Shown here: piece after piece, positions 1 through 64,000 of the stretch | Layout: each line of letters starts with the position of its first letter | How positions within the stretch are numbered: the first letter of the stretch is position 1 | Source of the DNA: Herminiimonas contaminans | GTDB lineage: Bacteria > Pseudomonadota > Gammaproteobacteria > Burkholderiales > Burkholderiaceae_D | Reading direction: 5' to 3' | Assembly (NCBI RefSeq): GCF_015645465.1 | Contig: NZ_JADOEL010000018.1 | Span: 1-64,000 of the forward strand | DNA length: 64,000 nt | The notes under the pieces: model-generated | Seen by the model: only the letters and a program-made list of their open reading frames with translations | Told to the model about the DNA's origin: nothing | The model's database searches: none | Translations under genes and position numbers: made by a program

Positions 1-120
1 TCCATTAAACGCCCACACTTATCGGCTGTTAATTTTTAAAGAACCTGTTCTGCTTCGCTATCAACTTGCGTCGTTTGCGTCGCTGCGAATCGTTTTGTTC
101 GTCAGCAGCAGAGAAGCGAG
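1..120 (-). promoter_or_regulatory. rRNA operon leader with boxA-like antitermination site
   Basis: Read on the minus strand, this stretch carries a boxA-like element (GTTCTTTAAAAA, about 34-45), followed by a segment ending GATAAGTGTGGGCG. This arrangement is typical of the transcribed leader ahead of 16S rRNA in Burkholderiales. The boxA and the two promoters upstream are seen directly. That the 16S gene itself lies just left of position 1 is inferred. It could instead be another stable RNA operon using the same antitermination signal. Confidence 0.65.
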
Positions 121-149
121 ATTATGTGGCATGTTTCAGTTTTCGTCAA
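121..149 (-). promoter_or_regulatory. Proximal rRNA promoter (P2-like)
   Basis: On the minus strand a -35 TTGACG (144-149) and a -10 CATAAT (121-126) are separated by exactly 17 bases. The bases just upstream (about 150-230) are very AT-rich, like an UP element. The expected start point is near 114, which puts boxA about 70 bases into the transcript. Confidence 0.6.
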
Positions 150-330
150 CATCTTTTTGATTTTATTTTTAAAAGATTTTTTAACTAACTCTTCTAAAAA
201 CTACTTCAAAAAGACTCGCTTCCAAACCACCGAAACGACCTTCGAAAACCGCCACTTCTACTCCCCCATCACACTCACATTTCAGCTCGCTTACTGCGCG
301 TTTCGCTGCGTGTTCTGCGACGGGAGCCGA

Positions 331-360
331 ACTATAGCAAAGCTTCTTTGGAGTTGGCAA
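331..360 (-). promoter_or_regulatory. Distal rRNA promoter (P1-like)
   Basis: On the minus strand a -35 TTGCCA (355-360) and a -10 TATAGT (331-336) are 18 bases apart. They are followed by a GC-rich discriminator (CGGCTCCC), as in promoters under stringent control. Together with the promoter at 121-149 this gives the tandem P1/P2 arrangement usual for rRNA operons. The rest of 1-413 holds no credible gene. Confidence 0.5.
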
Positions 361-413
361 GCGCTTTCCTGAAATAATTTTGAAATACTTCAAATTAGTT
401 TTTTCAGGTGCTA

Positions 414-1190
414 TTAACTGTTCTTGAAATGAGGTGCGCGCTTCTCTATAAACGCTTGCATACCTTCCTTCTGATCCGCAGTAGCAAAGGTGCTGTGGAA
501 TAAACGGCGCTCGAACTGCACACCTTCTGCCAGCGTCGTCTCGTATGCACGGTTAATAGACTCTTTGACCATCATCACCATAGGCAGAGACATATTGGCA
601 ATGACTGTAGCCGCCGCCAATGCTTCTTCATGCAACTTATCAGCAGCCACTATGCGCGAAACCAAACCCGCACGCTCTGCTTCCGCCGCATCCATCATGC
701 GCGCCGTCAGGCACAGGTCCATCGCTTTCGCTTTCGATACTGCGCGTGGCAAGCGCTGCGTACCGCCTGCACCAGGAATAATGCCGAGCTTGATTTCAGG
801 CTGACCGAACTTGGCCGTGTCTGCGGCGATGATGAAATCGCACATCATTGCCAGTTCGCAACCACCGCCCAATGCATAACCGGCAACTGCGGCGATGACC
901 GGTTTGCGCACACTGCGGATTTGCTCCCAGTTACGCGTGATGTAGTCGCCTTTATATACATCCATATATGTATAACTCGCCATCGCGCCGATATCGGCAC
1001 CTGCGGCAAAGGCTTTTTCACTGCCAGTAATGATGATGCAACCGATATCGTCGTCACCATCGAAGGATTGCAAGGCCAGGCCCAGCTCATCCATTAGTTT
1101 GTCATTGAGCGCATTCAGCGCAGCAGGGCGATTCAAGGTGATCAGGCCTACCTTGCCGTGGATTTCGACCAGAATATTTTCGTATTGCAT
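414..1190 (-). CDS. Enoyl-CoA hydratase (crotonase family)
   Basis: A 258-residue protein of normal length for a short-chain enoyl-CoA hydratase. It adds water across the trans-2 double bond of enoyl-CoA in fatty-acid or aromatic-acid beta-oxidation, in the cytoplasm. The oxyanion-hole segment AAGADI is near residue 62. The two catalytic glutamates are recognisable: E112 in [11 protein letters not shown] and E132 in GQPEIKLG, followed by PGAGGTQRL. No beta-oxidation partners lie nearby, so the true substrate is open; paaF- or ech-like roles fit equally. It sits upstream of, and reads towards, the rRNA promoters. Confidence 0.88.
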
Positions 1191-1242
1191 GGAATCGCTC
1201 CTTATATAAGTACGCTCAACTGCACTAAATACTATTCAGACA

Positions 1243-2424
1243 TCACTTTGGTAATAGCACCCACATCGTACCGCGCTGCTTCATGCGACCTGCCTGCTCT
1301 CCCGCCTGCGCGCCGAAACCCCAGAAGAAGTCGGCACGCACTGCATTCTTGATCGCGCCGCCGGTATCCTGCGCCATCATCAGGCGTTGCAGTACGGCAT
1401 TGCTGTTGGGCTGAGTGGTCGAGAGGAAGACCGGCGCGCCCATAGGTATATATTGGGGATCGATGGCAATCGAGCGCTGCGGCGTCAACGGCACACCCAT
1501 CGCGCCTTTCGGCCCGACAGTCGGATCAGCGATCTTTTCTTCCTTGAAGAAAACATAGCTAGGATTCGCATTCAGCAATTCCTGTTGACGTGTCGGATTG
1601 GCAATAACCCACGCTTTAATGCTTTGCGCCGAAGCCTGATCCAGCGTCATCTCACCTTTATCCACCAGGTAACGGCCTATGGATTTATACGGCTGACCAT
1701 TCTGATCGGCATAGGCGACACGCACGGTTTCCTTGCCATCCGCCAGTTGCACGCGGCCGGAACCCTGGACTTGCAGGAAGAAAGCCTCAATAGGATCGTC
1801 CACCCACAGGATTTCCTTACCTGCCAGCGAATTCGATTGCGCCATTTCAGCACGCGACGGATAAGCCACTACCTTGTTACCAACCAAGCGGCCCCGCAGA
1901 CGCATACCTTTGAGCTCCGGATAGACGCTGGCCAGTTCAATAGTCAGGATATCGTCCGGCGTACGGTGCAAAGGTGTCTGGTATGGGCCGCCGCGTTTGC
2001 GCGAACCGCGCAGCAGCGGCTCATAGTAGCCGGTGACCAGGCCATTATCCGAACCGTCCGGATTACGTACTTCGTAGGGCGCGAAGTAAGTTTCAAAGTA
2101 TTGGCGGATGGCTTCGCTATTTTTAGTGTCAACATTCGCAGCTGCAGTACACGCGTTCTTCCAGTTCACCCGACGTATCAGCACCGAGCACGATGCTGCA
2201 TAAGCAGGCCATGCTTCGCGCAGATTATCCTGACGCCATCCCGGCAGTGCCGCATAAGTAGTCGGGCGCAGAGTTGGCCCGATCTCGGTTTTCGGCAAAT
2301 CGCCCGGAGTAACTGTCGGTTTAGGCGGCACCACGACCGGCTTTTCCGGCGGTGGCGGCAAGGTGGAACAGGAAACCAGGCCGAGCAAGAGGGATGCGAG
2401 TAAACTAAGACGGATAAATGACAT
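1243..2424 (-). CDS. mltA: Membrane-bound lytic murein transglycosylase A
   Basis: An outer-membrane lipoprotein that cleaves the glycan strands of peptidoglycan with formation of 1,6-anhydromuropeptides. The ATG at 2424 was chosen because it starts a clean lipoprotein signal (MSFIRLSLLASLLLG) with a lipobox LVSC; a TTG five codons upstream is possible. The MltA domain fills the middle (VTGYYEPLLRGS), and the C-terminal 3D domain has the conserved AQDTGGAIK and ADFFWGFG segments with the catalytic-type aspartate. Length, about 393 residues, is normal. The start is only 14 bases from the divergent start of a small membrane peptide on the plus strand. Confidence 0.92.
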   Translation of the reverse strand: MSFIRLSLLASLLLGLVSCSTLPPPPEKPVVVPPKPTVTPGDLPKTEIGPTLRPTTYAALPGWRQDNLREAWPAYAASCSVLIRRVNWKNACTAAANVDTKNSEAIRQYFETYFAPYEVRNPDGSDNGLVTGYYEPLLRGSRKRGGPYQTPLHRTPDDILTIELASVYPELKGMRLRGRLVGNKVVAYPSRAEMAQSNSLAGKEILWVDDPIEAFFLQVQGSGRVQLADGKETVRVAYADQNGQPYKSIGRYLVDKGEMTLDQASAQSIKAWVIANPTRQQELLNANPSYVFFKEEKIADPTVGPKGAMGVPLTPQRSIAIDPQYIPMGAPVFLSTTQPNSNAVLQRLMMAQDTGGAIKNAVRADFFWGFGAQAGEQAGRMKQRGTMWVLLPK

Positions 2425-2438
2425 AGGGGTGATAAGCA

Positions 2439-2585
2439 ATGTGGCTACTATTGGTTGAAGCGGGAATCGCGCTGTTTTTACTGTTCTTTATAGTGTGGTG
2501 GACCATGTTCTCCGGCAGAAAGCCAACACAGCCACCAGCACAAAAATCTTTACCGCCGACCGAAGACGAGAAAAAACAGGATTAA
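2439..2585 (+). CDS. Small membrane peptide, 48 residues, unknown function
   Basis: An ATG at 2439 preceded by AGGGGTGA (a good ribosome site, about 6 bases away) opens a 48-residue frame ending TAA at 2583-2585. The peptide begins MWLLLVEAGIALFLLFFIVW, one strongly hydrophobic segment of about 22 residues. A positively charged junction and a polar, proline- and lysine-rich tail ending DEKKQD follow. This fits a single-pass inner-membrane protein with a cytoplasmic tail. It lies divergent to mltA and tail-to-tail with apaG, whose stop codon it overlaps. I do not recognise a family. The shared position suggests, but does not show, a cell-envelope role. Confidence 0.6.
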   Translation: MWLLLVEAGIALFLLFFIVWWTMFSGRKPTQPPAQKSLPPTEDEKKQD

Positions 2586-2956
2586 TGCAGGGTACGCGGC
2601 AGGGACAACACAAACTCGGGGATCTTGGCCTCGAACTTTTCACCATCCTCGGCTACACAGAAGTAATCTCCAGCCATGGTGCCTTGCGGCGTCGCCATCG
2701 AGGTACCACTGGTGTACTCATACTGCTCACCCGGCTGCAACAAAGGCTGATTGCCGACCACACCCAGGCCACGCACTTCCTGTACATGGTTGTTTGCATC
2801 AGTAATCACCCAATGGCGCGAAATCAATTGCGCCGCGACCTGTCCTGTATTCCTGATCGTCACTGAATACGCAAATACATAATTGGAACGAGCCGGATCG
2901 GACTGCTCCTCCAGGTACTGCGTATTAATAGTCACGGTAAATTCATAAGATGCCAT
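2582..2956 (-). CDS. apaG: ApaG (DUF525) domain protein
   Basis: A 124-residue protein matching the length of ApaG, a fibronectin-III-like fold protein of unclear biochemical role found in many proteobacteria. The start at 2956 was chosen over an upstream one because it has an AAGGA ribosome site and begins MASYEFTVTI. Diagnostic segments are SRHWVITDANN, VRGLGVVGNQP and LQPGEQYEYTSGT followed by GTMAGDY. In enterobacteria apaG is next to apaH and ksgA; here it lies beside mltA and divergent from rpe. Confidence 0.92.
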   Translation of the reverse strand: MASYEFTVTINTQYLEEQSDPARSNYVFAYSVTIRNTGQVAAQLISRHWVITDANNHVQEVRGLGVVGNQPLLQPGEQYEYTSGTSMATPQGTMAGDYFCVAEDGEKFEAKIPEFVLSLPRTLH

Positions 2957-3126
2957 TTGATTCCTTTTGCGCTGCAAGTTCCCTTGCTTCTTGTATATGT
3001 CGTTGTTGCGCCGCCATGCCCATATATATAGAGCAACAAGCCATTGCACACGAAATTCCCGGCGCATGCAAGGCAGGCGGGCGGAGTCACGGGTAAAATA
3101 GCGGCTTCTTTAGCAAAGTCACTACC

Positions 3127-3792
3127 ATGCCTAACTACCGCATCGCCCCCAGTATTCTATCCGCCGATTTCGCCCGCCTTGGCGAAGAAGTACGCAATGT
3201 CGTCACTGCCGGCGCCGATATCATCCATTTCGACGTGATGGATAACCATTATGTGCCTAATCTGACCATCGGTCCGCTGGTCTGCGAAGCGATACGCCCG
3301 CATGTGCAAGTACCTATCGACGTGCACCTGATGGTCAAACCGGTTGATCGCATTATTCCCGACTTTGCCAAGGCAGGTGCCAATATCATCACCTTCCATC
3401 CGGAAGCGTCCGAGCATATCGACCGCACCCTGCAATTGATCCGTGATAACGGCTGTAAAGCAGGCCTGGTATTCAATCCGGCAACGCCGTTGAATCACCT
3501 CGAACACGTCATGGATAAGCTGGACATCATCCTGATGATGTCGGTCAACCCAGGCTTCGGCGGCCAATCCTTCATTCCACATACGCTGAAGAAGATCGCA
3601 GCCGTACGCAAAATGATCGACGAATCCGGCCGCGACATCATGCTGGAAGTCGATGGCGGCATCAAAATCGACAACATCGCAGCTGCGGCCCAAGCAGGCG
3701 CAGATACCTTTGTCGCTGGCTCCGCTATTTTCGGCAAGCCGGATTACAAAGCCGTGATCGATGCGATGCGCAGCGAACTGGCGAAAGTCTGA
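3127..3792 (+). CDS. rpe: Ribulose-phosphate 3-epimerase
   Basis: Interconverts ribulose 5-phosphate and xylulose 5-phosphate in the pentose phosphate pathway. The 221 residues show the full TIM-barrel pattern: [16 protein letters not shown] at the N-terminus, metal and catalytic positions in [33 protein letters not shown] and EVDGGI near the C-terminus. The gph gene follows two bases after the stop and the trp genes come next. This rpe-gph-trpEGDC order is a known Burkholderiales arrangement, plausibly because ribose phosphates feed PRPP for tryptophan synthesis. Confidence 0.96.
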
Positions 3793-3794
3793 GC

Positions 3795-4490
3795 TTGAAC
3801 GCAGTGACTGAAAACCAAATGTTGCACGGCATACGCGGTGTCATTATCGATCTCGACGGCACCATGCTGCATACCGCGCAAGATCTGCACATTGCCGTCA
3901 ATCGCATGCGGGCCGGACTCGGCCTGGCACCGCTGGACCTCGACACCGCCATCAGCTTTGTCGGCAAGGGCGCAGAAAACCTGGTGCGCAAGACCATAGG
4001 CGTCGATTTCTCGGAAAGCGAAGTCGAACTGCGCTTCAAGGAAGCCATGGCCTTGTTCGAGCAACATTACTTTGACGTCAATGGCGAATTCGCCACTGCT
4101 TATCCCGGCGTGCACGAAGGCTTGCAGGAAATGAAGCGCAAAGGTTTGCGCTTGGCCTGCGTCACCAACAAACCCATCGCTTTCACGCTACCACTGCTGA
4201 AGAAGACCGGCCTGCATGATTACTTTGAAATCATTTACGGCGGTGATTCCTTTGCGAAAAAGAAGCCCGACCCCATGCAATTGCTGCAAGTCTGCGCTGA
4301 TTTTGGCCTCGCGCCGGAGCAAATCGTCGCCATCGGTGATTCGATCAACGACTCGCAAGCCGCACGGGCTGCGGGTTGCAAGGTACTCGCGGTACCGTAT
4401 GGCTACAACCACGGGCAGGCTATACAAGACGTCGATTCGGATGGTATAGTTTCTTCGCTGCTGGAAGCAGCTCATCTAATTTCATCATAA
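3795..4490 (+). CDS. gph: Phosphoglycolate phosphatase (HAD family)
   Basis: Removes phosphate from 2-phosphoglycolate, a by-product of oxidative damage repair. The HAD motifs are in order: DLDGTML near the N-terminus with the nucleophilic aspartate, VTNKP in motif II, KKKPDP in motif III and IGDSINDSQAARAAG in motif IV. Length, 231 residues, is usual. The TTG at 3795 makes the reading frame nearly contiguous with rpe; an ATG at 3819 would give a product starting MLHGIRG and is a reasonable alternative start. The tryptophan leader begins only five bases after the stop. Confidence 0.9.
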   Translation: MNAVTENQMLHGIRGVIIDLDGTMLHTAQDLHIAVNRMRAGLGLAPLDLDTAISFVGKGAENLVRKTIGVDFSESEVELRFKEAMALFEQHYFDVNGEFATAYPGVHEGLQEMKRKGLRLACVTNKPIAFTLPLLKKTGLHDYFEIIYGGDSFAKKKPDPMQLLQVCADFGLAPEQIVAIGDSINDSQAARAAGCKVLAVPYGYNHGQAIQDVDSDGIVSSLLEAAHLISS

Positions 4491-4495
4491 ACATC

Positions 4496-4576
4496 ATGTT
4501 TCTCAACAAAAAACGACTCGCATCACCAGGCGCCCATGAGGCCTGGCTATGGCGACGCTGGCAAAACTGGTCTTAA
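4496..4576 (+). CDS. trpL: trp operon leader peptide, Trp-rich, 26 residues
   Basis: A 26-codon frame from ATG at 4496 to TAA at 4574-4576. It contains four tryptophan codons in its last ten codons (AWLWRRWQNWS). A terminator hairpin follows immediately and then trpE. Such clustering is the hallmark of ribosome-mediated attenuation: ribosomes stall at the Trp codons when charged tRNA-Trp is scarce. No strong ribosome site is visible. Translation may be coupled to gph, which ends five bases upstream. Confidence 0.7.
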   Translation: MFLNKKRLASPGAHEAWLWRRWQNWS

Positions 4577-4629
4577 ACACCAATTGCCGCTGATCGTCCG
4601 CGCCCATTGCGCGATCAGCAACGTTTTTT
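4557..4629 (+). promoter_or_regulatory. Tryptophan attenuator with intrinsic terminator
   Basis: The terminator arms are GCTGATCG (4589-4596) and CGATCAGC (4612-4619), with an inner GCGC pairing and a run of six T at 4624-4629. Upstream, the end of the leader peptide gene can fold with the bases before the terminator: GGCAA (about 4558-4562) with TTGCC (4584-4588), nested around TGGT with ACCA. A weaker pairing of GCGACG (4552-4557) with the 5' terminator arm could act as antiterminator. The terminator is clear; the assignment of the alternative folds is inference. Confidence 0.65.
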
Positions 4630-4673
4630 GAACTACCACGCCGCTCGACTACAATAGCGGTCCGGAGAGAAAC

Positions 4674-6170
4674 ATGACTGAACTCGAATTCAAATCGTTG
4701 GCCGCGCAAGGCTACAACCGTATTCCACTGATCGCCGAAGCTTTCGCTGATCTGGAAACACCGCTCACGCTCTACCTGAAACTGGCGCAAACCCAGAATG
4801 GCGGGAAGAATTCCTTCCTGCTGGAATCTGTCGTCGGCGGCGAGCGTTTCGGTCGCTATTCCTTTATCGGCCTACCTGCCAACACACTGATGCGCAGCTT
4901 CGGTACGCGCATAGAGGTTGTTAAAAATGGCGCTGTCATTGAAACCAAGGAAGGTAATCCGCTCGATTTCATCGCGGAATTCCAGGCACGCTACAAGGTA
5001 GCCATCCTGCCCGGCATGCCACGCTTCTGCGGCGGCCTGGCTGGTTACTTCGGTTACGACACGGTACGCCACGTCGAGAAACGCCTCGCGCATACGACAC
5101 CGAAAGACGATCTGGGTCTGCCGGAAATCCAGTTGCTGCTAACCGAAGAACTGGCTGTCATCGACAACCTGTCCGGCAAGCTGTACCTGATTGTGTATGC
5201 CGACCCGACCCAGCCGGAAGCATTCAGCAAAGGTCGTCAACGCCTGAAAGACTTGCGCGCCATGTTGCATCGCGCGGTCGAGTTGCCGATCACCACCGCG
5301 TCGGTACGCACTGAAACCATCCGTGAGTTCGACAAGGAATCGTATCTGGCCGCGGTTGCCAAAGCCAAGGAATACGTGATGGCGGGCGACCTGATGCAAG
5401 TGCAGATCGGCCAGCGCATCAAGAAGCAATACGTCGATTCGCCGCTCACGCTGTACCGTGCACTGCGTTCGCTGAATCCTTCGCCGTATATGTATTTCTA
5501 CAATTTCGGTGATATGCAAATCGTCGGTTCGTCACCGGAAATCCTGGTGCGCAACGAAACCATTTCCGAAGAGAAGAAAAAAGTCACCATCCGTCCGCTG
5601 GCAGGTACCCGCCCACGTGGCGCGACGCCAGAGAAAGATGAAGCGCTGGCAAAAGAATTACTGGCTGATCCGAAAGAGATCGCCGAACACGTAATGCTGA
5701 TCGACCTGGCACGTAATGACATAGGCCGCATCGCCGAAACCGGCAGTGTGCAAGTCACCGACAAGCTGGTCATCGAAAAATACTCGCACGTACAGCACAT
5801 CGTTTCCAACGTCGAAGGCACATTGAAGTCCGGCCTGTCGAATCTGGACGTGCTGAAAGCAACCTTCCCGGCAGGTACCCTGTCCGGCGCGCCGAAAGTC
5901 CGCGCGATGGAAATCATCGACGAACTGGAACCAACCAAACGCGGCATCTATGGCGGCGCTTGCGGCTATCTGTCCTTCGGTGGCGAAATGGATCTGGCGA
6001 TTGCGATCCGTACCGGCGTCATCAAGGATGGCATGCTGTATGTACAAGCGGCAGCAGGGATCGTCGCCGATTCGGTGCCCGAGATGGAATGGCAGGAAAC
6101 CGAGAACAAGGCGCGCGCAGTGCTGAGAGCTGCGGAACAGGTACAAGACGGTTTGGACGGGGAGATTTAA
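4674..6170 (+). CDS. trpE: Anthranilate synthase component I
   Basis: Makes anthranilate from chorismate, the first committed step of tryptophan synthesis, using ammonia from TrpG. The 498 residues are normal. The N-terminal LLES segment ([18 protein letters not shown]) matches the tryptophan-binding feedback site. The catalytic half has [54 protein letters not shown] and GIYGGACGY. The start has a good GGAGAG ribosome site. The trpG ATG directly follows the stop codon. Confidence 0.97.
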
Positions 6171-6734
6171 ATGTTACTGATGATCGATAACTACGACTCG
6201 TTCACCTACAACCTGGTGCAATACTTCGGCGAATTGGGCGAAGACGTGCACACCGTGCGTAACGACGAGATCACACTGGAACAAATCGCAGCGCTGAATC
6301 CTGAGCGCATCTGCATTTCACCTGGCCCTTGCACACCGCATGAAGCTGGCGTGTCCGTGCCTATCCTGCAGCAATTCGCAGGCAAGCTGCCTATCCTCGG
6401 CGTCTGCCTGGGTCATCAGGCTATCGGCGCGGCATTCGGCGGCAAAGTCGTGCGCGCGCAGCAAGTCATGCATGGCAAGACTTCGCAGATCACACATACC
6501 GGCGTCGGCGTCTTCAAGGATTTGCCATCGCCATACACTGTGATTCGCTATCACTCGCTGGCGATCGAACGCGCATCGCTGCCGGACTGCCTGGAAGTTA
6601 CCGCATGGACTGACGACGGTGAAATCATGGGCGTGCGTCACAAGGAATTCGATATTCAGGGCGTGCAATTCCATCCGGAATCCATACTGTCCGAACACGG
6701 ACATGCGCTGCTGAAAAACTTCCTCGTGCGCTGA
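6171..6734 (+). CDS. trpG: Anthranilate synthase component II (glutamine amidotransferase)
   Basis: Supplies ammonia from glutamine to TrpE, and in many bacteria also to 4-amino-4-deoxychorismate synthase (PabB). It is a class I amidotransferase of 187 residues with the triad visible: C79 in GVCLGHQ, and H168 and E170 in QFHPES. The oxyanion segment PGPCTP is at about residues 51-56. It starts directly after the trpE stop codon, so translation is almost certainly coupled. No separate pabA is in the window, so a dual role is possible. Confidence 0.95.
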
Positions 6735-6777
6735 GATGAATAGTGCCGCAAGTCATTTGAATACAGAAAGCACCGTC

Positions 6778-7812
6778 ATGCCGATAACCGAACAAGAAGC
6801 TTTAATGCGCTGTATCGATCATCGTGAAATCTTCCACGATGAGATGCTGCATTTGTTCCGCAAGATCATGAGCGGTGAAATGTCGCCGGTCATGATCGCC
6901 GCATTGACAATGGGACTGCGCGTCAAGAAAGAAAGCATAGGCGAGATCGCAGCAGCGGCGCAGGTCATGCGTGAATTCTCGACCAAAGTACCGCTGACCG
7001 ACACCACCAATCTGCTCGACATCGTCGGCACCGGTGGTGATGGCGCCAACACTTTCAATATTTCCACCGCATCGATGTTCGTTGCCGCCTCAGCTGGCGC
7101 ACGCATCGCCAAGCATGGCGGCCGCAGCGTTTCCTCATCGTCAGGCAGCGCCGACGTACTGGAATCGCTGGGTGCGAATATCAACCTGAAGCCGGAACTG
7201 GTCGCCGAATCGATCGCGCAGACCGGCATAGGTTTTATGTTTGCGCCTAACCACCATGCTGCGATGAAGCACGCCGCACCAGTGCGCAAGGAACTCGGCG
7301 TACGGACCATTTTCAATATCCTCGGTCCGCTGACCAATCCTGCCGGTGCGCCTAACATCCTGATGGGTGTATTCCATCCTGATCTGGTCGGCATCCAGGT
7401 GCGTGTGTTGCAACGCCTGGGCGCGCAACATGCGATCGTGGTCTGGGGCCGCGACAATATGGATGAAGTATCGCTGGGCGCGGCCACCATGGTCGGTGAA
7501 CTGGTCAATGGTGAAATCCGCGAATATGAAATCCATCCGGAAGACTTCGGCCTGCAGATGATTGCGAGCCGCAATCTGAAAGTAGCCGATTCGGTGGAGT
7601 CAAAGGCCAAGATATTTGAAGCGCTGGACAATGTAGACAGCCCGGCACGCGATATCGTCGCGCTGAATGCCGGTACCGCACTGTATGCCGCTGGCGTCAG
7701 CAACTCCATCGCTGATGGCCTGGCCAAAGCACGTGCAGCAATTGCATCAGGTGCGGCGCGTGCCAAGCTCGAACAATTTGTGCAGGTTACGCAAGCACTC
7801 GGCAAAGCGTAA
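6778..7812 (+). CDS. trpD: Anthranilate phosphoribosyltransferase
   Basis: Transfers the phosphoribosyl group from PRPP to anthranilate. The PRPP-binding glycine loop [14 protein letters not shown] and the segment [18 protein letters not shown] are intact, followed by [11 protein letters not shown] and [10 protein letters not shown] chose ATG 6778 ([12 protein letters not shown]), which matches where family members usually begin and gives 344 residues. An ATG at 6736, one base after the trpG stop, would add 14 residues and is also plausible by its close spacing. Confidence 0.95.
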
Positions 7813-7837
7813 GCTGCCTTCCAAGGTAAAAGAAATC

Positions 7838-8638
7838 ATGTCCGATATCCTGAACAAAATCCTAGCCGTCAAAGCTGACGAAGTCGCTGCTGCGAAAAAA
7901 TACCGCAGCTTGGCCAGCCTGCGCGACGAAGTGGAAGGCGATAAAGAAGCACGTGCAGCGATACGCGACTTTGAAGCCAGCCTGCGCGCGAAGATAGCCG
8001 CAGGACAGGCAGGCATCATTGCGGAAATCAAGAAAGCCTCGCCATCCAAAGGTGTGATACGTCCGGACTTCCATCCGGCCGAGATTGCTGCCAGCTATGA
8101 AAAGCACGGCGCAGCCTGCTTATCCGTATTGACCGATGTGCAGTTCTTCCAGGGCTCACCTGAATACCTGAAACAGGCGCGTGCCGCCTGTGCCTTGCCT
8201 GCGCTGCGCAAAGACTTCATCGTCGATCCGTATCAACTGTATGAAGCACGCTCATGGGGCGCGGATTGTATTTTGCTGATCGTGGCTGCGCTGGATCATG
8301 GCTTGATGGCAGAGCTGGAAGCCTGCGCGCATGAACTGGGTATGAATGTTTTGGTGGAAGTACACAATGCAGAAGAATTAACTGCCGCGCTGAAACTGAA
8401 AACCAAGCTGCTCGGTGTCAACAACCGCAATCTGCGTACCTTTGAGACTTCCTTGCAAACAACGCTGGATTTGTTGCCGCGTATGTCGCCGGACAAGCTG
8501 GTCATTACCGAATCCGCGATCGTCACGCCTGACGATGTGAAGAAAATGCGTGACGCCGATGTCCACGCCTTCCTGGTTGGTGAAGCATTTATGCGTGCGC
8601 CGGATCCGGGTGTCGAACTGGGCCGCCTGTTTAACTAA
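7838..8638 (+). CDS. trpC: Indole-3-glycerol-phosphate synthase
   Basis: Closes the indole ring from CdRP. It is a monofunctional 266-residue protein, unlike the TrpC-TrpF fusion of enterobacteria. Active-site segments are [51 protein letters not shown] and ITESAI. The start at 7838 follows an AAGG ribosome site and begins MSDILNKIL. It is the last trp gene here; trpF, trpB and trpA must lie elsewhere. A perfect inverted repeat follows. Confidence 0.96.
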
Positions 8639-8657
8639 GTAGCGTCCAAATCCATTT

Positions 8658-8682
8658 CAGGTGCGCGAGCTACGCGCACCTG
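8658..8682. terminator. Ten-base-pair hairpin between convergent trpC and M61 gene
   Basis: CAGGTGCGCG (8658-8667), loop AGCTA, and the exact complement at 8673-8682. It lies between two convergent genes and probably serves as a transcription barrier for both. A T-run is absent on either side, so termination may be weak or may need other factors. Confidence 0.45.
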
Positions 8683-8691
8683 CCTTCCTTC

Positions 8692-10491
8692 TCAATCCTG
8701 TAGATTCAGCCATGCCTTGCGCAAGCGCTGGGCGCTTACCGGTTTGTCTGCATTTTTCAGATTGACCGCTGGCACATCCGACGCCGCCAGCGCAGCATTG
8801 AAGATCATCAATTCATCACGGCGGAAGGCATGTACACCTATCGCCTGACCAACGCGATAACGTCCCAGCAAATTATCCAGATTAGTCGCCGTTACGCGCA
8901 AACCATCGATGGCGACCAATACATCTCCGGCTGACAAACCAGCCTTGTGCGCTGCGCCGCCTTCATACACGCTGGCGATCTTGCAGTCATTGCCATCACG
9001 TACCGTGCGCATGCCCAGACCCGGTTTCCCATTCTTGCGCGCATCGGCGTAGTCGACACCGAACGGTGCCAGCAATTTGGCGAGCGGAATGTCTTCGGTG
9101 CCGCGCACCCAACGATCCAGTATCCGTTTCAGCTTGAGCCCGGTCACGCTGTCGAAAAGTGCATCGACTTCTTCTTCCGTTACACCGCGTCCCGCTTTGC
9201 CATCCTGATAGAAGTCACGACCATACTGCTGCCATAAGGCCAGCATCACATCATCCAGCGACTTCTTGCCCTTGGTTTGCTCACGTATGGTCAGGTCCAG
9301 CGCCAGGCCAACCAAAGAGCCCTTGGTGTAGTAGCTGACGATGGCATTCGATGCATTCTCATCCTGGCGATAATATTTGACCCAGGCATCGAAGCTGGAT
9401 TCCGCCACGCTTTGCTTGTGGCGGCCGCTGCCGCGCAATACGTTATTCATGGTTTTAGCGACCAGCTTCAGATAAGCCGCTTCGTCTATCACACCACTGC
9501 GCACCAGCATCAAGTCATCGTAATAGCTGGTAAAGCCCTCGAACAACCAGAGCAAAGGCGTATAGCCTTCCTGCGTCAGGTCGTACGGAGCGAAAGCCGC
9601 TGGCTTGATGCGCTTAACGTTCCAGGTGTGGAAATATTCATGGCTGCACAAACCGAGGAAGGTGCGATAGCCGTCGGTCATTTCCTTCTGGCCTTTCACT
9701 GGCAGATCCGCACGCGAACAAATCAACGCGGTTGAAGCACGATGTTCCAGTCCGCCGTAACCATCACCCACCACCATGGTCATGAAGACGTAGCGATCCA
9801 CCGGTGCCCTATGTGTCTTGGGTTCAAACAGCGAAATCTGCGCTTCACATATTTTTTGTAAGTCGGCACCGAGGCGCTGCAAATCCAGATTCGGCACGCG
9901 GCCGGTGAACACCATATCGTGCTGCACACCATGCGCCTTGAAACTCGCCAATGCAAACGTACCGAGCTCGACCGGGTGATCGATCAATTCATCGTAGTTC
10001 GAGGCTATGTAGGAGCCGAAGCCATAGCGTTTCGCTTTCAGCTGGCGCATCGCCGTCGCCACACGCCATTTGGCATAGGCTTCACCTTGCGGCTTCTGGA
10101 TATCGACTTCATGCACGCGCTGTTCCTGGCCATCCACTTGCAGGAAAACACTGGTGCCGTTGAAGAAACCATGCGTCTGATCCAGATGCGCGGTACGTAC
10201 CGACAAGTCCCACGCATAGACTTCGTAGTACACGGTCAATGGGCCAGTGCAGACATCCGCCAGCCAGGTATGCTTGTCCAGCTTGTTCAACGCAACTTCA
10301 TAACCACCCGACTCGGCACGTATGCGCACGATGTTCTTGGCGAACTCACGGATCATGTAGCTGCCAGGTATCCACGCCGGCAAGGAAAAGCGCTGGCCCG
10401 CAGGATCAGGCTGGTTCACTGTCACGCTGACTGCGTACAAATGCGCGGCCAGATCTTTCGGGACGATGGTGTATTGGATTGCGTTTTTCAT
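8692..10491 (-). CDS. M61 family metallopeptidase with PDZ domain
   Basis: A 599-residue protein of the glycyl aminopeptidase (M61) family. The zinc site HEYFH is at residues 284-288 (SHEYFHTWNVKRIKP), with the likely third ligand in WLFEGFTSYY some 25 residues on. An N-terminal beta-rich domain (PAWIPGSYMIREF) and a C-terminal PDZ domain (about 500-590, with AHKAGLSAGDVLVAIDG) complete the usual layout. No signal peptide is evident, so it is likely cytoplasmic. The physiological substrate is unknown for most members. It converges with trpC. Confidence 0.88.
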   Translation of the reverse strand: MKNAIQYTIVPKDLAAHLYAVSVTVNQPDPAGQRFSLPAWIPGSYMIREFAKNIVRIRAESGGYEVALNKLDKHTWLADVCTGPLTVYYEVYAWDLSVRTAHLDQTHGFFNGTSVFLQVDGQEQRVHEVDIQKPQGEAYAKWRVATAMRQLKAKRYGFGSYIASNYDELIDHPVELGTFALASFKAHGVQHDMVFTGRVPNLDLQRLGADLQKICEAQISLFEPKTHRAPVDRYVFMTMVVGDGYGGLEHRASTALICSRADLPVKGQKEMTDGYRTFLGLCSHEYFHTWNVKRIKPAAFAPYDLTQEGYTPLLWLFEGFTSYYDDLMLVRSGVIDEAAYLKLVAKTMNNVLRGSGRHKQSVAESSFDAWVKYYRQDENASNAIVSYYTKGSLVGLALDLTIREQTKGKKSLDDVMLALWQQYGRDFYQDGKAGRGVTEEEVDALFDSVTGLKLKRILDRWVRGTEDIPLAKLLAPFGVDYADARKNGKPGLGMRTVRDGNDCKIASVYEGGAAHKAGLSAGDVLVAIDGLRVTATNLDNLLGRYRVGQAIGVHAFRRDELMIFNAALAASDVPAVNLKNADKPVSAQRLRKAWLNLQD

Positions 10492-10585
10492 GCTGTGCCG
10501 CCGTTATGTGTAAGTACGCTAGTTTAGCTGTATCTGTCGCGCCGCGCAGAGCGTGCGCCAGCAGTAGTCAGGATAACGCAGATAC

Positions 10586-10611
10586 AAAAATGGCCACGCA
10601 AGCGTGGCCAT
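10586..10611 (-). terminator. Intrinsic terminator after dsbC
   Basis: On the minus strand the arms ATGGCCACGC and GCGTGGCCAT pair around a two-base centre and are followed by five T. It lies 23 bases after the dsbC stop codon. Confidence 0.75.
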
Positions 10612-10633
10612 CATGCAATCTGTAGCGCTGTGA

Positions 10634-11356
10634 TTACTGTTTGATTGAAGACAGTTTGACTTCCAGTGCCTTCGCATCAATCGCACCCGGGATGCGGGAG
10701 CCGTCAGTGAAAATAATGGTCGGCGTACCGGTCACACCCATTCTTTGTCCCAATGCCAAAACCTTTTCATGCGGTGTCGAGCATTTATCGGAAGCAGGTG
10801 CCGGTGCTTTGCCATTCAGCATCCAGTCATCCCAGGCCTTGTTGCGATCTGCGGAACACCAGACATTGCGCGACTTGGCAATCGAGTCTGGCGACAGGAT
10901 GTTGTACATAAAGGTATACACGGTAATGTCGTTGATGCCTTCCAGCGTCTGGCGGAAACGTTTGCAATAGCCGCAGTTAGGGTCTTCAAACACGGCGATG
11001 ACGCGCTTGCCATTGCCTTTGACCTGCTTCATCGCGAGTTCCAGCGGCAAATCGCTGAATGCGACCTTATTGATTTCTTCCAGGCGTGCCTTGGTGTAAT
11101 CCTGATAGGTCTTGGTATCGACGATACGGCCTACGAATAAAAACTGCGCTTTGGCGTCGGTGTAGATGATGTCGCCGTTCACTTGCACTTCAAACAAGCC
11201 TGAATAGGGCGTTTTGCTCACAGCCACCACTTTGGCATCTTCGCCCAGACGTGGCTCGATTGCTTTACGTACTGCAGCTTCCTGTGCCGTTTCGGCAAAA
11301 GCAGAGACAAAAGCCAAGCCGAGCAATGCTGCTACGGCAGCCTTGATTAATTTCAT
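10634..11356 (-). CDS. dsbC: Thiol:disulfide interchange protein DsbC
   Basis: A periplasmic disulfide isomerase that reshuffles wrong disulfides and is kept reduced by DsbD. The 240 residues start with a signal peptide likely cut after AFA (residue 21). An N-terminal dimerisation domain follows, then a thioredoxin domain with C128-G-Y-C131 (EDPNCGYCKRF). A second cysteine pair (W-C-S and K-C-S) is present as in family members. The cis-proline region reads GVTGTPTIIF. A ubiH-like gene lies 43 bases upstream on the same strand; the two may share a transcript. Confidence 0.93.
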   Translation of the reverse strand: MKLIKAAVAALLGLAFVSAFAETAQEAAVRKAIEPRLGEDAKVVAVSKTPYSGLFEVQVNGDIIYTDAKAQFLFVGRIVDTKTYQDYTKARLEEINKVAFSDLPLELAMKQVKGNGKRVIAVFEDPNCGYCKRFRQTLEGINDITVYTFMYNILSPDSIAKSRNVWCSADRNKAWDDWMLNGKAPAPASDKCSTPHEKVLALGQRMGVTGTPTIIFTDGSRIPGAIDAKALEVKLSSIKQ

Positions 11357-11399
11357 ATTGATTCCGTTTAAGATTTTTTAGCTGGAGTTACTGATACTT

Positions 11400-12590
11400 T
11401 TACAGGGACTTGCCCAGTGCGTGGCCTATCAGGCGCCTTTTTAAGACAGGCAACTGGTTCACCAAGTTCAAACCAAAATTACGCATCACACGTACAGGCT
11501 CCAGATCCGTGCCGAACAGGCGAGCCAGGCCATCCGTGGTTAATTGCATCAGCAGTATATCTTCCTTGCGGGCACGTGCATAACGTGACAACACGCGCGC
11601 ATCGCCGCAATCTCTATGCTGTCCGCGTTCGCTGACCGCCTTGATCAAACCGGCAACATCTGCAAACCCAAGGTTCATGCCATGTCCGGCCAGCGGATGC
11701 ACCACATGCGCGGCATCACCGATCAGGGCCACGCGCGGCGCGGTAATCGCATGCGGGCGCAGCAAGGACAATGGGAATGACTTCAGAGCTTCAGGTTGCA
11801 AAGGCGACAAGGTGCCCAGCTTGCTTCCTGCCAGTTTTGTCAGGCGCGCAGCAATTTGCGTTAGTGATTCTTTTAACAGAGTATCTGCCAGCCCATCCGG
11901 CGCCGACCACACCAGTGACACGCGCTGCCCCGGCAAAGGCAACAGGGCAATAATGCCTTCCGCCGCCGAGAACCATTGATAGGCAACGTCGTGATGCGGC
12001 ATTTCGCAGGCAAAGTTGGAAACGATGGCACGCTGCCCATACGGACGATAATCAAAATCGATATTGCATTGCGCACGCACCCAGGACTGGCCACCATCGG
12101 CACCAACCACCAGCTCAGCACTCAGGGTATCGCCATTTGCCAGCTGCACGTTTGCAGCTGTCTCATTCGTCTGCAAGGCAACGGCACGGCCACGTACCAC
12201 ATTCACATTGGAAGCAAACTTCAGTGCCGCATCCAGCGCCTGGTTCAGGTTACGGTCTTCGACTATCCATGCCAGCGCACCGACTCGCGCACCATAGGCA
12301 TCGAAAGCCAGCTCACCGGCAGTGGCACCGTCGCCATTGACCACCATTGCATCGACCGGTGCCACACGTGACGCATCCAGCGCTTCCCAGACTTTGACTG
12401 AAGACAGCAAGGCATGCGCAATATGATTGACGGCATAAACACGCACATCCCAATCGTCCGCGGCCGCAGGGGGCTGGGCTGACGCCGGGCTTAACAAAGT
12501 AACCTTCAGTCCGGCCTGCGCAAAACCCAGCGCTGCCGCTTTACCGATAGCCCCGTCGCCGATAATACAAACGTCGCTTTGCACATGCAT
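11400..12590 (-). CDS. UbiH/UbiF-type FAD-dependent monooxygenase
   Basis: A 396-residue flavoprotein hydroxylase of the UbiH/UbiF/VisC group, which adds hydroxyl groups to the ubiquinone ring. The FAD-binding GDGAIGKAAALG is at the N-terminus (slightly unlike the classical GAGPAG), an adenylate segment VVGADGGQSWVR is in the middle, and the second FAD motif ALIGDAAHVVHPLAGHGMN is towards the C-terminus. Which ring position it acts on cannot be read from the sequence. Linkage to dsbC is seen directly. Confidence 0.85.
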   Translation of the reverse strand: MHVQSDVCIIGDGAIGKAAALGFAQAGLKVTLLSPASAQPPAAADDWDVRVYAVNHIAHALLSSVKVWEALDASRVAPVDAMVVNGDGATAGELAFDAYGARVGALAWIVEDRNLNQALDAALKFASNVNVVRGRAVALQTNETAANVQLANGDTLSAELVVGADGGQSWVRAQCNIDFDYRPYGQRAIVSNFACEMPHHDVAYQWFSAAEGIIALLPLPGQRVSLVWSAPDGLADTLLKESLTQIAARLTKLAGSKLGTLSPLQPEALKSFPLSLLRPHAITAPRVALIGDAAHVVHPLAGHGMNLGFADVAGLIKAVSERGQHRDCGDARVLSRYARARKEDILLMQLTTDGLARLFGTDLEPVRVMRNFGLNLVNQLPVLKRRLIGHALGKSL

Positions 12591-12680
12591 AAAGCTGGAT
12601 ATCCGTGAAAATAAGAGGGAGAAAACGATTTCAGTGCGCTCATTATAGCGGCTGCCAACAATTTAATTTGCATCTAGTGC

Positions 12681-12708
12681 TTGCAAATCCCAACAGCTTT
12701 GCTATACT
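12681..12708 (+). promoter_or_regulatory. Promoter of tRNA-Phe
   Basis: A -35 TTGCAA (12681-12686) and a -10 TATACT (12703-12708) are 16 bases apart. The -10 ends ten bases before the mature tRNA, so the primary transcript should begin almost at the tRNA 5' end. Confidence 0.55.
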
Positions 12709-12718
12709 TGCGCGCCTT

Positions 12719-12794
12719 GGCCTGGTAGCTCAGTCGGTAGAGCAGAGGATTGAAAATCCTTGTGTCGGTGGTTCGATTCCGCCCCGGGCCACCA
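12719..12794 (+). tRNA. tRNA-Phe (anticodon GAA)
   Basis: A complete 76-base cloverleaf with encoded CCA. The acceptor arm GGCCTGG pairs with CCGGGCC (one G-T pair), the D arm is GCTC...GAGC, and the anticodon loop is ATTGAAAAT with anticodon GAA. The T arm is GGTGG TTCGATT CCGCC. The promoter and terminator flanking it are both visible, so it is a single-gene unit. Confidence 0.95.
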
Positions 12795-12810
12795 AGAAAA
12801 TCAAGCACTT

Positions 12811-12836
12811 AGCCCACCCTCTGCGGTGGGCTTTTT
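12811..12836 (+). terminator. Intrinsic terminator after tRNA-Phe
   Basis: AGCCCACC (12811-12818) and GGTGGGCT (12825-12832) pair around CTCTGC and run into T residues. Confidence 0.85.
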
Positions 12837-12946
12837 GCTTTTTGGCATGTGCGTGCAATTTACGCATTTTTTGATTTTTCAGTGCTTCGTGTAAAAAATC
12901 GCCAGAATGGAAAAATATTTTTCCGTCCACAGCGAGTTGCGGCAGC

Positions 12947-13993
12947 TCATTTAAATTTGCCAACAGGGGCCGGCATTGCACCGGCGTTACCCTCATTAAT
13001 CCCGGTCGTCGCAAAACGTTCGCGATACACCTTGGGCGTAATCCCGAGTCGCTTTTGAAATACGCGCCGCATGTGGTCATCATCAGTGAAACCGCTCAGC
13101 GCTGCGATTTTTTTGATCGGCAAAGCGACGTCGGCCAATAATTGCTTGGCCAATTCGAGGCGGCTCGCCTCTATGAATTCCTGCGAACTCTGCCCGACTT
13201 CCTGCTGGAATACGCGCGCAAAGTTGCGTACGCTCATCATCGCTTTTTGCGCCAGCGTCGTCGATGACAAGCGCTGATCAAGGTTTTCCAGAATCCAGTT
13301 CTGCACTTCACGAATATTCGGCCTTGCGGTTTTCTGGCTCAGCAAATGCGTACTGAATTGCGACTGGCCACCCGGACGTTTCAGATACACCACCATATCG
13401 GTCGCCACGTCGAGTGCCAGTTCACGACCAAAATCTTCTTCGACAAAAGCCAGCGCCAGATCGATCCCGGCAGTCACACCGGCCGAGGTCCACAAGTTAC
13501 CGCTACGCACAAAGATCGCATTGGCATCAACTTCAATCGCCGGGAATTGCTCCTGCAACATTTGCGCCACGCTCCAGTGTGTCGTCGCGCGCTTGCCTTC
13601 CAGCACACCCGCCGAAGCCAAAAAGAAAGCACCTGAACATAGAGCCGCGAGACGATTGATTTGCGGATGAACTGCGACCACCCAGTCGACGATAGGTCCC
13701 GCATTTTCCAGTGCTCCCTGGATATTCCGTGCACCGACGATGATGGCGTCATCCGGTAGGGCCAGGCTGCTGACCGCTTTGGCCGCATGCAAGACCATCT
13801 GGGTATCTGATTGCACCGGTCCAGCGCTGGTAGATACGAAGCGCACATCATAACCATTACCTTTGCGCTGCCGCTGCAGGTGCAGGTTGGCGTATTCGAA
13901 TACCGACAACGGACCGATGGCTTCCAGTGCCTTGAAGCCCGGATAAATAATGATGTCGACAGTTCTGGGAGCGTGCGGTTTCAATGCATTCAT
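12947..13993 (-). CDS. GlxA-type AraC family transcriptional regulator
   Basis: About 348 residues in two parts. The N-terminal DJ-1/PfpI amidotransferase-like domain (IIIYPGFKALEAIGPLSVFE) has the nucleophile-position cysteine C119 in LAALCSGAFFLASAG. The C-terminal AraC helix-turn-helix pair covers about 225-335, with SVRNFARVFQQEVG and IAALSGFTDDDHMRRVF. ATG 13993 was preferred to an upstream TTG at 14014. It is divergent from the formaldehyde pathway genes, so it is a candidate regulator of them. GlxA-type proteins also control choline, carnitine or arginine use, and the ligand here is unknown. Confidence 0.88.
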   Translation of the reverse strand: MNALKPHAPRTVDIIIYPGFKALEAIGPLSVFEYANLHLQRQRKGNGYDVRFVSTSAGPVQSDTQMVLHAAKAVSSLALPDDAIIVGARNIQGALENAGPIVDWVVAVHPQINRLAALCSGAFFLASAGVLEGKRATTHWSVAQMLQEQFPAIEVDANAIFVRSGNLWTSAGVTAGIDLALAFVEEDFGRELALDVATDMVVYLKRPGGQSQFSTHLLSQKTARPNIREVQNWILENLDQRLSSTTLAQKAMMSVRNFARVFQQEVGQSSQEFIEASRLELAKQLLADVALPIKKIAALSGFTDDDHMRRVFQKRLGITPKVYRERFATTGINEGNAGAMPAPVGKFK

Positions 13994-14047
13994 GGCTTGT
14001 TGTTCGCAGTACAAATGCGCGGTGTGGATTATTGCCCGGAAGCAGAA

Positions 14048-14063
14048 ATGTGCTGTTGCACAT
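14048..14063. promoter_or_regulatory. Inverted repeat between glxA-type gene and frmA (possible operator)
   Basis: ATGTGC, four bases, GCACAT: a perfect six-base inverted repeat in the shared 224-base intergenic region between the divergent regulator and frmA. Its position suits an operator, but a single copy proves nothing. Confidence 0.25.
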
Positions 14064-14217
14064 CACGGCGGCACAGTGCATCGGCCATTAAATTCGAGTC
14101 ATTATGGCAGCATTTTCGGCCAATCATGCATAGGCTTTCCCATATATCGGAGTTGATCAATGACAATCACTGACGTTCTTGTACCTGATTCTTTTACCGA
14201 TAATAAAGAGGCAAAAA

Positions 14218-15324
14218 ATGAAAACCAAAGCAGCCGTTGCGTGGAAAGCTGGCGCGCCATTAACCATTGAAGAAGTTGACCTGGCCGGACCGAAAGCCGG
14301 TGAAGTATTGGTCGAAATCAAAGCCACCGGCATATGCCATACCGATTACTACACACTGTCCGGCGCCGATCCGGAAGGTATCTTCCCCGCTATCCTCGGC
14401 CATGAGGGTGCCGGTGTAGTGGTCGACGTCGGCCCCGGCGTGACGACACTGAAGAAAGATGACCACGTCATTCCGCTGTACACACCGGAATGTCGCCAAT
14501 GCAAATTCTGCCTGTCGCGTAAAACCAATTTGTGCCAGGCCATTCGTTCGACGCAAGGGCGCGGCCTGATGCCGGATGCGACCAGTCGCTTTTCGCTCGA
14601 TGGCAAGCCACTGTTCCATTACATGGGCACATCGACATTTTCGAATTACATTGTGGTACCAGAAATCGCACTGGCAAAGATACGCGAAGATGCACCGTTC
14701 GATAAAGCCTGCTACATCGGTTGCGGCGTCACCACCGGTGTTGGTGCGGTCGTGTTTTCGGCCAAGGTCGAGGCCGGTGCCAATGTCGTGGTATTCGGGC
14801 TCGGCGGCATCGGCCTGAATGTGATCCAGGCAGCAAAGATGGTTGGTGCCGACAAGATCATCGGCGTTGATATCAATCCGGGACGCATCGAAATGGCACG
14901 TAAATTCGGCATGACGCATTTCGTCAATCCGAAGGAAGTGGAAAACGTGGTCGACCACATCGTGCAACTGACCGATGGCGGCGCAGACTATTCGTTTGAA
15001 TGCATAGGCAATACCACCACCATGCGCCAGGCACTCGAATGCTGCCACAAGGGCTGGGGCCAATCTTTCATCATCGGTGTCGCTGCCGCCGGCCAGGAAA
15101 TCAGCACACGTCCGTTCCAGCTGGTAACTGGTCGCGAATGGAAGGGTTCGGCATTCGGTGGTGCACGTGGTCGTACCGATGTACCGAAAATTGTCGACTG
15201 GTATATGGAAGGCAAACTGAATATCGACGACCTGATTACCCACACCTTGCCACTGGAGCGCATCAACGAAGGTTTCGACCTGATGAAAAGTGGTGAGTCC
15301 ATCCGCTCTGTCGTCTTGTACTAA
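14218..15324 (+). CDS. frmA: S-(hydroxymethyl)glutathione dehydrogenase (class III alcohol dehydrogenase)
   Basis: Oxidises S-hydroxymethylglutathione, the spontaneous adduct of formaldehyde and glutathione, to S-formylglutathione. The 368 residues carry catalytic zinc ligands C40 and H62 (GICHTDYYTLSG, GHEGAG) and the structural zinc set C92, C95, C98 and C106 (ECRQCKFCLSRKTNLC). The nucleotide fold is FGLGGIGLNVIQ. The ATG at 14218 has an AGAGG ribosome site eight bases upstream. The next enzyme of the pathway follows after 20 bases. Confidence 0.95.
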   Translation: MKTKAAVAWKAGAPLTIEEVDLAGPKAGEVLVEIKATGICHTDYYTLSGADPEGIFPAILGHEGAGVVVDVGPGVTTLKKDDHVIPLYTPECRQCKFCLSRKTNLCQAIRSTQGRGLMPDATSRFSLDGKPLFHYMGTSTFSNYIVVPEIALAKIREDAPFDKACYIGCGVTTGVGAVVFSAKVEAGANVVVFGLGGIGLNVIQAAKMVGADKIIGVDINPGRIEMARKFGMTHFVNPKEVENVVDHIVQLTDGGADYSFECIGNTTTMRQALECCHKGWGQSFIIGVAAAGQEISTRPFQLVTGREWKGSAFGGARGRTDVPKIVDWYMEGKLNIDDLITHTLPLERINEGFDLMKSGESIRSVVLY

Positions 15325-15344
15325 GTCACTGCGCGGAGGCGACA

Positions 15345-16196
15345 ATGCTAGAACTGATCAGCGAACATGGCTGTTACGGTGGAGAGCAGCGTTTTTATCG
15401 GCACCAATCGACAGCGATCGGGCTACCGATGCGGTTTTCGATATTCCTGCCTGCACAAGCCAGCGCTGGTCGGGTTCCGGCATTGTTTTATCTGGCGGGT
15501 CTGACCTGCACCGAAGAAACCTTTGTCATCAAAGGCGGCGCGCAGCGCGTCGCCGCTGAACTCGGCATGATATTGATCGCACCTGACACCAGCCCGCGCG
15601 GTGCGGACGTAGCAGGTGAAAGCGATAACTGGGATCTGGGCGTAGGTGCAGGCTTCTATGTCAACGCCACCGAAACGCTATGGCAACAGCATTACCAGAT
15701 GTATAGCTATGTACTTGAGCTCTATGATCTGGTCATACAAGAATTCCCCATCAAAGCAGACAGCATAGGCATTACCGGCCACTCGATGGGTGGTCACGGC
15801 GCGCTGGTGATGGCGCTGCGCAATCCGGATCGTTTTCGCAGCGTGTCGGCGTTTGCACCGATATGTGCACCCAGCCATTGCCCATGGGGCATCAAGGCTT
15901 TTTCCGCTTATCTCGGTAACGATCAACAAGCATGGCGCAGCTACGACGCCAGCGCACTGATGCAGGATATGCATACGCCGTTCCCGGACGGCATCCTGAT
16001 CGATCAGGGTTTAAGTGACCAATTCTTCCCGCATCAATTGCTACCGGAGTCCTTCGAGGCAGCCTGCAAGCAGGCGCAACAGCCCATCACCCTGCGGCGA
16101 CACGCAGGCTATGACCACGGCTATTACTTCATTTCAACTTTCATCGAAAACCATCTGCGCTTTCATCATCAGAATTTGCAGTCAGATCGCGGATAA
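15345..16196 (+). CDS. frmB: S-formylglutathione hydrolase
   Basis: Hydrolyses S-formylglutathione to formate and glutathione, completing formaldehyde detoxification begun by FrmA. It is a 283-residue alpha/beta hydrolase with the nucleophile elbow GHSMGGHGA (S147), the segment LAGLTCTEETF that lines the active site, and C-terminal aspartate and histidine in DQGLSDQF and AGYDHGYYF. It forms an evident two-gene operon with frmA. Confidence 0.94.
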   Translation: MLELISEHGCYGGEQRFYRHQSTAIGLPMRFSIFLPAQASAGRVPALFYLAGLTCTEETFVIKGGAQRVAAELGMILIAPDTSPRGADVAGESDNWDLGVGAGFYVNATETLWQQHYQMYSYVLELYDLVIQEFPIKADSIGITGHSMGGHGALVMALRNPDRFRSVSAFAPICAPSHCPWGIKAFSAYLGNDQQAWRSYDASALMQDMHTPFPDGILIDQGLSDQFFPHQLLPESFEAACKQAQQPITLRRHAGYDHGYYFISTFIENHLRFHHQNLQSDRG

Positions 16197-16236
16197 GCTA
16201 CTCCTACCAGCGCTAGCCATGCCTTACCTTCAGGCA

Positions 16237-16252
16237 ATTAACAATTGTTAAT
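16237..16252. repeat. Sixteen-base perfect palindrome upstream of yidB-like gene
   Basis: ATTAACAATTGTTAAT reads identically on both strands. It is in the 178-base gap between frmB and the YidB-like gene, about 120 bases before that start. A dimeric regulator site is a reasonable guess. Confidence 0.3.
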
Positions 16253-16374
16253 ATGTAATCGGCATGCCATCTTTTTGATTTAGTATGGCTGACGTGGGGC
16301 GCGGACTCGCGGCTCATTTCGTGCGGCCATGATGCCGACACGACGGACATGGTTTGCTATTTTCGGAGGATGTG

Positions 16375-16791
16375 ATGGGATTACTCGATCAACTGGCAGG
16401 GCAGGTAATGGGTTCGCTCGGTGCGCAAAAACAGGATCCGGTAGCGCAAGGCGATTTAATCAACAGCATCATGGCACTGGTGAATCAGGCGGGCGGCGTG
16501 CAAGGCTTGCTGGAGAAGCTGCAAAGCGGTGGCCTGGCCGAACAAGTCGCTTCATGGATAGGCACCGGTGAAAACCAGCCGGTATCCGGCGACCAGATCA
16601 AGGACGCACTGGGTGCCGACAACATCCAGCAAATCGCACAACAGGCGGGCCTGGCACCGGAGCACGCAACGACCGGCCTCGCCCAGCTCTTGCCGCAAAT
16701 CATCGACCAGCTCACCCCTAATGGACAAGTCCCGCAAGGTGACTTGCTGGAGCAGGGTCTGGGTATGCTCAAAGGTAAATTTTTCGGCTGA
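16375..16791 (+). CDS. YidB-like DUF937 family protein
   Basis: A 138-residue soluble protein rich in glutamine and glycine. It starts at ATG 16375 with a GGAGG ribosome site seven bases away. The sequence opens MGLLDQLAGQVMG and contains repeated helical segments (ISGDQI-like VSGDQIKDALG, IAQQAGLAPEHATTGLAQLLPQIIDQLTP) typical of DUF937 proteins such as E. coli YidB. Function is unknown. No signal peptide. It stands alone, followed by psiF in the same direction after about 145 bases. Confidence 0.82.
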   Translation: MGLLDQLAGQVMGSLGAQKQDPVAQGDLINSIMALVNQAGGVQGLLEKLQSGGLAEQVASWIGTGENQPVSGDQIKDALGADNIQQIAQQAGLAPEHATTGLAQLLPQIIDQLTPNGQVPQGDLLEQGLGMLKGKFFG

Positions 16792-16936
16792 TTGAGATGT
16801 GCACGGCAGAATTTGCCGTGCGCAGCGCAATACACGTCAACTGAATAGAGTTTCAGGTCGTTGTAGTTCAGGCAGCATGGTTGTACCCATAGCTATACTA
16901 ATAAATGTTTCCGATTCCCTTACTTGAGAGGTTCCC

Positions 16937-17251
16937 ATGAATAAAATTCTAGCGTTTCTCATCTCCGCCGCTTTCGCAGGTGCAGCATTTGCAGCAGATC
17001 CGGCACCCGCTGCTCCAGCCAAGGAAAAAACGGCGCAGCAAACCAAGATGACGACCTGCAATAAGGATGCAGAGGGTAAAAAGGGTGATGAACGCAAAGC
17101 ATTCATGAAAGACTGCCTGAGCGGCAAACCAAAGGTCAGTGCAGCGCAACAGGCTCAGCGCGACAAAATGGCCAGCTGCAACACGGATGCCAAAGATATG
17201 AAGGGCGATCAGCGCAAAGCATTCATGAAGACTTGCCTCGCGAAGAAATAA
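16937..17251 (+). CDS. PsiF repeat protein, exported
   Basis: A 104-residue periplasmic protein. A signal peptide (MNKILAFLISAAFAGAAFA) is followed by an alanine/proline linker and two PsiF repeats. Each repeat has a C-N-x-D-A and a KAFMK-x-C-L segment (TTCNKDAEGKKGDERKAFM and ASCNTDAKDMKGDQRKAFM), so two cysteines per repeat could form a disulfide. E. coli psiF is induced by phosphate starvation; I found no Pho box here. The ribosome site is GAGAGG. Confidence 0.85.
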   Translation: MNKILAFLISAAFAGAAFAADPAPAAPAKEKTAQQTKMTTCNKDAEGKKGDERKAFMKDCLSGKPKVSAAQQAQRDKMASCNTDAKDMKGDQRKAFMKTCLAKK

Positions 17252-17285
17252 TCCCTGCACCCGTCATCTGACGGGCTAAATGAAT

Positions 17286-17320
17286 ATGGGCGGAACTGCA
17301 TGCAGTCCCGCCCATTTTTT
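17286..17320 (+). terminator. Intrinsic terminator after psiF
   Basis: ATGGGCGG pairs with CCGCCCAT around a self-complementary core (ACTGCATGCAGT) and is followed by six T. It lies between the psiF gene and a convergent small gene. Confidence 0.8.
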
Positions 17321-17352
17321 ATTTCCGCTCAAGAATCAGTGATGCAATCAGC

Positions 17353-17511
17353 CTATATCGCAAACAGGATTTCGAGGAAGGTAACGGTTCCCAGCGTGAC
17401 AAGCGGGGCGCCGACCACAAAAGCGGCAATCGGAGCCAGATCGCCATCAGCGTCTACTTTCTTAACGGTAGTATGAACAACGTCGGGTAGGTGAAAATCA
17501 GACAGTTTCAT
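17353..17511 (-). CDS. Small hydrophobic peptide, 52 residues, unknown function
   Basis: On the minus strand an ATG at 17511 has a textbook ribosome site (GGAGG, five bases away). It opens a 52-codon frame ending TAG at 17353-17355. The N-terminal half is polar (MKLSDFHLPDVV...KKVDADGD). The C-terminal 27 residues are hydrophobic, rich in valine, leucine and glycine, and end EILFAI, which suggests a membrane-inserted tail. A promoter stands at the right distance upstream. I do not recognise a family. Membrane peptide, leaderless bacteriocin-like peptide or small regulator are all possible. Confidence 0.62.
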   Translation of the reverse strand: MKLSDFHLPDVVHTTVKKVDADGDLAPIAAFVVGAPLVTLGTVTFLEILFAI

Positions 17512-17560
17512 GATTGCCTCCGGTTGATTCCTACGTTAACTTTCTCGGAATTGCACTTCC

Positions 17561-17588
17561 AGTATAGGAAATAAACTGACGGAAACAA
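17561..17588 (-). promoter_or_regulatory. Promoter of the 52-residue peptide gene
   Basis: On the minus strand, -35 TTGTTT (17583-17588) and -10 TATACT (17561-17566) have a 16-base spacer. The expected start near 17554 gives a leader of about 43 bases. Confidence 0.5.
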
Positions 17589-17949
17589 GCCGTTTTCTTA
17601 TTCGGCAACATGCGTCGTCGTTAAAAATGTGAATCCGGCTGCGTCACAATTACGTATAAGAAGAAGACACACATTTTGCGTATGTCACAGAATTTAGTCG
17701 CTAAGCAGACGCCGTTTACTGCACTCTTACGCAATTTTTAGGTCTATTTTGCTAGAGCATCAAGGTAATTCACATCAGTTGCATGGGTCAGAAAAAGACT
17801 GACATGATGCAAAAAAACCATAAATGCGGAGTATTCCCTCCCGTATTTTGTGAAATATTGTCACATCGCAATCCTTGCAGACCCAGCGTGTGAATACTTT
17901 GTTAAATTAGAGCAACGAAATACAACCCGCTGTTCAAAGCGCCAAAATT
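17589..17949. other. Non-coding region ahead of the signalling operon
   Basis: This AT-rich stretch lies between the divergent small peptide gene and the response regulator gene, and completes a 438-base gap. It contains several TGTCAC or TGTGAA words (about 17643, 17684, 17848, 17890) that could be regulator half-sites, and a small hairpin (GTCAG with CTGAC, about 17787-17803). No convincing promoter pair was identified. A 36-codon frame at 17783-17893 lacks a ribosome site. Confidence 0.4.
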
Positions 17950-18639
17950 ATGCGAATTGCCGTACTTGATGATGACCGCAGCCAGACAGACTTAGTCTGT
18001 CAAGTGCTCAGCGCCGCCGGCCATTTCTGCCATCCCTTCCAAAGTGGCAAGGAACTGCTGAATCAATTGCGCCGTGAAAGCTTCGATATGTTAATTATCG
18101 ATTGGCAGGTGCCGGACCTGAGCGGTGCCGACGTTTTGCGTTGGGCACGCGAAAAGCTGCCGACCAACCTGCCAGTACTGTTCATGACCAGCCGTTCGGG
18201 CGAAGACGATATCGTCGCAGGCCTGGCTGCCGGCGCCGACGATTACATGATCAAACCTATCCGTCGCGGTGAACTGCTGGCACGGGTGCAGGCCTTGTTG
18301 CGCCGCGCCTATCCTAGCCAAAACCCGATCGAGCAAATCCAGTTCGGCAATTTCATTTTTGAAGCCCGTACCGGCCGCCTGACCATGTCCGGCGCACCGA
18401 TTGAGGTCACGCAAAAAGAATTTGACCTGGCTTTGCTGTTCTTCCGCAACCTGGGCCGCCCGCTGTCGCGCGCCTATATTCTGGAGGCAGTGTGGGCACG
18501 TGATGTAGAAATTCCGTCGAGAACCATGGATACCCATGTATCCAGAGTCCGGAGCAAGTTACAATTGCGTCCAGAACATGGTTTTCGGTTGGCTCCGGTG
18601 TATAGCTACGGCTACCGCCTGGAGCAAATGACAGGCTAG
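17950..18639 (+). CDS. OmpR-type response regulator
   Basis: A 229-residue two-component regulator. The receiver domain has the acidic pocket DDD (residues 7-9), the phospho-acceptor D51 (IIDWQVPDLSG), T80 and K102 (MIKPI). The C-terminal winged helix binds DNA (VTQKEFDLALLFFRNLGRPLSRAYILE and RTMDTHVSRVRSKL). The cognate kinase is almost certainly the CHASE2 kinase two genes downstream. The LysM/FecR gene starts 31 bases after its stop. Target genes are unknown; autoregulation is usual. Confidence 0.92.
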   Translation: MRIAVLDDDRSQTDLVCQVLSAAGHFCHPFQSGKELLNQLRRESFDMLIIDWQVPDLSGADVLRWAREKLPTNLPVLFMTSRSGEDDIVAGLAAGADDYMIKPIRRGELLARVQALLRRAYPSQNPIEQIQFGNFIFEARTGRLTMSGAPIEVTQKEFDLALLFFRNLGRPLSRAYILEAVWARDVEIPSRTMDTHVSRVRSKLQLRPEHGFRLAPVYSYGYRLEQMTG

Positions 18640-18670
18640 TAAGCGCACCAGGGTTGCGCGGAGAACAAGC

Positions 18671-20098
18671 ATGCGCATTACCCTTCAAAAATTGATGTTG
18701 GTTCTGGCACTCGCGATAGGGCAAAGCCCTATCGTATGGGCAGCTGCATCCGCGGCTGCGCCAGGCAGCATCACTATCCAGGCTTCCGGCATTACCTATT
18801 ACGCGCAGGCTGGCGACACCCTGATGTCGATCGCACAGCGCCTGACCACCAAAACCGGCAACTGGGTCGCCCTCGGCACCATCAACCGTATCAACAAAGA
18901 CAGCAACATCCCCATCGGTACCGGCATCATCATCCCGACCGAATTGCTGGCGGATGAACCGACCGATGCCATCGTGATTGCGCGCAATGGCAACATCACC
19001 GCTACCACTGCCGATGGCCGCACCATCACCATAGATATAGGCAGCAAAGTCGCCGAAGGCATGCGCATCACGACCGGCGCGAATAGTTTCCTGACGCTGG
19101 CACTGGCCGATGAATCACGCATCTCCGTACCGTCAAACAGCAATGTGCTGCTCGCCAAGCTGCGCAAGTCGCTCTACACCGGCAGCCCGCGTACTGAAGT
19201 GAAGTTATTGCGCGGCCGCGTGGTGTCACGTGTTTCTCCCCTTGATGGCAATAAGGGGCGCTTTGAAGTGCGCACCCCGGGCTCGGTCGCAGGCGTGCGT
19301 GGCACCCATTTCCGCGTCGGCCTGAATGGCGACAAGGTTGCCACTGAAGTACTGGATGGTCATGTCGCGGTCGGCACACTGCAGGCACCGGAAGCACGCA
19401 TGCTGGATAGCGTGAAGGGCAATATCATCGCGAGCAATTCCGTCGGCCGCGCGATCGACCTGCTACCAGCCCCGCAATTGGCCAACATGCCGTATCGCCT
19501 GAATGGCAATGCGCAGTTCGCGATTACACCTGTCAAAGGTGCACGCGCCTACCACGTACAACTGGCACAGGATGCCGAAACCCTGCACATGCTGGCAGAG
19601 ACCAAAGGCAACTCACCAGAGATCGTGCTGGAGAATATTCAGGAAGGCAATTACTTTGCGCAAATCTCGGCGATCGATGAGCTGGGTCTGGAGGGTATGC
19701 CGCGCACGCTCGCCGTCACCATCAAAAATCGCCTGGCGCCGCTGAAGGAATCTGCGATTCAGGGTGCACCGTCGGTATCCAATAACTACAGCAAGGAACT
19801 GGAATTGCGCTGGGCCGGCACTGCCACGCAAAAGTACAATATCCAGGTTGCACGTGATCTGGAATTTACCTGGCTGCTGTTCAACAGCAATGTCACCGGC
19901 AATGAAGTCAAACTTCCACGTCCATCGTTTGGCACTTACTTCACCCGCGTACAAAGCGTGAACGTAGATGGCAGCAGCAATCCCTACTCGTCCGCACAAA
20001 CCCTGATCGTTACCGATCAATGGATTATCAATGACGGCCATCCGTTGCGCAGCAAGGAAGCATCGCGCGATAGTGGCCGCTCGGCAGATCGCCAATAA
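18671..20098 (+). CDS. Exported LysM and FecR domain protein
   Basis: A 475-residue periplasmic protein. Residues 1-24 are a signal peptide ending IVWA. A LysM module (about 42-92, YYAQAGDTLMSIAQRLTT...IPIGTGIIIP) should bind peptidoglycan. A FecR domain covers about 110-225, with FEVRTPGSVAGVRGTHFRV. The C-terminal part holds two fibronectin-III-like repeats (about 275-355 and 372-455), each with tyrosine-valine-glutamine strands (YHVQLAQDAE, YNIQVARDLE). The tail is polar. There is no TonB-linked transporter or sigma factor nearby, so this is not a classical FecR anti-sigma system. Its place between a regulator and its kinase suggests it modifies sensing. Confidence 0.85.
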   Translation: MRITLQKLMLVLALAIGQSPIVWAAASAAAPGSITIQASGITYYAQAGDTLMSIAQRLTTKTGNWVALGTINRINKDSNIPIGTGIIIPTELLADEPTDAIVIARNGNITATTADGRTITIDIGSKVAEGMRITTGANSFLTLALADESRISVPSNSNVLLAKLRKSLYTGSPRTEVKLLRGRVVSRVSPLDGNKGRFEVRTPGSVAGVRGTHFRVGLNGDKVATEVLDGHVAVGTLQAPEARMLDSVKGNIIASNSVGRAIDLLPAPQLANMPYRLNGNAQFAITPVKGARAYHVQLAQDAETLHMLAETKGNSPEIVLENIQEGNYFAQISAIDELGLEGMPRTLAVTIKNRLAPLKESAIQGAPSVSNNYSKELELRWAGTATQKYNIQVARDLEFTWLLFNSNVTGNEVKLPRPSFGTYFTRVQSVNVDGSSNPYSSAQTLIVTDQWIINDGHPLRSKEASRDSGRSADRQ

Positions 20099-20119
20099 GT
20101 ACAAGCGCACACAGGACTA

Positions 20120-22489
20120 ATGAAGATCCGCTGGCTTTCTCCATTCGTGCGGCGCCTGGCACTGCGCGAATGGCTGATGCTATTCATAGGCTTGCTGACA
20201 CTGGCAATCGCATTGGGCTGGCAAAACGGGCTGGGGCGACTGGATCAGTCGCTCTATGATTTATTCCTCTCCATCGACGACAACAAACCGGTACGCGAAG
20301 ACATCATCATCGTCGCCATCGATGATTACAGCCTGGCCGAACTCGGGCGCTGGCCGTGGTCACGTGATCTGCATACCGACCTGATCAACAAGCTCACAAA
20401 AGCCAGTCCACGTGCGATCGGCCTCGATGTCATTCTGTCGGAAACCTCTACCCAGCAAAGCGATCTACAACTGGCCACCGCGATTGCGCAAAACCAGCGC
20501 GTCGTCTTGCCGGTCGTCCTGACAAATGCAGGGCAGGGCCTGACTGCAGGCTTGCCGATACCGACACTGGCCGCATCGGCTCGCGCACTCGGCCATATCA
20601 ATCTCGAACACGATAGCGACGGCGTGGTGCGTAGCGTGTTCCTGCGCGAAGGCCAGAACGGCAAAAGCTGGCTGCACTTCTCAGCCTCACTCCTGAGCGT
20701 AGGCAGTGGCATGCAATACAGCGGCACCGGTGCCTTGCCAGTCGCACCGACCGCATCACTGATCGATACCTGGCAACGTGGTGATCAGCTCTACATCCCT
20801 TACGAAGGCGGCATAGGCTACTTCAAGTCGGTACCGTATGTGTCGGTACTGCGCGGTGAAGTGCCGGATGAATTTTTTACCGATAAATATGTGCTGGTCG
20901 GTGCCACCGCGCTCGGCATGGCAGACTCTTACCCGACGCCGGTGTCACGCAATTCGGGCGCCATGCCTGGTATAGAAATCAATGCGAATATCCTGGCCAG
21001 CTTGCTGGATGGTGAAGAGATCCATATCGCGTCGCCGTGGCAAACTGCGCTGTTCAATGCATTCCCGGTCTTCATGGCCTTGCTCGGCTATTTGCTGCTG
21101 TCGCCACGTTTCTCCTTATTCGCGACCGGTATCTGGATGCTGGTGACGCTCGTCACCAGCTACGTCGGATTACGCATGGGTCTCTGGATTGCACCCGCTG
21201 CTGCCGTCATCACGCTGATCATTTCGTATCCGCTGTGGAGCTGGCGTCGACTGGAAGCAGCGATTACCTATCTGGGGCAGGAATTTACCCGCCTCGATCA
21301 GGAGCCGCATTTACTGCCTGAAGAAAAAACCACTACAGCGGAAAACAAAGTAGCCGACGTCCTTGAACAACGCATCACCGCCATGAAGAACGCGGCACGA
21401 CGTGTACGCGATCTGCGCCAGTTCGTATCGGACAATCTGGATAACCTGCCGGATGCGACGCTGGTCACTTCCGTTGAAGGACAGGTACTGCTGGCGAACA
21501 AACATGCGAACGACTATTACAGCTCGCTGGGTATCGACAATGTCCTGGGGCACAACATCCTCGACTTGCTCGCGCAGTTGAAAAACCCGCAGCCGGTCGA
21601 CCAGGCCACCAATCTCTCGTTTGACTGGCCGGATTTGCTCGACATCCAGCGTTCGCAAACCCTGAACAACGGCATCTCGGTACAGGATCACAAAGGACGC
21701 GACTTGCTGGTCAAAAGCAGCCCATGTAACTCGGCCGCCAATCTGTTGACCGGATGGATTGTCAGCGTGCTGGACATCTCCACCATACGCGCCGCCGAAC
21801 GCAGCCGCGATGAAACCCTGCGCTTCCTGTCACACGATATGCGCGCGCCGCAGGCATCCATCCTGGCGCTGCTGGAACTGCAAAGTGAAACCTCATCCGC
21901 CTTGCCACAGGCCGAACTCTTTGCACGCATAGAAAAAGCGTCGCGCAAAACACTGGGCCTGGCGGATAACTTCGTGCAATTGGCACGCGCCGAATCGCAT
22001 GAATACCGACTCGAAGAAGTCGACTTCCAGGACGTGCTGTTCGACGCCACAGATGAAATGTGGTCACTCGCGAAGAGCCGCCACATCAGTGTGGAAATGG
22101 AGATCAGCGACGGTGAATACCCGGTCAAGGTCGATCGCACGCTGATGACGCGCGCGCTGGCCAACCTGCTGTCCAACGCCATCAACTACAGCCCCGACCA
22201 TACCAGCATCATCTGCTCGGTCTGGCTGGACCGCGACGGTCCGCAACCGCGCGTCGTATGCCGCATCCTGGATCACGGCTACGGCATCGCCGAGGCCGAC
22301 CAGAGCAAGCTGTTCCTGCGCTTCCAGCGTGTCGATTTACCGAACCAGCCGCGCCATGATGGCGTAGGCTTAGGATTGGTATTCGTTAAAACAGTCATCG
22401 AAAGGCATCAAGGTGATATAAGCTTCATTAGTCAGGCCGGGGTAGGGACCAGTTTCACCCTGATGTTGCCGGTCTGTCACGAAGTCTAG
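20120..22489 (+). CDS. CHASE2 domain sensor histidine kinase
   Basis: A 789-residue membrane kinase. One transmembrane helix (about 17-36) precedes a periplasmic CHASE2 sensor (about 40-300, with IIIVAIDDYSLAELGRWPW and GATALGMADSYPTPV). Three helices follow (about 305-375), then a PAS-like domain (about 440-555). The HisKA H-box is SHDMRAP with H572. The HATPase has the N-box NLLSNAINYSP, G1 DHGYG and G2 GVGLGL. It shares an operon with the response regulator and LysM/FecR gene (21-base gap). The signal sensed by CHASE2 domains is generally unknown. Confidence 0.92.
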   Translation: MKIRWLSPFVRRLALREWLMLFIGLLTLAIALGWQNGLGRLDQSLYDLFLSIDDNKPVREDIIIVAIDDYSLAELGRWPWSRDLHTDLINKLTKASPRAIGLDVILSETSTQQSDLQLATAIAQNQRVVLPVVLTNAGQGLTAGLPIPTLAASARALGHINLEHDSDGVVRSVFLREGQNGKSWLHFSASLLSVGSGMQYSGTGALPVAPTASLIDTWQRGDQLYIPYEGGIGYFKSVPYVSVLRGEVPDEFFTDKYVLVGATALGMADSYPTPVSRNSGAMPGIEINANILASLLDGEEIHIASPWQTALFNAFPVFMALLGYLLLSPRFSLFATGIWMLVTLVTSYVGLRMGLWIAPAAAVITLIISYPLWSWRRLEAAITYLGQEFTRLDQEPHLLPEEKTTTAENKVADVLEQRITAMKNAARRVRDLRQFVSDNLDNLPDATLVTSVEGQVLLANKHANDYYSSLGIDNVLGHNILDLLAQLKNPQPVDQATNLSFDWPDLLDIQRSQTLNNGISVQDHKGRDLLVKSSPCNSAANLLTGWIVSVLDISTIRAAERSRDETLRFLSHDMRAPQASILALLELQSETSSALPQAELFARIEKASRKTLGLADNFVQLARAESHEYRLEEVDFQDVLFDATDEMWSLAKSRHISVEMEISDGEYPVKVDRTLMTRALANLLSNAINYSPDHTSIICSVWLDRDGPQPRVVCRILDHGYGIAEADQSKLFLRFQRVDLPNQPRHDGVGLGLVFVKTVIERHQGDISFISQAGVGTSFTLMLPVCHEV

Positions 22490-22571
22490 CTGCCCGGTGG
22501 CAACAGCCTCGTACCATAGTGCAACAAGCTATAATGTATCGCTATTCACTTATTGAATATTCGTGCCATAA

Positions 22572-23861
22572 ATGCAACTCCTCGCCGTCGGCCTTAACCA
22601 CACTACCGCGCCAGTCTCATTGCGCGAAAAGGTAGCCTTTCCCGCTGACCAGCTTGGTCAGGCGGTGGCTTCCGCACGTAGCTGGTATGGCCGCAGCGAT
22701 GCCACGACATATACCGACGAAGCAGCGATCCTGTCGACCTGCAATCGCACCGAGTTATACGCTGCCAGCAATCTGCCGGGTGGTGTGAACGAAGCGATAG
22801 ATATCACTGCACATTTCCTCGCCGATTATCACAAACTGCCCTACGCGGATCTGCGCCCGTATCTGTACGCGCTGCCGCAAGATAATGCCGTGCGTCACGC
22901 CTTCCGTGTCGCTTCCGGACTGGATTCCATGGTGCTCGGCGAACCGCAAATTCTCGGACAAATGAAAGATGCAGTGCGCCAGGCCGAAGCGGCTGGCGGA
23001 CTCGGCACCTATCTGCACCAGATGTTCCAGCGCACCTTTGCGGTCGCCAAGGAAGTCCGCAGCACCACCGAGATCGGCGCGCATAGCGTCTCGATGGCGG
23101 CGGCATCGGTACGTTTATCACAACGCATTTTCGACAAAATTTCAGAACAGAATGTGCTGTTCATCGGTGCCGGTGAAATGATCGAGCTCAGCGCGACCCA
23201 CTTCGCGGCACAGAATCCGAAATCGGTCACCATCGCCAACCGTACACTGGAGCGCGGCGAGACTCTCGCACATCGCTTCAATGGCAAAGCAATCCGCCTG
23301 GCAGACTTGCCGGATCAACTGGCCACCTACGACATCGTCATTTCATCAACTGCATCATCCTTGCCCATCATCGGCCTCGGCATGGTGGAACGCGCAATCA
23401 AGGCACGTCGACACAAACCGATGTTCATGGTTGACCTCGCGGTACCGCGTGATATCGAAGCCGAGATTGGTCGCCTGGATGACGTCTTCCTCTACACGGT
23501 CGATGATCTCGGCACCTTTGTGCAAACCGGCGTCGAGAATCGCCAGGCAGCAGTCGCACAAGCCGAAGCCATCATCGAAACCCGCGTCCGTTCCTTTATG
23601 CACTGGATAGACTCGCGTGCAGTCGTACCGGTGATCCAGGACTTGCATGAGTCCAGCGAAAGCATGCGCATGATAGAACTGGAACGCGCACGCAAGCTGC
23701 TGGCCAAAGGTGAAGACATAGACGCCGTGCTCGAAGCCTTGTCCAAAGGACTGACTGCGAAATTTCTGCATGGCCCGCAACAAGCCCTGAACAACGCGCA
23801 AGGTGATGAACGTGCCCGTCTCGCTGCCTTGCTGCCACAGCTGTTCCGCACCAAGCGCTAG
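22572..23861 (+). CDS. hemA: Glutamyl-tRNA reductase
   Basis: Reduces glutamyl-tRNA to glutamate-1-semialdehyde, the first step of tetrapyrrole synthesis by the C5 route. The 429 residues contain the catalytic cysteine in [12 protein letters not shown], the tRNA/substrate segment [15 protein letters not shown], the NADP fold [15 protein letters not shown] and [10 protein letters not shown]. The neighbour prfA follows about 100 bases on, as in many proteobacteria including E. coli. Confidence 0.96.
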
Positions 23862-23968
23862 CGACGCTCTTCCCGCCGGTCCGCCCTCACGCCGACCAAT
23901 ACCTTGCATGCTGTCCCGCACAGCGCTGCACATCGTCAAGATCAACCAAACCAGAATTAAAAAATATG

Positions 23969-25051
23969 ATGAAACCATCCATGCTCGCCAAGCTCGATCA
24001 ATTGACCGAGAGACTGGACGAATTGAATGTGCTGCTGACACAGGAAGATGCCACGTCCAATATGGACAACTACCGCAAGATGACGCGTGAACATGCGGAA
24101 CTGGGTCCATTGGTCGCCTTGTATGCCAGCTATCGGCAAGCTGAAAGCGACATCCAGGATGCACAAGGCATGCTGTCCGATCCGGATATGAAGGAATTTG
24201 CGCAGGAAGAAATCGCCGCCGCCAAAACGCGCATGGAGCAGCTGGAACTCGATTTGCAGAAAATGCTGCTACCGAAAGATCCGAATGACGACCGCAATAT
24301 CTTCCTCGAAATTCGTGCCGGTACCGGCGGCGATGAAGCGGCACTGTTTGCCGGCGATCTCTTGCGCATGTACACCCGCTTTGCCGAGCGCAATCGCTGG
24401 CAGATAGAAATGGTATCGGAATCGCCATCCGAAGTCGGTGGCTATAAGGAAGTCATCGTCCGCATCATCGGCTTCGGTGCCTACTCGAAGCTCAAATTTG
24501 AATCCGGCGGCCATCGCGTGCAACGCGTACCGGCTACCGAGACGCAAGGACGCATCCACACCTCGGCCTGTACCGTCGCCATCATGCCGGAAGCCGACGA
24601 AGTCGAGGACGTCAACATCAATCCGGCCGACTTGCGCATCGATACCTATCGCGCATCCGGTGCCGGTGGTCAGCACATCAACAAAACCGATTCCGCCGTC
24701 CGTATCACGCACATTCCGACTGGCATCGTGGTCGAATGCCAGGATGACCGTAGCCAGCACAAAAACAAGGCTTCAGCGCTGAAAGTGCTGGCGGCACGCA
24801 TCAAGGATGTCCAGTTGCGCGAACAGCAATCGAAGGAAGCGGCAACGCGTAAATCACTGATCGGTTCCGGCGACCGCAGCGAACGCATACGCACCTATAA
24901 TTTCCCGCAAGGCCGCATGACTGACCATCGCATCAACCTGACTTTGTATAAACTCGACTTCATCATGGACGGCGATTTGACCGAACTGACGAATGCACTG
25001 GCAGCAGAGCACCAGGCAGAATTGCTGGCTACGCTCGCCGATGCGACCTGA
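23969..25051 (+). CDS. prfA: Peptide chain release factor 1
   Basis: Recognises UAA and UAG stop codons and triggers peptide release. The 360 residues match the usual length when started at ATG 23969 (MKPSMLAKL, like E. coli MKPSIVAKL); another ATG lies one codon before. The GGQ catalytic loop is in [19 protein letters not shown], preceded by the decoding region with [14 protein letters not shown]. The GGQ glutamine is the methylation target of PrmC, encoded two genes downstream. Confidence 0.96.
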
Positions 25052-25108
25052 TGCAACTATTCCGCTGCAAGCCACTCTTAATGTGCATCCTTTTTTGAGA
25101 AACCAGCA

Positions 25109-25582
25109 ATGAAAACCTCCAAACCCGTACTGCTCGCCGTCGCCTTTGTGTCGCTCGCCCTGCTGGCGGTCGCCATGTATCTGCAACATGTAGAAGGCAT
25201 GCTGCCATGCCCGCTGTGCGTGATCCAGCGCTATGCCTTTGCAGCGATTGCCATCATCTGTCTGATCGCGGTCTACCTGCCACGCGGCGCGGGCAAGATC
25301 GCCACCGCGCTGGCGGCTCTGGCAGCAATCGCCGGTGCCGGTGTCGCTGGCTGGCACATCTATATCAAAGCCAATCCAACCGTATCCTGCGGCATCGATC
25401 CGCTGGAAACCTCGCTGAATACGATACCGACTGCCAAGCTGCTGCCTTTCCTGTTCCAGGCGGATGGCCTGTGCACCACCGAGTACGCACCGATACTCGG
25501 CCTGTCATTGCCACAATGGGCATTGGTCTGGTTTGCCGTGATCGCTACTTATCTGATTTACACCACCATCAAGAAGAACTAA
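25109..25582 (+). CDS. dsbB: Disulfide bond formation protein B
   Basis: An inner-membrane protein that reoxidises DsbA and passes electrons to quinone. The 157 residues form four transmembrane helices. The first redox pair is C34-P-L-C37 (LPCPLCVIQRY) and the second is C94 and C122 in the second periplasmic loop. It is placed between prfA and prmC, and its stop codon overlaps the prmC start (TAATG). So its expression is tied to translation termination genes, an unusual context for a redox gene. Confidence 0.93.
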   Translation: MKTSKPVLLAVAFVSLALLAVAMYLQHVEGMLPCPLCVIQRYAFAAIAIICLIAVYLPRGAGKIATALAALAAIAGAGVAGWHIYIKANPTVSCGIDPLETSLNTIPTAKLLPFLFQADGLCTTEYAPILGLSLPQWALVWFAVIATYLIYTTIKKN

Positions 25583-26427
25583 TGAGCGTCATGGATGCAA
25601 GCGTCGCGACCGGCACCACCATCTCTGCCATCATGCAGCGTGCGCCGCTTGCACAACTGGAAGCACGCATCCTGCTCGCACATGTCACGCAACTCTCGCG
25701 CGTGCAATTGATTACCCAGTCGGAGCGCGCGCTGACGGCTGATGAAGCACAACAGCTATCGCAACTATTTGCACGCCGCCTTGCCGGTGAACCTATCGCC
25801 TATCTGACCGGGGAACGCGAATTCTTTGGTTTGTCGTTTGACGTCAGCCCGGCCGTGCTCATCCCGCGTCCCGATACCGAATTGCTGGTTGAACTGGCCA
25901 TCGAACATTTGCCATCTCAAGGTCGTGCACTGGACATGGGTACGGGTTCCGGTGCGATTGCGATTGCACTGGCACATGCACGCCCCGATGCCAGCGTCAC
26001 CGCGCTGGATGTCAGTACAGAAGCATTGGCCATTGCCACAAGTAATGCCCGCAAAAATCAGGTCAAGGCAGACTTCCTGCGTAGTGACTGGTTCAGTGCG
26101 GTGGAAGCGCAGCGCTTTGATTTAATCGTGTCGAATCCACCCTACATCGTCGCAGGCGATCCGCATTTATCCGAAGGTGATTTGCGCTTTGAACCGGTCG
26201 ATGCACTGACCGATCATGGCAATGGCCTATCCGATCTGCACACCATCACGCGCGATGCCAGAGCCTATCTGGCACCCGGCGCATGGCTATTGATGGAGCA
26301 TGGCTACGACCAGGCGGCAGCAGTACGCGAAGTACTGAGCGCATATGGTTACACCGAGGTGCAAAGCTGGCGCGATCTGGCAGGTATAGAGAGAGTCAGT
26401 GGCGGCAGATACCGCGCGGATAAATAA
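25582..26427 (+). CDS. prmC: Release factor glutamine methyltransferase
   Basis: Methylates the GGQ glutamine of release factors RF1 and RF2. The frame continues far upstream inside dsbB in another phase, but the real start is the ATG at 25582 overlapping the dsbB stop, giving 281 residues. SAM-binding DMGTGSGAIAIALA is at about 118-131 and the catalytic NPPY at 185-188. The N-terminal helical domain has GEPIAYLTGEREFFG. It acts on the product of prfA in the same cluster. Confidence 0.95.
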   Translation: MSVMDASVATGTTISAIMQRAPLAQLEARILLAHVTQLSRVQLITQSERALTADEAQQLSQLFARRLAGEPIAYLTGEREFFGLSFDVSPAVLIPRPDTELLVELAIEHLPSQGRALDMGTGSGAIAIALAHARPDASVTALDVSTEALAIATSNARKNQVKADFLRSDWFSAVEAQRFDLIVSNPPYIVAGDPHLSEGDLRFEPVDALTDHGNGLSDLHTITRDARAYLAPGAWLLMEHGYDQAAAVREVLSAYGYTEVQSWRDLAGIERVSGGRYRADK

Positions 26428-26438
26428 AGCGAACTACG

Positions 26439-26957
26439 TCAAGCAGCCAGCGCTTTTTCCAGCAGCTTATGCAGGGCAGCGAAATCGGGTTCGCCGACGT
26501 AGCGCTTGATGACGTGGCCATCTTTGTCGACCACCAAAGTAGTCGGCGTCAGTTTGATATCACCAAATGATTTTGCCAGTTCACCCTGGGTATCGAGTGC
26601 GATCTGGAATGGCAGTTTGCGTGTCTCTACGAAATTCAATACATAGTTAGGTGGATCGTAAGCCATCGCCACCGCGATGAATTCCAGTCCGTTGTCCTTG
26701 TACTTGTTGTAGGTATCAACCATCTCCGGCATTTCCTTGACGCAGGTCACACAGGACGTCGCCCAGAAATTAATCATCACCACCTTGCCGCGCAAATCCT
26801 GCGAGGTAAATTTCTTGCCTTGCAGATTGGTAAAGGTCACATCCGGAATCGCATCCTTCTTGGAGACCGACATATAGCCGACCACTGCCAGCACCACGAT
26901 AACGAGGGCGGCCAGGATTTTGAGCCAGGTACGCTGAGGTGCGGCAGATGCTTGCAT
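26439..26957 (-). CDS. TlpA/ResA-like membrane-anchored thioredoxin
   Basis: A 172-residue protein with one N-terminal anchor helix (about 12-29) and a periplasmic thioredoxin fold. The redox motif is C69-V-T-C72 in NFWATSCVTCVKEMP; the cis-proline is in LTPTTLVV. Such proteins reduce apocytochrome or other periplasmic cysteines. The CVTC centre is less common than CxPC, so its redox potential may differ. ATG 26957 was preferred to a TTG at 26966. It converges with prmC, 11 bases apart. Confidence 0.85.
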   Translation of the reverse strand: MQASAAPQRTWLKILAALVIVVLAVVGYMSVSKKDAIPDVTFTNLQGKKFTSQDLRGKVVMINFWATSCVTCVKEMPEMVDTYNKYKDNGLEFIAVAMAYDPPNYVLNFVETRKLPFQIALDTQGELAKSFGDIKLTPTTLVVDKDGHVIKRYVGEPDFAALHKLLEKALAA

Positions 26958-26987
26958 GATCGACAATCCGAAGAATTCAGTGTGCCT

Positions 26988-27041
26988 ATTATAGTCAGGT
27001 CCTGCGCTGCATGTTTAATCGAAAATACCGACACATGCAGC
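26988..27041 (-). promoter_or_regulatory. Possible promoter and inverted repeat upstream of tlpA-like gene
   Basis: On the minus strand a perfect -10 TATAAT stands at 26988-26993, about 30 bases before the start codon, without a good -35. A nine-base inverted repeat (GCTGCATGT at 27006-27014, ACATGCAGC at 27033-27041) covers the -35 region and could be an operator, or a weak barrier after the M48 gene. Confidence 0.3.
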
Positions 27042-27045
27042 AGGT

Positions 27046-29025
27046 TCAGGACAAGGATGCGGCAGGCCAGCCGCTATTCGTATACACCGCAGCAACAGCT
27101 GGCGGCATCGGTGCTTCCAGTGCGGCGCATATCGCACGCAGCAGGTCGGCCAGGGGCAAGGGCAGCGGTGCCTGTTCACCTGCAATAACCAGCAAGGATT
27201 TGATTAAAGCCGGATTAGCCAGTGGTGCCAGTTGATTCAGTTTATCCAGTGCCAGCTTGATGCTGCCGTAACTTAATGCATCTATCCCGAGCACATCCTT
27301 TTCAGACAGTGCCAGCGTCGGTGATGCATGTGCAGCGCGCATGAATAATGATGCGACCGCTTCTTTGCGCAAGGGCGCTGCCACATGCGCCAGCAAAGAA
27401 AATAAAACCAGGCACTCTGTCTTCAGTTCGTTGACACTCGCATACTTGATCCGCACGGCACGATTCGCTTGTGCCGCCAGGCGTCGTACCAATACCGTTT
27501 GCAAAACAAACTCATGCAGGCTCACACGTTTGTCACTCGCAATCATGCGCTGGAATTGCGCCAGCATCACGTCACGCTCAGGCAGTGACAGCTGGCGTAA
27601 CGCAGGCATCATCAGGTCGAGCAAAGGCAAACGCGCATTTTCAGGCAATTGCTCGATGGCGACGGCAAGTCGCTTTACCTGTGCGATCTGATGCGGCATA
27701 TGTTCCAGCAAGGATTGCAGCTGCGGACTCTGCTCATCGCCTGGATTCAGCAAGAGCGCATACAGCAGCAACGGTGCTTCAGCCGGATCATGCGCGACCC
27801 TATCTATCTCCGGGCTCAAGCGGATCTGTGCGAGGGTGCCATCACCATATGCTTGTGCCGCCGTCATCGCGATGGCAGTACTGGCTTCCTGCAAGTCGGC
27901 ACGTATCGCTGTCAATGGCGTGCTGGCATACGCAAGCGCAGGCAGGACATCGGACGGCACCGGAAAGATACGCGCGTCTGGCACACGTAACTCCTGCTCA
28001 TCCGGCATCTCCACATCACGACCATAGATACGGCGCAAGCGCTCCTGCAACGGTGGATGCGTAGCAAAAAAGCCCGCCATCAAATGGGGCCGCACCGCAC
28101 TGACGAATAGATGCGATAGCTGCTCCGCATTGCGGTGACCGATGTATGCACCGGAAAAACCCTTGTCACTCAAGGCTGCGATCTTGCGCAAGGCATTGCC
28201 GAGACCGTCCGGATTCCGTGTGAACTGGATGGCACTGGCATCGGCCAGATACTCACGCTGACGTGAGACAGCGAATTTGATGACACGGCCAAAAAACAAA
28301 CCGATATAACCAATCACGAAGAATGCAAAACCAAAAATGAAAGCAATGATGCGAAACACTGTCAGCTTGAAACTGGACTCGATATCATCCGAGTTGTACC
28401 AGGCGAACTCCATCGCCTGACGGCCGAAGTCACCCACCATCTCGATACCGAAAGTCACGCCAAGCAACTTCAGGTTGAGGCGCATATCACCATTCAGGAT
28501 ATGACTGAATTCATGCCCGACTACGCCCTGCAATTCATCACGAGTGAGACGTGTCAGCGCACCTTGCGTCAACACCACTACCGCTTCATTCGGGTTGTAG
28601 CCTGCGGCAAATGCATTGATGGATTCTTCTTTTCCCAATAGATAAACCTTGGGACAGGCAATGCCGGATGCAAGCGCCATTTCTTCCACAATATTGAGCA
28701 GGCGACGCTCATGCAGGTCTATCGTATTCGGTGATACCTGACGACCACCGACCATGCGTGCAACCGCCTCACCGCCATCACGCAGATTGAATATCTCTAT
28801 CATGGTGCCGCCGCAAATCAGCAGGACAGTGATGCAGGTATTGGTAAAGAAGAAGCCATGCGGATAATGATGAGCGCCGGTCAGCGGCTGGCCTTGCAGC
28901 AATATCCATAGCAAGGCCATCACGATATTCACCGCCAGCACGATGGCGACCACTGCCAGTGCAAATAGCAGCACCAGCATACGGCTCTGCCGTCTGGCGT
29001 GATCCTGTTGCTCGAAAAAATTCAT
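27046..29025 (-). CDS. M48 family (HtpX-like) membrane metallopeptidase, long form
   Basis: A 659-residue inner-membrane zinc protease. Two N-terminal helices (about 17-42 and 58-80) precede the catalytic domain with HEFSH at 171-175 (GVVGHEFSHILNGDMRLN), two further helices (about 220-250) and the third-ligand segment REYLADASAIQFTR. HtpX itself is about 290 residues. Here some 330 residues follow the peptidase domain (from about DEQELRVPDARIFP), mostly helical with no motif I recognise. The lemA gene lies just upstream; M48 plus LemA is a recurrent pair thought to act in membrane protein quality control. Confidence 0.87.
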   Translation of the reverse strand: MNFFEQQDHARRQSRMLVLLFALAVVAIVLAVNIVMALLWILLQGQPLTGAHHYPHGFFFTNTCITVLLICGGTMIEIFNLRDGGEAVARMVGGRQVSPNTIDLHERRLLNIVEEMALASGIACPKVYLLGKEESINAFAAGYNPNEAVVVLTQGALTRLTRDELQGVVGHEFSHILNGDMRLNLKLLGVTFGIEMVGDFGRQAMEFAWYNSDDIESSFKLTVFRIIAFIFGFAFFVIGYIGLFFGRVIKFAVSRQREYLADASAIQFTRNPDGLGNALRKIAALSDKGFSGAYIGHRNAEQLSHLFVSAVRPHLMAGFFATHPPLQERLRRIYGRDVEMPDEQELRVPDARIFPVPSDVLPALAYASTPLTAIRADLQEASTAIAMTAAQAYGDGTLAQIRLSPEIDRVAHDPAEAPLLLYALLLNPGDEQSPQLQSLLEHMPHQIAQVKRLAVAIEQLPENARLPLLDLMMPALRQLSLPERDVMLAQFQRMIASDKRVSLHEFVLQTVLVRRLAAQANRAVRIKYASVNELKTECLVLFSLLAHVAAPLRKEAVASLFMRAAHASPTLALSEKDVLGIDALSYGSIKLALDKLNQLAPLANPALIKSLLVIAGEQAPLPLPLADLLRAICAALEAPMPPAVAAVYTNSGWPAASLS

Positions 29026-29072
29026 TTCGGTTGAATACAGGACTTACATATATTCCGGACAGACATGCAGCG

Positions 29073-29663
29073 TCAGAATGTGACCTTGATGGCTTTGCGC
29101 TCTTCCGGGCTCTCAGTCGACTCCAGCAATTCGGCCCTCCGGAAACCGAAGGAATTGGCGATCAGCGAACCCGGAAATTGCTGGATCGCGACGTTGTATG
29201 ACATCACGCTGTCGTTATAGCCCTGGCGTGCGAAGGCGATGCGATTTTCGGTACTGCTGAGCTCTTCACTCAACTGCATCATGGTATGGTTCGCCTTGAG
29301 ATCCGGATAGGCCTCGGACAGTGCAAAAAACTTGCCGAGGGTGGCATCAAGCGCATTATCAGCGATCACCATATTTTTGAATGCTGCGGCGTCTGCAGGA
29401 CCTGCAGCAGCTTTCTTGTTCGCATCGACCGCATGATTGCGTGCAGCGATCACGGCCTCCAGTGTTTCGCGTTCATGCGCCATATAGGCTTTGGCAGTTT
29501 CGACCAGGTTCGGAATCAAATCATAGCGCCGCTTGAGTTGCACATCGATCTGGGAAAACGCATTCTCAAAGTAATTGCGCAAGGCGATGATGCGGTTATA
29601 GACACCGACACCCCAGAAGGCGACGATTGCAACGATAGCCAGTAAAACGAGCACTGCTGTCAT
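29073..29663 (-). CDS. LemA family protein
   Basis: A 196-residue protein with one N-terminal helix (MTAVLVLLAIVAIVAFWGVG) and a soluble four-helix bundle. It has the family segments YNRIIALRNYFENAFSQIDVQLKRR, DLIPNLVETAKAYM and ERIAF-like NRIAFARQGYNDSVMSYN. The start at 29663 has a GGAGAG ribosome site; the frame is open further upstream without one. It precedes the M48 peptidase by 47 bases on the same strand, so the two are very likely co-transcribed. Confidence 0.9.
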   Translation of the reverse strand: MTAVLVLLAIVAIVAFWGVGVYNRIIALRNYFENAFSQIDVQLKRRYDLIPNLVETAKAYMAHERETLEAVIAARNHAVDANKKAAAGPADAAAFKNMVIADNALDATLGKFFALSEAYPDLKANHTMMQLSEELSSTENRIAFARQGYNDSVMSYNVAIQQFPGSLIANSFGFRRAELLESTESPEERKAIKVTF

Positions 29664-29676
29664 GGTCTCTCCATAA

Positions 29677-29710
29677 GAAAAAGGCCGCGCGACTCGTTGC
29701 CGCGCGGCCT
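29677..29710 (-). terminator. Intrinsic terminator after BCCT transporter gene
   Basis: On the minus strand AGGCCGCGCG and CGCGCGGCCT pair around nine bases and run into five or six T. It separates the transporter gene from lemA. Confidence 0.8.
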
Positions 29711-29776
29711 CAATATAGCATTGCAAAACGTTAAGTTGCCAGTAGTTAACAATTATTTCGCTAGGTCACCTGCCAG

Positions 29777-31294
29777 TCACTTACCCAGCAACTGGCGCAT
29801 ACGCTGACGCAGCTCCCTTTCCGCACGTTGTTCTTCTTTCCAGTCTTCGCGCACGGCGCGCCACAAGGAGAGCGCCATCAGCGCAACCACTATCGTGAAT
29901 GGCAGGGCAAATACGATGGTCGCAGTCTGCAAGGCATCCAATCCGCCAGCCAGTAACAGACTGATCGCAATACCCGCGATCAGCGAACCCCAGATGATCT
30001 TGATACGGTTCGATGGATTAGCCTCACCACCCGTACTCATCATGCCCAGCACCAGGATCGCCGAATCACCCGAGGTGACAAAGAAAACCAGCACCAGCAA
30101 GGTGGCGACCACCGACATGATCAGGCCGAAAGGCAGTGCATCCAGCATGGTGAACAAAGCCATCGACAAATCTGCCTTGGCGGCCGCAGCTATCGGTACG
30201 GCCTGCCAGATTTCCATATGCAAGGCGGTGCCGCCAAAGACCGAGAACCAGATAAAAGCCGCGATCGATGGTGCTATCACGGTGCCAACGATGAATTCAC
30301 GTATAGTGCGACCATGCGAAACCCTGGCGATGAAGAGACCGACAAAGGGCGACCATGATAACCACCACGCCCAGTAAAACACGGTCCATTCGCCTACCCA
30401 CTCGCTGTCACGGAACGGCGTCATGCGTAAACTCATGCGCACCAGTTCGCTCATATAACTACCCAGCGTATTCGTGAAGGTGTCGATGATGACAACGGTC
30501 GGACCGAGCATGAACACCATCAGGGTCAGCAGTGCCGCCACCAGCATATTGATAGATGACAGCCATTTGACACCGCGTGCCACGCCACTCACGGCAGAGG
30601 TAACAAACAGGGCGGTCGCAAGTACGATAATGCCGACCTGCGTATATTTATTGACGGTAAAGCCGAATACTGCCGCCAGGCCACCGTTGATCTGCATCGC
30701 ACCCATACCGAGGGAAGTTGCCACACCAAAGGCAGTGGCAATCACCGCCAGGCCATTGAACAGACCTGACATACGTTTGACCGGTTGCCACGGCAACGAT
30801 TTGGTGGACTCGCTGATCAGCGCCACACCCTGGCGTCGGTATTGAAAGAAGGCGATGGTCAGGGCGACGATGCTGTAGACCGCCCATGGATGCAAACCCC
30901 AATGGAAGAAGCTGTAACGCATCGCAGTATTCGCCGCCTCCGGCGTGCGCGCGATGGTACCCGGTGGCCCCTGCGTGAAATGTGACAAGGGCTCGGCCAC
31001 ACCCCAGAACACCAGGCCTATGCCCATGCCGGCAGCAAATAACATGGCGAACCAGGCCGGCAATGAAAACTCCGGCTCGTCGTCATCCTTGCCCAGCTTC
31101 AGGTTGCCGTAGCGGCTGAAAGCAAGGAAGGCGGAAAACAGTACCAGCCCCAATACAACCCACAGGTAGAGCCAGCCAAAATTTTTGGTAATCGCGGCCA
31201 TCGCGATATGGGAAATTGTGCCCAGTGAAGCCGGGGAAAATATGCCCCACAGGACGACAATCAAGATCAATCCGACAGGAAAAATCAGTTGCAT
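29777..31294 (-). CDS. BCCT family betaine/choline/carnitine transporter
   Basis: A 505-residue membrane carrier with about twelve helices. The family signature is GMGIGLVFWGVAEPLSHF (about 90-107), followed by the tryptophan-rich segment YSFFHWGLHPWAVYSIVAL and WTVFYWAWWLSWSPFVGLFIARVSHGRTIREF. BCCT carriers import quaternary ammonium compounds, often as osmoprotectants, with Na+ or H+. The charged C-terminal tail (KEEQRAERELRQRMRQLL) resembles the osmosensory tail of BetP-like members, which is suggestive only. Flanked by strong terminators on both sides, so it is a single-gene unit. Confidence 0.92.
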   Translation of the reverse strand: MQLIFPVGLILIVVLWGIFSPASLGTISHIAMAAITKNFGWLYLWVVLGLVLFSAFLAFSRYGNLKLGKDDDEPEFSLPAWFAMLFAAGMGIGLVFWGVAEPLSHFTQGPPGTIARTPEAANTAMRYSFFHWGLHPWAVYSIVALTIAFFQYRRQGVALISESTKSLPWQPVKRMSGLFNGLAVIATAFGVATSLGMGAMQINGGLAAVFGFTVNKYTQVGIIVLATALFVTSAVSGVARGVKWLSSINMLVAALLTLMVFMLGPTVVIIDTFTNTLGSYMSELVRMSLRMTPFRDSEWVGEWTVFYWAWWLSWSPFVGLFIARVSHGRTIREFIVGTVIAPSIAAFIWFSVFGGTALHMEIWQAVPIAAAAKADLSMALFTMLDALPFGLIMSVVATLLVLVFFVTSGDSAILVLGMMSTGGEANPSNRIKIIWGSLIAGIAISLLLAGGLDALQTATIVFALPFTIVVALMALSLWRAVREDWKEEQRAERELRQRMRQLLGK

Positions 31295-31305
31295 CTTTTC
31301 TCTCC

Positions 31306-31344
31306 CAAAAAGAAAAGCCGCGCAGCAATTTGCTGCGCGGCTTT
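31306..31344 (-). terminator. Intrinsic terminator after dolP-like gene
   Basis: On the minus strand a 15-base-pair arm (AAAGCCGCGCAGCAA and its complement, 31314-31344) is followed by T-rich sequence (TTTTCTTTTT). Confidence 0.85.
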
Positions 31345-31375
31345 AATATACACCCCGCAAGAAACAGTGACAGAT

Positions 31376-32678
<1,303 letters not shown>

Positions 32679-33050
32679 TCAGGCTTCAATTGCATTCTTC
32701 AGCCATGTCATCTCTTTGTCATCAAAAGCGATGACATCGAAACGACAGGGCGGCGGCATGCTGTGACCTTGCAGGTAAATCTGTGCTGCGATGATCAGTC
32801 GTTTCTGCTTGGCACTACCGACGCTGGCGGCTGCACCGCCAAATTTGGAATTGCTACGCATACGGACTTCGACAAACACCAGCACTTTTCCGTCTTGCAT
32901 GATGAGGTCGATTTCACCGCCCTTGCAGCGAAAATTCCGTTCCAGCAGTCGCAAGCCCTGCTGCTGCAAATAGGCCAATGCCTGATCTTCTCCTATTTGC
33001 CCGGTGATTTGCTGCGCGGTACGTGGGCGCAGAAAGGCAGGCATGCGCAT
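32679..33050 (-). CDS. YraN family (UPF0102) endonuclease-like protein
   Basis: A 123-residue protein with the nuclease-like core of UPF0102: GEDQALAYLQQQGLRLLERNFRCKGGEIDLI and VLVFVEVRMRSNSKFGGA. The GEIDLI and VEVR segments correspond to the acidic residues of PD-(D/E)XK folds, with arginine in place of the usual lysine. Function is unproven in most species. ATG 33050 was chosen because the upstream extension runs into lpoA. It lies between lpoA and diaA as in E. coli. Confidence 0.88.
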   Translation of the reverse strand: MRMPAFLRPRTAQQITGQIGEDQALAYLQQQGLRLLERNFRCKGGEIDLIMQDGKVLVFVEVRMRSNSKFGGAAASVGSAKQKRLIIAAQIYLQGHSMPPPCRFDVIAFDDKEMTWLKNAIEA

Positions 33051-33057
33051 CAATGAC

Positions 33058-34338
33058 CTACTGCGCTTCGAGTGGCTGCACCATACCTTCACGATAAGTT
33101 GCAGCTTGCAGTACACGCTCAAAATAAGGAGCACCACGGCCAAAGCGAACTGTCAGCTTGCCGGTTACGCCATCCAGGCTGAACTCGGTTTGTTTGATCG
33201 CGATATTCGCCGCGACACGGTAAGCATCTATACCCAAGGCATACAGGCGCTCGACATCCGGGCTGCTGCGTTGGCCGCTTGCCTTGGCCAGTCGTGGATA
33301 AGCCATCACGGCGGCATGATCCGGCTGCAATTGCCAGGGCATGTCTACCAGGCGCACTCCTTCGAGGTCGGTCAGGCGATCTGCACTCGCCCAGTCATCA
33401 AGTGCAAACGGATTCAATTGCGAAACGCCGTACATCGTGACTTCGCCGCCTATAGCCAGGCGCAGCTGGATTGCTTGCGCCGCATCAAGTCCGACAAAAA
33501 TCAACGCAGGCTTTTCTGCCTGTATGCGTTTCTTCAGTTGAACCAGCGCATTCGCATTCATGAAGCCGCCAGTCATGGTCAACTCCAGTACTTCTGCCGT
33601 CATGCCGAGTTGGCTCCATTGCGCGGCGAAGGCACTGACTGCACGACGTTGCCACGCCACATTGGTAGACAGCGCGAATGCTTTCTGGCGTGCGCGGTTC
33701 TTGCCGACCCAGTTCGCCACCTGGCGCGCCTCATCTTCTATCGACAGGCCCATGACCAGCATATTGGTCGGCACCTTCACTTCGGCTTCACCTGCAGCGT
33801 TCAATTGCGTCAGGGCGATGGTCGGCTTGGTGACTGCGTGATTTTGTACGATGGCGGTCGCGCCACTGCGTGTCAGCGGGCCAACCACGATGTCATTATT
33901 AGCGGCCGCTTCGGTGTATCCGCTCAGTACATCCTGCGCGGCGTCGCCGGTTTCTATGAAATTGACGACGATATTGCCCGGCTCATGCTGATAAGCTGCG
34001 ATGAAACCGGCACGTACTGCGTCCGACACTTGCGCCAGCGACTCGGAGCGGCGCGGCAGCAACAATCCAATGCGGGTTGGTGGCAGACGTGTGGTGATAA
34101 CAGGGACTTCGATCGGTTCAACGATAGGATCATCGAGCGGCGCACTCATCGCTTCCGGCAAAGCCAGGTCGGTTTGCGCCAGCTGCATCCTGTCCAGCGA
34201 TGACCGCTGGGACTGAATGCCGGTTACACTGGCAGAACTGTCAGCGGCAATGTCGGCAGTTGTATTTGCCAGCACAGGCGAGCACAATCCGCTGATGAAG
34301 CTTGCCAGCACGAACATTCTCGCTAAATTTCCCAACAT
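33058..34338 (-). CDS. Penicillin-binding protein activator LpoA-like protein
   Basis: A 426-residue exported protein with the periplasmic-binding-protein fold of LpoA/YraM: RIGLLLPRRSESLAQVSDAVRAGF, IVVGPLTRSGATAIVQN, FALSTNVAWQRRAVSAFAAQW, ALIFVGLDAAQAIQLR. E. coli LpoA activates PBP1A from the outer membrane. Here the signal (MLGNLARMFVLASFISG) has a cysteine but no proper lipobox, and the N-terminal TPR domain of the E. coli protein is absent, so it is likely soluble and may work differently. ATG 34338 has a GGGAGAG ribosome site. Confidence 0.83.
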   Translation of the reverse strand: MLGNLARMFVLASFISGLCSPVLANTTADIAADSSASVTGIQSQRSSLDRMQLAQTDLALPEAMSAPLDDPIVEPIEVPVITTRLPPTRIGLLLPRRSESLAQVSDAVRAGFIAAYQHEPGNIVVNFIETGDAAQDVLSGYTEAAANNDIVVGPLTRSGATAIVQNHAVTKPTIALTQLNAAGEAEVKVPTNMLVMGLSIEDEARQVANWVGKNRARQKAFALSTNVAWQRRAVSAFAAQWSQLGMTAEVLELTMTGGFMNANALVQLKKRIQAEKPALIFVGLDAAQAIQLRLAIGGEVTMYGVSQLNPFALDDWASADRLTDLEGVRLVDMPWQLQPDHAAVMAYPRLAKASGQRSSPDVERLYALGIDAYRVAANIAIKQTEFSLDGVTGKLTVRFGRGAPYFERVLQAATYREGMVQPLEAQ

Positions 34339-34350
34339 CCGACTCTCCCA

Positions 34351-35274
34351 ATGACTGAAACAAGCAACAGCCTTTCCACTATCTTGCCGATTATGCACGA
34401 TGTGTCCAACCAGACCTATCCTCCGGCAACATTATATGTGGTGGCTACCCCGATCGGAAATGCAGGCGATATATCGTTGCGCGCTTTGCACACTTTATCG
34501 ATAGTCGATGCCGTTGCTTGCGAAGATACGCGCAATACCGGCCATCTGCTGACACGTTACGGCTTGTCCAAGAACCTGATCGCCGCACATCAGCACAACG
34601 AGCGGGAAGTGGCAGATAAACTCATCAGCCGCCTGCAGGCTGGCGAACGCATCGCGCTGGTGTCTGACGCCGGCACACCGGCCGTCTCGGATCCCGGTGC
34701 ACGCATCGTCGATGCGGTACGCAACGCAGGTTTACGGGTGATACCACTGCCAGGTGCCTCTGCCGCGGTTACCGCGCTGTCTGCCAGCGGTTTGCTGAAT
34801 GACCAGTTTTACTTTGTCGGCTTCCTGCCGGCCAAAGCCAAACAGCGTGAAAGCGTGCTGTTCAGCTTGCAGGCCGTGGCCGCGACCATGGTGTTTTACG
34901 AAGCACCACACCGGATTACTGAAACGGTGGCAGCATTGGCTGCAGCTTTCGAGCCGACCCGCCACATTGTTTTCGCACGTGAACTGACCAAGCTGTTCGA
35001 AGAAACCCACAGATGCACGCTGGCCGAAGCAGTGGCCTGGATCAATGCCGACGCCAACCGGCAAAAAGGCGAATTCGTCGTCCTGTTGGAAGGCGCGCCG
35101 AGTGCGGGTGATCAGGATCAAATCGAAGCCGAACGCATACTCGGCATCTTGCTGCAGGAATGTTCGGTGAAACAGGCCGCAGCGCTAGCCGCACAAATCA
35201 CTGGCCAGAAAAAGAATTCTCTGTACGAGCGCGCTTTACAGATGCGCGACGCCAGCGACCAGGACGAGGCCTGA
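34351..35274 (+). CDS. rsmI: 16S rRNA (cytidine-1402-2'-O)-methyltransferase
   Basis: Methylates the ribose of C1402 in the ribosomal decoding centre. The 307 residues have the tetrapyrrole-methylase-like fold: LYVVATPIGNAGDISLRAL, ACEDTRNTGHLL, LVSDAGTPAVSDPG, PLPGASAAVTALSASG and RKGEF-like RQKGEFVVLLEG. It is divergent from lpoA, with starts 13 bases apart, as in E. coli. The exact start is uncertain; ATG 34393 (MHDVSNQ) would remove 14 residues. Confidence 0.93.
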   Translation: MTETSNSLSTILPIMHDVSNQTYPPATLYVVATPIGNAGDISLRALHTLSIVDAVACEDTRNTGHLLTRYGLSKNLIAAHQHNEREVADKLISRLQAGERIALVSDAGTPAVSDPGARIVDAVRNAGLRVIPLPGASAAVTALSASGLLNDQFYFVGFLPAKAKQRESVLFSLQAVAATMVFYEAPHRITETVAALAAAFEPTRHIVFARELTKLFEETHRCTLAEAVAWINADANRQKGEFVVLLEGAPSAGDQDQIEAERILGILLQECSVKQAAALAAQITGQKKNSLYERALQMRDASDQDEA

Positions 35275-35303
35275 CTCGGGCTCAGCCTATCCCGATTGTT
35301 TGA

Positions 35304-36323
35304 TCAGCGCTGTACGATAAATGGCTTATTGACGCCGCTTTGCTGTACTTGCAGAGCGGCCGCTGCAGCCTCGTCACGACTGGCAAACGGTCCGCTGTAC
35401 AAACGATACAGATTGTTCGATGGCTCAACTTTCAATTGCGGCAAGCTGTTCCCCACATCCTGCACCAGGCGAGCTCGCAACGCTTCTGCATTCGCCATTT
35501 GTGAATAAGCACCGAATTGCAAATAGAAACCTGTAGGCAACACCGCCGTTGACTGTTGTGCAGCTGCTTCTGTTGCTACTGGCGCACTGTTTTGCATGAC
35601 AGGTGCTGCCAGTGCAACCGCCTCTACCGTCGGCGCCTGCACCGGCGATGCATCGGAAGCGACGCTGGCCGCGCCTTTATTCGCATTAATGCGTTCTATA
35701 TCAGCCGCGAGCAGGCGTTCCACTTCCAGCTCGGCACTGCCGTGCCCAATGTAACCCAGCTTCAGCGCTGCAGTGTATGACAAATCTATGACGCGGCTTG
35801 AATGGAACGGTCCACGGTCATTGACGCGCACGATGACCTGCTTGCCATTGCTCAAATTGGTAACGCGCGCATACGAAGGAATAGGCAAGGTCGGGTGCGC
35901 CGCCGTCATCTGGTACATATCGTATGGCTCGCCGGAAGAAGTTTTTTGTCCGTGGAATTTTTTGCCATACCAGCTGCCACGACCACGCTGCTTGAACGGG
36001 CGCTCATCGGCGATAGGGACGTATTGCTTGCCGAACACGACATAAGGCTTGTTACCGCGATTGGCATACGGTTCTATCCGTGGCTCGGCGTCAGGCAGGT
36101 TTTCCAGGCCATCAGGAATATCGTCACCCGGGCCGTCATCCTTGTAATAACCACCACGACCGGAACCGGCAGGCGGCAAGACAGGTGTAGACGAAGAACG
36201 GGTGGCAGAGCTGCCGGACGCCGATTTTCCGGCGGATGGTGTAGTAAGCGGTGTAGTACTGCAACCGGCTAAAGCGACGATAGTAGAAATCGCCAGGACT
36301 TGTAATACGGTGCGAAATTGCAT
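35304..36323 (-). CDS. rlpA: Septal ring lytic transglycosylase RlpA
   Basis: A 339-residue outer-membrane lipoprotein (signal ending VALAGC, C21). A proline/serine-rich linker precedes the double-psi barrel domain (about 112-205: GRGSWYGKKFHGQKTSSGEP, ARVTNLSNGKQVIVRVNDRG and FHSSRVIDLS). The C-terminal SPOR domain is at about 262-338 (YLQFGAYSQMANAEALRARL). RlpA cleaves naked glycan strands at the septum in Pseudomonas. It lies downstream of rodA, 64 bases away, closing the rod-shape cluster. Confidence 0.93.
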   Translation of the reverse strand: MQFRTVLQVLAISTIVALAGCSTTPLTTPSAGKSASGSSATRSSSTPVLPPAGSGRGGYYKDDGPGDDIPDGLENLPDAEPRIEPYANRGNKPYVVFGKQYVPIADERPFKQRGRGSWYGKKFHGQKTSSGEPYDMYQMTAAHPTLPIPSYARVTNLSNGKQVIVRVNDRGPFHSSRVIDLSYTAALKLGYIGHGSAELEVERLLAADIERINANKGAASVASDASPVQAPTVEAVALAAPVMQNSAPVATEAAAQQSTAVLPTGFYLQFGAYSQMANAEALRARLVQDVGNSLPQLKVEPSNNLYRLYSGPFASRDEAAAAALQVQQSGVNKPFIVQR

Positions 36324-36387
36324 CGTTTGCTCCTGATGATGACCGCATTGCGCATGCTGCGTGCAATGCAGTCGATAAACGGTGGCA

Positions 36388-37503
36388 TCAGCTTTGCATT
36401 AACTTCCTGTGCCGCTGAATGCTCATCAAAATGCCGACGCCCAATCCGAGCGTGACAAAGGCGGTGCCGCCATAACTGAAAAAGGGCAAAGGTACGCCGA
36501 CGACCGGAAGAATACCACTGACCATGCCCATATTCACAAATGCGTAAGTAAAGAAGATCAGCGTAATCGCGCCCGCCAGCAAACGGCTGAACAGGGTCGG
36601 CGCATTCGCTGCAATGATCATGCTGCGTCCAATTAGCAACAAATACAGGAACAGCAGCACACAGTTGCCGATCAAACCAAACTCTTCCGAAAACACGGCA
36701 AAGATGAAATCGGTAGTGCGCTCAGGAATGAATTCAAGGTGGGCCTGCGTACCATTCAGCCACCCCTTACCGGTGATGCCACCAGAACCTATCGCTATGG
36801 TCGACTGGATGATGTGAAAACCTTTACCCAGCGGATCAGTGGTCGGATCTATCAGTGTCAACACCCGTCCGCGCTGGTAATCGTGCAACATCGACCACAC
36901 GACAGGCAAACTTGCCCCCACCGCAACCGCAGCTGCAACCAATACCTTCCACGACAAACCGGCGAGGAAAATAACATAGAAACCAGCTGCCAGCACCAGC
37001 AGCGCAGTACCCAAATCGGGCTGGCGCATGATCAAACCGACTGGCGCAATCAGCATCAGGCCTGCCACCAGGAATTCACGCCAGCGTGTCACGCCTTCGC
37101 GTTTCTGGAAGAACCAGGCCAGCATCATGGGCATCGCGATTTTCATGATTTCGGACGGCTGCACGACTACGCCAAGATCGACCCAGCGCCGCGCACCATT
37201 ACGTATCAGGCCAAACTGCGCCACGGCAAGCAAGAGCACGATGCCGGTGATATACAAAGGCACGGCAAAACGCATCAGCGTCTGCGGTGGAATCGCAGCG
37301 GCGACCCACATCACAGCAAACGCAATCGCGATGTTGCGCACATGATCTTCCACACGACCAGGGAAATCGATACCGGCCGAATACAGGGTGACGGTACCCA
37401 CGGTAAGTATCATGCAAACGATCAGCATCAACGGCACATCAAACATCTGAATGTAGGGCTGGACGATTTGCCCGACGGAGCGTCGATTCATCTCATTACT
37501 CAT
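36388..37503 (-). CDS. rodA: Rod shape-determining protein RodA
   Basis: A SEDS-family glycosyltransferase that polymerises lipid II during cell elongation together with PBP2. The 371 residues form about ten helices. Typical segments are ARRWVDLGVVVQPSEIMKIAMP, MRQPDLGTALLVLAAG, GSGGITGKGWLNGTQAHLEFIPERTTDFIFAVFSEE (shown here by its parts TGKGWLNGTQ and IPERTTDFIFA) and PVVGVPLPFFSYGGTA. Its start overlaps the mrdA stop by four bases, so translation is coupled. Confidence 0.96.
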   Translation of the reverse strand: MSNEMNRRSVGQIVQPYIQMFDVPLMLIVCMILTVGTVTLYSAGIDFPGRVEDHVRNIAIAFAVMWVAAAIPPQTLMRFAVPLYITGIVLLLAVAQFGLIRNGARRWVDLGVVVQPSEIMKIAMPMMLAWFFQKREGVTRWREFLVAGLMLIAPVGLIMRQPDLGTALLVLAAGFYVIFLAGLSWKVLVAAAVAVGASLPVVWSMLHDYQRGRVLTLIDPTTDPLGKGFHIIQSTIAIGSGGITGKGWLNGTQAHLEFIPERTTDFIFAVFSEEFGLIGNCVLLFLYLLLIGRSMIIAANAPTLFSRLLAGAITLIFFTYAFVNMGMVSGILPVVGVPLPFFSYGGTAFVTLGLGVGILMSIQRHRKLMQS

Positions 37504-39407
37504 TCGACGAACTCCTCCTTCGGCTCATTCTTCGGTTTAGGCGCAGGCTTGTCGTCCGGGCGCTTGCCGAGCAGATAGAAGTCCATCGCCTTCTTCGCAA
37601 TCGGTGCCGCCGCTGCGCCACCGAAACCACCATTTTCGACGATCAGTGCCAGTGCTATGCGCGGATTGTCGGCAGGTGCAAATGCGGTGTACAGCGCATG
37701 GTCATGATGACGATCAGAAATCTTGCTGGCGTCGTACTTCTCGTTTTTCTTGATCGCGATCACTTGCGCAGTACCGGTCTTGCCAGCTGATACATATTCA
37801 GCCCGGGCAAAAGCACGTGCACCAGTACCTTCCTTGTTGACGCCCACCATCGCATTCTTGATAACGTCGATATTCTCCTGCTTCAGCGGTATGCGGTAGC
37901 TTTCCTTCGGCACGGTCAGCGTACGCTGGCGCGTAGTGCCGTTTTCCAGCATCTTCACCAGATGCGGCTTCATCACGACACCGTTATTGGCCAGGACTGC
38001 AGTCGCATGTGCCAGTTGTAAAGGTGTGAAGGAGTTATAACCCTGGCCGATACCGATGGAAATCGTTTCACCGGCATACCATTTCTTTTGTTCAGGCTTG
38101 CGATAAGCCGCCGCCTTCCATGCGGTAGACGGCAACACGCCGGTGCGTTCGAAGCGCAAATCGATACCGGTCTTTTGACCAAAACCAAACGGTTTCATGA
38201 AGTCATGGATCGCATCGACGCCGAGGTCGTTCGCCAACATGTAGTAATAGGTGTCGCAGGATTGCACGATGGATTTGTACATATCGACAAAACCGTGCCC
38301 GCCTTCTTTATCGTCGCGGAATTTATGGTTACCAAACCAGAAATAGCCCGGATCGGAAATCGCATCCGACGGCTTGCGTTTACCCAGTTCCAGAGCTGCC
38401 AGCGCCATGAATGGTTTGTAGGTCGAGCCTGGTGGATAAGCACCGGACAAAGGACGATTCAGCAAAGGATGGTCAGGCGAGTTATTCAGCATGTCCCAGT
38501 TTTGCTGATCGATCCCCTCCACAAACAGGTTGGGATCAAAGGTCGGCATCGAAACATACGCCAGGATGTCGCCGGTAGATGGCTCAATTGCAATCAATGC
38601 ACCGCGACGATCACCAAAAGCCTGTTCCACCACCTTCTGCAATTCGATATCGATAGACAGGATCAGGTTATCGCCCGGTGTCGCAGCGGTACGCGACAAG
38701 GTCCGGATAGGACGACCACCGGCCGACACTTCCACTTCTTCGTAACCGGTGCGACCGTGCAGCTTGTCTTCGTAACTCTTTTCTACGCCTTCCTTGCCGA
38801 TGTGCTCAGTGCCGCGGTAGTTGGTCGCGTCATCACCCTCATCGATTTCCTTGGCTTCACGCTGATTGATACGACCGATATAACCAATGACATGTGAAGC
38901 AACCGAACCGAGCGGATACTGACGGAACAGGCGCGCCTGGATTTCAACGCCGGGGAAGCGATAACGCTGTGCTGAAAAACGTGCCACTTCTTCATCCGTC
39001 AAACGCACGCGGATAGGTGAACTGCCAAGCTTGCGTGATTCTTCCTGCAGCTTTTTGAAACGACGCCTGTCCTTGGGCTGGATATCAACTAGCGTCGCCA
39101 GCTCATCAATCAGCGTTTCAAGATCACCGTTGATTTTCGAGGGCGTGATTTCCAGCGTATAAGCGGAGTAGTTACGCGCCAGCACCACGCCATTGCGATC
39201 CACGATCAAGCCGCGATTCGGTACCACTGGCACGATGGAGATGCGATTGTCTTCTGCCTGTGCGACGTAATCGTTGTGTTTGTATACCTGTAACCAGATA
39301 AAGCGCGCCAGCAGACAGCCGAACAAAATGAACACCACAAAGCCCGCGACCGACAGCCGCAGGCGGAAGAGTTGTAGTTCGCGTTCGGTATTTTTTAATT
39401 CAGTCAT
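37500..39407 (-). CDS. mrdA: Penicillin-binding protein 2
   Basis: The class B transpeptidase of the elongasome, 635 residues. One anchor helix (about 17-38) precedes the pedestal domain (RGLIVDRNGVVLARN) and the transpeptidase domain. The catalytic S328-T-Y-K331 is in YPPGSTYKPFMAL, the second motif is SCD in IVQSCDTYYYMLAND, and the KTG is in SAGKTGTAQ. The C-terminus is proline- and lysine-rich. Its start lies 42 bases after mreD. Confidence 0.96.
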   Translation of the reverse strand: MTELKNTERELQLFRLRLSVAGFVVFILFGCLLARFIWLQVYKHNDYVAQAEDNRISIVPVVPNRGLIVDRNGVVLARNYSAYTLEITPSKINGDLETLIDELATLVDIQPKDRRRFKKLQEESRKLGSSPIRVRLTDEEVARFSAQRYRFPGVEIQARLFRQYPLGSVASHVIGYIGRINQREAKEIDEGDDATNYRGTEHIGKEGVEKSYEDKLHGRTGYEEVEVSAGGRPIRTLSRTAATPGDNLILSIDIELQKVVEQAFGDRRGALIAIEPSTGDILAYVSMPTFDPNLFVEGIDQQNWDMLNNSPDHPLLNRPLSGAYPPGSTYKPFMALAALELGKRKPSDAISDPGYFWFGNHKFRDDKEGGHGFVDMYKSIVQSCDTYYYMLANDLGVDAIHDFMKPFGFGQKTGIDLRFERTGVLPSTAWKAAAYRKPEQKKWYAGETISIGIGQGYNSFTPLQLAHATAVLANNGVVMKPHLVKMLENGTTRQRTLTVPKESYRIPLKQENIDVIKNAMVGVNKEGTGARAFARAEYVSAGKTGTAQVIAIKKNEKYDASKISDRHHDHALYTAFAPADNPRIALALIVENGGFGGAAAAPIAKKAMDFYLLGKRPDDKPAPKPKNEPKEEFVE

Positions 39408-39449
39408 GCGGGTTCAAATACCGGCTAAACATCAGGTCAGGGCAACCGC

Positions 39450-39965
39450 TTACAGCGGACGCGTATCGTCGCGATTAATGGCACGACGTTGAGGTGCCAG
39501 CAGAATCCAGGTCACCACCGGCCACATCAGGGCAGCCACGGCGCTCTCGGCAAAATACAGCCAGCCCGGGAAATTCCCGCCGACGAACAGACGCACGATG
39601 AGCTCGATGATCTGCGTCATCAACAACAACAGGAAGACATGCAAGGCTTGTGTCCCCATCGGGAACCACAGCACACGGCGGTGGATCATGATCGCGATGT
39701 AAGACAACAAGGTGTATGCCAATGCATTCTCGCCCAGCACCGCCGCATCATGTACATCCATCAGGATACCCATCGCGAAAGCGACGCCTATGCCCACCTT
39801 GCGTGGCTGATGCATGCTCCAGAACACCAGCAGCAATGCCACAAAATCAGGCACGCCTATCCATTGTCCCCACGGCAGCAGATTCAGCAAAAATGCCACT
39901 ATCAGGCTCAGCGCAATAAACGCCGGGCTCGCAGGCAACAATATGTAATGAGGCTGGTGGTTCAT
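39450..39965 (-). CDS. mreD: Rod shape-determining protein MreD
   Basis: A 171-residue inner-membrane protein of five or six helices linking MreB and MreC with the elongation enzymes. Recognisable features are the N-terminal LLNLLPWGQWIGVPDFVALLLVFW region (given by its part GVPDFVALLLVFW) and AFAMGILMDVHDAAVLGENALAYTLL. Its ATG overlaps the mreC stop by four bases. Low sequence conservation is normal for MreD; context makes the call firm. Confidence 0.92.
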   Translation of the reverse strand: MNHQPHYILLPASPAFIALSLIVAFLLNLLPWGQWIGVPDFVALLLVFWSMHQPRKVGIGVAFAMGILMDVHDAAVLGENALAYTLLSYIAIMIHRRVLWFPMGTQALHVFLLLLMTQIIELIVRLFVGGNFPGWLYFAESAVAALMWPVVTWILLAPQRRAINRDDTRPL

Positions 39966-40954
39966 CGCGGTGCACTCGCTGGCTGCGCTGGTGGAGGAGG
40001 CGCGGGTTGTAGATCTATACCCCTGCCCGAAGTTCCATTGGTACGGCTGGCAGCGTGACGCAAAATACCGGCCTGCTTCGCATTCTTGTCTTTCGCATCA
40101 TCCGGTGCGCGCGGTGCCAGTTTGTTTTCCGTTAACAGAATCAATAAATGACGGTTACGATCTATCCCTGCGCTGGGCTGGCAGATGATGCGCGCAAACG
40201 AATCAACCGATTTGTTTTCCACCTGTGCCACCGTCGCAACGGCCAGGCCGGGCGGATAAATGCCGTCGATACCCGAAGTCACCAATACATCGCCCTTCTG
40301 GATATCCGCATTGGTCGGCATGAAGCGCAAATCAAGCACATTGGACTGACCACGACCATAAGCAACACTGCGCAAACCGTTACGCACCACCTGCACCGGG
40401 ATCGCCTGGTTCTTGTCTGTCAACAAGGTGATTTCTGAACTGAAAGGGAATACCCGTGTTACCTGGCCGACCACACCAACATGATCTATCACCGGCTGAC
40501 CAAGCGCGACGCCATGCTGGGTGCCACGATCAAGCACAATCTTGCGGGTAAATGGGTCACGCGTGTCATACAGGATTTCGCCAAGTACGGACTTGACCGG
40601 GAGGCGCTCGCTGGTACCCAGCAATTCACGCAACTGGGTATTTTCAGCCAGCAGTTGCTGACCTTGCTGCAAATTGCGCGCGTTGAGAATTTGCTGTTGC
40701 TTGAGCTTTTCGTTTTCCTTCTTGATATCGGAAAGCGAAGTGAAATAATCGCCGACGTAATAAAGCGCGTCACGCGGGGCAAGGGCGACTACCTGCAGTG
40801 GATAGAGTGCTGTCGAGATGACCTGGCGCACCACTGCGAGTGAGCGCATATGTGAATCCACTCCCAGCAGCACCAACGCAATCAAGGCGAAGAACACCAT
40901 CTTTGCACGTGCCGAGGCACCTTGTTTGAAGAGTGGTGGTGGGCTGTATTCCAT
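39962..40954 (-). CDS. mreC: Rod shape-determining protein MreC
   Basis: A 330-residue protein with one N-terminal helix (about 19-36), a coiled coil (about 72-110: LSDIKKENEKLKQQQI onwards) and a periplasmic beta-barrel domain (GEILYDTRDPFTRKIVLDRG, GVVGQVTRVFPFSSEITLLTD-type segment, VLVTSGIDGIYPPGLAVATV). It scaffolds PBP2 and RodA. The C-terminal 60 residues are proline- and alanine-rich, an extension common in Burkholderiales. Confidence 0.94.
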   Translation of the reverse strand: MEYSPPPLFKQGASARAKMVFFALIALVLLGVDSHMRSLAVVRQVISTALYPLQVVALAPRDALYYVGDYFTSLSDIKKENEKLKQQQILNARNLQQGQQLLAENTQLRELLGTSERLPVKSVLGEILYDTRDPFTRKIVLDRGTQHGVALGQPVIDHVGVVGQVTRVFPFSSEITLLTDKNQAIPVQVVRNGLRSVAYGRGQSNVLDLRFMPTNADIQKGDVLVTSGIDGIYPPGLAVATVAQVENKSVDSFARIICQPSAGIDRNRHLLILLTENKLAPRAPDDAKDKNAKQAGILRHAASRTNGTSGRGIDLQPAPPPPAQPASAPR

Positions 40955-41000
40955 GTATTACTTGTTGGCGAACCTGCCGAGGATATCCACAACAAACTGC

Positions 41001-41026
41001 GCTGCCGGAACATTGCGTCCGGCAGC
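41001..41026 (-). terminator. Hairpin between mreB and mreC
   Basis: GCTGCCGGA (41001-41009) and TCCGGCAGC (41018-41026) form a perfect nine-pair stem in the 154-base gap after mreB. No T-run follows, so it may attenuate read-through or stabilise the mreB message rather than end it, giving more MreB than MreC. Confidence 0.4.
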
Positions 41027-41108
41027 GGCAACCTGTGTTTCAAAATATTGTGCTTTCATGACATTGTTCATGTCAGCCAGTCGGATGGGTAATGCGGTTA
41101 GAGGGCGA

Positions 41109-42182
<1,074 letters not shown>

Positions 42183-42257
42183 TTAAGTAAAAAAAGGGGT
42201 TTATGGCCGCGGCGACCCCAATATCGGCGCCAGCAAGGCATTAACCCGATATTCTAC

Positions 42258-42286
42258 CTTATAATTTACCTTAAATTAGTCGTCTA
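42258..42286 (-). promoter_or_regulatory. Candidate mreB promoter
   Basis: On the minus strand, -35 TAGACG (42281-42286) and -10 TATAAG (42258-42263) are 17 bases apart, about 106 bases before the mreB start. A TATAAT word on the plus strand (42260-42265) overlaps it and could serve gatC, but lacks a good -35. Confidence 0.4.
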
Positions 42287-42402
42287 AAAAGGCAAAAATA
42301 TCCGCCGGATGGGCTATTTTGCAAAGCTTTTGCCAACACTAGAAGACTTTTGCATCTTCCGATTTTCTTAACATTGAACAGCGGCACGACCGCAATCCGA
42401 CC

Positions 42403-42705
42403 ATGTCCCTCGAACTTTCCGATGTCAAACGCCTATCAACGCTCGCCCAGATCGAACTGACCGCCGAGCAATCCGCGCAAACGCTGGACAAGCTGAATGG
42501 CATTTTTTCGCTGGTTGAACAGCTGCGTGCCGTCGACACCACCGGCATCGAACCATTGAATCACCCGATCGCTGCGATGCAGCCTGACCTCGCGCTGCGC
42601 CTGCGTGAAGACGTCGTCAGCGAGCCGAACCGCCGCGACGACTACCAGGCCGTCGCCCCTGCGACCCAGGACGGCCTCTACCTGGTACCGAAAGTCATTG
42701 AATAA
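42403..42705 (+). CDS. gatC: Asp-tRNA(Asn)/Glu-tRNA(Gln) amidotransferase subunit C
   Basis: The 100-residue small subunit that stabilises GatA and GatB. Family segments are [16 protein letters not shown] near the start, [25 protein letters not shown] (given by its part [11 protein letters not shown]) and [15 protein letters not shown]. It opens the gatCAB operon, which makes glutaminyl- or asparaginyl-tRNA from misacylated precursors. Confidence 0.95.
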
Positions 42706-42778
42706 GTCGCGCATTATTTAATACAGATAGGCGCGCGGGCAGCATCCTGCCCCTCTAACCGAACACCAGAAATTCACT

Positions 42779-44236
42779 ATGCATACCAAGACCTTAAAAG
42801 AATTATCCGCACTGCTGCATACCAAACAGATCTCCGCGACCGAACTCGCGCAACTGTTCCTAGCCCGTATTGCGCAAAGCGACCTGAATGCATTCCTGCA
42901 CGTTGATCCGGCACTGACGCTGAAAGAAGCAGCGCTTGCCGACCAGCGTCTGGCCAGCGGTGATACCACCGCATTGACCGGCATCCCGATTGCGCACAAG
43001 GATATTTTTGTGACGCGCGACTGGCGCTCGACCGCCGGTTCCAAGATGCTGGAGAACTACGTCAGCCCGTTCGACGCAACCGTAGTCGAACAATTCCGCC
43101 AGGCTGGCATGGTGCATCTGGGTAAGCTGAACTGCGATGAATTCGCGATGGGTTCGTCGAATGAAAACTCTTACTTCGGCGCAGTCAAAAATCCGTGGGA
43201 CAAGACCGCAATTCCTGGTGGTTCATCCGGCGGTTCTGCTGCAGCGATTGCAGCGCGCCTGACACCAGCATCGACTGCCACCGACACCGGTGGCTCGATC
43301 CGTCAACCGGCAGCGCTGTGCGGCGTCACCGGTATCAAACCTACCTACGGCAGCGTCTCGCGCTTCGGCATGATTGCATTTGCTTCGTCGCTGGATCAGG
43401 GCGGACCGATTGCAAAAACAGCGGAAGATTGCGGCTTGCTGCTCAACGCGATGACCGGTTTCGACCCACGCGACTCGACCAGTATCGAACGTGCGAAAGA
43501 AGATTTCACGCGCGACCTGAGCCGGCCATTGCAAGGTTTGAAAATCGGTCTGCCACGCGAATACTTTGGCGAAGGGTTGGCCGCGGATGTAGAACAAGCA
43601 GTACGTGCAGCGCTGAAAGAATACGAAAAACTGGGCGCAACTCTGGTCGATATTTCGCTGCCAAAAACTGAGCTGTCGATCCCGACCTACTACGTGATCG
43701 CACCAGCGGAAGCATCGTCCAACCTGAGCCGTTTTGATGGCGTACGTTACGGCTATCGCGCACAGGATTACAGCGACTTGTCCGACATGTATCGCAAGAC
43801 CCGCGCTGAAGGTTTCGGCGAAGAAGTCAAACGCCGCATCCTGGTTGGTGCTTATGTACTGTCGCACGGTTACTACGACGCTTACTACCTGCAAGCACAA
43901 AAAATCCGCCGCCTGATCGCGCAGGATTTCCAGCAGGCATTTACCCAATGCGACGTCATCATGGGACCTGTATGCCCGACAGTGGCATGGGACCTCGGCG
44001 ACAAAGCGGATGACCCTATCGCCAACTACCTGGCCGACATCTTCACGCTCTCGACCAGCCTTGCTGGCTTGCCTGGCATGTCGATACCTTGCGGCTTTGG
44101 TCAGGGTGAAAAGAATTCCAAACGTCCGGTTGGCCTGCAAATCATCGGCAATTATTTTGCTGAAGCAAAGCTGCTCAACGTCGCGCACCAGTACCAGCAA
44201 GCGACCGACTGGCACTTGCGCCAGCCTGCTGAATAA
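42779..44236 (+). CDS. gatA: Asp-tRNA(Asn)/Glu-tRNA(Gln) amidotransferase subunit A
   Basis: The glutaminase subunit, 485 residues of the amidase signature family. The Ser-cisSer-Lys triad is visible: lysine in [13 protein letters not shown], the glycine/serine loop [14 protein letters not shown], and the nucleophilic serine in [17 protein letters not shown]. The ammonia it releases passes to GatB. It is 73 bases downstream of gatC. Confidence 0.97.
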
Positions 44237-44305
44237 GCATCAAATACATCGCGAAGAATAATTAATCCGCTCAGTTAATACGCTAACAAGCGAGTAAGGA
44301 AATAT

Positions 44306-45766
44306 ATGCAGTGGGAAGTGGTAATCGGTCTGGAAACGCACACGCAGTTGACGACCCAGACAAAAATTTTCAGCGGCTCGCCGACCCAGTTCGGCGCTGA
44401 ACCAAACACGCAAACATCGCCAGTCGACCTGGCCTTGCCAGGTGCATTGCCGGTCATGAATCGTGGCGCAGTTGAACGCGCGATTCAATTCGGTCTCGCC
44501 ATCGGCGCGACCGTCGCACCGCACTCGGTGTTTGCACGTAAAAACTATTTCTATCCGGATCTGCCGAAGGGTTATCAGATCAGCCAGATGGACCTGCCTA
44601 TCGTACAAGGCGGCCGCGTTTCCTTCGCGCTCGAAGTCGATGGCAAAACCGAAATCCGCTCGGTACAACTGACACGCGCGCATCTGGAAGAAGACGCAGG
44701 CAAATCGCTGCACGAAGACTACCAGGGCATGACCGGCATCGATCTGAACCGTGCTGGCACACCGCTGCTCGAAATCGTTACCGAACCGGATATGCGCAGC
44801 GCTGCTGAAGCGGTTGCCTATGCCAAAGCCTTGCACACACTGGTGACCTGGCTCGGCATCTGCGACGGCAATATGCAGGAAGGTTCGTTCCGCTGCGACG
44901 CCAACGTCTCAGTGCGTCCGGTCGGCCAAAAAGAATTCGGCACCCGTTGCGAAATCAAAAACCTGAATTCCTTCCGCTTCCTCGAAGACGCGATCAACTA
45001 CGAAGTGCGTCGCCAGATCGAATTGATCGAAGATGGCGGCCGCGTAGTACAAGCCACCCGCCTGTACGATCCGGACAAAAAAGAAACCCGCGAAATGCGC
45101 AGCAAGGAAGACGCACATGACTATCGCTACTTCCCTGATCCTGACTTGCCACCACTGGTCGTCAGCGCTGAGTGGATCGCACGTGTGAAAGCGGCGATGC
45201 CTGAATTGCCGGGTGCGATGCGTGAACGCTTTGTACAAGACTACAGCTTGTCGGAATACGATGCCGCCGTACTGACACAATCGAAAGCAATGGCGAACTA
45301 CTTTGAAGCCGTAGTCGCTGCGGCAGGCAAGGAACAAGCCAAACCTGCTGCCAACTGGTTGATGGGTGACGTCGCATCGACACTGAATCGCGAAGGCATA
45401 GAAATAGCCGCCGCACCTGTTGCAGCGGCACAGCTCGCATTGCTGTTGCAGCGCATCGCGGACGGCACGATCTCGAACAAGATTGCGAAAGAAGTATTCG
45501 GAGCCATGTGGGAAGCCAAATCGGACAGCGCCAAGCTGGCAGATGACATCATCGAATCCAAAGGCTTGAAGCAAATCTCCGACAGCGGCGCACTGGAAAA
45601 ACTGGTCGACGATGTATTGGCAGCCAATGCCAAATCGGTCGAAGAATTCCGCGCTGGTAAAGAGCAGGCCATCAATGCACTGATGGGTCAGGCGATGAAA
45701 GCCAGCAAGGGCAAAGCCAATCCGGCACAGCTGACTGAATTGCTGAAGAAAAAGCTGACTGCTTAA
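44306..45766 (+). CDS. gatB: Asp-tRNA(Asn)/Glu-tRNA(Gln) amidotransferase subunit B
   Basis: The transamidase subunit that binds and amidates the misacylated tRNA. The 486 residues carry GLETHTQL with metal ligands at the start, [44 protein letters not shown] and [16 protein letters not shown], and end with the YqeY-like helical tail domain. The ribosome site is AAGGA. A bidirectional terminator follows. Confidence 0.97.
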
Positions 45767-45780
45767 TTCAGTCTACTCAT

Positions 45781-45813
45781 AAAAAACGCGCTCCGTAAAA
45801 CGAGCGCGTTTTT
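45781..45813. terminator. Bidirectional terminator between gatB and DUF4124 gene
   Basis: AAAAACGCGCTC and GAGCGCGTTTTT pair around eight bases, with A on one side and T on the other, so it can end transcripts from both convergent genes. Confidence 0.85.
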
Positions 45814-45831
45814 ATTTTGTACAGACATCAA

Positions 45832-46437
45832 TTACGGTGCCAATGCGGTCTTTGTAATCTCGCGATAGCGTCGCAAAGTAAGATCATACTTTTCATTCAT
45901 CTGCGCCAGCTCAGCCTCGCTGTCCTTGATGTGTTTCTTCAGGTCCTGCACCTTTTGTTGCAGACGATCCTGTTTGGCTTGCATGGCTGGTGAGAGCGCA
46001 CCTTGTTGCTGTTTCTCCAGGCCGGCAGCCTGTTCTTTTTCGGTACTATGCAAGGCAGCCTTGTACTGCGTGATTTGTATGCTGACGAGGTCAGTGTCAC
46101 GCTTGCGGGCTGCGGCTATATCGTCTTCGCTGCGATAGCGCGCCGAGAGGGCGCGGTCGCTCCTCTTTTGTTCGGCAGCTGCAGCCTGCTCGGCTTTTAT
46201 CCGCTCCTGTTGCAATTCCAGTGCGCGCTTTTGCTCGGCGGTGAGTGGTGCTGCATAGTCCTTATGCTTGCTGCCATTGTTGCTGTACTCACGTACCGGA
46301 CGGTCTGCGCATTCCGGAATCGGGCGGTCGGAGGAGAGTGTTTTACCGGATGCATCCTTGCACATGTAAATCTTTGCCTGTGCACTTGCCACCATCAACA
46401 TCGAGAGAAAAAACAGTGTCTTGACTGCACCTTTCAT
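45832..46437 (-). CDS. Exported DUF4124 domain protein
   Basis: A 201-residue periplasmic protein. A signal peptide (MKGAVKTLFFLSMLMVASAQA) is followed by the DUF4124 segment (KIYMCKDASGKTLSSDRPIPEC), which has two cysteines likely to form a disulfide. A charged helical region, probably coiled coil, covers about 70-195, rich in glutamine, lysine and alanine. Function is unknown. It follows pyrE on the same strand after 26 bases. Confidence 0.78.
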   Translation of the reverse strand: MKGAVKTLFFLSMLMVASAQAKIYMCKDASGKTLSSDRPIPECADRPVREYSNNGSKHKDYAAPLTAEQKRALELQQERIKAEQAAAAEQKRSDRALSARYRSEDDIAAARKRDTDLVSIQITQYKAALHSTEKEQAAGLEKQQQGALSPAMQAKQDRLQQKVQDLKKHIKDSEAELAQMNEKYDLTLRRYREITKTALAP

Positions 46438-46463
46438 TTCACTCCCCGCGGAAAAAAGTCTTG

Positions 46464-47129
46464 TTATGCCACGCCGTACCTCTTGCGGTAAGCCGCGACA
46501 GCTTCTTTGTATTTCGCCTGTTCGGAATCCGCACCGGCATTCGACAGGTATTCAAACAAATCCGACAAATTGCCTATCGACACCACTGGCATGCCGTAGG
46601 TATTACTGACTTCCTGCACCGCCGAATGTGCGGACAATGCGTTGTCTGCACCCGAGCGCTCCATACGATCCAGCGCAATCAATACTGCACATGGTGTCGC
46701 ACCGGCCGCACGTATCATGTCGACCGATTCACGCACCGAGGTACCGGCCGAAATCACGTCGTCGATGATCACGACACGCCCTTGCAACTTGGCGCCCACC
46801 ATCGTTCCGCCTTCGCCATGATCCTTGGCTTCCTTACGGTTAAACGCAAACGATACGTCGCGTCCCTTGTTCGCTAGCGCCACCGCAGTCGCCGATGCCA
46901 GCGTGATGCCTTTGTAGGCCGGGCCAAACAACATATCGAATTCGATACCCGAATCGATCAGGGTTTGTGCATAAAACTCTGCCAGCGTCGCCAGCGTACC
47001 GCCCTGGTTAAACAAGCCTGCGTTAAAGAAATAGGGCGATGTGCGACCAGCCTTGGTCACAAACTCGCCGAAACGCAATACGCCGGTTTCAACCGAAAAT
47101 TTGATGAATTCTTGCCGTAAATTGTTCAA
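46464..47129 (-). CDS. pyrE: Orotate phosphoribosyltransferase
   Basis: Makes orotidine monophosphate from orotate and PRPP in pyrimidine synthesis. The 221 residues start at a TTG (47129) with GGAG five bases upstream; family members typically begin MNNLRQEF, matching here. The PRPP loop is [17 protein letters not shown], and catalytic-loop residues are in [15 protein letters not shown]. Upstream in-frame codons exist but have no ribosome site. Divergent from xth. Confidence 0.95.
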
Positions 47130-47324
47130 AACGACTCCATAACGGATAAAAGTGACGAAAATTGTCGTTATTTGCTCGACTAAGGCCACATTTTAAAGCG
47201 TTATCGGGTCTGCATGCCTGTAAATGCAAAGGATATGCCTGCCCGCAGCCATCGCCGGGGCTGAAGGCAAGCCGCGCGGCTGCGAATCGGTTATCCTGAT
47301 CGCCTCATTTTTTAGAACGACGCT

Positions 47325-48107
47325 ATGTTGAAAATTGTTTCCGCCAACCTGAATGGCATACGCTCAGCAGCCAAAAAAGGCTTTTTTACCTGGATGGCCA
47401 AACACGACGCCGACTTTATCTGTGTGCAGGAGCTGAAGGCCCAGGCACCGGACATGACGCCTGAATTCCTGACGCCACCGGGCTATACCGGCTATTTCCA
47501 CTATGCCGAGAAGAAAGGCTATTCCGGTGCTGGTGTGTACTGCAAGACCGTACCGGACAATGTGCAGATCGGTTTCGGTTGCGCCGAATTCGACGCCGAA
47601 GGCCGCTATGTGCAATGCGATTTTGGCAAGTTGAGCGTGATTTCGGTGTATTGCCCATCCGGCTCATCCGGTGAAGAACGACAACAGGCCAAATTCCGCT
47701 TCATGGATGTATTCCTGCCGCACTTGCTGGAACTGAAAGCACAAGGACGCGACTTTGTAATCTGCGGCGACTGGAATATCGCGCACAATGAAATCGACCT
47801 GAAGAATTTCAAAGGCAATCGCAAGAACTCCGGCTTCCTGCCAGAGGAACGTGCATGGCTGTCGCGTGTATTTGATGAAGTTGAGCTGGTCGATGCATAT
47901 CGTCGCCTGCATCCAAACACCACTGACGAGTGCTACACATGGTGGAGCAACCGCGGCCAGGCATATGCAAAGAACGTAGGCTGGCGTATTGATTACCAAG
48001 TAGCAACACCGGCACTGGCAGAGACCGCACGTAGCGCCGCAATCTATAAAGATGAACGCTTCAGCGATCACGCGCCGTTGACGATCGATTACGACTGGAA
48101 ACAGTGA
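47325..48107 (+). CDS. xth: Exodeoxyribonuclease III
   Basis: An abasic-site endonuclease and 3'-5' exonuclease of base excision repair. The 260 residues show NLNGIRSAAKKG, CVQELKAQ with the metal-binding glutamate, GDWNIAHNEIDLKN, WWSNRGQAYAKNVGWRIDY and the catalytic histidine in SDHAPLTIDY. The position divergent from pyrE is common in betaproteobacteria. A terminator follows. Confidence 0.95.
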   Translation: MLKIVSANLNGIRSAAKKGFFTWMAKHDADFICVQELKAQAPDMTPEFLTPPGYTGYFHYAEKKGYSGAGVYCKTVPDNVQIGFGCAEFDAEGRYVQCDFGKLSVISVYCPSGSSGEERQQAKFRFMDVFLPHLLELKAQGRDFVICGDWNIAHNEIDLKNFKGNRKNSGFLPEERAWLSRVFDEVELVDAYRRLHPNTTDECYTWWSNRGQAYAKNVGWRIDYQVATPALAETARSAAIYKDERFSDHAPLTIDYDWKQ

Positions 48108-48111
48108 TGAC

Positions 48112-48148
48112 ATGACCGCTTTTCACGAAGCGGTCATAAAGCATTTTT
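48112..48148 (+). terminator. Intrinsic terminator after xth
   Basis: ATGACCGCTT (48112-48121) and AAGCGGTCAT (48128-48137) form a ten-pair stem, with a T-run five bases further on. Confidence 0.75.
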
Positions 48149-48287
48149 ATAATCCCCGACTACGCGGGGGATCGCACGACAATTTCCTAAGACTCATTTC
48201 AACCCTCTCCATACATGCGGATAGTGTTGACAGGGGTTAAGCTTGCGGCCACCGGCGCATCGCAACTCAACCATCCTGGAAATAGCC

Positions 48288-50249
48288 ATGTCCGATCAGC
48301 CACATCCATCACGTCGTCAAGCTCTTAAATTCCTCGCCAGCGCACCTTTATTGCCGCTGGGCGCATCATCCGCTTTCCTGACTGCCTGCAGCACAGCTGC
48401 TCCATCCGCCGCCAAAGAATACGTCGCCACCAGCTTCACGCCTATGGCGGCGCCATCGCTGGCTGATGCAGTCGCGATGGCCACTACTACAGTCGGCTCC
48501 ACCCTGAATGTGCACTACGGTGACAACTCGGTACAGAGCTATCGCCTCGCTTATCAACCTTTCTTCATCACCGGCCAAGCAGTACCGGATGGCAAGGGTG
48601 GCACTGTCATCAGCGGTGGCTACTACGACATCAATAACAAGCCCATCATCGATCGTTCGGTCGCGGGCAAGGAAAGACAATTTTTCTCTGACTCGCCGGA
48701 CGGCACTTCGCTGCTCGCGTTGCCAAATGCGAACGTCGCCAACATCAAAGGCAAGGCCGTGTTCGGCGTCGTGCAGTTTGAATACACCACACGCGACCAG
48801 GCGGGTGCAGTCAGCGGCAAGAACAATGCATACGGCACCTTGCCATCACCGATAGCGGTACTGACACTCGACCAGGATCAAAGCAACGGCAAACTCTCGC
48901 TGGTCAAATATCACAACGTTGATACCTCCTCGGTACATGGCTTGTGGATCACTTGCGGTGCCAGCCTGTCGCCGTGGAACACGCATCTGTCGAGTGAAGA
49001 GTACGAGCCCGATGCGCAATTCATCAACGACAGTCCGTTCTTCAAAACTTTCAGCAAGAATTTGTTTGGCGATGAAAACAAAGCCAATCCCTACCACTAT
49101 GGCCATCTGCCAGAAATAACAGTGCATGCAGATGGCAGCGGCAGCATCAAGAAGCATTTTTGCCTCGGCCGCATCTCGCACGAACTGATACAAGTGATGC
49201 CGGACAATCGCACGGTATTGATGGGCGATGACTACACCAATGGTGGCTTGTTCATGTTCGTCGCTGACAAGGAGAAAGACCTGTCAGCCGGTACCTTGTA
49301 TGTCGCCAAAGTCGGCGCAGGTTTCTCGGTCGATCCGGCTGCACCTGGCGCAGCACTGAGCTGGATTAAATTGGGTCATGCCAGCAGCGCAGAAATCGAA
49401 AAGCTGGCGAACACCTTGAAACCGTCCGACATCATGCACAGCGTCAAAGCTGATCCGAACGACGCCAGCTATACCAAGCTGTATGCCGATGGCATTGCGA
49501 ATTGGGTCAAACTGAAACCAGCCATGGAAAAGGCCGCCGCCTTCCTCGAAACGCATCGCTACGCCAATCTGGTCGGTGCCAGCATGGGCTTCACCAAGAT
49601 GGAAGGGACAACTGTCAACATCAAGGACAAGATCGCCTACTCTGCCTTGCAAAACATCCAGAACTCGATGGTGAAAAACGATCCAGCATGGAATCCTGCA
49701 AGCAACATCAGCGTCAACAAGGCTATCGTGGCTGGCGGCGTATACGCGCACAAACTGACCGGTGGACAACGCGATACCAGCGACACAGCGATAGTCAGCG
49801 AGTGGGTACCAGTACAAACCCGTGCCCTGCTAATTGGTGAAGACATCGCTGCAGATGCATTAGGCAATCTGGCCAATCCGGACAAGATCGCGAATCCGGA
49901 CAACCTGAAGTTCTCCGAAAAGATGCGCACGCTCTTCATCGGTGAAGACAGCAGCACACACGTCAACAACTTCCTGTGGGCCTACAACGTAGACACTAAA
50001 AAACTGGCGCGCATCATGTCCGTACCAGCAGGTGCCGAATCCACCGGTCTGCACGCGGTTGATGAAATCAATGGCTGGACTTACATCATGAGCAACTTCC
50101 AGCACGCTGGTGACTGGAGTGGCAAATTGCACAGCAAGGTCAAAGACAAGCTGGATCCCTTGATCAAGGCTAACTACAACGACAGATTCAGCGCGGCAGT
50201 TGGTTACCTGACAGCAGATCCTATGCAGCCCAAGCTATCCAAAGCTTGA
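48288..50249 (+). CDS. PhoX-like (DUF839) Tat-exported protein
   Basis: A 653-residue protein resembling the PhoX calcium-dependent alkaline phosphatases. The N-terminus carries a twin-arginine signal (SRRQALKFLAS) and a possible lipobox (LTAC, C34). The body has DUF839-type segments: GLWITCGASLSPWNTHLSSEEY, HYGHLPEI, HFCLGRISHELIQVMPDNRTVLMGDDYTNGG (given by its part DNRTVLMGDDYTNGG) and FIGEDSSTHVNNFLWAYNV. Phosphatase activity is inferred from the family; related proteins include non-phosphatases. No Pho box was found. ATG 48288 was chosen so that the signal is N-terminal. Confidence 0.82.
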   Translation: MSDQPHPSRRQALKFLASAPLLPLGASSAFLTACSTAAPSAAKEYVATSFTPMAAPSLADAVAMATTTVGSTLNVHYGDNSVQSYRLAYQPFFITGQAVPDGKGGTVISGGYYDINNKPIIDRSVAGKERQFFSDSPDGTSLLALPNANVANIKGKAVFGVVQFEYTTRDQAGAVSGKNNAYGTLPSPIAVLTLDQDQSNGKLSLVKYHNVDTSSVHGLWITCGASLSPWNTHLSSEEYEPDAQFINDSPFFKTFSKNLFGDENKANPYHYGHLPEITVHADGSGSIKKHFCLGRISHELIQVMPDNRTVLMGDDYTNGGLFMFVADKEKDLSAGTLYVAKVGAGFSVDPAAPGAALSWIKLGHASSAEIEKLANTLKPSDIMHSVKADPNDASYTKLYADGIANWVKLKPAMEKAAAFLETHRYANLVGASMGFTKMEGTTVNIKDKIAYSALQNIQNSMVKNDPAWNPASNISVNKAIVAGGVYAHKLTGGQRDTSDTAIVSEWVPVQTRALLIGEDIAADALGNLANPDKIANPDNLKFSEKMRTLFIGEDSSTHVNNFLWAYNVDTKKLARIMSVPAGAESTGLHAVDEINGWTYIMSNFQHAGDWSGKLHSKVKDKLDPLIKANYNDRFSAAVGYLTADPMQPKLSKA

Positions 50250-50280
50250 GCCCGATTGGGATAAGTAGTCTTGCATAAAT

Positions 50281-50308
50281 AACAGGCGCTGCTATTGCGC
50301 CTGTTTCT
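50281..50308 (+). terminator. Probable terminator after phoX-like gene
   Basis: AACAGGCGC and GCGCCTGTT form a nine-pair stem around seven bases, followed by a short T tract. Confidence 0.6.
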
Positions 50309-50404
50309 ACATCTGCCGCACGCGATCCGTCCGAACACAATACAATTCAGCATTGCGTGCAAACGCAAGCATCCTGCTTGGTTCCGCTTAGTTCTTCTTA
50401 TTCG

Positions 50405-51559
50405 ATGTCCACTGAATCCCTTTCATCTGCCGCACCCCGCTTTGCCCGTTTGGGTTCTGCTGCCACGCCCTTTCTCTTCATACTGCTGGGTGTGATCTAT
50501 GCATCCTGGGCAGCACGCATACCGGCGATCCGCGATGCCTTGCAATTGAATCCGGCGCAACTGGGTATGGTCTTGCTGGGCGGCGGTTTTGGCGCAGTCG
50601 CTTCGTTCCCGCTGGCGGCATGGCTAGTCGGGCGCTTCGGCGGCCGACGCGCGGCATGGTATTCAGGACTCGCACTCATCATCGTATTGCCCGCATTGGC
50701 ACTGGCACCCAGCATGACGTGGCTGGTGATCGTCGCAGTGGCACTGGGTGCAGGCTCCGGTTGCTTCGATGTTGCGATTAACGCGATCGGCACCGAGCAG
50801 GAAAAACAGGCGGGGCGTTCGACCATGTCGTTGCTGCATGCGTGGTTCAGTGTGGGCGCTGTCAGCGGTGCCTTGTTCGGCAGCCTGATGGCAGGCATAG
50901 GGATTACACCCACCGCCCACTTCATCATTACCGCACTTGCATTGCTCCTGCCCTTGTACCTCGCTTATCAGGCATTACCTGCGGATCAGATAGAACATGT
51001 CAGCAGCAAACAATACTTTGCGATTGCGCATGGCCCGCTAGTGGCACTCGGCATCATCGGTTTCTGTGGCGCAGTGGCAGAAGGTTCGATCGCCGACTGG
51101 AGCGGCGTCTTCATGAAGGATCGCATGGGTGCGCATGACGGCGTGGCACCTCTGGCTTACGCCGGTTTCGCGGCACTGATGCTGGCCGCACGCCTGGTGT
51201 GCGATCGTTTCAAGGACAGATACGGCGCACGACGTGTGGTTGCGGTCGGCGCTTCATTCGCTGCATGCGGCATCTTTATTGCCGTCGCGGCTATCAACAT
51301 TCCACTGACCATATTCGGCTTCGCCATGGCAGGTGCTGGCTTCGCTTCCGTCTTTCCGTTTGTCTTCAGCTCGGCCGGACGACATGGTGCTACCGCATTG
51401 GCGGCAGTCGCCACGTTCAGTTACAGCGGCGGTCTGATCGGCCCGCCAGTAATCGGCTTCCTGGCACAGGGGTGGGGCATGCAAGTTGCGCTCGGCCTGA
51501 TCGGCATCATGGCGATTGCGATTGCGATCTCAGCCAGCCGCGCACGCTGGCTCGAATAG
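50405..51559 (+). CDS. MFS transporter, YbjJ-like
   Basis: A 384-residue major facilitator carrier with about twelve helices. Diagnostic parts are WAARIPAIRDALQLNPAQLG, the loop motif GRFGGRRAAW, the helix-4/5 segment GSGCFDVAINAIGTEQE and the central CDRFKDRYGARRV. The N-terminal pattern resembles E. coli YbjJ and fucose-permease-type relatives. Substrate unknown. It converges with the OpgC-like gene; only four bases separate the stops. Confidence 0.85.
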   Translation: MSTESLSSAAPRFARLGSAATPFLFILLGVIYASWAARIPAIRDALQLNPAQLGMVLLGGGFGAVASFPLAAWLVGRFGGRRAAWYSGLALIIVLPALALAPSMTWLVIVAVALGAGSGCFDVAINAIGTEQEKQAGRSTMSLLHAWFSVGAVSGALFGSLMAGIGITPTAHFIITALALLLPLYLAYQALPADQIEHVSSKQYFAIAHGPLVALGIIGFCGAVAEGSIADWSGVFMKDRMGAHDGVAPLAYAGFAALMLAARLVCDRFKDRYGARRVVAVGASFAACGIFIAVAAINIPLTIFGFAMAGAGFASVFPFVFSSAGRHGATALAAVATFSYSGGLIGPPVIGFLAQGWGMQVALGLIGIMAIAIAISASRARWLE

Positions 51560-51563
51560 TTCA

Positions 51564-52694
51564 TCAACGTCTGGATACTCGCTGTCGGTTCCTGAAGCGC
51601 GAAGAAGCGGCAGCCGACAGATACAGCAAGACCAGTCCGCCACTCAGCAAGATCTCATCCATCCAGTCGAAACGTTCATCGAATGCATCGCCGATGATGG
51701 CGAGTGTGAGCAACACCAAAATCAGATGCGCACAGAACACCGGCAATGACGCAGCGCCCATCGTTTCCAGAAATTTAAAGCGAGGAAGGTCTACACGTTT
51801 GGCACTGCCTATGTGCATGACGATTACCAGCAGTGCCATAAAATTAAGCAGACGCAATGGCCCGAGGTGCCATTTATCCAGCCACAGATTCAGTGTTTCA
51901 TTGCCGGGGAACGGTATCTGCCCGACCGCATGACGCCAGACGAAAAACATGAGCGCCAGTACGACAGCAGTCCAAACCAGACATGGTGCAAATGCCTTAC
52001 GTCGTTGCAAAACACCGTTTGCATCGAGCGAACCCAGCCATAAACCAAATACCCACAACAATTGCCAGGCAAAGGTTTCGAAAGATCCGGTCTCACGGAA
52101 TGGAACCGGCAAACCGGTGACTGCAACCAGCATGCTGTACAGAAACGAAGACAGGCCGAACTGCGTAGCCAGCCACAAGGCTATGCTCACGATAAAGATG
52201 CCACGCCAGCCATGTCGCATGCCATGCGCGAGTATCCACGGACTGATCAGCAGCAACATCACATACAGCGGCAGGATGTCCAGCAAGGGCGGGTTGTAAA
52301 TCAATAACATGCCACCCAGCAAACCAGTCAGCGGATTTTCCAGATAATAGCCAATCAGGTTTTTCAGGCCGGGCTGATCGAACTTCAATCCTAATGCCGC
52401 AATCAGGGTAAACAGCAGGAGCAGGCAAGTGACGTGACAGGCGTAAACCGTCAGCGTGCGTCTGAAGAAAGCCCGGCGCATGGCATCCACACCATCACGT
52501 AAGGCCTTGCTGGTGTAGATCATGCCCGCCATGAAAGCAGACAACATGACAAAGCCTTCCGCCGCTGACACATAGCCTAGCGTCTGTCCGAAGCCGATAC
52601 TGAAACGGGTAGGCAGGTGGGTGGAAAACATCATGACCAACATCAAGCCGCGCAAGGCATCGAGCTGCCAGCGGCGCTGTATTACAGTATTCAT
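51564..52694 (-). CDS. OpgC-like membrane acyltransferase
   Basis: A 376-residue protein with about ten helices matching OpgC_C family proteins, which succinylate osmoregulated periplasmic glucans in E. coli. Family segments are RRWQLDALRGLMLVMMFSTHLP, SAAEGFVMLSAFMAGMIYT, YNPPLLDILPLYVMLLLISP and the C-terminal AASLPVFCAHLI. ATG 52694 starts at MNTVIQRRWQLDALRG. No opgGH genes are nearby, so the sugar it modifies is uncertain. Confidence 0.82.
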   Translation of the reverse strand: MNTVIQRRWQLDALRGLMLVMMFSTHLPTRFSIGFGQTLGYVSAAEGFVMLSAFMAGMIYTSKALRDGVDAMRRAFFRRTLTVYACHVTCLLLLFTLIAALGLKFDQPGLKNLIGYYLENPLTGLLGGMLLIYNPPLLDILPLYVMLLLISPWILAHGMRHGWRGIFIVSIALWLATQFGLSSFLYSMLVAVTGLPVPFRETGSFETFAWQLLWVFGLWLGSLDANGVLQRRKAFAPCLVWTAVVLALMFFVWRHAVGQIPFPGNETLNLWLDKWHLGPLRLLNFMALLVIVMHIGSAKRVDLPRFKFLETMGAASLPVFCAHLILVLLTLAIIGDAFDERFDWMDEILLSGGLVLLYLSAAASSRFRNRQRVSRR

Positions 52695-52797
52695 GGATAA
52701 GCAGCGGGCATATGCTGGCAAGTAACAGCAATACCCTGTTCGTTCAGGCAAGAACGACGGTAGACCTATGTATGCAACAAAGGTTCGTGCGGATTGT

Positions 52798-53967
52798 TTA
52801 CATCCGCATACGACCGCGTTGCTGCAGGTGATGCAGGACCACGCCGACCACGAAGCCAGCACCGACATTCCACATGCACAAGGCGGCGGTCAGCAGCACC
52901 ACGACGCGGGCGCCACGATCCACCGGAAAGACGCTGCTACCCAGCGCCAATTGCGCACCGGTAAGAAACAGAATGACACCCAGCACCGCTGTGGGAAACA
53001 GCTTGAACAGCACTTCCACTGAATCGCTGAAGAAAAATGCCAGCACCAGCAACACTGTACCCAGGATGACTACCGCGCCACCGGTTCGCGCACCGAATGC
53101 AATATGTCCGGCCATACCACCTGCACCATGGCACATGGGCACACCACCGACCGATGCACTGAACAAATTCATGAAACCGGTTGAGATCGATACGCTGCGC
53201 TCGGTTACGGGTCGATGCGGAAACAAGCGGTTATTTTCTTCCTTAATGGCGATCACGGCATTGCCCAGGGTCAAAGGAATTTGCGGCAATGCGAGCAAAA
53301 CCGCACCCACAAAGAATTGATTCCATGACAGATCAGTCAGGGCGAATGTTGGCAGATGAAAACCTATATTGCTTAGTGCCAGTGCGGTCAGCAATTCCGG
53401 ATTTTGTACTACGCCGACTGCGGCACCAAAGGCCAGCAAGACAAACATGGCGGGGATCTTCTTATTCCCCATCAACAGCAAGGTGCCGCTACCACCTATT
53501 ACCGCAATCAGCCAATCGGTCTGCATCATCGTCACGCCTTGCAACATGAAGCCAAAGCCCAGGCCGAACACGATACCGATGATGACCGGTGGCGGCACTA
53601 ATCGCGCCACGCGCGAGACCAGGCCCGTCACGCCGAGCAATAGCCAGATGACACCTGTCACCAGCGTTGCACTATATACTGCGGCCGGAGTCACCACGGC
53701 AGTCTGCACCGCCTGCAAAGCCGCGACTGCGCCTATGGCTTTCATAGGCTGCACCGGGAATGGCGTTTTGTAATACAGCCCGCACACCAGCATGCAAACG
53801 CCGAATGCAAACAACACGCCAAACGGATTCATTTTCAGCACGCCAATATAAGCAGCGATGAACGGAATCAGCGTACCCAGATCACCAAAAGCACCAGCCC
53901 ACTCCATGCGGTCATAGCGATTATGCGGTGCGCTGTCGGTCAGCGGCGTATTACTGGATGCGCTCAT
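52798..53967 (-). CDS. MOT1-like molybdate/sulfate transporter
   Basis: A 389-residue membrane protein with about ten helices. It shows both copies of the MOT1 signature: EWAGAFGDLGTLIPFIAAY with FPVQPMKAIGAVA in the first half, and LALPQIPLTLGNAVIAI with GGVPMCHGAGGMAGHIAFGARTG-type sequence (core PMCHGAGGMAGH) in the second. The family includes eukaryotic molybdate carriers and bacterial putative sulfate/molybdate permeases. No molybdenum cofactor genes are adjacent. It stands 103 bases upstream of opgC on the same strand. Confidence 0.85.
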   Translation of the reverse strand: MSASSNTPLTDSAPHNRYDRMEWAGAFGDLGTLIPFIAAYIGVLKMNPFGVLFAFGVCMLVCGLYYKTPFPVQPMKAIGAVAALQAVQTAVVTPAAVYSATLVTGVIWLLLGVTGLVSRVARLVPPPVIIGIVFGLGFGFMLQGVTMMQTDWLIAVIGGSGTLLLMGNKKIPAMFVLLAFGAAVGVVQNPELLTALALSNIGFHLPTFALTDLSWNQFFVGAVLLALPQIPLTLGNAVIAIKEENNRLFPHRPVTERSVSISTGFMNLFSASVGGVPMCHGAGGMAGHIAFGARTGGAVVILGTVLLVLAFFFSDSVEVLFKLFPTAVLGVILFLTGAQLALGSSVFPVDRGARVVVLLTAALCMWNVGAGFVVGVVLHHLQQRGRMRM

Positions 53968-53985
53968 ATAGCCGGTCGATGCAAA

Positions 53986-55014
53986 TCAGGAGATTGATGC
54001 CAGCGGCAGGTTCAACAATAGATTTTGCGGCTTGATGCGCAACAACTCTTCTGCATTCATCGCACAAGCCATATACACAGGACGACCAGCGACATCAGCA
54101 CGAACCACGGCCGGATCAACGAAGTCGAGCTGGAACAGCGACAGGATGCGGCGATTGCGCTCCTCTTCCAATTCTACCCCTGCATACAAATCATTCAGGA
54201 TAGCGCTGGCTTCTGCATCCAAACCTATATGCCAGGCCCAGTGCTTGGCTTCAATCGCACGCAAAGGTCGCACGACTACAGAAACACCGTAGAAATGCTG
54301 TATCCATTTTTCGACCACGCGACAAAATGCAGTTAAAGCGGCACGACCATAGGCAAAGCTGATGACCGTATCGTGTCGTTCATTGCGCGCCCAATAGGTC
54401 TCGGCGTTTTCCTGATCCAGTACATCCAGCTCGACACGACGTGGTTTGGTATTGGCTTCTATCAGCAAGCGACCAATATCACCGTAATTGCCACCCGTCG
54501 CGTGCAATTCGACGGTGTCGGCATCGGCCAGCATCACGGCACCATTTTCTATCGCCACTTTTTGTTTGCGGAAAAACAGTTCGGCAGCTCGCACTTGCAA
54601 GGCTTCTTCGCTGCCATCCAGCATGCCCTGCACGATCAACTGCGTCAGTTGATCAATGAAAACCGGCGGCACATTGATACTGCCCGCACGGAACAGATCG
54701 AGATACGCCGCTTCCAGCGTCGGTGCTGCCAGCAAGCGATCACGCCATGCCAGCAGGATGCGATAGTTATCCTGCGCATCAGGATCCTGCAAGGCGCTGA
54801 TCTCTGCGTCCGTGACAACACGACGCGGCTCGGCCAGCAAAGCGGCATGCAATGCACGTTCTTGCGCACAGGATTCATCTATCGGCGCCACTTCCGGCCG
54901 GTGCCACCAGGCACGCAACAGCTCATCGCTTAAGAGCAAGCGACCGTCGACATCACGCCGAGTCAGTTGGTAGCCGGAATGCGGCCAGAAGTTCTGCCGG
55001 AACGGGGCCGCCAT
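53986..55014 (-). CDS. DUF6352-like protein of unknown function
   Basis: A 342-residue soluble protein. It begins with an aromatic-rich motif (FWPHSGYQLTRRDVDGRLLLSDELLRAWW) given here by its parts FWPHSGYQL and LLLSDELLRAWW, and continues with mostly helical sequence, including EVAPIDESCAQER and INVPPVFIDQLTQLIV. No catalytic motif is evident. I associate the N-terminal pattern with DUF6352 proteins of Burkholderiales, but from memory only. The MOT1-like gene follows after 18 bases, so the two may be co-transcribed; a link with molybdate is speculative. Confidence 0.65.
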   Translation of the reverse strand: MAAPFRQNFWPHSGYQLTRRDVDGRLLLSDELLRAWWHRPEVAPIDESCAQERALHAALLAEPRRVVTDAEISALQDPDAQDNYRILLAWRDRLLAAPTLEAAYLDLFRAGSINVPPVFIDQLTQLIVQGMLDGSEEALQVRAAELFFRKQKVAIENGAVMLADADTVELHATGGNYGDIGRLLIEANTKPRRVELDVLDQENAETYWARNERHDTVISFAYGRAALTAFCRVVEKWIQHFYGVSVVVRPLRAIEAKHWAWHIGLDAEASAILNDLYAGVELEEERNRRILSLFQLDFVDPAVVRADVAGRPVYMACAMNAEELLRIKPQNLLLNLPLASIS

Positions 55015-55069
55015 TATTTACATACCCTCAGATCGTCTGTCGTCAGCTCACAGTGCACACGGCTCTCCA

Positions 55070-55651
55070 TTACAACAAATCATCCGGCGGCTCATCGCCG
55101 GCCAATACGCCATAGTTGAACGGCAAACCTTCACCCTTGCGGATCAACTCATCGGCCGTTTCATACACATTGGGGCAACCCGTTTCCGCAATCAGTGCCT
55201 GCACAATGGCGACTTTCCAGGCGTCGACACCTGCTGACTGGAATTCGCAAATCAGGTAACCCTTCTGGTCACCATACCAGTCCACCAGCAAACCCGACAA
55301 TTCATCTTCATCGCCAATTACCAATGGCAAACGCTTGGCCGCACCGACCCGCTTGCCCTTGGCTGCGGCGACACGTTTTTGGATGGCAGCCTTGACGCGA
55401 CGTTTGATCAGCGCATGATCGACCGGTTGCGCCTCATCGAAAGTCCAGACGCGTGCCTGGATCTGGGATTTCGGTGCATGCGCGGCGCGCGCCAGGAATT
55501 TACCGGACGACGAGCGCACCAGCGCGGTTGCACCCTGCTTCATGCGTTCCGCCGGCTTGCCATCAACGCGCTCGACTGCAGATGCATAAATCCATGGCTG
55601 GCGTGCGAGCAGGCTTTTTTCTTTGCCTTGTTTAATGGTGATGATCAGCAT
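55070..55651 (-). pseudogene. RlmI-like N-terminal fragment lacking the methyltransferase domain
   Basis: A 193-residue frame resembling the first half of RlmI, the 23S rRNA C1962 methyltransferase (about 396 residues). The PUA domain (KQGKEKSLLARQPWIYASAV, ARVWTFDEAQPVD) and the linker domain (LPLVIGDEDELSGLLVDWYGD, NVYETADELIRKGEGLP) are intact. The frame stops just after GVLAGDEPPDD, where E. coli RlmI has GELPPALLPIEE. The SAM-binding Rossmann domain and its catalytic cysteine are missing. The next gene starts 55 bases on. It cannot be an active methyltransferase alone; it may be a remnant or a reused PUA protein. Confidence 0.72.
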
Positions 55652-55842
55652 AGGAATAATTGCAGCGGTATAGGGAAGGCTCCCATGATAAACCGTCGTT
55701 AGCCGTTACAGCGGAAAAACACCGTCATCCCCGCATTCTGGCGACAGGTATCGCTGCATCGCTTGCTGCCCGGGCACTCTTGTGTCAGCATCTCAGCCTG
55801 TTGGCGCAGTGGCGCCACTCCCTTCAATCAAGGTAAGAAAAG

Positions 55843-57183
55843 ATGATTTTTCGCAACAGCGATGTAGCCCGGCGTTCATGGTCAGACACGTTCAAGGTCT
55901 ATCTCGAAACCGCCACCTTGCGCATGCTGTTGCTGGGATTTTCTGCCGGTTTGCCCCTTATGCTGGTACTCGGCACACTCAGCTTCTGGTTGCGCGAGGC
56001 TGGCATCGATCGCAGCACCATCGGTTACCTGAGCTGGGTCGGCCTGGCCTATGCCTTCAAATGGGTATGGGCACCTCTGGTCGACCGCGTACCGATCCCG
56101 CTGCTGACCCGCTGGATGGGACGTCGCCGTAGCTGGCTGCTGCTGTCGCAACTGGCGATCATGGCCGGACTGGTCGGCATGGCGCTGAATGACCCACATG
56201 TCGCGCTGGAACCGGTGGTCTGGTGCGCGCTCATGGTGGCCTTCGGCTCCGCCACACAAGATATTTCCCTCGACGCGTTCCGTATTGAATCGGCGGATAC
56301 CGACCGCCAGGCAGCGCTGGCTGCCAGCTACCAGACCGGCTATCGCCTCGCGATGATCTGGGCCGGTGCCGGTGTCCTGTGGATCGCAGCACGCGCAGAA
56401 GTAGTCGGCAACGGCAGTTACCAGCCGGGCGCCTGGCGCGTAGCCTACTTCGCGATGGCAGTTTCCATGCTGGTTGGTGTCATCACTGTATTGTTCTCCG
56501 CTGAACCGGCGCGGCGCATCCTGCCACCAGCCAAGAATGTTGCAGCATGGCTGGATGATGTATTGATAGGGCCGTTCCGCGAATTCATCGTGCGCTACCG
56601 CTGGCAGGCACTACTGATCCTGGCTCTGATCGCCACTTACCGCATCAGCGATGTGGTGATGGGCATTATGGCGAATCCGTTTTATGTGGATATGGGATAC
56701 AGCAAGGATGAGGTTGCGGCCGTCACCAAGATCTTCGGCATCATCATGACGCTGGTGGGCGCTTTCATAGGCGGGGCATTGTCGATGCGCTTTGGCATGA
56801 TGCGCATACTGGCGTTGGGTGCGATCCTGAGCTCTGCCAGCAATCTGTTGTTTGTCTGGCTCTCCGGCCACGGCCATGATGTGCAGGCGCTGGTGCTGGT
56901 GATTTCAGCTGACAACCTGGCCAGCGGCATCGCCAGTGCGGCCTTCATTGCCTATCTGTCCAGCCTGACCAATATCAGTTACTCGGCCACGCAATATGCC
57001 TTGTTCAGTTCGATGATGTTGCTACTGCCGAAATTCATTGCCGGTTATTCCGGTGCATATGTCGATAGCTTTGGCTATGCCAGCTTCTTCACTGGTACCG
57101 CCTTGCTTGGCTTACCGGTCATCGTCCTGCTGTGGTTTGCGTCGCGCACAGCACCAAAAACCACAACATCGCAGGACAGTTAA
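55843..57183 (+). CDS. ampG: AmpG-like muropeptide permease
   Basis: A 446-residue MFS-type inner-membrane carrier importing anhydro-muropeptides released during wall turnover. AmpG segments are LLGFSAGLPLMLVLGTLSFWLREAG (core GFSAGLPLMLVLGTLSFWL), YLSWVGLAYAFKWVWAPLVD, GRRRSWLLLSQ, QDISLDAFRIE and YIAYLSSLTN-like FIAYLSSLTNISYSATQYAL. The ribosome site is AAGG. It supplies the recycling side of the wall metabolism seen in MltA and RlpA. It converges with metW, three bases apart. Confidence 0.92.
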   Translation: MIFRNSDVARRSWSDTFKVYLETATLRMLLLGFSAGLPLMLVLGTLSFWLREAGIDRSTIGYLSWVGLAYAFKWVWAPLVDRVPIPLLTRWMGRRRSWLLLSQLAIMAGLVGMALNDPHVALEPVVWCALMVAFGSATQDISLDAFRIESADTDRQAALAASYQTGYRLAMIWAGAGVLWIAARAEVVGNGSYQPGAWRVAYFAMAVSMLVGVITVLFSAEPARRILPPAKNVAAWLDDVLIGPFREFIVRYRWQALLILALIATYRISDVVMGIMANPFYVDMGYSKDEVAAVTKIFGIIMTLVGAFIGGALSMRFGMMRILALGAILSSASNLLFVWLSGHGHDVQALVLVISADNLASGIASAAFIAYLSSLTNISYSATQYALFSSMMLLLPKFIAGYSGAYVDSFGYASFFTGTALLGLPVIVLLWFASRTAPKTTTSQDS

Positions 57184-57186
57184 GCC

Positions 57187-57792
57187 TTATTGTTTTTTCC
57201 GCAGGCGGAAGACGGCAAGGCTGCCGCGCCAGTTACGCATAAAGCTGACTGGTTCGCCTTCACTCAAGGCGACGCATTCAACGACCTCCAGCCCGACTTC
57301 ATTCGCCAGTTCTTCAAAGTCATTGATGGTCGCGCAACGCAGGTTGGGCGTGTCATACCATTCGTAAGGCAGGCTTTTCGATACCGGCATGCGCCCGCGC
57401 AGCAAGGCAATCCGATGCGGCCAGTAGGCAAAGTTAGGGAAAGATACGATAGCCTCACGACCGACACGCGAGATGTCACGCAGCACGCCTTCGACATCCT
57501 TCATCATCTGCAAGGCAGACAGGCACAAGACCGTATCGAATGCATTATCGGCAAAAATCGCCAGACCTGCTTCCAGATCGCGCTGGATCACGGAGACACC
57601 TCGGTCGATACAAAGTGGAATTTCCTTGTCGTCGATCTCTATGCCATAGCCGCTGCATTGCTTGTCTGATTGCAGGTAGTCCAGCATAACGCCATCGCCG
57701 CAACCCAGATCCAGCACCTTGGTGCCAGGATTGATCCAGTGTGCGATGAACGCGAGGTCGGGACGCAGGGCGCTTAATTGTTGGAAGTTCAT
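57187..57792 (-). CDS. metW: Methionine biosynthesis protein MetW
   Basis: A 201-residue SAM-methyltransferase-fold protein always paired with MetX in betaproteobacteria and many others. The nucleotide loop is [15 protein letters not shown], followed by [11 protein letters not shown] and the MetW-type [22 protein letters not shown] (core [11 protein letters not shown]). In some species MetW is needed for full MetX activity. Its start overlaps the metX stop by four bases. Confidence 0.95.
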
Positions 57793-58946
57793 GCGCTTGC
57801 TCCTGCTTTCAGACTACCGCCATCAATTTCTTCATACGCCCGTGCAAAGTAAGAACGCACTACATTCATATAACGCTGATCGTCGAGCAGGAAAGCGTCA
57901 TGCCCGTGCGGCGCATCGATCTCGGCATAGGTGACAGTGCGATTATTGTTAACCAGAGCCTGCACCATTTCATGGCTACGCTCAGGCGAGAAACGCCAGT
58001 CTGTCGTGAACGACACCAGCAGGAACTTCGCACGTGTGCGTTCCAGGGTCTTGGTCAGGTCGCCACCGAAATCCTTGGCCGGATCAAAGTAATCCAGCGC
58101 TTTGGTAATCAGCAAGTACGTATTCGCATCGAAGTAAGTCGAGAACTTGTCGCCCTGATAGCGCAGGTAAGACTCAATCTCGAAGTCAATACCGAAACCG
58201 AACTGATACGAACCGGAGCGCAAGTCACGGCCAAACTTGGCCGCCATATCGTCATCCGACAAATAAGTGATGTGACCCAGCATGCGCGCCACGCGCAAGC
58301 CATTCTTGGGTACCACCCCGTGCGCATAGAAATCACCGCCATGATAATCAGGGTCGGTCAGGATCGCTTGCCGCGCTACGTCATCGAAAGCGATGTTTTG
58401 TGCGGTCAGTTTCGGCGTGGAGGCGATCACCACACAATGACGCAAACGTTCCGGAAACAGAATGCTCCAGGCCAGCGCCTGCATGCCGCCCAGCGAACCG
58501 CCCATCACAGCTGCAAATTGCTTGATACCCAATTCATCGGCCAGGCGCGCCTGCGACTGTACCCAGTCCTCCACTGTCACGACCGGGAAATGCGCACCGT
58601 ACTGTTTGCCGGTCGCCGGATTGATATGCATAGGGCCGGTAGAGCCAAAGCAGGAGCCGAGGTTGTTGACACCTATGACAAAGTATTTATTCGTATCCAG
58701 CGGCTTGCCCGGTCCGACCATATTGTCCCACCAGCCGGTAGTACCCGCGTCTTCGCTATAGGTACCCGCCACATGGTGCGAAGCATTCAGCGCGTGGCAA
58801 ACCAGCACCGCGTTGGAACGGTCGGCATTCAGCGTGCCGTAGGTTTCATACACCAGCGTGTAGTCGGTAATTTCCGCGCCGCTCTGCAAGGGCAGCGGCT
58901 TCGCGAAAAACATGGATTGCGGTGCAACGATTCCGATTGAGGTCAT
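57789..58946 (-). CDS. metX: Homoserine O-acyltransferase MetX
   Basis: Activates homoserine for methionine synthesis using acetyl-CoA or succinyl-CoA. The 385-residue alpha/beta hydrolase fold has nucleophile S151 in [12 protein letters not shown], aspartate in [12 protein letters not shown] and histidine in [10 protein letters not shown]. Betaproteobacterial MetX proteins often use succinyl-CoA despite the name; sequence alone does not decide it here. Upstream lies a leader with a strong internal terminator, implying regulated read-through. Confidence 0.95.
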
Positions 58947-59106
58947 GTTATCTATTCAGGAGAAGGGCGCGCAGCTACGGCACTGGTTTCTCTGGCATTA
59001 CAAAAAAACAAAAGCCCGAAAGCGATCCGCTTATCGGGCTAAATTCGAGACTCAGTTGCGAGCACGCTTTAGCCGTATTTATTATGCGCCCGCAAGCTGA
59101 TGTCAA
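58947..59106 (-). promoter_or_regulatory. metX 5' leader with terminator and competing hairpin
   Basis: On the minus strand a perfect -35 TTGACA (59101-59106) is followed 14-16 bases on by a -10-like CATAATAA (59079-59086), giving a start near 59073. GGCTAAA (59074-59068) can pair with TTTAGCC (59043-59037). The latter overlaps the 5' arm of a strong intrinsic terminator (59040-59013, then T-rich to 59000). About 53 further bases lead to the metX start. Overlapping alternative hairpins ahead of a methionine gene resemble a riboswitch or attenuator, but no known class was recognised and no leader peptide is present. Confidence 0.5.
59000..59040 (-). terminator. Intrinsic terminator inside the metX leader
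   Basis: On the minus strand AGCCCGATAAGCG and CGCTTTCGGGCT form twelve base pairs with one bulged T around a GAT loop. A tract TTTTGTTTTTTT follows. It lies 54 bases upstream of the metX start, and no minus-strand gene precedes it within the window. Confidence 0.8.
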
Positions 59107-59417
59107 ATCGGCGCAATGCCATAAGAATAAACAAGTCGCCCCGCTCCGTCAAACGGGAGGCGATTCCCTAAAACGGAAAACAAAACCAACATCCCGCAAC
59201 ATTCACTGCAATAATGGCTGGATCTATACCAAGACTGACACAAATATAATGGCAAGAATGCAACATAGTGTTTCATTCCTGCAGTCCAATAGCCCTATAA
59301 TCACGGGCACTTCAGGATACTAGGCGCTATCTATAGGTCAACCGCCTACCTGATAATGTGACGACATTAGTCACCTGCTGGCCAGTAACGAATTTTGGAT
59401 CGAAATAGGTTAATTGC
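59107..59417. other. Non-coding region between metX leader and glycosyltransferase gene
   Basis: These 311 bases hold no convincing gene. An imperfect hairpin spans about 59136-59163 (TCGCC with GGCGA, inner pairs CTCC with GGAG). Two TATAAT words on the plus strand (59245-59250 and 59296-59301) may be -10 elements for the polysaccharide genes, but neither has a good -35. Confidence 0.4.
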
Positions 59418-60257
59418 ATGGAAAACAAAACAGCGCTGCATGCTATTCCGGCCGGGAATAGACAAAACGACAAAGCGCATGCGACCCCAACTCTGACGAT
59501 CGCCATACTTACCAAGAACGAGGCACATCGCATTGCGGCCTGCTTGCAAAGCGCCTCATTTGCGGACCAATGCATCGTAGTTGACAGCGGCAGCACGGAT
59601 AACACACGTGAAATTGCCCAGGCTGCGGGTGCTGAAGTATTTAACTATCCGGATTGGCAGGGCTTTGCCTTGCAACGTAACCGCCTGATCAAGCACTCGA
59701 CTTGCGACTACATCTTTTTCCTTGATGCAGATGAAGTCATTACGCCCGAACTACGAATGGAATTACAGGCGGTCGTCCAATCCGGCGTACGCGCAGTATG
59801 GAAAATCCAATGGCGCATGGTGGCTTTTGGCCATGAACTGAAATACTTCCGTTCGCAATCCAAGGTAGAACGCATGTTCCGTCGGGACATGTTGCAAGAA
59901 TACGTAGGCGTAGTACATGAACAAGCCGTGCTCACCGTTGAACCTACGCCCCGCCTGGTGCTAAAAGCACGTCTGCTGCATCACTCACGTGAAACCGTAT
60001 ATGGAAGCCTGGAGAAACTTGCACAGTACTCCATGCTCGGTGCAGCCAAGCGAGCCGAAAAAGGCAAGCGTGGAGGCGTATTGCGTGGCCTGGCTTCCGG
60101 CATGTCCATGTTTTTGCGGCTATATATAGGTCAACTGGGTTTCCTCTGCGGTGGCGCAGGCTTCCTTTACTGTTTCTTTGTAGGACTCGAGGGTTTCTTC
60201 CGCTACGCAGCACTTGAGTACGATCGCGATACATTGCGTACCGATGTCGTTCGTTGA
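59418..60257 (+). CDS. Family 2 glycosyltransferase, WaaE/KdtX-like
   Basis: A 279-residue GT-A enzyme. The N-terminus has TLTIAILTKNEAHRIAACL and CIVVDSGSTDNTREIAQAAGA with the nucleotide-sugar aspartates; the DxD is in YIFFLDADEVITPEL. The C-terminal part (YGSLEKLAQYSMLGAAKRA, a hydrophobic stretch at about 225-255) resembles WaaE/KdtX, which add glucose to the lipopolysaccharide inner core. Donor and acceptor cannot be read from the sequence. It is followed 12 bases later by an O-antigen-ligase-type gene. Confidence 0.85.
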   Translation: MENKTALHAIPAGNRQNDKAHATPTLTIAILTKNEAHRIAACLQSASFADQCIVVDSGSTDNTREIAQAAGAEVFNYPDWQGFALQRNRLIKHSTCDYIFFLDADEVITPELRMELQAVVQSGVRAVWKIQWRMVAFGHELKYFRSQSKVERMFRRDMLQEYVGVVHEQAVLTVEPTPRLVLKARLLHHSRETVYGSLEKLAQYSMLGAAKRAEKGKRGGVLRGLASGMSMFLRLYIGQLGFLCGGAGFLYCFFVGLEGFFRYAALEYDRDTLRTDVVR

Positions 60258-60269
60258 TCAAGACTGCGC

Positions 60270-61565
60270 ATGAGTATTCACACCCACGATTCTCGCAATC
60301 CTCATTTCTTTAAAAATGCCAGCTTTTACATATTGGCAGGGCTCATCGCGTTAGGACCATTAAATTCCAAGATACTTGGGGCTGCATGGTTATTCTTTTG
60401 GGTCTTTGGATTCTGGATTGCATTTAAAACACGCAACACGCCATCACATACAAGTTCCATCGCAGCTACGGTAACCTCAACCTGGTTCAAAAGCTGCGTT
60501 CTGGCATTGGCACTGACAGGTATTTGCATACTCCTTTCGCGACAAGGAAGCGATACACTCAATGCTCCACTGCGGATACTTTTAGCCGCCACAGCTGCAT
60601 TTTTTCTGGCTCGTCGAGGCGCAATATCTTCTTATCTGCGCCGCATCTTATTGCATGCTATCGCTCTGGCTTGCCTGTTGGCTTTTGCATGGACAGTTTT
60701 CCTGACGTTTCAAGACCCGAGTGTGGTCGTCAGAAACTCTCTGGCAACCAATGCCATTCCATGGGCGGTAGTCATCAGCTTCTACACTGCCTTGTTACTG
60801 CCGGCTGCACTCTCCGAACAAGATTCTATGGTTCGGCGTCGGCTGTGGCTTTTTGGTGCCGGCTGCGGCATAGGAGCGATATTGCTATCGCAGTCCCGCG
60901 GTGCCTTCCTGATTATTCCATGGTGCTGCCTGGTATACGCTTGGTTCTGGTATCGCAATGGTACGCACCATGCCAGCATCCACCGTGCGTTCTTGATGTT
61001 GTTCGGGGCAGTCGCCATTGTGCTGGCCAGTGCCTGGTTCATGCCTGGCGACGTGTTGCGCATGCATCAGGCAGTACATGACATAAGCGAGGCCCGGACA
61101 AGCGAAAACTACAATACATCCATGGGCGCGCGACTCTATCTTTGGGGGATGGCAGTAGAAGGTATACGCGAATCACCCTGGATAGGTATAGGCAGCATCG
61201 AACGCATGCGACGTATCAAACATGCAGGCGAAGGAGAAAGCGCAGAAGTACAGGCAAAATTGCATGAAGTTCGTTCGCTCGGCCACGTCCATAACCAGTA
61301 TCTGCATAGTGCGCTGGATGGTGGCGTAATAGGACTCGCATCGTTCCTGGCACTCCTGATAGGCATGGCAGTCGCCATTTTCCACATGCGACGAACGGCA
61401 CCCATCGCGGCATGGCAATTGGGTGGTGTGCTTTTCATGCATGCAACGGCCAGCCTGACCAATGTGAATTTTGCGCATAATTACTATGCAACAGCCCTTG
61501 CGCTGGCAGTGGTACTGCCACTGCTCACGGCCTCCCATAACGCGACCAAGACAAGAAGTTCCTGA
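60270..61565 (+). CDS. O-antigen ligase (Wzy_C/WaaL) family membrane protein
   Basis: A 431-residue membrane protein of about eleven helices. The long periplasmic loop (about 270-345) carries the family features: GARLYLWGMAVEGIRESPWIGIG, and HNQYLHSALDGGVIGLASFL with the conserved H-N-x-x-L-H. Such proteins transfer O-antigen or other glycans to lipid A-core or to proteins. The gene lies between two glycosyltransferase genes, so lipopolysaccharide ligation fits best. Its stop overlaps the next start by one base. Confidence 0.84.
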   Translation: MSIHTHDSRNPHFFKNASFYILAGLIALGPLNSKILGAAWLFFWVFGFWIAFKTRNTPSHTSSIAATVTSTWFKSCVLALALTGICILLSRQGSDTLNAPLRILLAATAAFFLARRGAISSYLRRILLHAIALACLLAFAWTVFLTFQDPSVVVRNSLATNAIPWAVVISFYTALLLPAALSEQDSMVRRRLWLFGAGCGIGAILLSQSRGAFLIIPWCCLVYAWFWYRNGTHHASIHRAFLMLFGAVAIVLASAWFMPGDVLRMHQAVHDISEARTSENYNTSMGARLYLWGMAVEGIRESPWIGIGSIERMRRIKHAGEGESAEVQAKLHEVRSLGHVHNQYLHSALDGGVIGLASFLALLIGMAVAIFHMRRTAPIAAWQLGGVLFMHATASLTNVNFAHNYYATALALAVVLPLLTASHNATKTRSS

Positions 61566-62536
61566 TGCATATATTAATCATCAATCGCAGCCCCATACCG
61601 GTATACGCCTATGGCGGCACGGAACGTGTGATTTGGGATCTGGGGCGCGCACTGGTAAGAGCGGGGCACCGCGTCAGCTATTTGGTTCCATCTGGTTCAC
61701 ATTGTGATTTCGCACCTGTAATACCACTGCGGGAAGACCTTTCCTGGGAACAGCAAATCCCTGATGGAATTGACATCGTGCATTTTCAATTCAATCCGGG
61801 CGTCACTATCAATGCGCCACATTTGATGACACAGCACGGCAATTCACAGGAAAACGTCCCGCTGCCACTCAATACCGTTTTTGTATCGCGCAATCATGCA
61901 CAACGCCACGGCTCCGAAGCGTTTGTCTACAACGGGCTGGACTGGTCAGGCTATGGCAATGTGGACTGGCAACAAAGCCGCGACTATTTCCATTTCCTGG
62001 GGAAGGCGGCATGGCGCGTCAAGAATGTACAGGGCGCCATCGATGTAACGGGTGATGCGGGAGTGCCCTTGGCCGTGCTGGGTGGCGATAGGCTGAACCT
62101 GAAACGCGGCTTTCGCTATACCTGGTCGCGTCGTGTTTCTTTCCATGGCATGGTGGGCGGCGCAGAAAAATTCCGTTTGCTTAACGGATCACGTGGTTTG
62201 GTGTTTCCGGTTTTATGGCACGAGCCATTTGGCCTGGCGGTCATTGAGAGCATGTATTTCGGCGCGCCCGTATTCGCCACGCCATATGGTGCATTACCGG
62301 AAATCGTCACGCCGGAATGCGGTGTGCTTGCAGCAAGCCGCACGACACTGGCAGAAGGGGTCGCCTCCGGCAAGTTTGATCCACAGGCTAGTCACGCCCG
62401 AGCACTTGCTTTCAATGCAGATACGATGGCCGCCGATTACCTCGCGGTCTATAAGAAGATATGTGGCGGAGCAAGCCTGCACACTACTCCACCCGTATTG
62501 CAAGGCGAAATCAAGCACTTGCCCTGGACGAAATAA
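61565..62536 (+). CDS. GT-B glycosyltransferase (family 4-like)
   Basis: A 323-residue, rather short GT-B enzyme. The N-terminus starts MHILIINRSPIPVYAYGGTER, with the GGTER loop of GT4 enzymes (shown as YGGTERVIWDLGRAL). The C-terminal donor site has the E-x7-E pattern in EPFGLAVIESMYFGAPVFA, followed by GALPEIV. The N-terminal domain seems shortened, but no frameshift is visible. Translation is coupled to the ligase gene (TGATG overlap). It probably builds the same surface glycan. Confidence 0.83.
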   Translation: MHILIINRSPIPVYAYGGTERVIWDLGRALVRAGHRVSYLVPSGSHCDFAPVIPLREDLSWEQQIPDGIDIVHFQFNPGVTINAPHLMTQHGNSQENVPLPLNTVFVSRNHAQRHGSEAFVYNGLDWSGYGNVDWQQSRDYFHFLGKAAWRVKNVQGAIDVTGDAGVPLAVLGGDRLNLKRGFRYTWSRRVSFHGMVGGAEKFRLLNGSRGLVFPVLWHEPFGLAVIESMYFGAPVFATPYGALPEIVTPECGVLAASRTTLAEGVASGKFDPQASHARALAFNADTMAADYLAVYKKICGGASLHTTPPVLQGEIKHLPWTK

Positions 62537-62860
62537 GCCGCGAACTAAACCAGCCTGGCTTTAGATTAGAAAAAGTATCGAAGAAAGCGCCAGTGAAATG
62601 GCAATAAACATCGTCTTGCCCGGATGTTTTTCTATGAGATAGTTCATACGCTGGGAGGTGAAATTTCGGCAAAGCGCAGTGTAAGGTAGCGCAGACCTTA
62701 CGCCTATCCCATAAATGTGGGTACTTCTCTCAAAAGTACACAATTCCTGGACCTATACTGTCGACTGCCTGCACGCTTGATTTGCTACAAATCACCCGAT
62801 CATCCCGAGTTTCATTAACATTTCCTCCTAATCCTCGTCATTTGAATGAAAGAAGTATTC
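62537..62860. other. Non-coding region ahead of the chromate transporter genes
   Basis: No convincing gene is present. A seven-pair hairpin (GTAAGGT 62681-62687, ACCTTAC 62695-62701) lies in the middle. A TATACT word at about 62754-62759 may be a -10 for the transporter, but lacks a good -35. A 28-codon minus-strand frame (62561-62647) encodes a hydrophobic peptide but has no ribosome site. Confidence 0.4.
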
Positions 62861-63451
62861 ATGGACAGTAAGAGCATCAGGGTCGAGCACATCTCACCGA
62901 ATTCCGGTCCCAAATCCCTCGCTGATCTCTTTTTCTCCTTCACGCTACTCGCACTACAAGGTTTCGGCGGTGTTCTAGCCATCGTCCAACGCGAATTGGT
63001 GGAAAAGAAGAAATGGCTGACGCCGGAACAGTTCGTCGAAGACTGGGCGGTCGCGCAAATCATGCCGGGACCGAATGTCGTGAATATGTCCATCATCGTC
63101 GGTGGTCGTCACTTTGGCTTGCCCGGTGCGATGGCGGCGCTCAGTGGCATGCTCTTGCTGCCCTTGATGCTAATACTGACGATCGCAATTATCTACGCAC
63201 CGTTCGCGCATTATCCGCCGGTGGTCGATGCCTTGCGCGCGATGGGTGCCGTTGCTGCCGGCCTGATACTCGCCACCGGCGTCAAACTGGCACGCGCCTT
63301 GAAAAACAATCCGCTCGGACCACGCTTGTGCATCTTGCTCGGCGCACTTTGCTTCAGTGGTGTCGCGCTATTACGCCTGCCTTTGGCTTATCCATTGTTT
63401 GGCCTGGGTCTGGTCAGCTGTATGTTCGCGTACAGAAAGCTGGCTCCGTGA
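62861..63451 (+). CDS. Chromate transporter family protein, first half-size subunit
   Basis: A 196-residue single CHR domain membrane protein. The signature is FTLLALQGFGGVLAIVQRELVEKKKWL followed by IMPGPNVVNMSIIVGGRHFG; the N-terminal core LQGFGGVLAI and MPGPNVVN are diagnostic. Short CHR proteins work as pairs of opposite topology. The ATG at 62861 was preferred to one five codons earlier because of a nearby purine-rich site. The partner begins in an overlapping GTGA. CHR proteins export chromate, but sulfate or other oxyanion transport is possible. Confidence 0.87.
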   Translation: MDSKSIRVEHISPNSGPKSLADLFFSFTLLALQGFGGVLAIVQRELVEKKKWLTPEQFVEDWAVAQIMPGPNVVNMSIIVGGRHFGLPGAMAALSGMLLLPLMLILTIAIIYAPFAHYPPVVDALRAMGAVAAGLILATGVKLARALKNNPLGPRLCILLGALCFSGVALLRLPLAYPLFGLGLVSCMFAYRKLAP

Positions 63452-64000
63452 GCACGACCTTGCACCTATCCTTGCAAACCAATGATTGGTTGCAGCTGTT
63501 TCTGCACTATGTATCCCTATCCCTGCTCTCACTCGGCGGTGCGATTGCAGCGGCACCGGAGATGCATCGCTTCCTGGTAGATGAACAGCATTGGCTGACC
63601 GACGCACAGTTCAGCACATCGATCACGATCGCGCAGACAGCTCCCGGCCCGAATGTATTATTCGTCGCGCTGATGGGGTGGAATATAGGTTTGAATGCAG
63701 GTGATATGAGCACCGGATTGCTAGGCATGGCGCTCTGCATGGTCGGGATACTGCTGCCCAGTACTACCTTTACTTATCTGGCGACACGCTGGGTGCATCG
63801 TAATCGTGAATTGCGTTCCGTGCGCGCATTCAAACTGGGAATGGCACCTGTGGTGGTTGGTTTGGTGTTTGCAACCGGCTGGATACTTGCCAGCGCACAT
63901 AGCCAGCCATCTGAAGACTGGCCGCTGTGGTTGATTACGGTTGTCACCATGTTGCTGATGCTGAATACGCGCATCCACATCCTGTGGCTGCTGGCAGCGG
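63448..64000 (+). CDS. Chromate transporter family protein, second subunit (partial)
   Basis: A frame from GTG 63448, overlapping the stop of the first subunit, runs open to the window end, giving 184 residues without a stop. It carries the second CHR signature: LSLLSLGGAIAAAPEMHRFLVDE (core LSLGGAIAAAPEMHRFL), WLTDAQFSTSITIAQTAPGPNVLFVALMGW (core AQTAPGPNVLFVALMGW). It forms the inverted partner of the preceding subunit. The C-terminus lies outside the window. Confidence 0.85.
   Translation, partial: MSTTLHLSLQTNDWLQLFLHYVSLSLLSLGGAIAAAPEMHRFLVDEQHWLTDAQFSTSITIAQTAPGPNVLFVALMGWNIGLNAGDMSTGLLGMALCMVGILLPSTTFTYLATRWVHRNRELRSVRAFKLGMAPVVVGLVFATGWILASAHSQPSEDWPLWLITVVTMLLMLNTRIHILWLLAA

Follow-up and report, generated by a model that had tools for sequence, protein, structure and literature searches.

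A probable SAM-II riboswitch with a transcription terminator in the metXW leader of Herminiimonas contaminans

What decides whether metX is transcribed in Herminiimonas contaminans, when a terminator stands in the gene's own 5' leader? The question arises in the window (the whole stretch of 64,000 nucleotides that was analysed), where metX is encoded on the minus strand at 58946-57789, with its ATG at 58946, and is directly followed by metW (57792-57187, minus strand; TIGR02081, 238 bits against a cut-off of 189.5). The MetX protein exceeds the cut-offs of two NCBIfam models, namely the homoserine O-succinyltransferase MetX exception (NF047916, MetX_succinyl, 682.6 bits against 560) and an acetyltransferase MetX model (574.6 against 331). 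An initial annotation had proposed conditional read-through of the leader, in an RNA of no recognised class that would sense SAM, SAH, methionine or a charged tRNA. From the analysis presented here, the 5' leader of metXW is very probably a SAM-II riboswitch, acting as a SAM-dependent OFF switch via transcription termination. It contains an aptamer with conservation and covariation, a promoter-like site, a terminator hairpin and a conserved pairing that competes with this hairpin, and metX lies downstream.

On the minus strand the order of the elements is promoter, aptamer of about 50 nt (59115-59068), spacer, terminator, U-tract, a further 55 nt of leader, metX and metW. Methionine genes, as expected for SAM-II, are found immediately 3' of the leader. 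Upstream of it, the nearest large ORF runs divergently on the plus strand from 59418 and is glycosyltransferase-like according to weak NCBIfam matches. Between this ORF and metX the minus strand holds nothing but unsupported ORFs of less than 100 aa, in agreement with the earlier statement that no other minus-strand gene precedes metX. The motifs GGCTAAA (59074-59068) and TTTAGCC (59043-59037), the terminator stem, metX and metW were also found in the sequence as annotated. The span that had been assigned to the leader (58947-59106) leaves out the 5' arm of the first aptamer stem (59115-59110).

The identity of the RNA was addressed with the Rfam covariance models, a check that the initial annotation had proposed. 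A 571-base stretch was compared with all Rfam families at E values up to 10, and a full-length match (model positions 1-79) to RF00521, the SAM-II or SAM_alpha family, was obtained at 59124-59048 on the minus strand with 32.9 bits (E 1.2e-5). This falls short of the Rfam cut-off of 36 bits for the family, which is a database convention and not a biochemical feature. A plain Rfam scan of the window at the default cut-off reports nothing but a tRNA and overlooks the metX leader, because its RF00521 score lies under this value. Across the whole genome RF00521 matches nowhere else at E<=1; the metX leader has an E value of 1.9e-5 there. Low scores are the rule in related loci as well: 13 of the 14 that were scanned with RF00521 stay under the cut-off and a single one (L043, 40.6 bits) passes it.

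The nucleotides themselves are more telling. In its passages on SAM-II conservation, PMC3764141 lists U10-U12, U20, U21, G22 and C23, and G42, C43, U44 and A45-A47 as completely conserved, with U20 U21 G22 C23 as residues of the SAM pocket. When the SAM-II numbering is put onto the leader by motif order, all 13 of these nucleotides are present, at 59107-59105, 59095-59092 and 59073-59068, and the same positions are invariant in 39/39 aligned sequences. Among the ligands offered by the initial annotation SAM is the predicted one, because every fully conserved SAM-II nucleotide has been kept, and binding of SAM by this leader is expected on that ground. The RNA is consequently not a member of an unknown class, as had been supposed: the RF00521 match, the invariant nucleotides and the pairing in the alignment identify it as SAM-II (SAM_alpha), a known class, with a terminator as expression platform.

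The aptamer follows the SAM-II architecture. Stem P1 consists of six pairs, formed by UGCGCC (59115-59110, minus strand) and GGCGCA (59090-59085, minus strand), as given by the RF00521 structure line and by covariation, and it encloses loop L1 and the 5' strand of P2. G8 (59109), A9 and U10-U12 (59107-59105) together with L1 (GATTTGACA) make up the stretch 59109-59096 on the minus strand; G8 and U10-U12 are invariant in 39/39 alignment rows. The predicted pseudoknot P2 would be built from UUGC (U20 U21 G22 C23, 59095-59092) and GCUAAA (G42 C43 U44 A45 A46 A47, 59073-59068), both on the minus strand and invariant in the alignment. Next to P2 lies P1a, where the loop-side G at 59091 has the C at 59075 as its partner (both minus strand, both with covariation); in alpha-type SAM-II this pair is A-U. 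The GCUAAA of P2, extended by G59074, doubles as the 5' strand of the antiterminator.

The TTGACA motif at 59106-59101 had been taken for the promoter. It was rejected, as it lies inside loop L1 of the aptamer and is present in merely 3/76 elements of the family. A conserved site was found further upstream, TTGACG-N17-TATTCT at 59152-59124 on the minus strand, 14 nt ahead of G8 and 8 nt ahead of P1. As single hexamers such sites are at chance level: the promoter scan of the leader returned 3 sites against a shuffled mean of 4.3, without excess. The support comes from the relatives: in 70/76 family elements the 70 nt ahead of G8 contain TTGAC-N15..19-TANNNT, compared to 31/15,200 shuffled stretches. 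The spacer measures 17 nt in 67 of these 70 sites, and the gap between promoter and G8 is 14 nt in 38 family elements and 12-15 nt in 59. Promoters a few nt ahead of P1 are also described for SAM-II in the text of Corbino 2005 (PMC1273637). Because the promoter ends 8 nt before P1, transcription is expected to begin at about 59117, at the foot of P1. The conserved upstream promoter changes two earlier statements: the RNA would measure about 115 nt from there to the terminator rather than about 75, and the concern that the start falls too near the first arm of the antiterminator disappears.

Conservation of the element was surveyed in the window's family, as had also been suggested. A metX gene was found in 112/116 family genomes and the upstream regions of 109 were analysed, leaving out the partial metX of G307, G317 and G359 and three second matches, one of them a fragment and the others of 34% identity. 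The SAM-II element is present in 76/109 of these metX leaders, with 0/109 on the reverse strand and 0/2,180 in shuffled leaders, so that a lack of conservation among relatives is excluded. (A stricter first pattern had retrieved 52/109 leaders; the count of 76/109 is that of the corrected pattern.) It is this conservation, unlike energy or consensus, that lifts the leader above chance.

The other 33/109 metX leaders have no element (e.g. L080, L085, L108 and L124). In six of the eight element-less leaders that were inspected, metX was seen by eye to stand close behind a PTS enzyme-like ORF. There it looks as if the riboswitch-free metX had been relocated into a new operon.

For covariation an alignment of 39 sequences was used: 12 family metX leaders (window included), 18 others from the order Burkholderiales and 9 alpha-type matches, where 'alpha-type' is a label given by P1 sequence. 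The rows are a selection from 109, 30 and 30 loci. P1, P2 and P1a are paired in 98.6% of the cells, compared to a shuffle mean of 90.3% and 33-51% in slid controls. Cells with both sides changed number 34 against 9.2 in shuffles, and the covariation score is 0.297 against 0.143; two of the five covariation measures remain at shuffle level (4 against 3.8 both-side-change pairs and 8 against 8.7 further pair types). Both-side changes occur at 3/6 P1 pairs. P2 is complementary in 39/39 rows and yields no covariation because its four core pairs never vary, while the adjoining P1a does covary (G-C in 30, A-U in 9).

Pairs were also counted in anchored sets of 64 (family), 28 (order), 20 (the family holding RF02424, see below) and 14 (alpha-type) distinct sequences. 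The unparsed L046, L066, L102, L125, L139 and L023 were omitted from these counts, the first five being still included among the 76 elements. Pair 14-36 is C-G in 64/64 family and 28/28 order sequences, U-A in 20/20 of the RF02424-holding family and G-C in 14/14 alpha-type sequences. Across the groups pair 12-38 is C-G or U-A, and pair 11-39 is G-C or A-U. P1a is G-C in 63/64 family, 28/28 order and 20/20 RF02424-holding sequences and A-U in 14/14 of the alpha type; it fits the Watson-Crick pair that Barrick and Breaker 2007 predicted for SAM-II in their section on the motif (PMC2258182). The inner five P1 pairs are nearly constant in sequence within the window's family, and the outermost pair is formed in 41/64 distinct family sequences. 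Covariation is found for P1 and P1a between groups and not for the invariant core of P2; the independent covariation events are few, because most both-side changes separate whole groups.

Downstream of the aptamer lies the intrinsic terminator AGCCCGAUAAGCGGAUCGCUUUCGGGCU (59040-59013, minus strand, -16.9 kcal/mol), followed by the U-tract TTTGTTTTTTT (59012-59002, minus strand). Taken alone, the leader does not stand out for such signals. The terminator scan gave 4 candidates against a shuffled mean of 5.3, with the bulged hairpin 59040-59013 absent from its output, and the fold of an 82-nt region had a z of -1.28, with 20/200 shuffles as stable, which is not significant. Among the relatives a loose terminator criterion is passed by 66/76 leaders, yet also by 79/228 shuffled ones, for which reason a level of -12 kcal/mol was adopted. 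At -9 kcal/mol the counts are 62/76 against 14/228, and a hairpin with an energy of at most -12 kcal/mol and a T-run behind it is found between element and metX in 59/76 family leaders against 3/228 shuffled ones.

The terminator is accompanied by a mutually exclusive antiterminator (59074-59068 with 59043-59037), the arrangement that characterises attenuation. Its 3' strand UUUAGCC (59043-59037, minus strand) overlaps the 5' arm of the terminator, and its 7-bp pairing recurs in relatives. In 53/76 leaders the terminator is of the type [AG]GCCCG...CGGGCT, a pattern whose initial four bases are complementary to GGCU of the P2 strand. Full pairing of GGCUAAA with UUUAGCC (at least 7 bp) was found in 22 of these 53 leaders, compared to 1.2% of shuffled flanks, although the leaders are related and do not represent 53 independent trials; pairing of at least 6 bp was found in 34/53 (5.7% of shuffled flanks). 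A weaker test, in which the P2 strand was shuffled against the terminator arm, gave values below 0.05 in 23/66 leaders, with a median of 0.08. The comparison among relatives therefore speaks for both parts of the earlier proposal, the GGCTAAA/TTTAGCC antiterminator itself and conditional read-through by its competition with the terminator.

From these elements a mechanism can be proposed. RNA polymerase would start near 59117, with the aptamer being made first. When SAM is plentiful, it would lock P2, formed by UUGC (59095-59092) and GCUAAA (59073-59068), onto P1. GGCUAAA would then be unavailable downstream, the hairpin 59040-59013 could form and transcription would stop ahead of metX. When SAM is scarce, GGCUAAA would pair with UUUAGCC (59043-59037) and capture the first arm of the terminator, allowing metXW to be transcribed. 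Termination and the direction of control in this leader are deduced from the arrangement of its parts and from the class.

The proposed mechanism is least certain in the ON state of this leader, because the window's leader has a strong alternative stem and the terminator stays intact in the fold. Before the 3' arm of the terminator exists, the antiterminator is predicted to be dominant in 27/53 leaders. In the window's leader its probability at that stage is 0.04, because the aptamer pairs alternatively with 59065-59042. This anti-aptamer stem appears in the free minimum energy fold, with 59065-59052 and 59048-59042 (minus strand) as its 3' strands and 59109-59086 as partner, and it would break P1 and P2. 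Together with the terminator it reaches -42.0 kcal/mol, compared to -33.7 kcal/mol for P1 with the terminator and -31.3 kcal/mol for P1 with the antiterminator, pseudoknots being outside the energy model. The terminator has a probability of 1.00, with the P2 strands blocked or free. Within the limits of a model that omits pseudoknots, secondary-structure energies do not predict read-through of this leader.

The strength of this stem raises the possibility that the aptamer switches differently, between the SAM-bound P1/P2 form and the long stem itself (59109-59103, 59100-59097 and 59095-59086 with 59048-59042 and 59065-59052). GGCUAAA would then lie in the apical loop and might capture the AGCC of the terminator as a putative pseudoknotted antiterminator. 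The stem is the free minimum by the energies given above, none of 200 shuffles matches it in the window's leader or in that of a close relative (L033), and Leyn 2014 likewise proposed for their element an alternative conformation, with pairing between a later region and the first two (PMC4239095). As a general conserved partner, however, the stem is not supported: values below 0.05 were found in 11/76 family leaders, with a median of 0.155. It also coexists with the terminator in the fold. Switching by this route is accordingly considered unlikely. Somewhat less probable again, and quite speculative, is the further idea that beta-type SAM-II forms a distinct subfamily, whose near-invariant P1 strands are shared with the anti-aptamer fold. 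In leaders such as that of the window the SAM-free state would then be a long hairpin with GGCUAAA in its loop, which would capture the terminator arm as a pseudoknot. A long-hairpin platform of this kind is not described for SAM-II in the relevant passages of the papers cited here. The simpler competition between terminator and GGCUAAA/UUUAGCC, controlled by a SAM-II aptamer, remains the preferred reading.

Two other explanations depart further from it. A new RNA class for SAH, methionine or charged tRNA would be compatible with an RF00521 score under the cut-off and a ligand predicted from sequence. It is contradicted by the SAM-II match with all fully conserved nucleotides kept; at E<=10 neither T-box nor SAH families matched the 571-base stretch, and among the SAM classes SAM_alpha and, weakly, SAM-II long loop alone did so, and a separate SAH riboswitch exists elsewhere in the genome. 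Such a class is highly improbable. Hardly better placed is a separate small RNA of either strand that ends or starts here and acts in trans. Here the argument turns on the Rfam family RF02424 ('Burkholderia sRNA', Bp2_287 or Bp2_Cand287_SIPHT), typed as an sRNA gene, which matches the plus strand of the window at 59146-59010. Transcripts have been reported for its members: Bp2_Cand287 was detected by RT-PCR according to the account in Khoo 2012 (PMC3521395), and a 2024 review names Bp2_287 among the expressed sRNAs of the B. cepacia complex (PMC10987360). The window match reaches 33.8 bits, however, far from the cut-off of 70, and the conserved promoter and terminator both sit on the metX strand. 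Khoo 2012 itself noted that the homologues precede methionine genes, and considered a methionine element acting in cis.

RF02424 seems to represent SAM-II as seen from the other strand. In one family (that of G119) it matches in 22/60 genomes, in 14 of them over the cut-off. In 20/20 loci examined from these 22 genomes it is antisense to metZ and the SAM-II motif lies on the metZ strand, i.e. the family was modelled on the reverse complement of metZ SAM-II leaders. No SAM-II motif was found on the RF02424 strand in these 20 loci, and RF00521 at E<=1 gave no match in them. These loci also make an independent small RNA at metX unlikely, a case that the initial annotation had named as one that would overturn its reading. 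In two other families RF02424 passes the cut-off in 0/81 and 0/80 genomes. Of 20 further SAM-II loci that were scanned, five have an RF02424 match on the opposite strand. In 11 chosen genomes 10 matches were obtained, all under the cut-off, with four opposite RF00521 elements (G000 at metX, G035, G106 and G210) and six elsewhere. Such weak matches are unreliable, because 3/14 control genomes match too and 6/10 matches lie elsewhere. A Herbaspirillum survey (PMC6337395) has Bp2_287 merely as a table entry, and in the text of the 2024 review (PMC10987360) neither 'riboswitch' nor 'SAM-II' occurs.

The SAM-II terminator switch is already known in the beta-proteobacteria. Bordetella bronchiseptica is a species of the Burkholderiales. 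It is named among the representatives in a figure legend of Corbino 2005, who defined SAM-II (their metA motif) with terminators and as an OFF switch in the parts of the paper on this motif (PMC1273637), and SAM-II in the Burkholderiales has accordingly been in print since 2005. With SAM-II (RF00521) the metX leader shares P1 and a predicted P2 pseudoknot, the conserved nucleotides, the promoter before P1, the terminator after P2 and the methionine gene downstream. It differs from the alpha type in its beta-type P1 (GCGCC/GGCGC) and in a P1a that is G-C and not A-U. Relatives also differ from the RF00521 model in that they often have extra sequence in L1 and L3, and the window scores under its cut-off. 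Long L1 and L3 in relatives recall the SAM-II long-loop family RF01726, which matches weakly at 59120-59059 (14.8 bits); the loops of the window, in contrast, are short and the score is far under the cut-off of 44.

A second record of the same element is probably found in Leyn 2014. In the sections concerned, SAM_alpha is reported in Rhizobiales and Rhodobacterales alone, and a new 'metXZ' element with pseudoknot and terminator is described in beta-proteobacteria, upstream of metXW in 30/35 genomes and otherwise of metZ (PMC4239095). The position upstream of metXW or metZ, a pseudoknot of two sets of paired regions and the terminator are shared with the leader described here; the authors, in contrast, offered the element as new and apart from SAM_alpha. 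The metXZ element is most likely a SAM-II riboswitch, an identity that we infer from the published description, the alignment of Leyn 2014 aside. Within the open-access literature searched, Leyn 2014 was the only paper found on metXZ as a riboswitch, and no paper linking metXZ with SAM-II was found.

The element extends well beyond the window's family. RF00521 passes the cut-off in 51/300 genomes of the order. At E<=1 it matches 223/300, and 7/14 control genomes as well (none over the cut-off), so that these loosest matches are not reliable. At E<=1e-4 it is found in 78/398 genomes of the phylum and 0/14 controls. A degenerate SAM-II pattern matched at least 118 stretches; among the 80 listed, most are betaproteobacterial by title (uncounted), and some records are Legionella-like or other gamma- and alphaproteobacterial ones, again by title.

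Downstream genes were assigned for 110 elements, the 30 best order matches and the 80 listed pattern matches, two sets that overlap (L030 is from the same genome as L158). In 96/110 a methionine or SAM gene follows on the same strand at a distance of no more than 1,200 nt: metX in 49, metZ in 31, metH in 9, a cystathionine-synthase-like gene in 5 and metK in 2. (Reference genes were named by NCBIfam, and in L026 another ORF intervenes.) For the other 14 elements NCBIfam gives phosphoadenylyl-sulfate reductase (L142) and methylenetetrahydrofolate reductase (L188, L195), and, under curated cut-offs, MetN (L149, L156) and aspartate kinase/homoserine dehydrogenase (L168, L220). The remaining seven were not assigned to methionine genes; one of them, L197, leaves its contig.

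Several single loci deserve mention. L008 and L030/L158, from two different families, carry SAM-II over the cut-off with no known methionine gene next to it and a MATE-family transporter ORF about 530-600 nt downstream (labelled by NCBIfam for L158 and by eye for L008). In L009 an element over the cut-off stands ahead of a Sel1-like repeat ORF (by eye), and in L004 ahead of an ORF without NCBIfam match. In L015 metK is preceded by SAM-II (1501-1573), and a SAH riboswitch follows later in the same locus, at 2916-2994; for metK in beta-proteobacteria no known regulator was found by Leyn 2014, according to the passage on this gene (PMC4239095). L198 (JAMPER010000001.1), titled Alistipes senegalensis, has a beta-type SAM-II before metX, and the name of this MAG looks wrong. 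Near the metX SAM-II locus of L010 a c-di-GMP-I-GGC riboswitch match under threshold (1820-1901, plus strand; 50.9 against 59 bits) was seen.

For the organism, the leader most likely explains how metX is controlled, as it does for the majority of the genomes examined in the family. Three records are brought together by it, namely SAM-II, the metXZ element of 2014 (by the inferred identity) and Rfam RF02424, a joint identity that has apparently gone unremarked. A revised RF00521 model would correct the annotation of the Burkholderiales.
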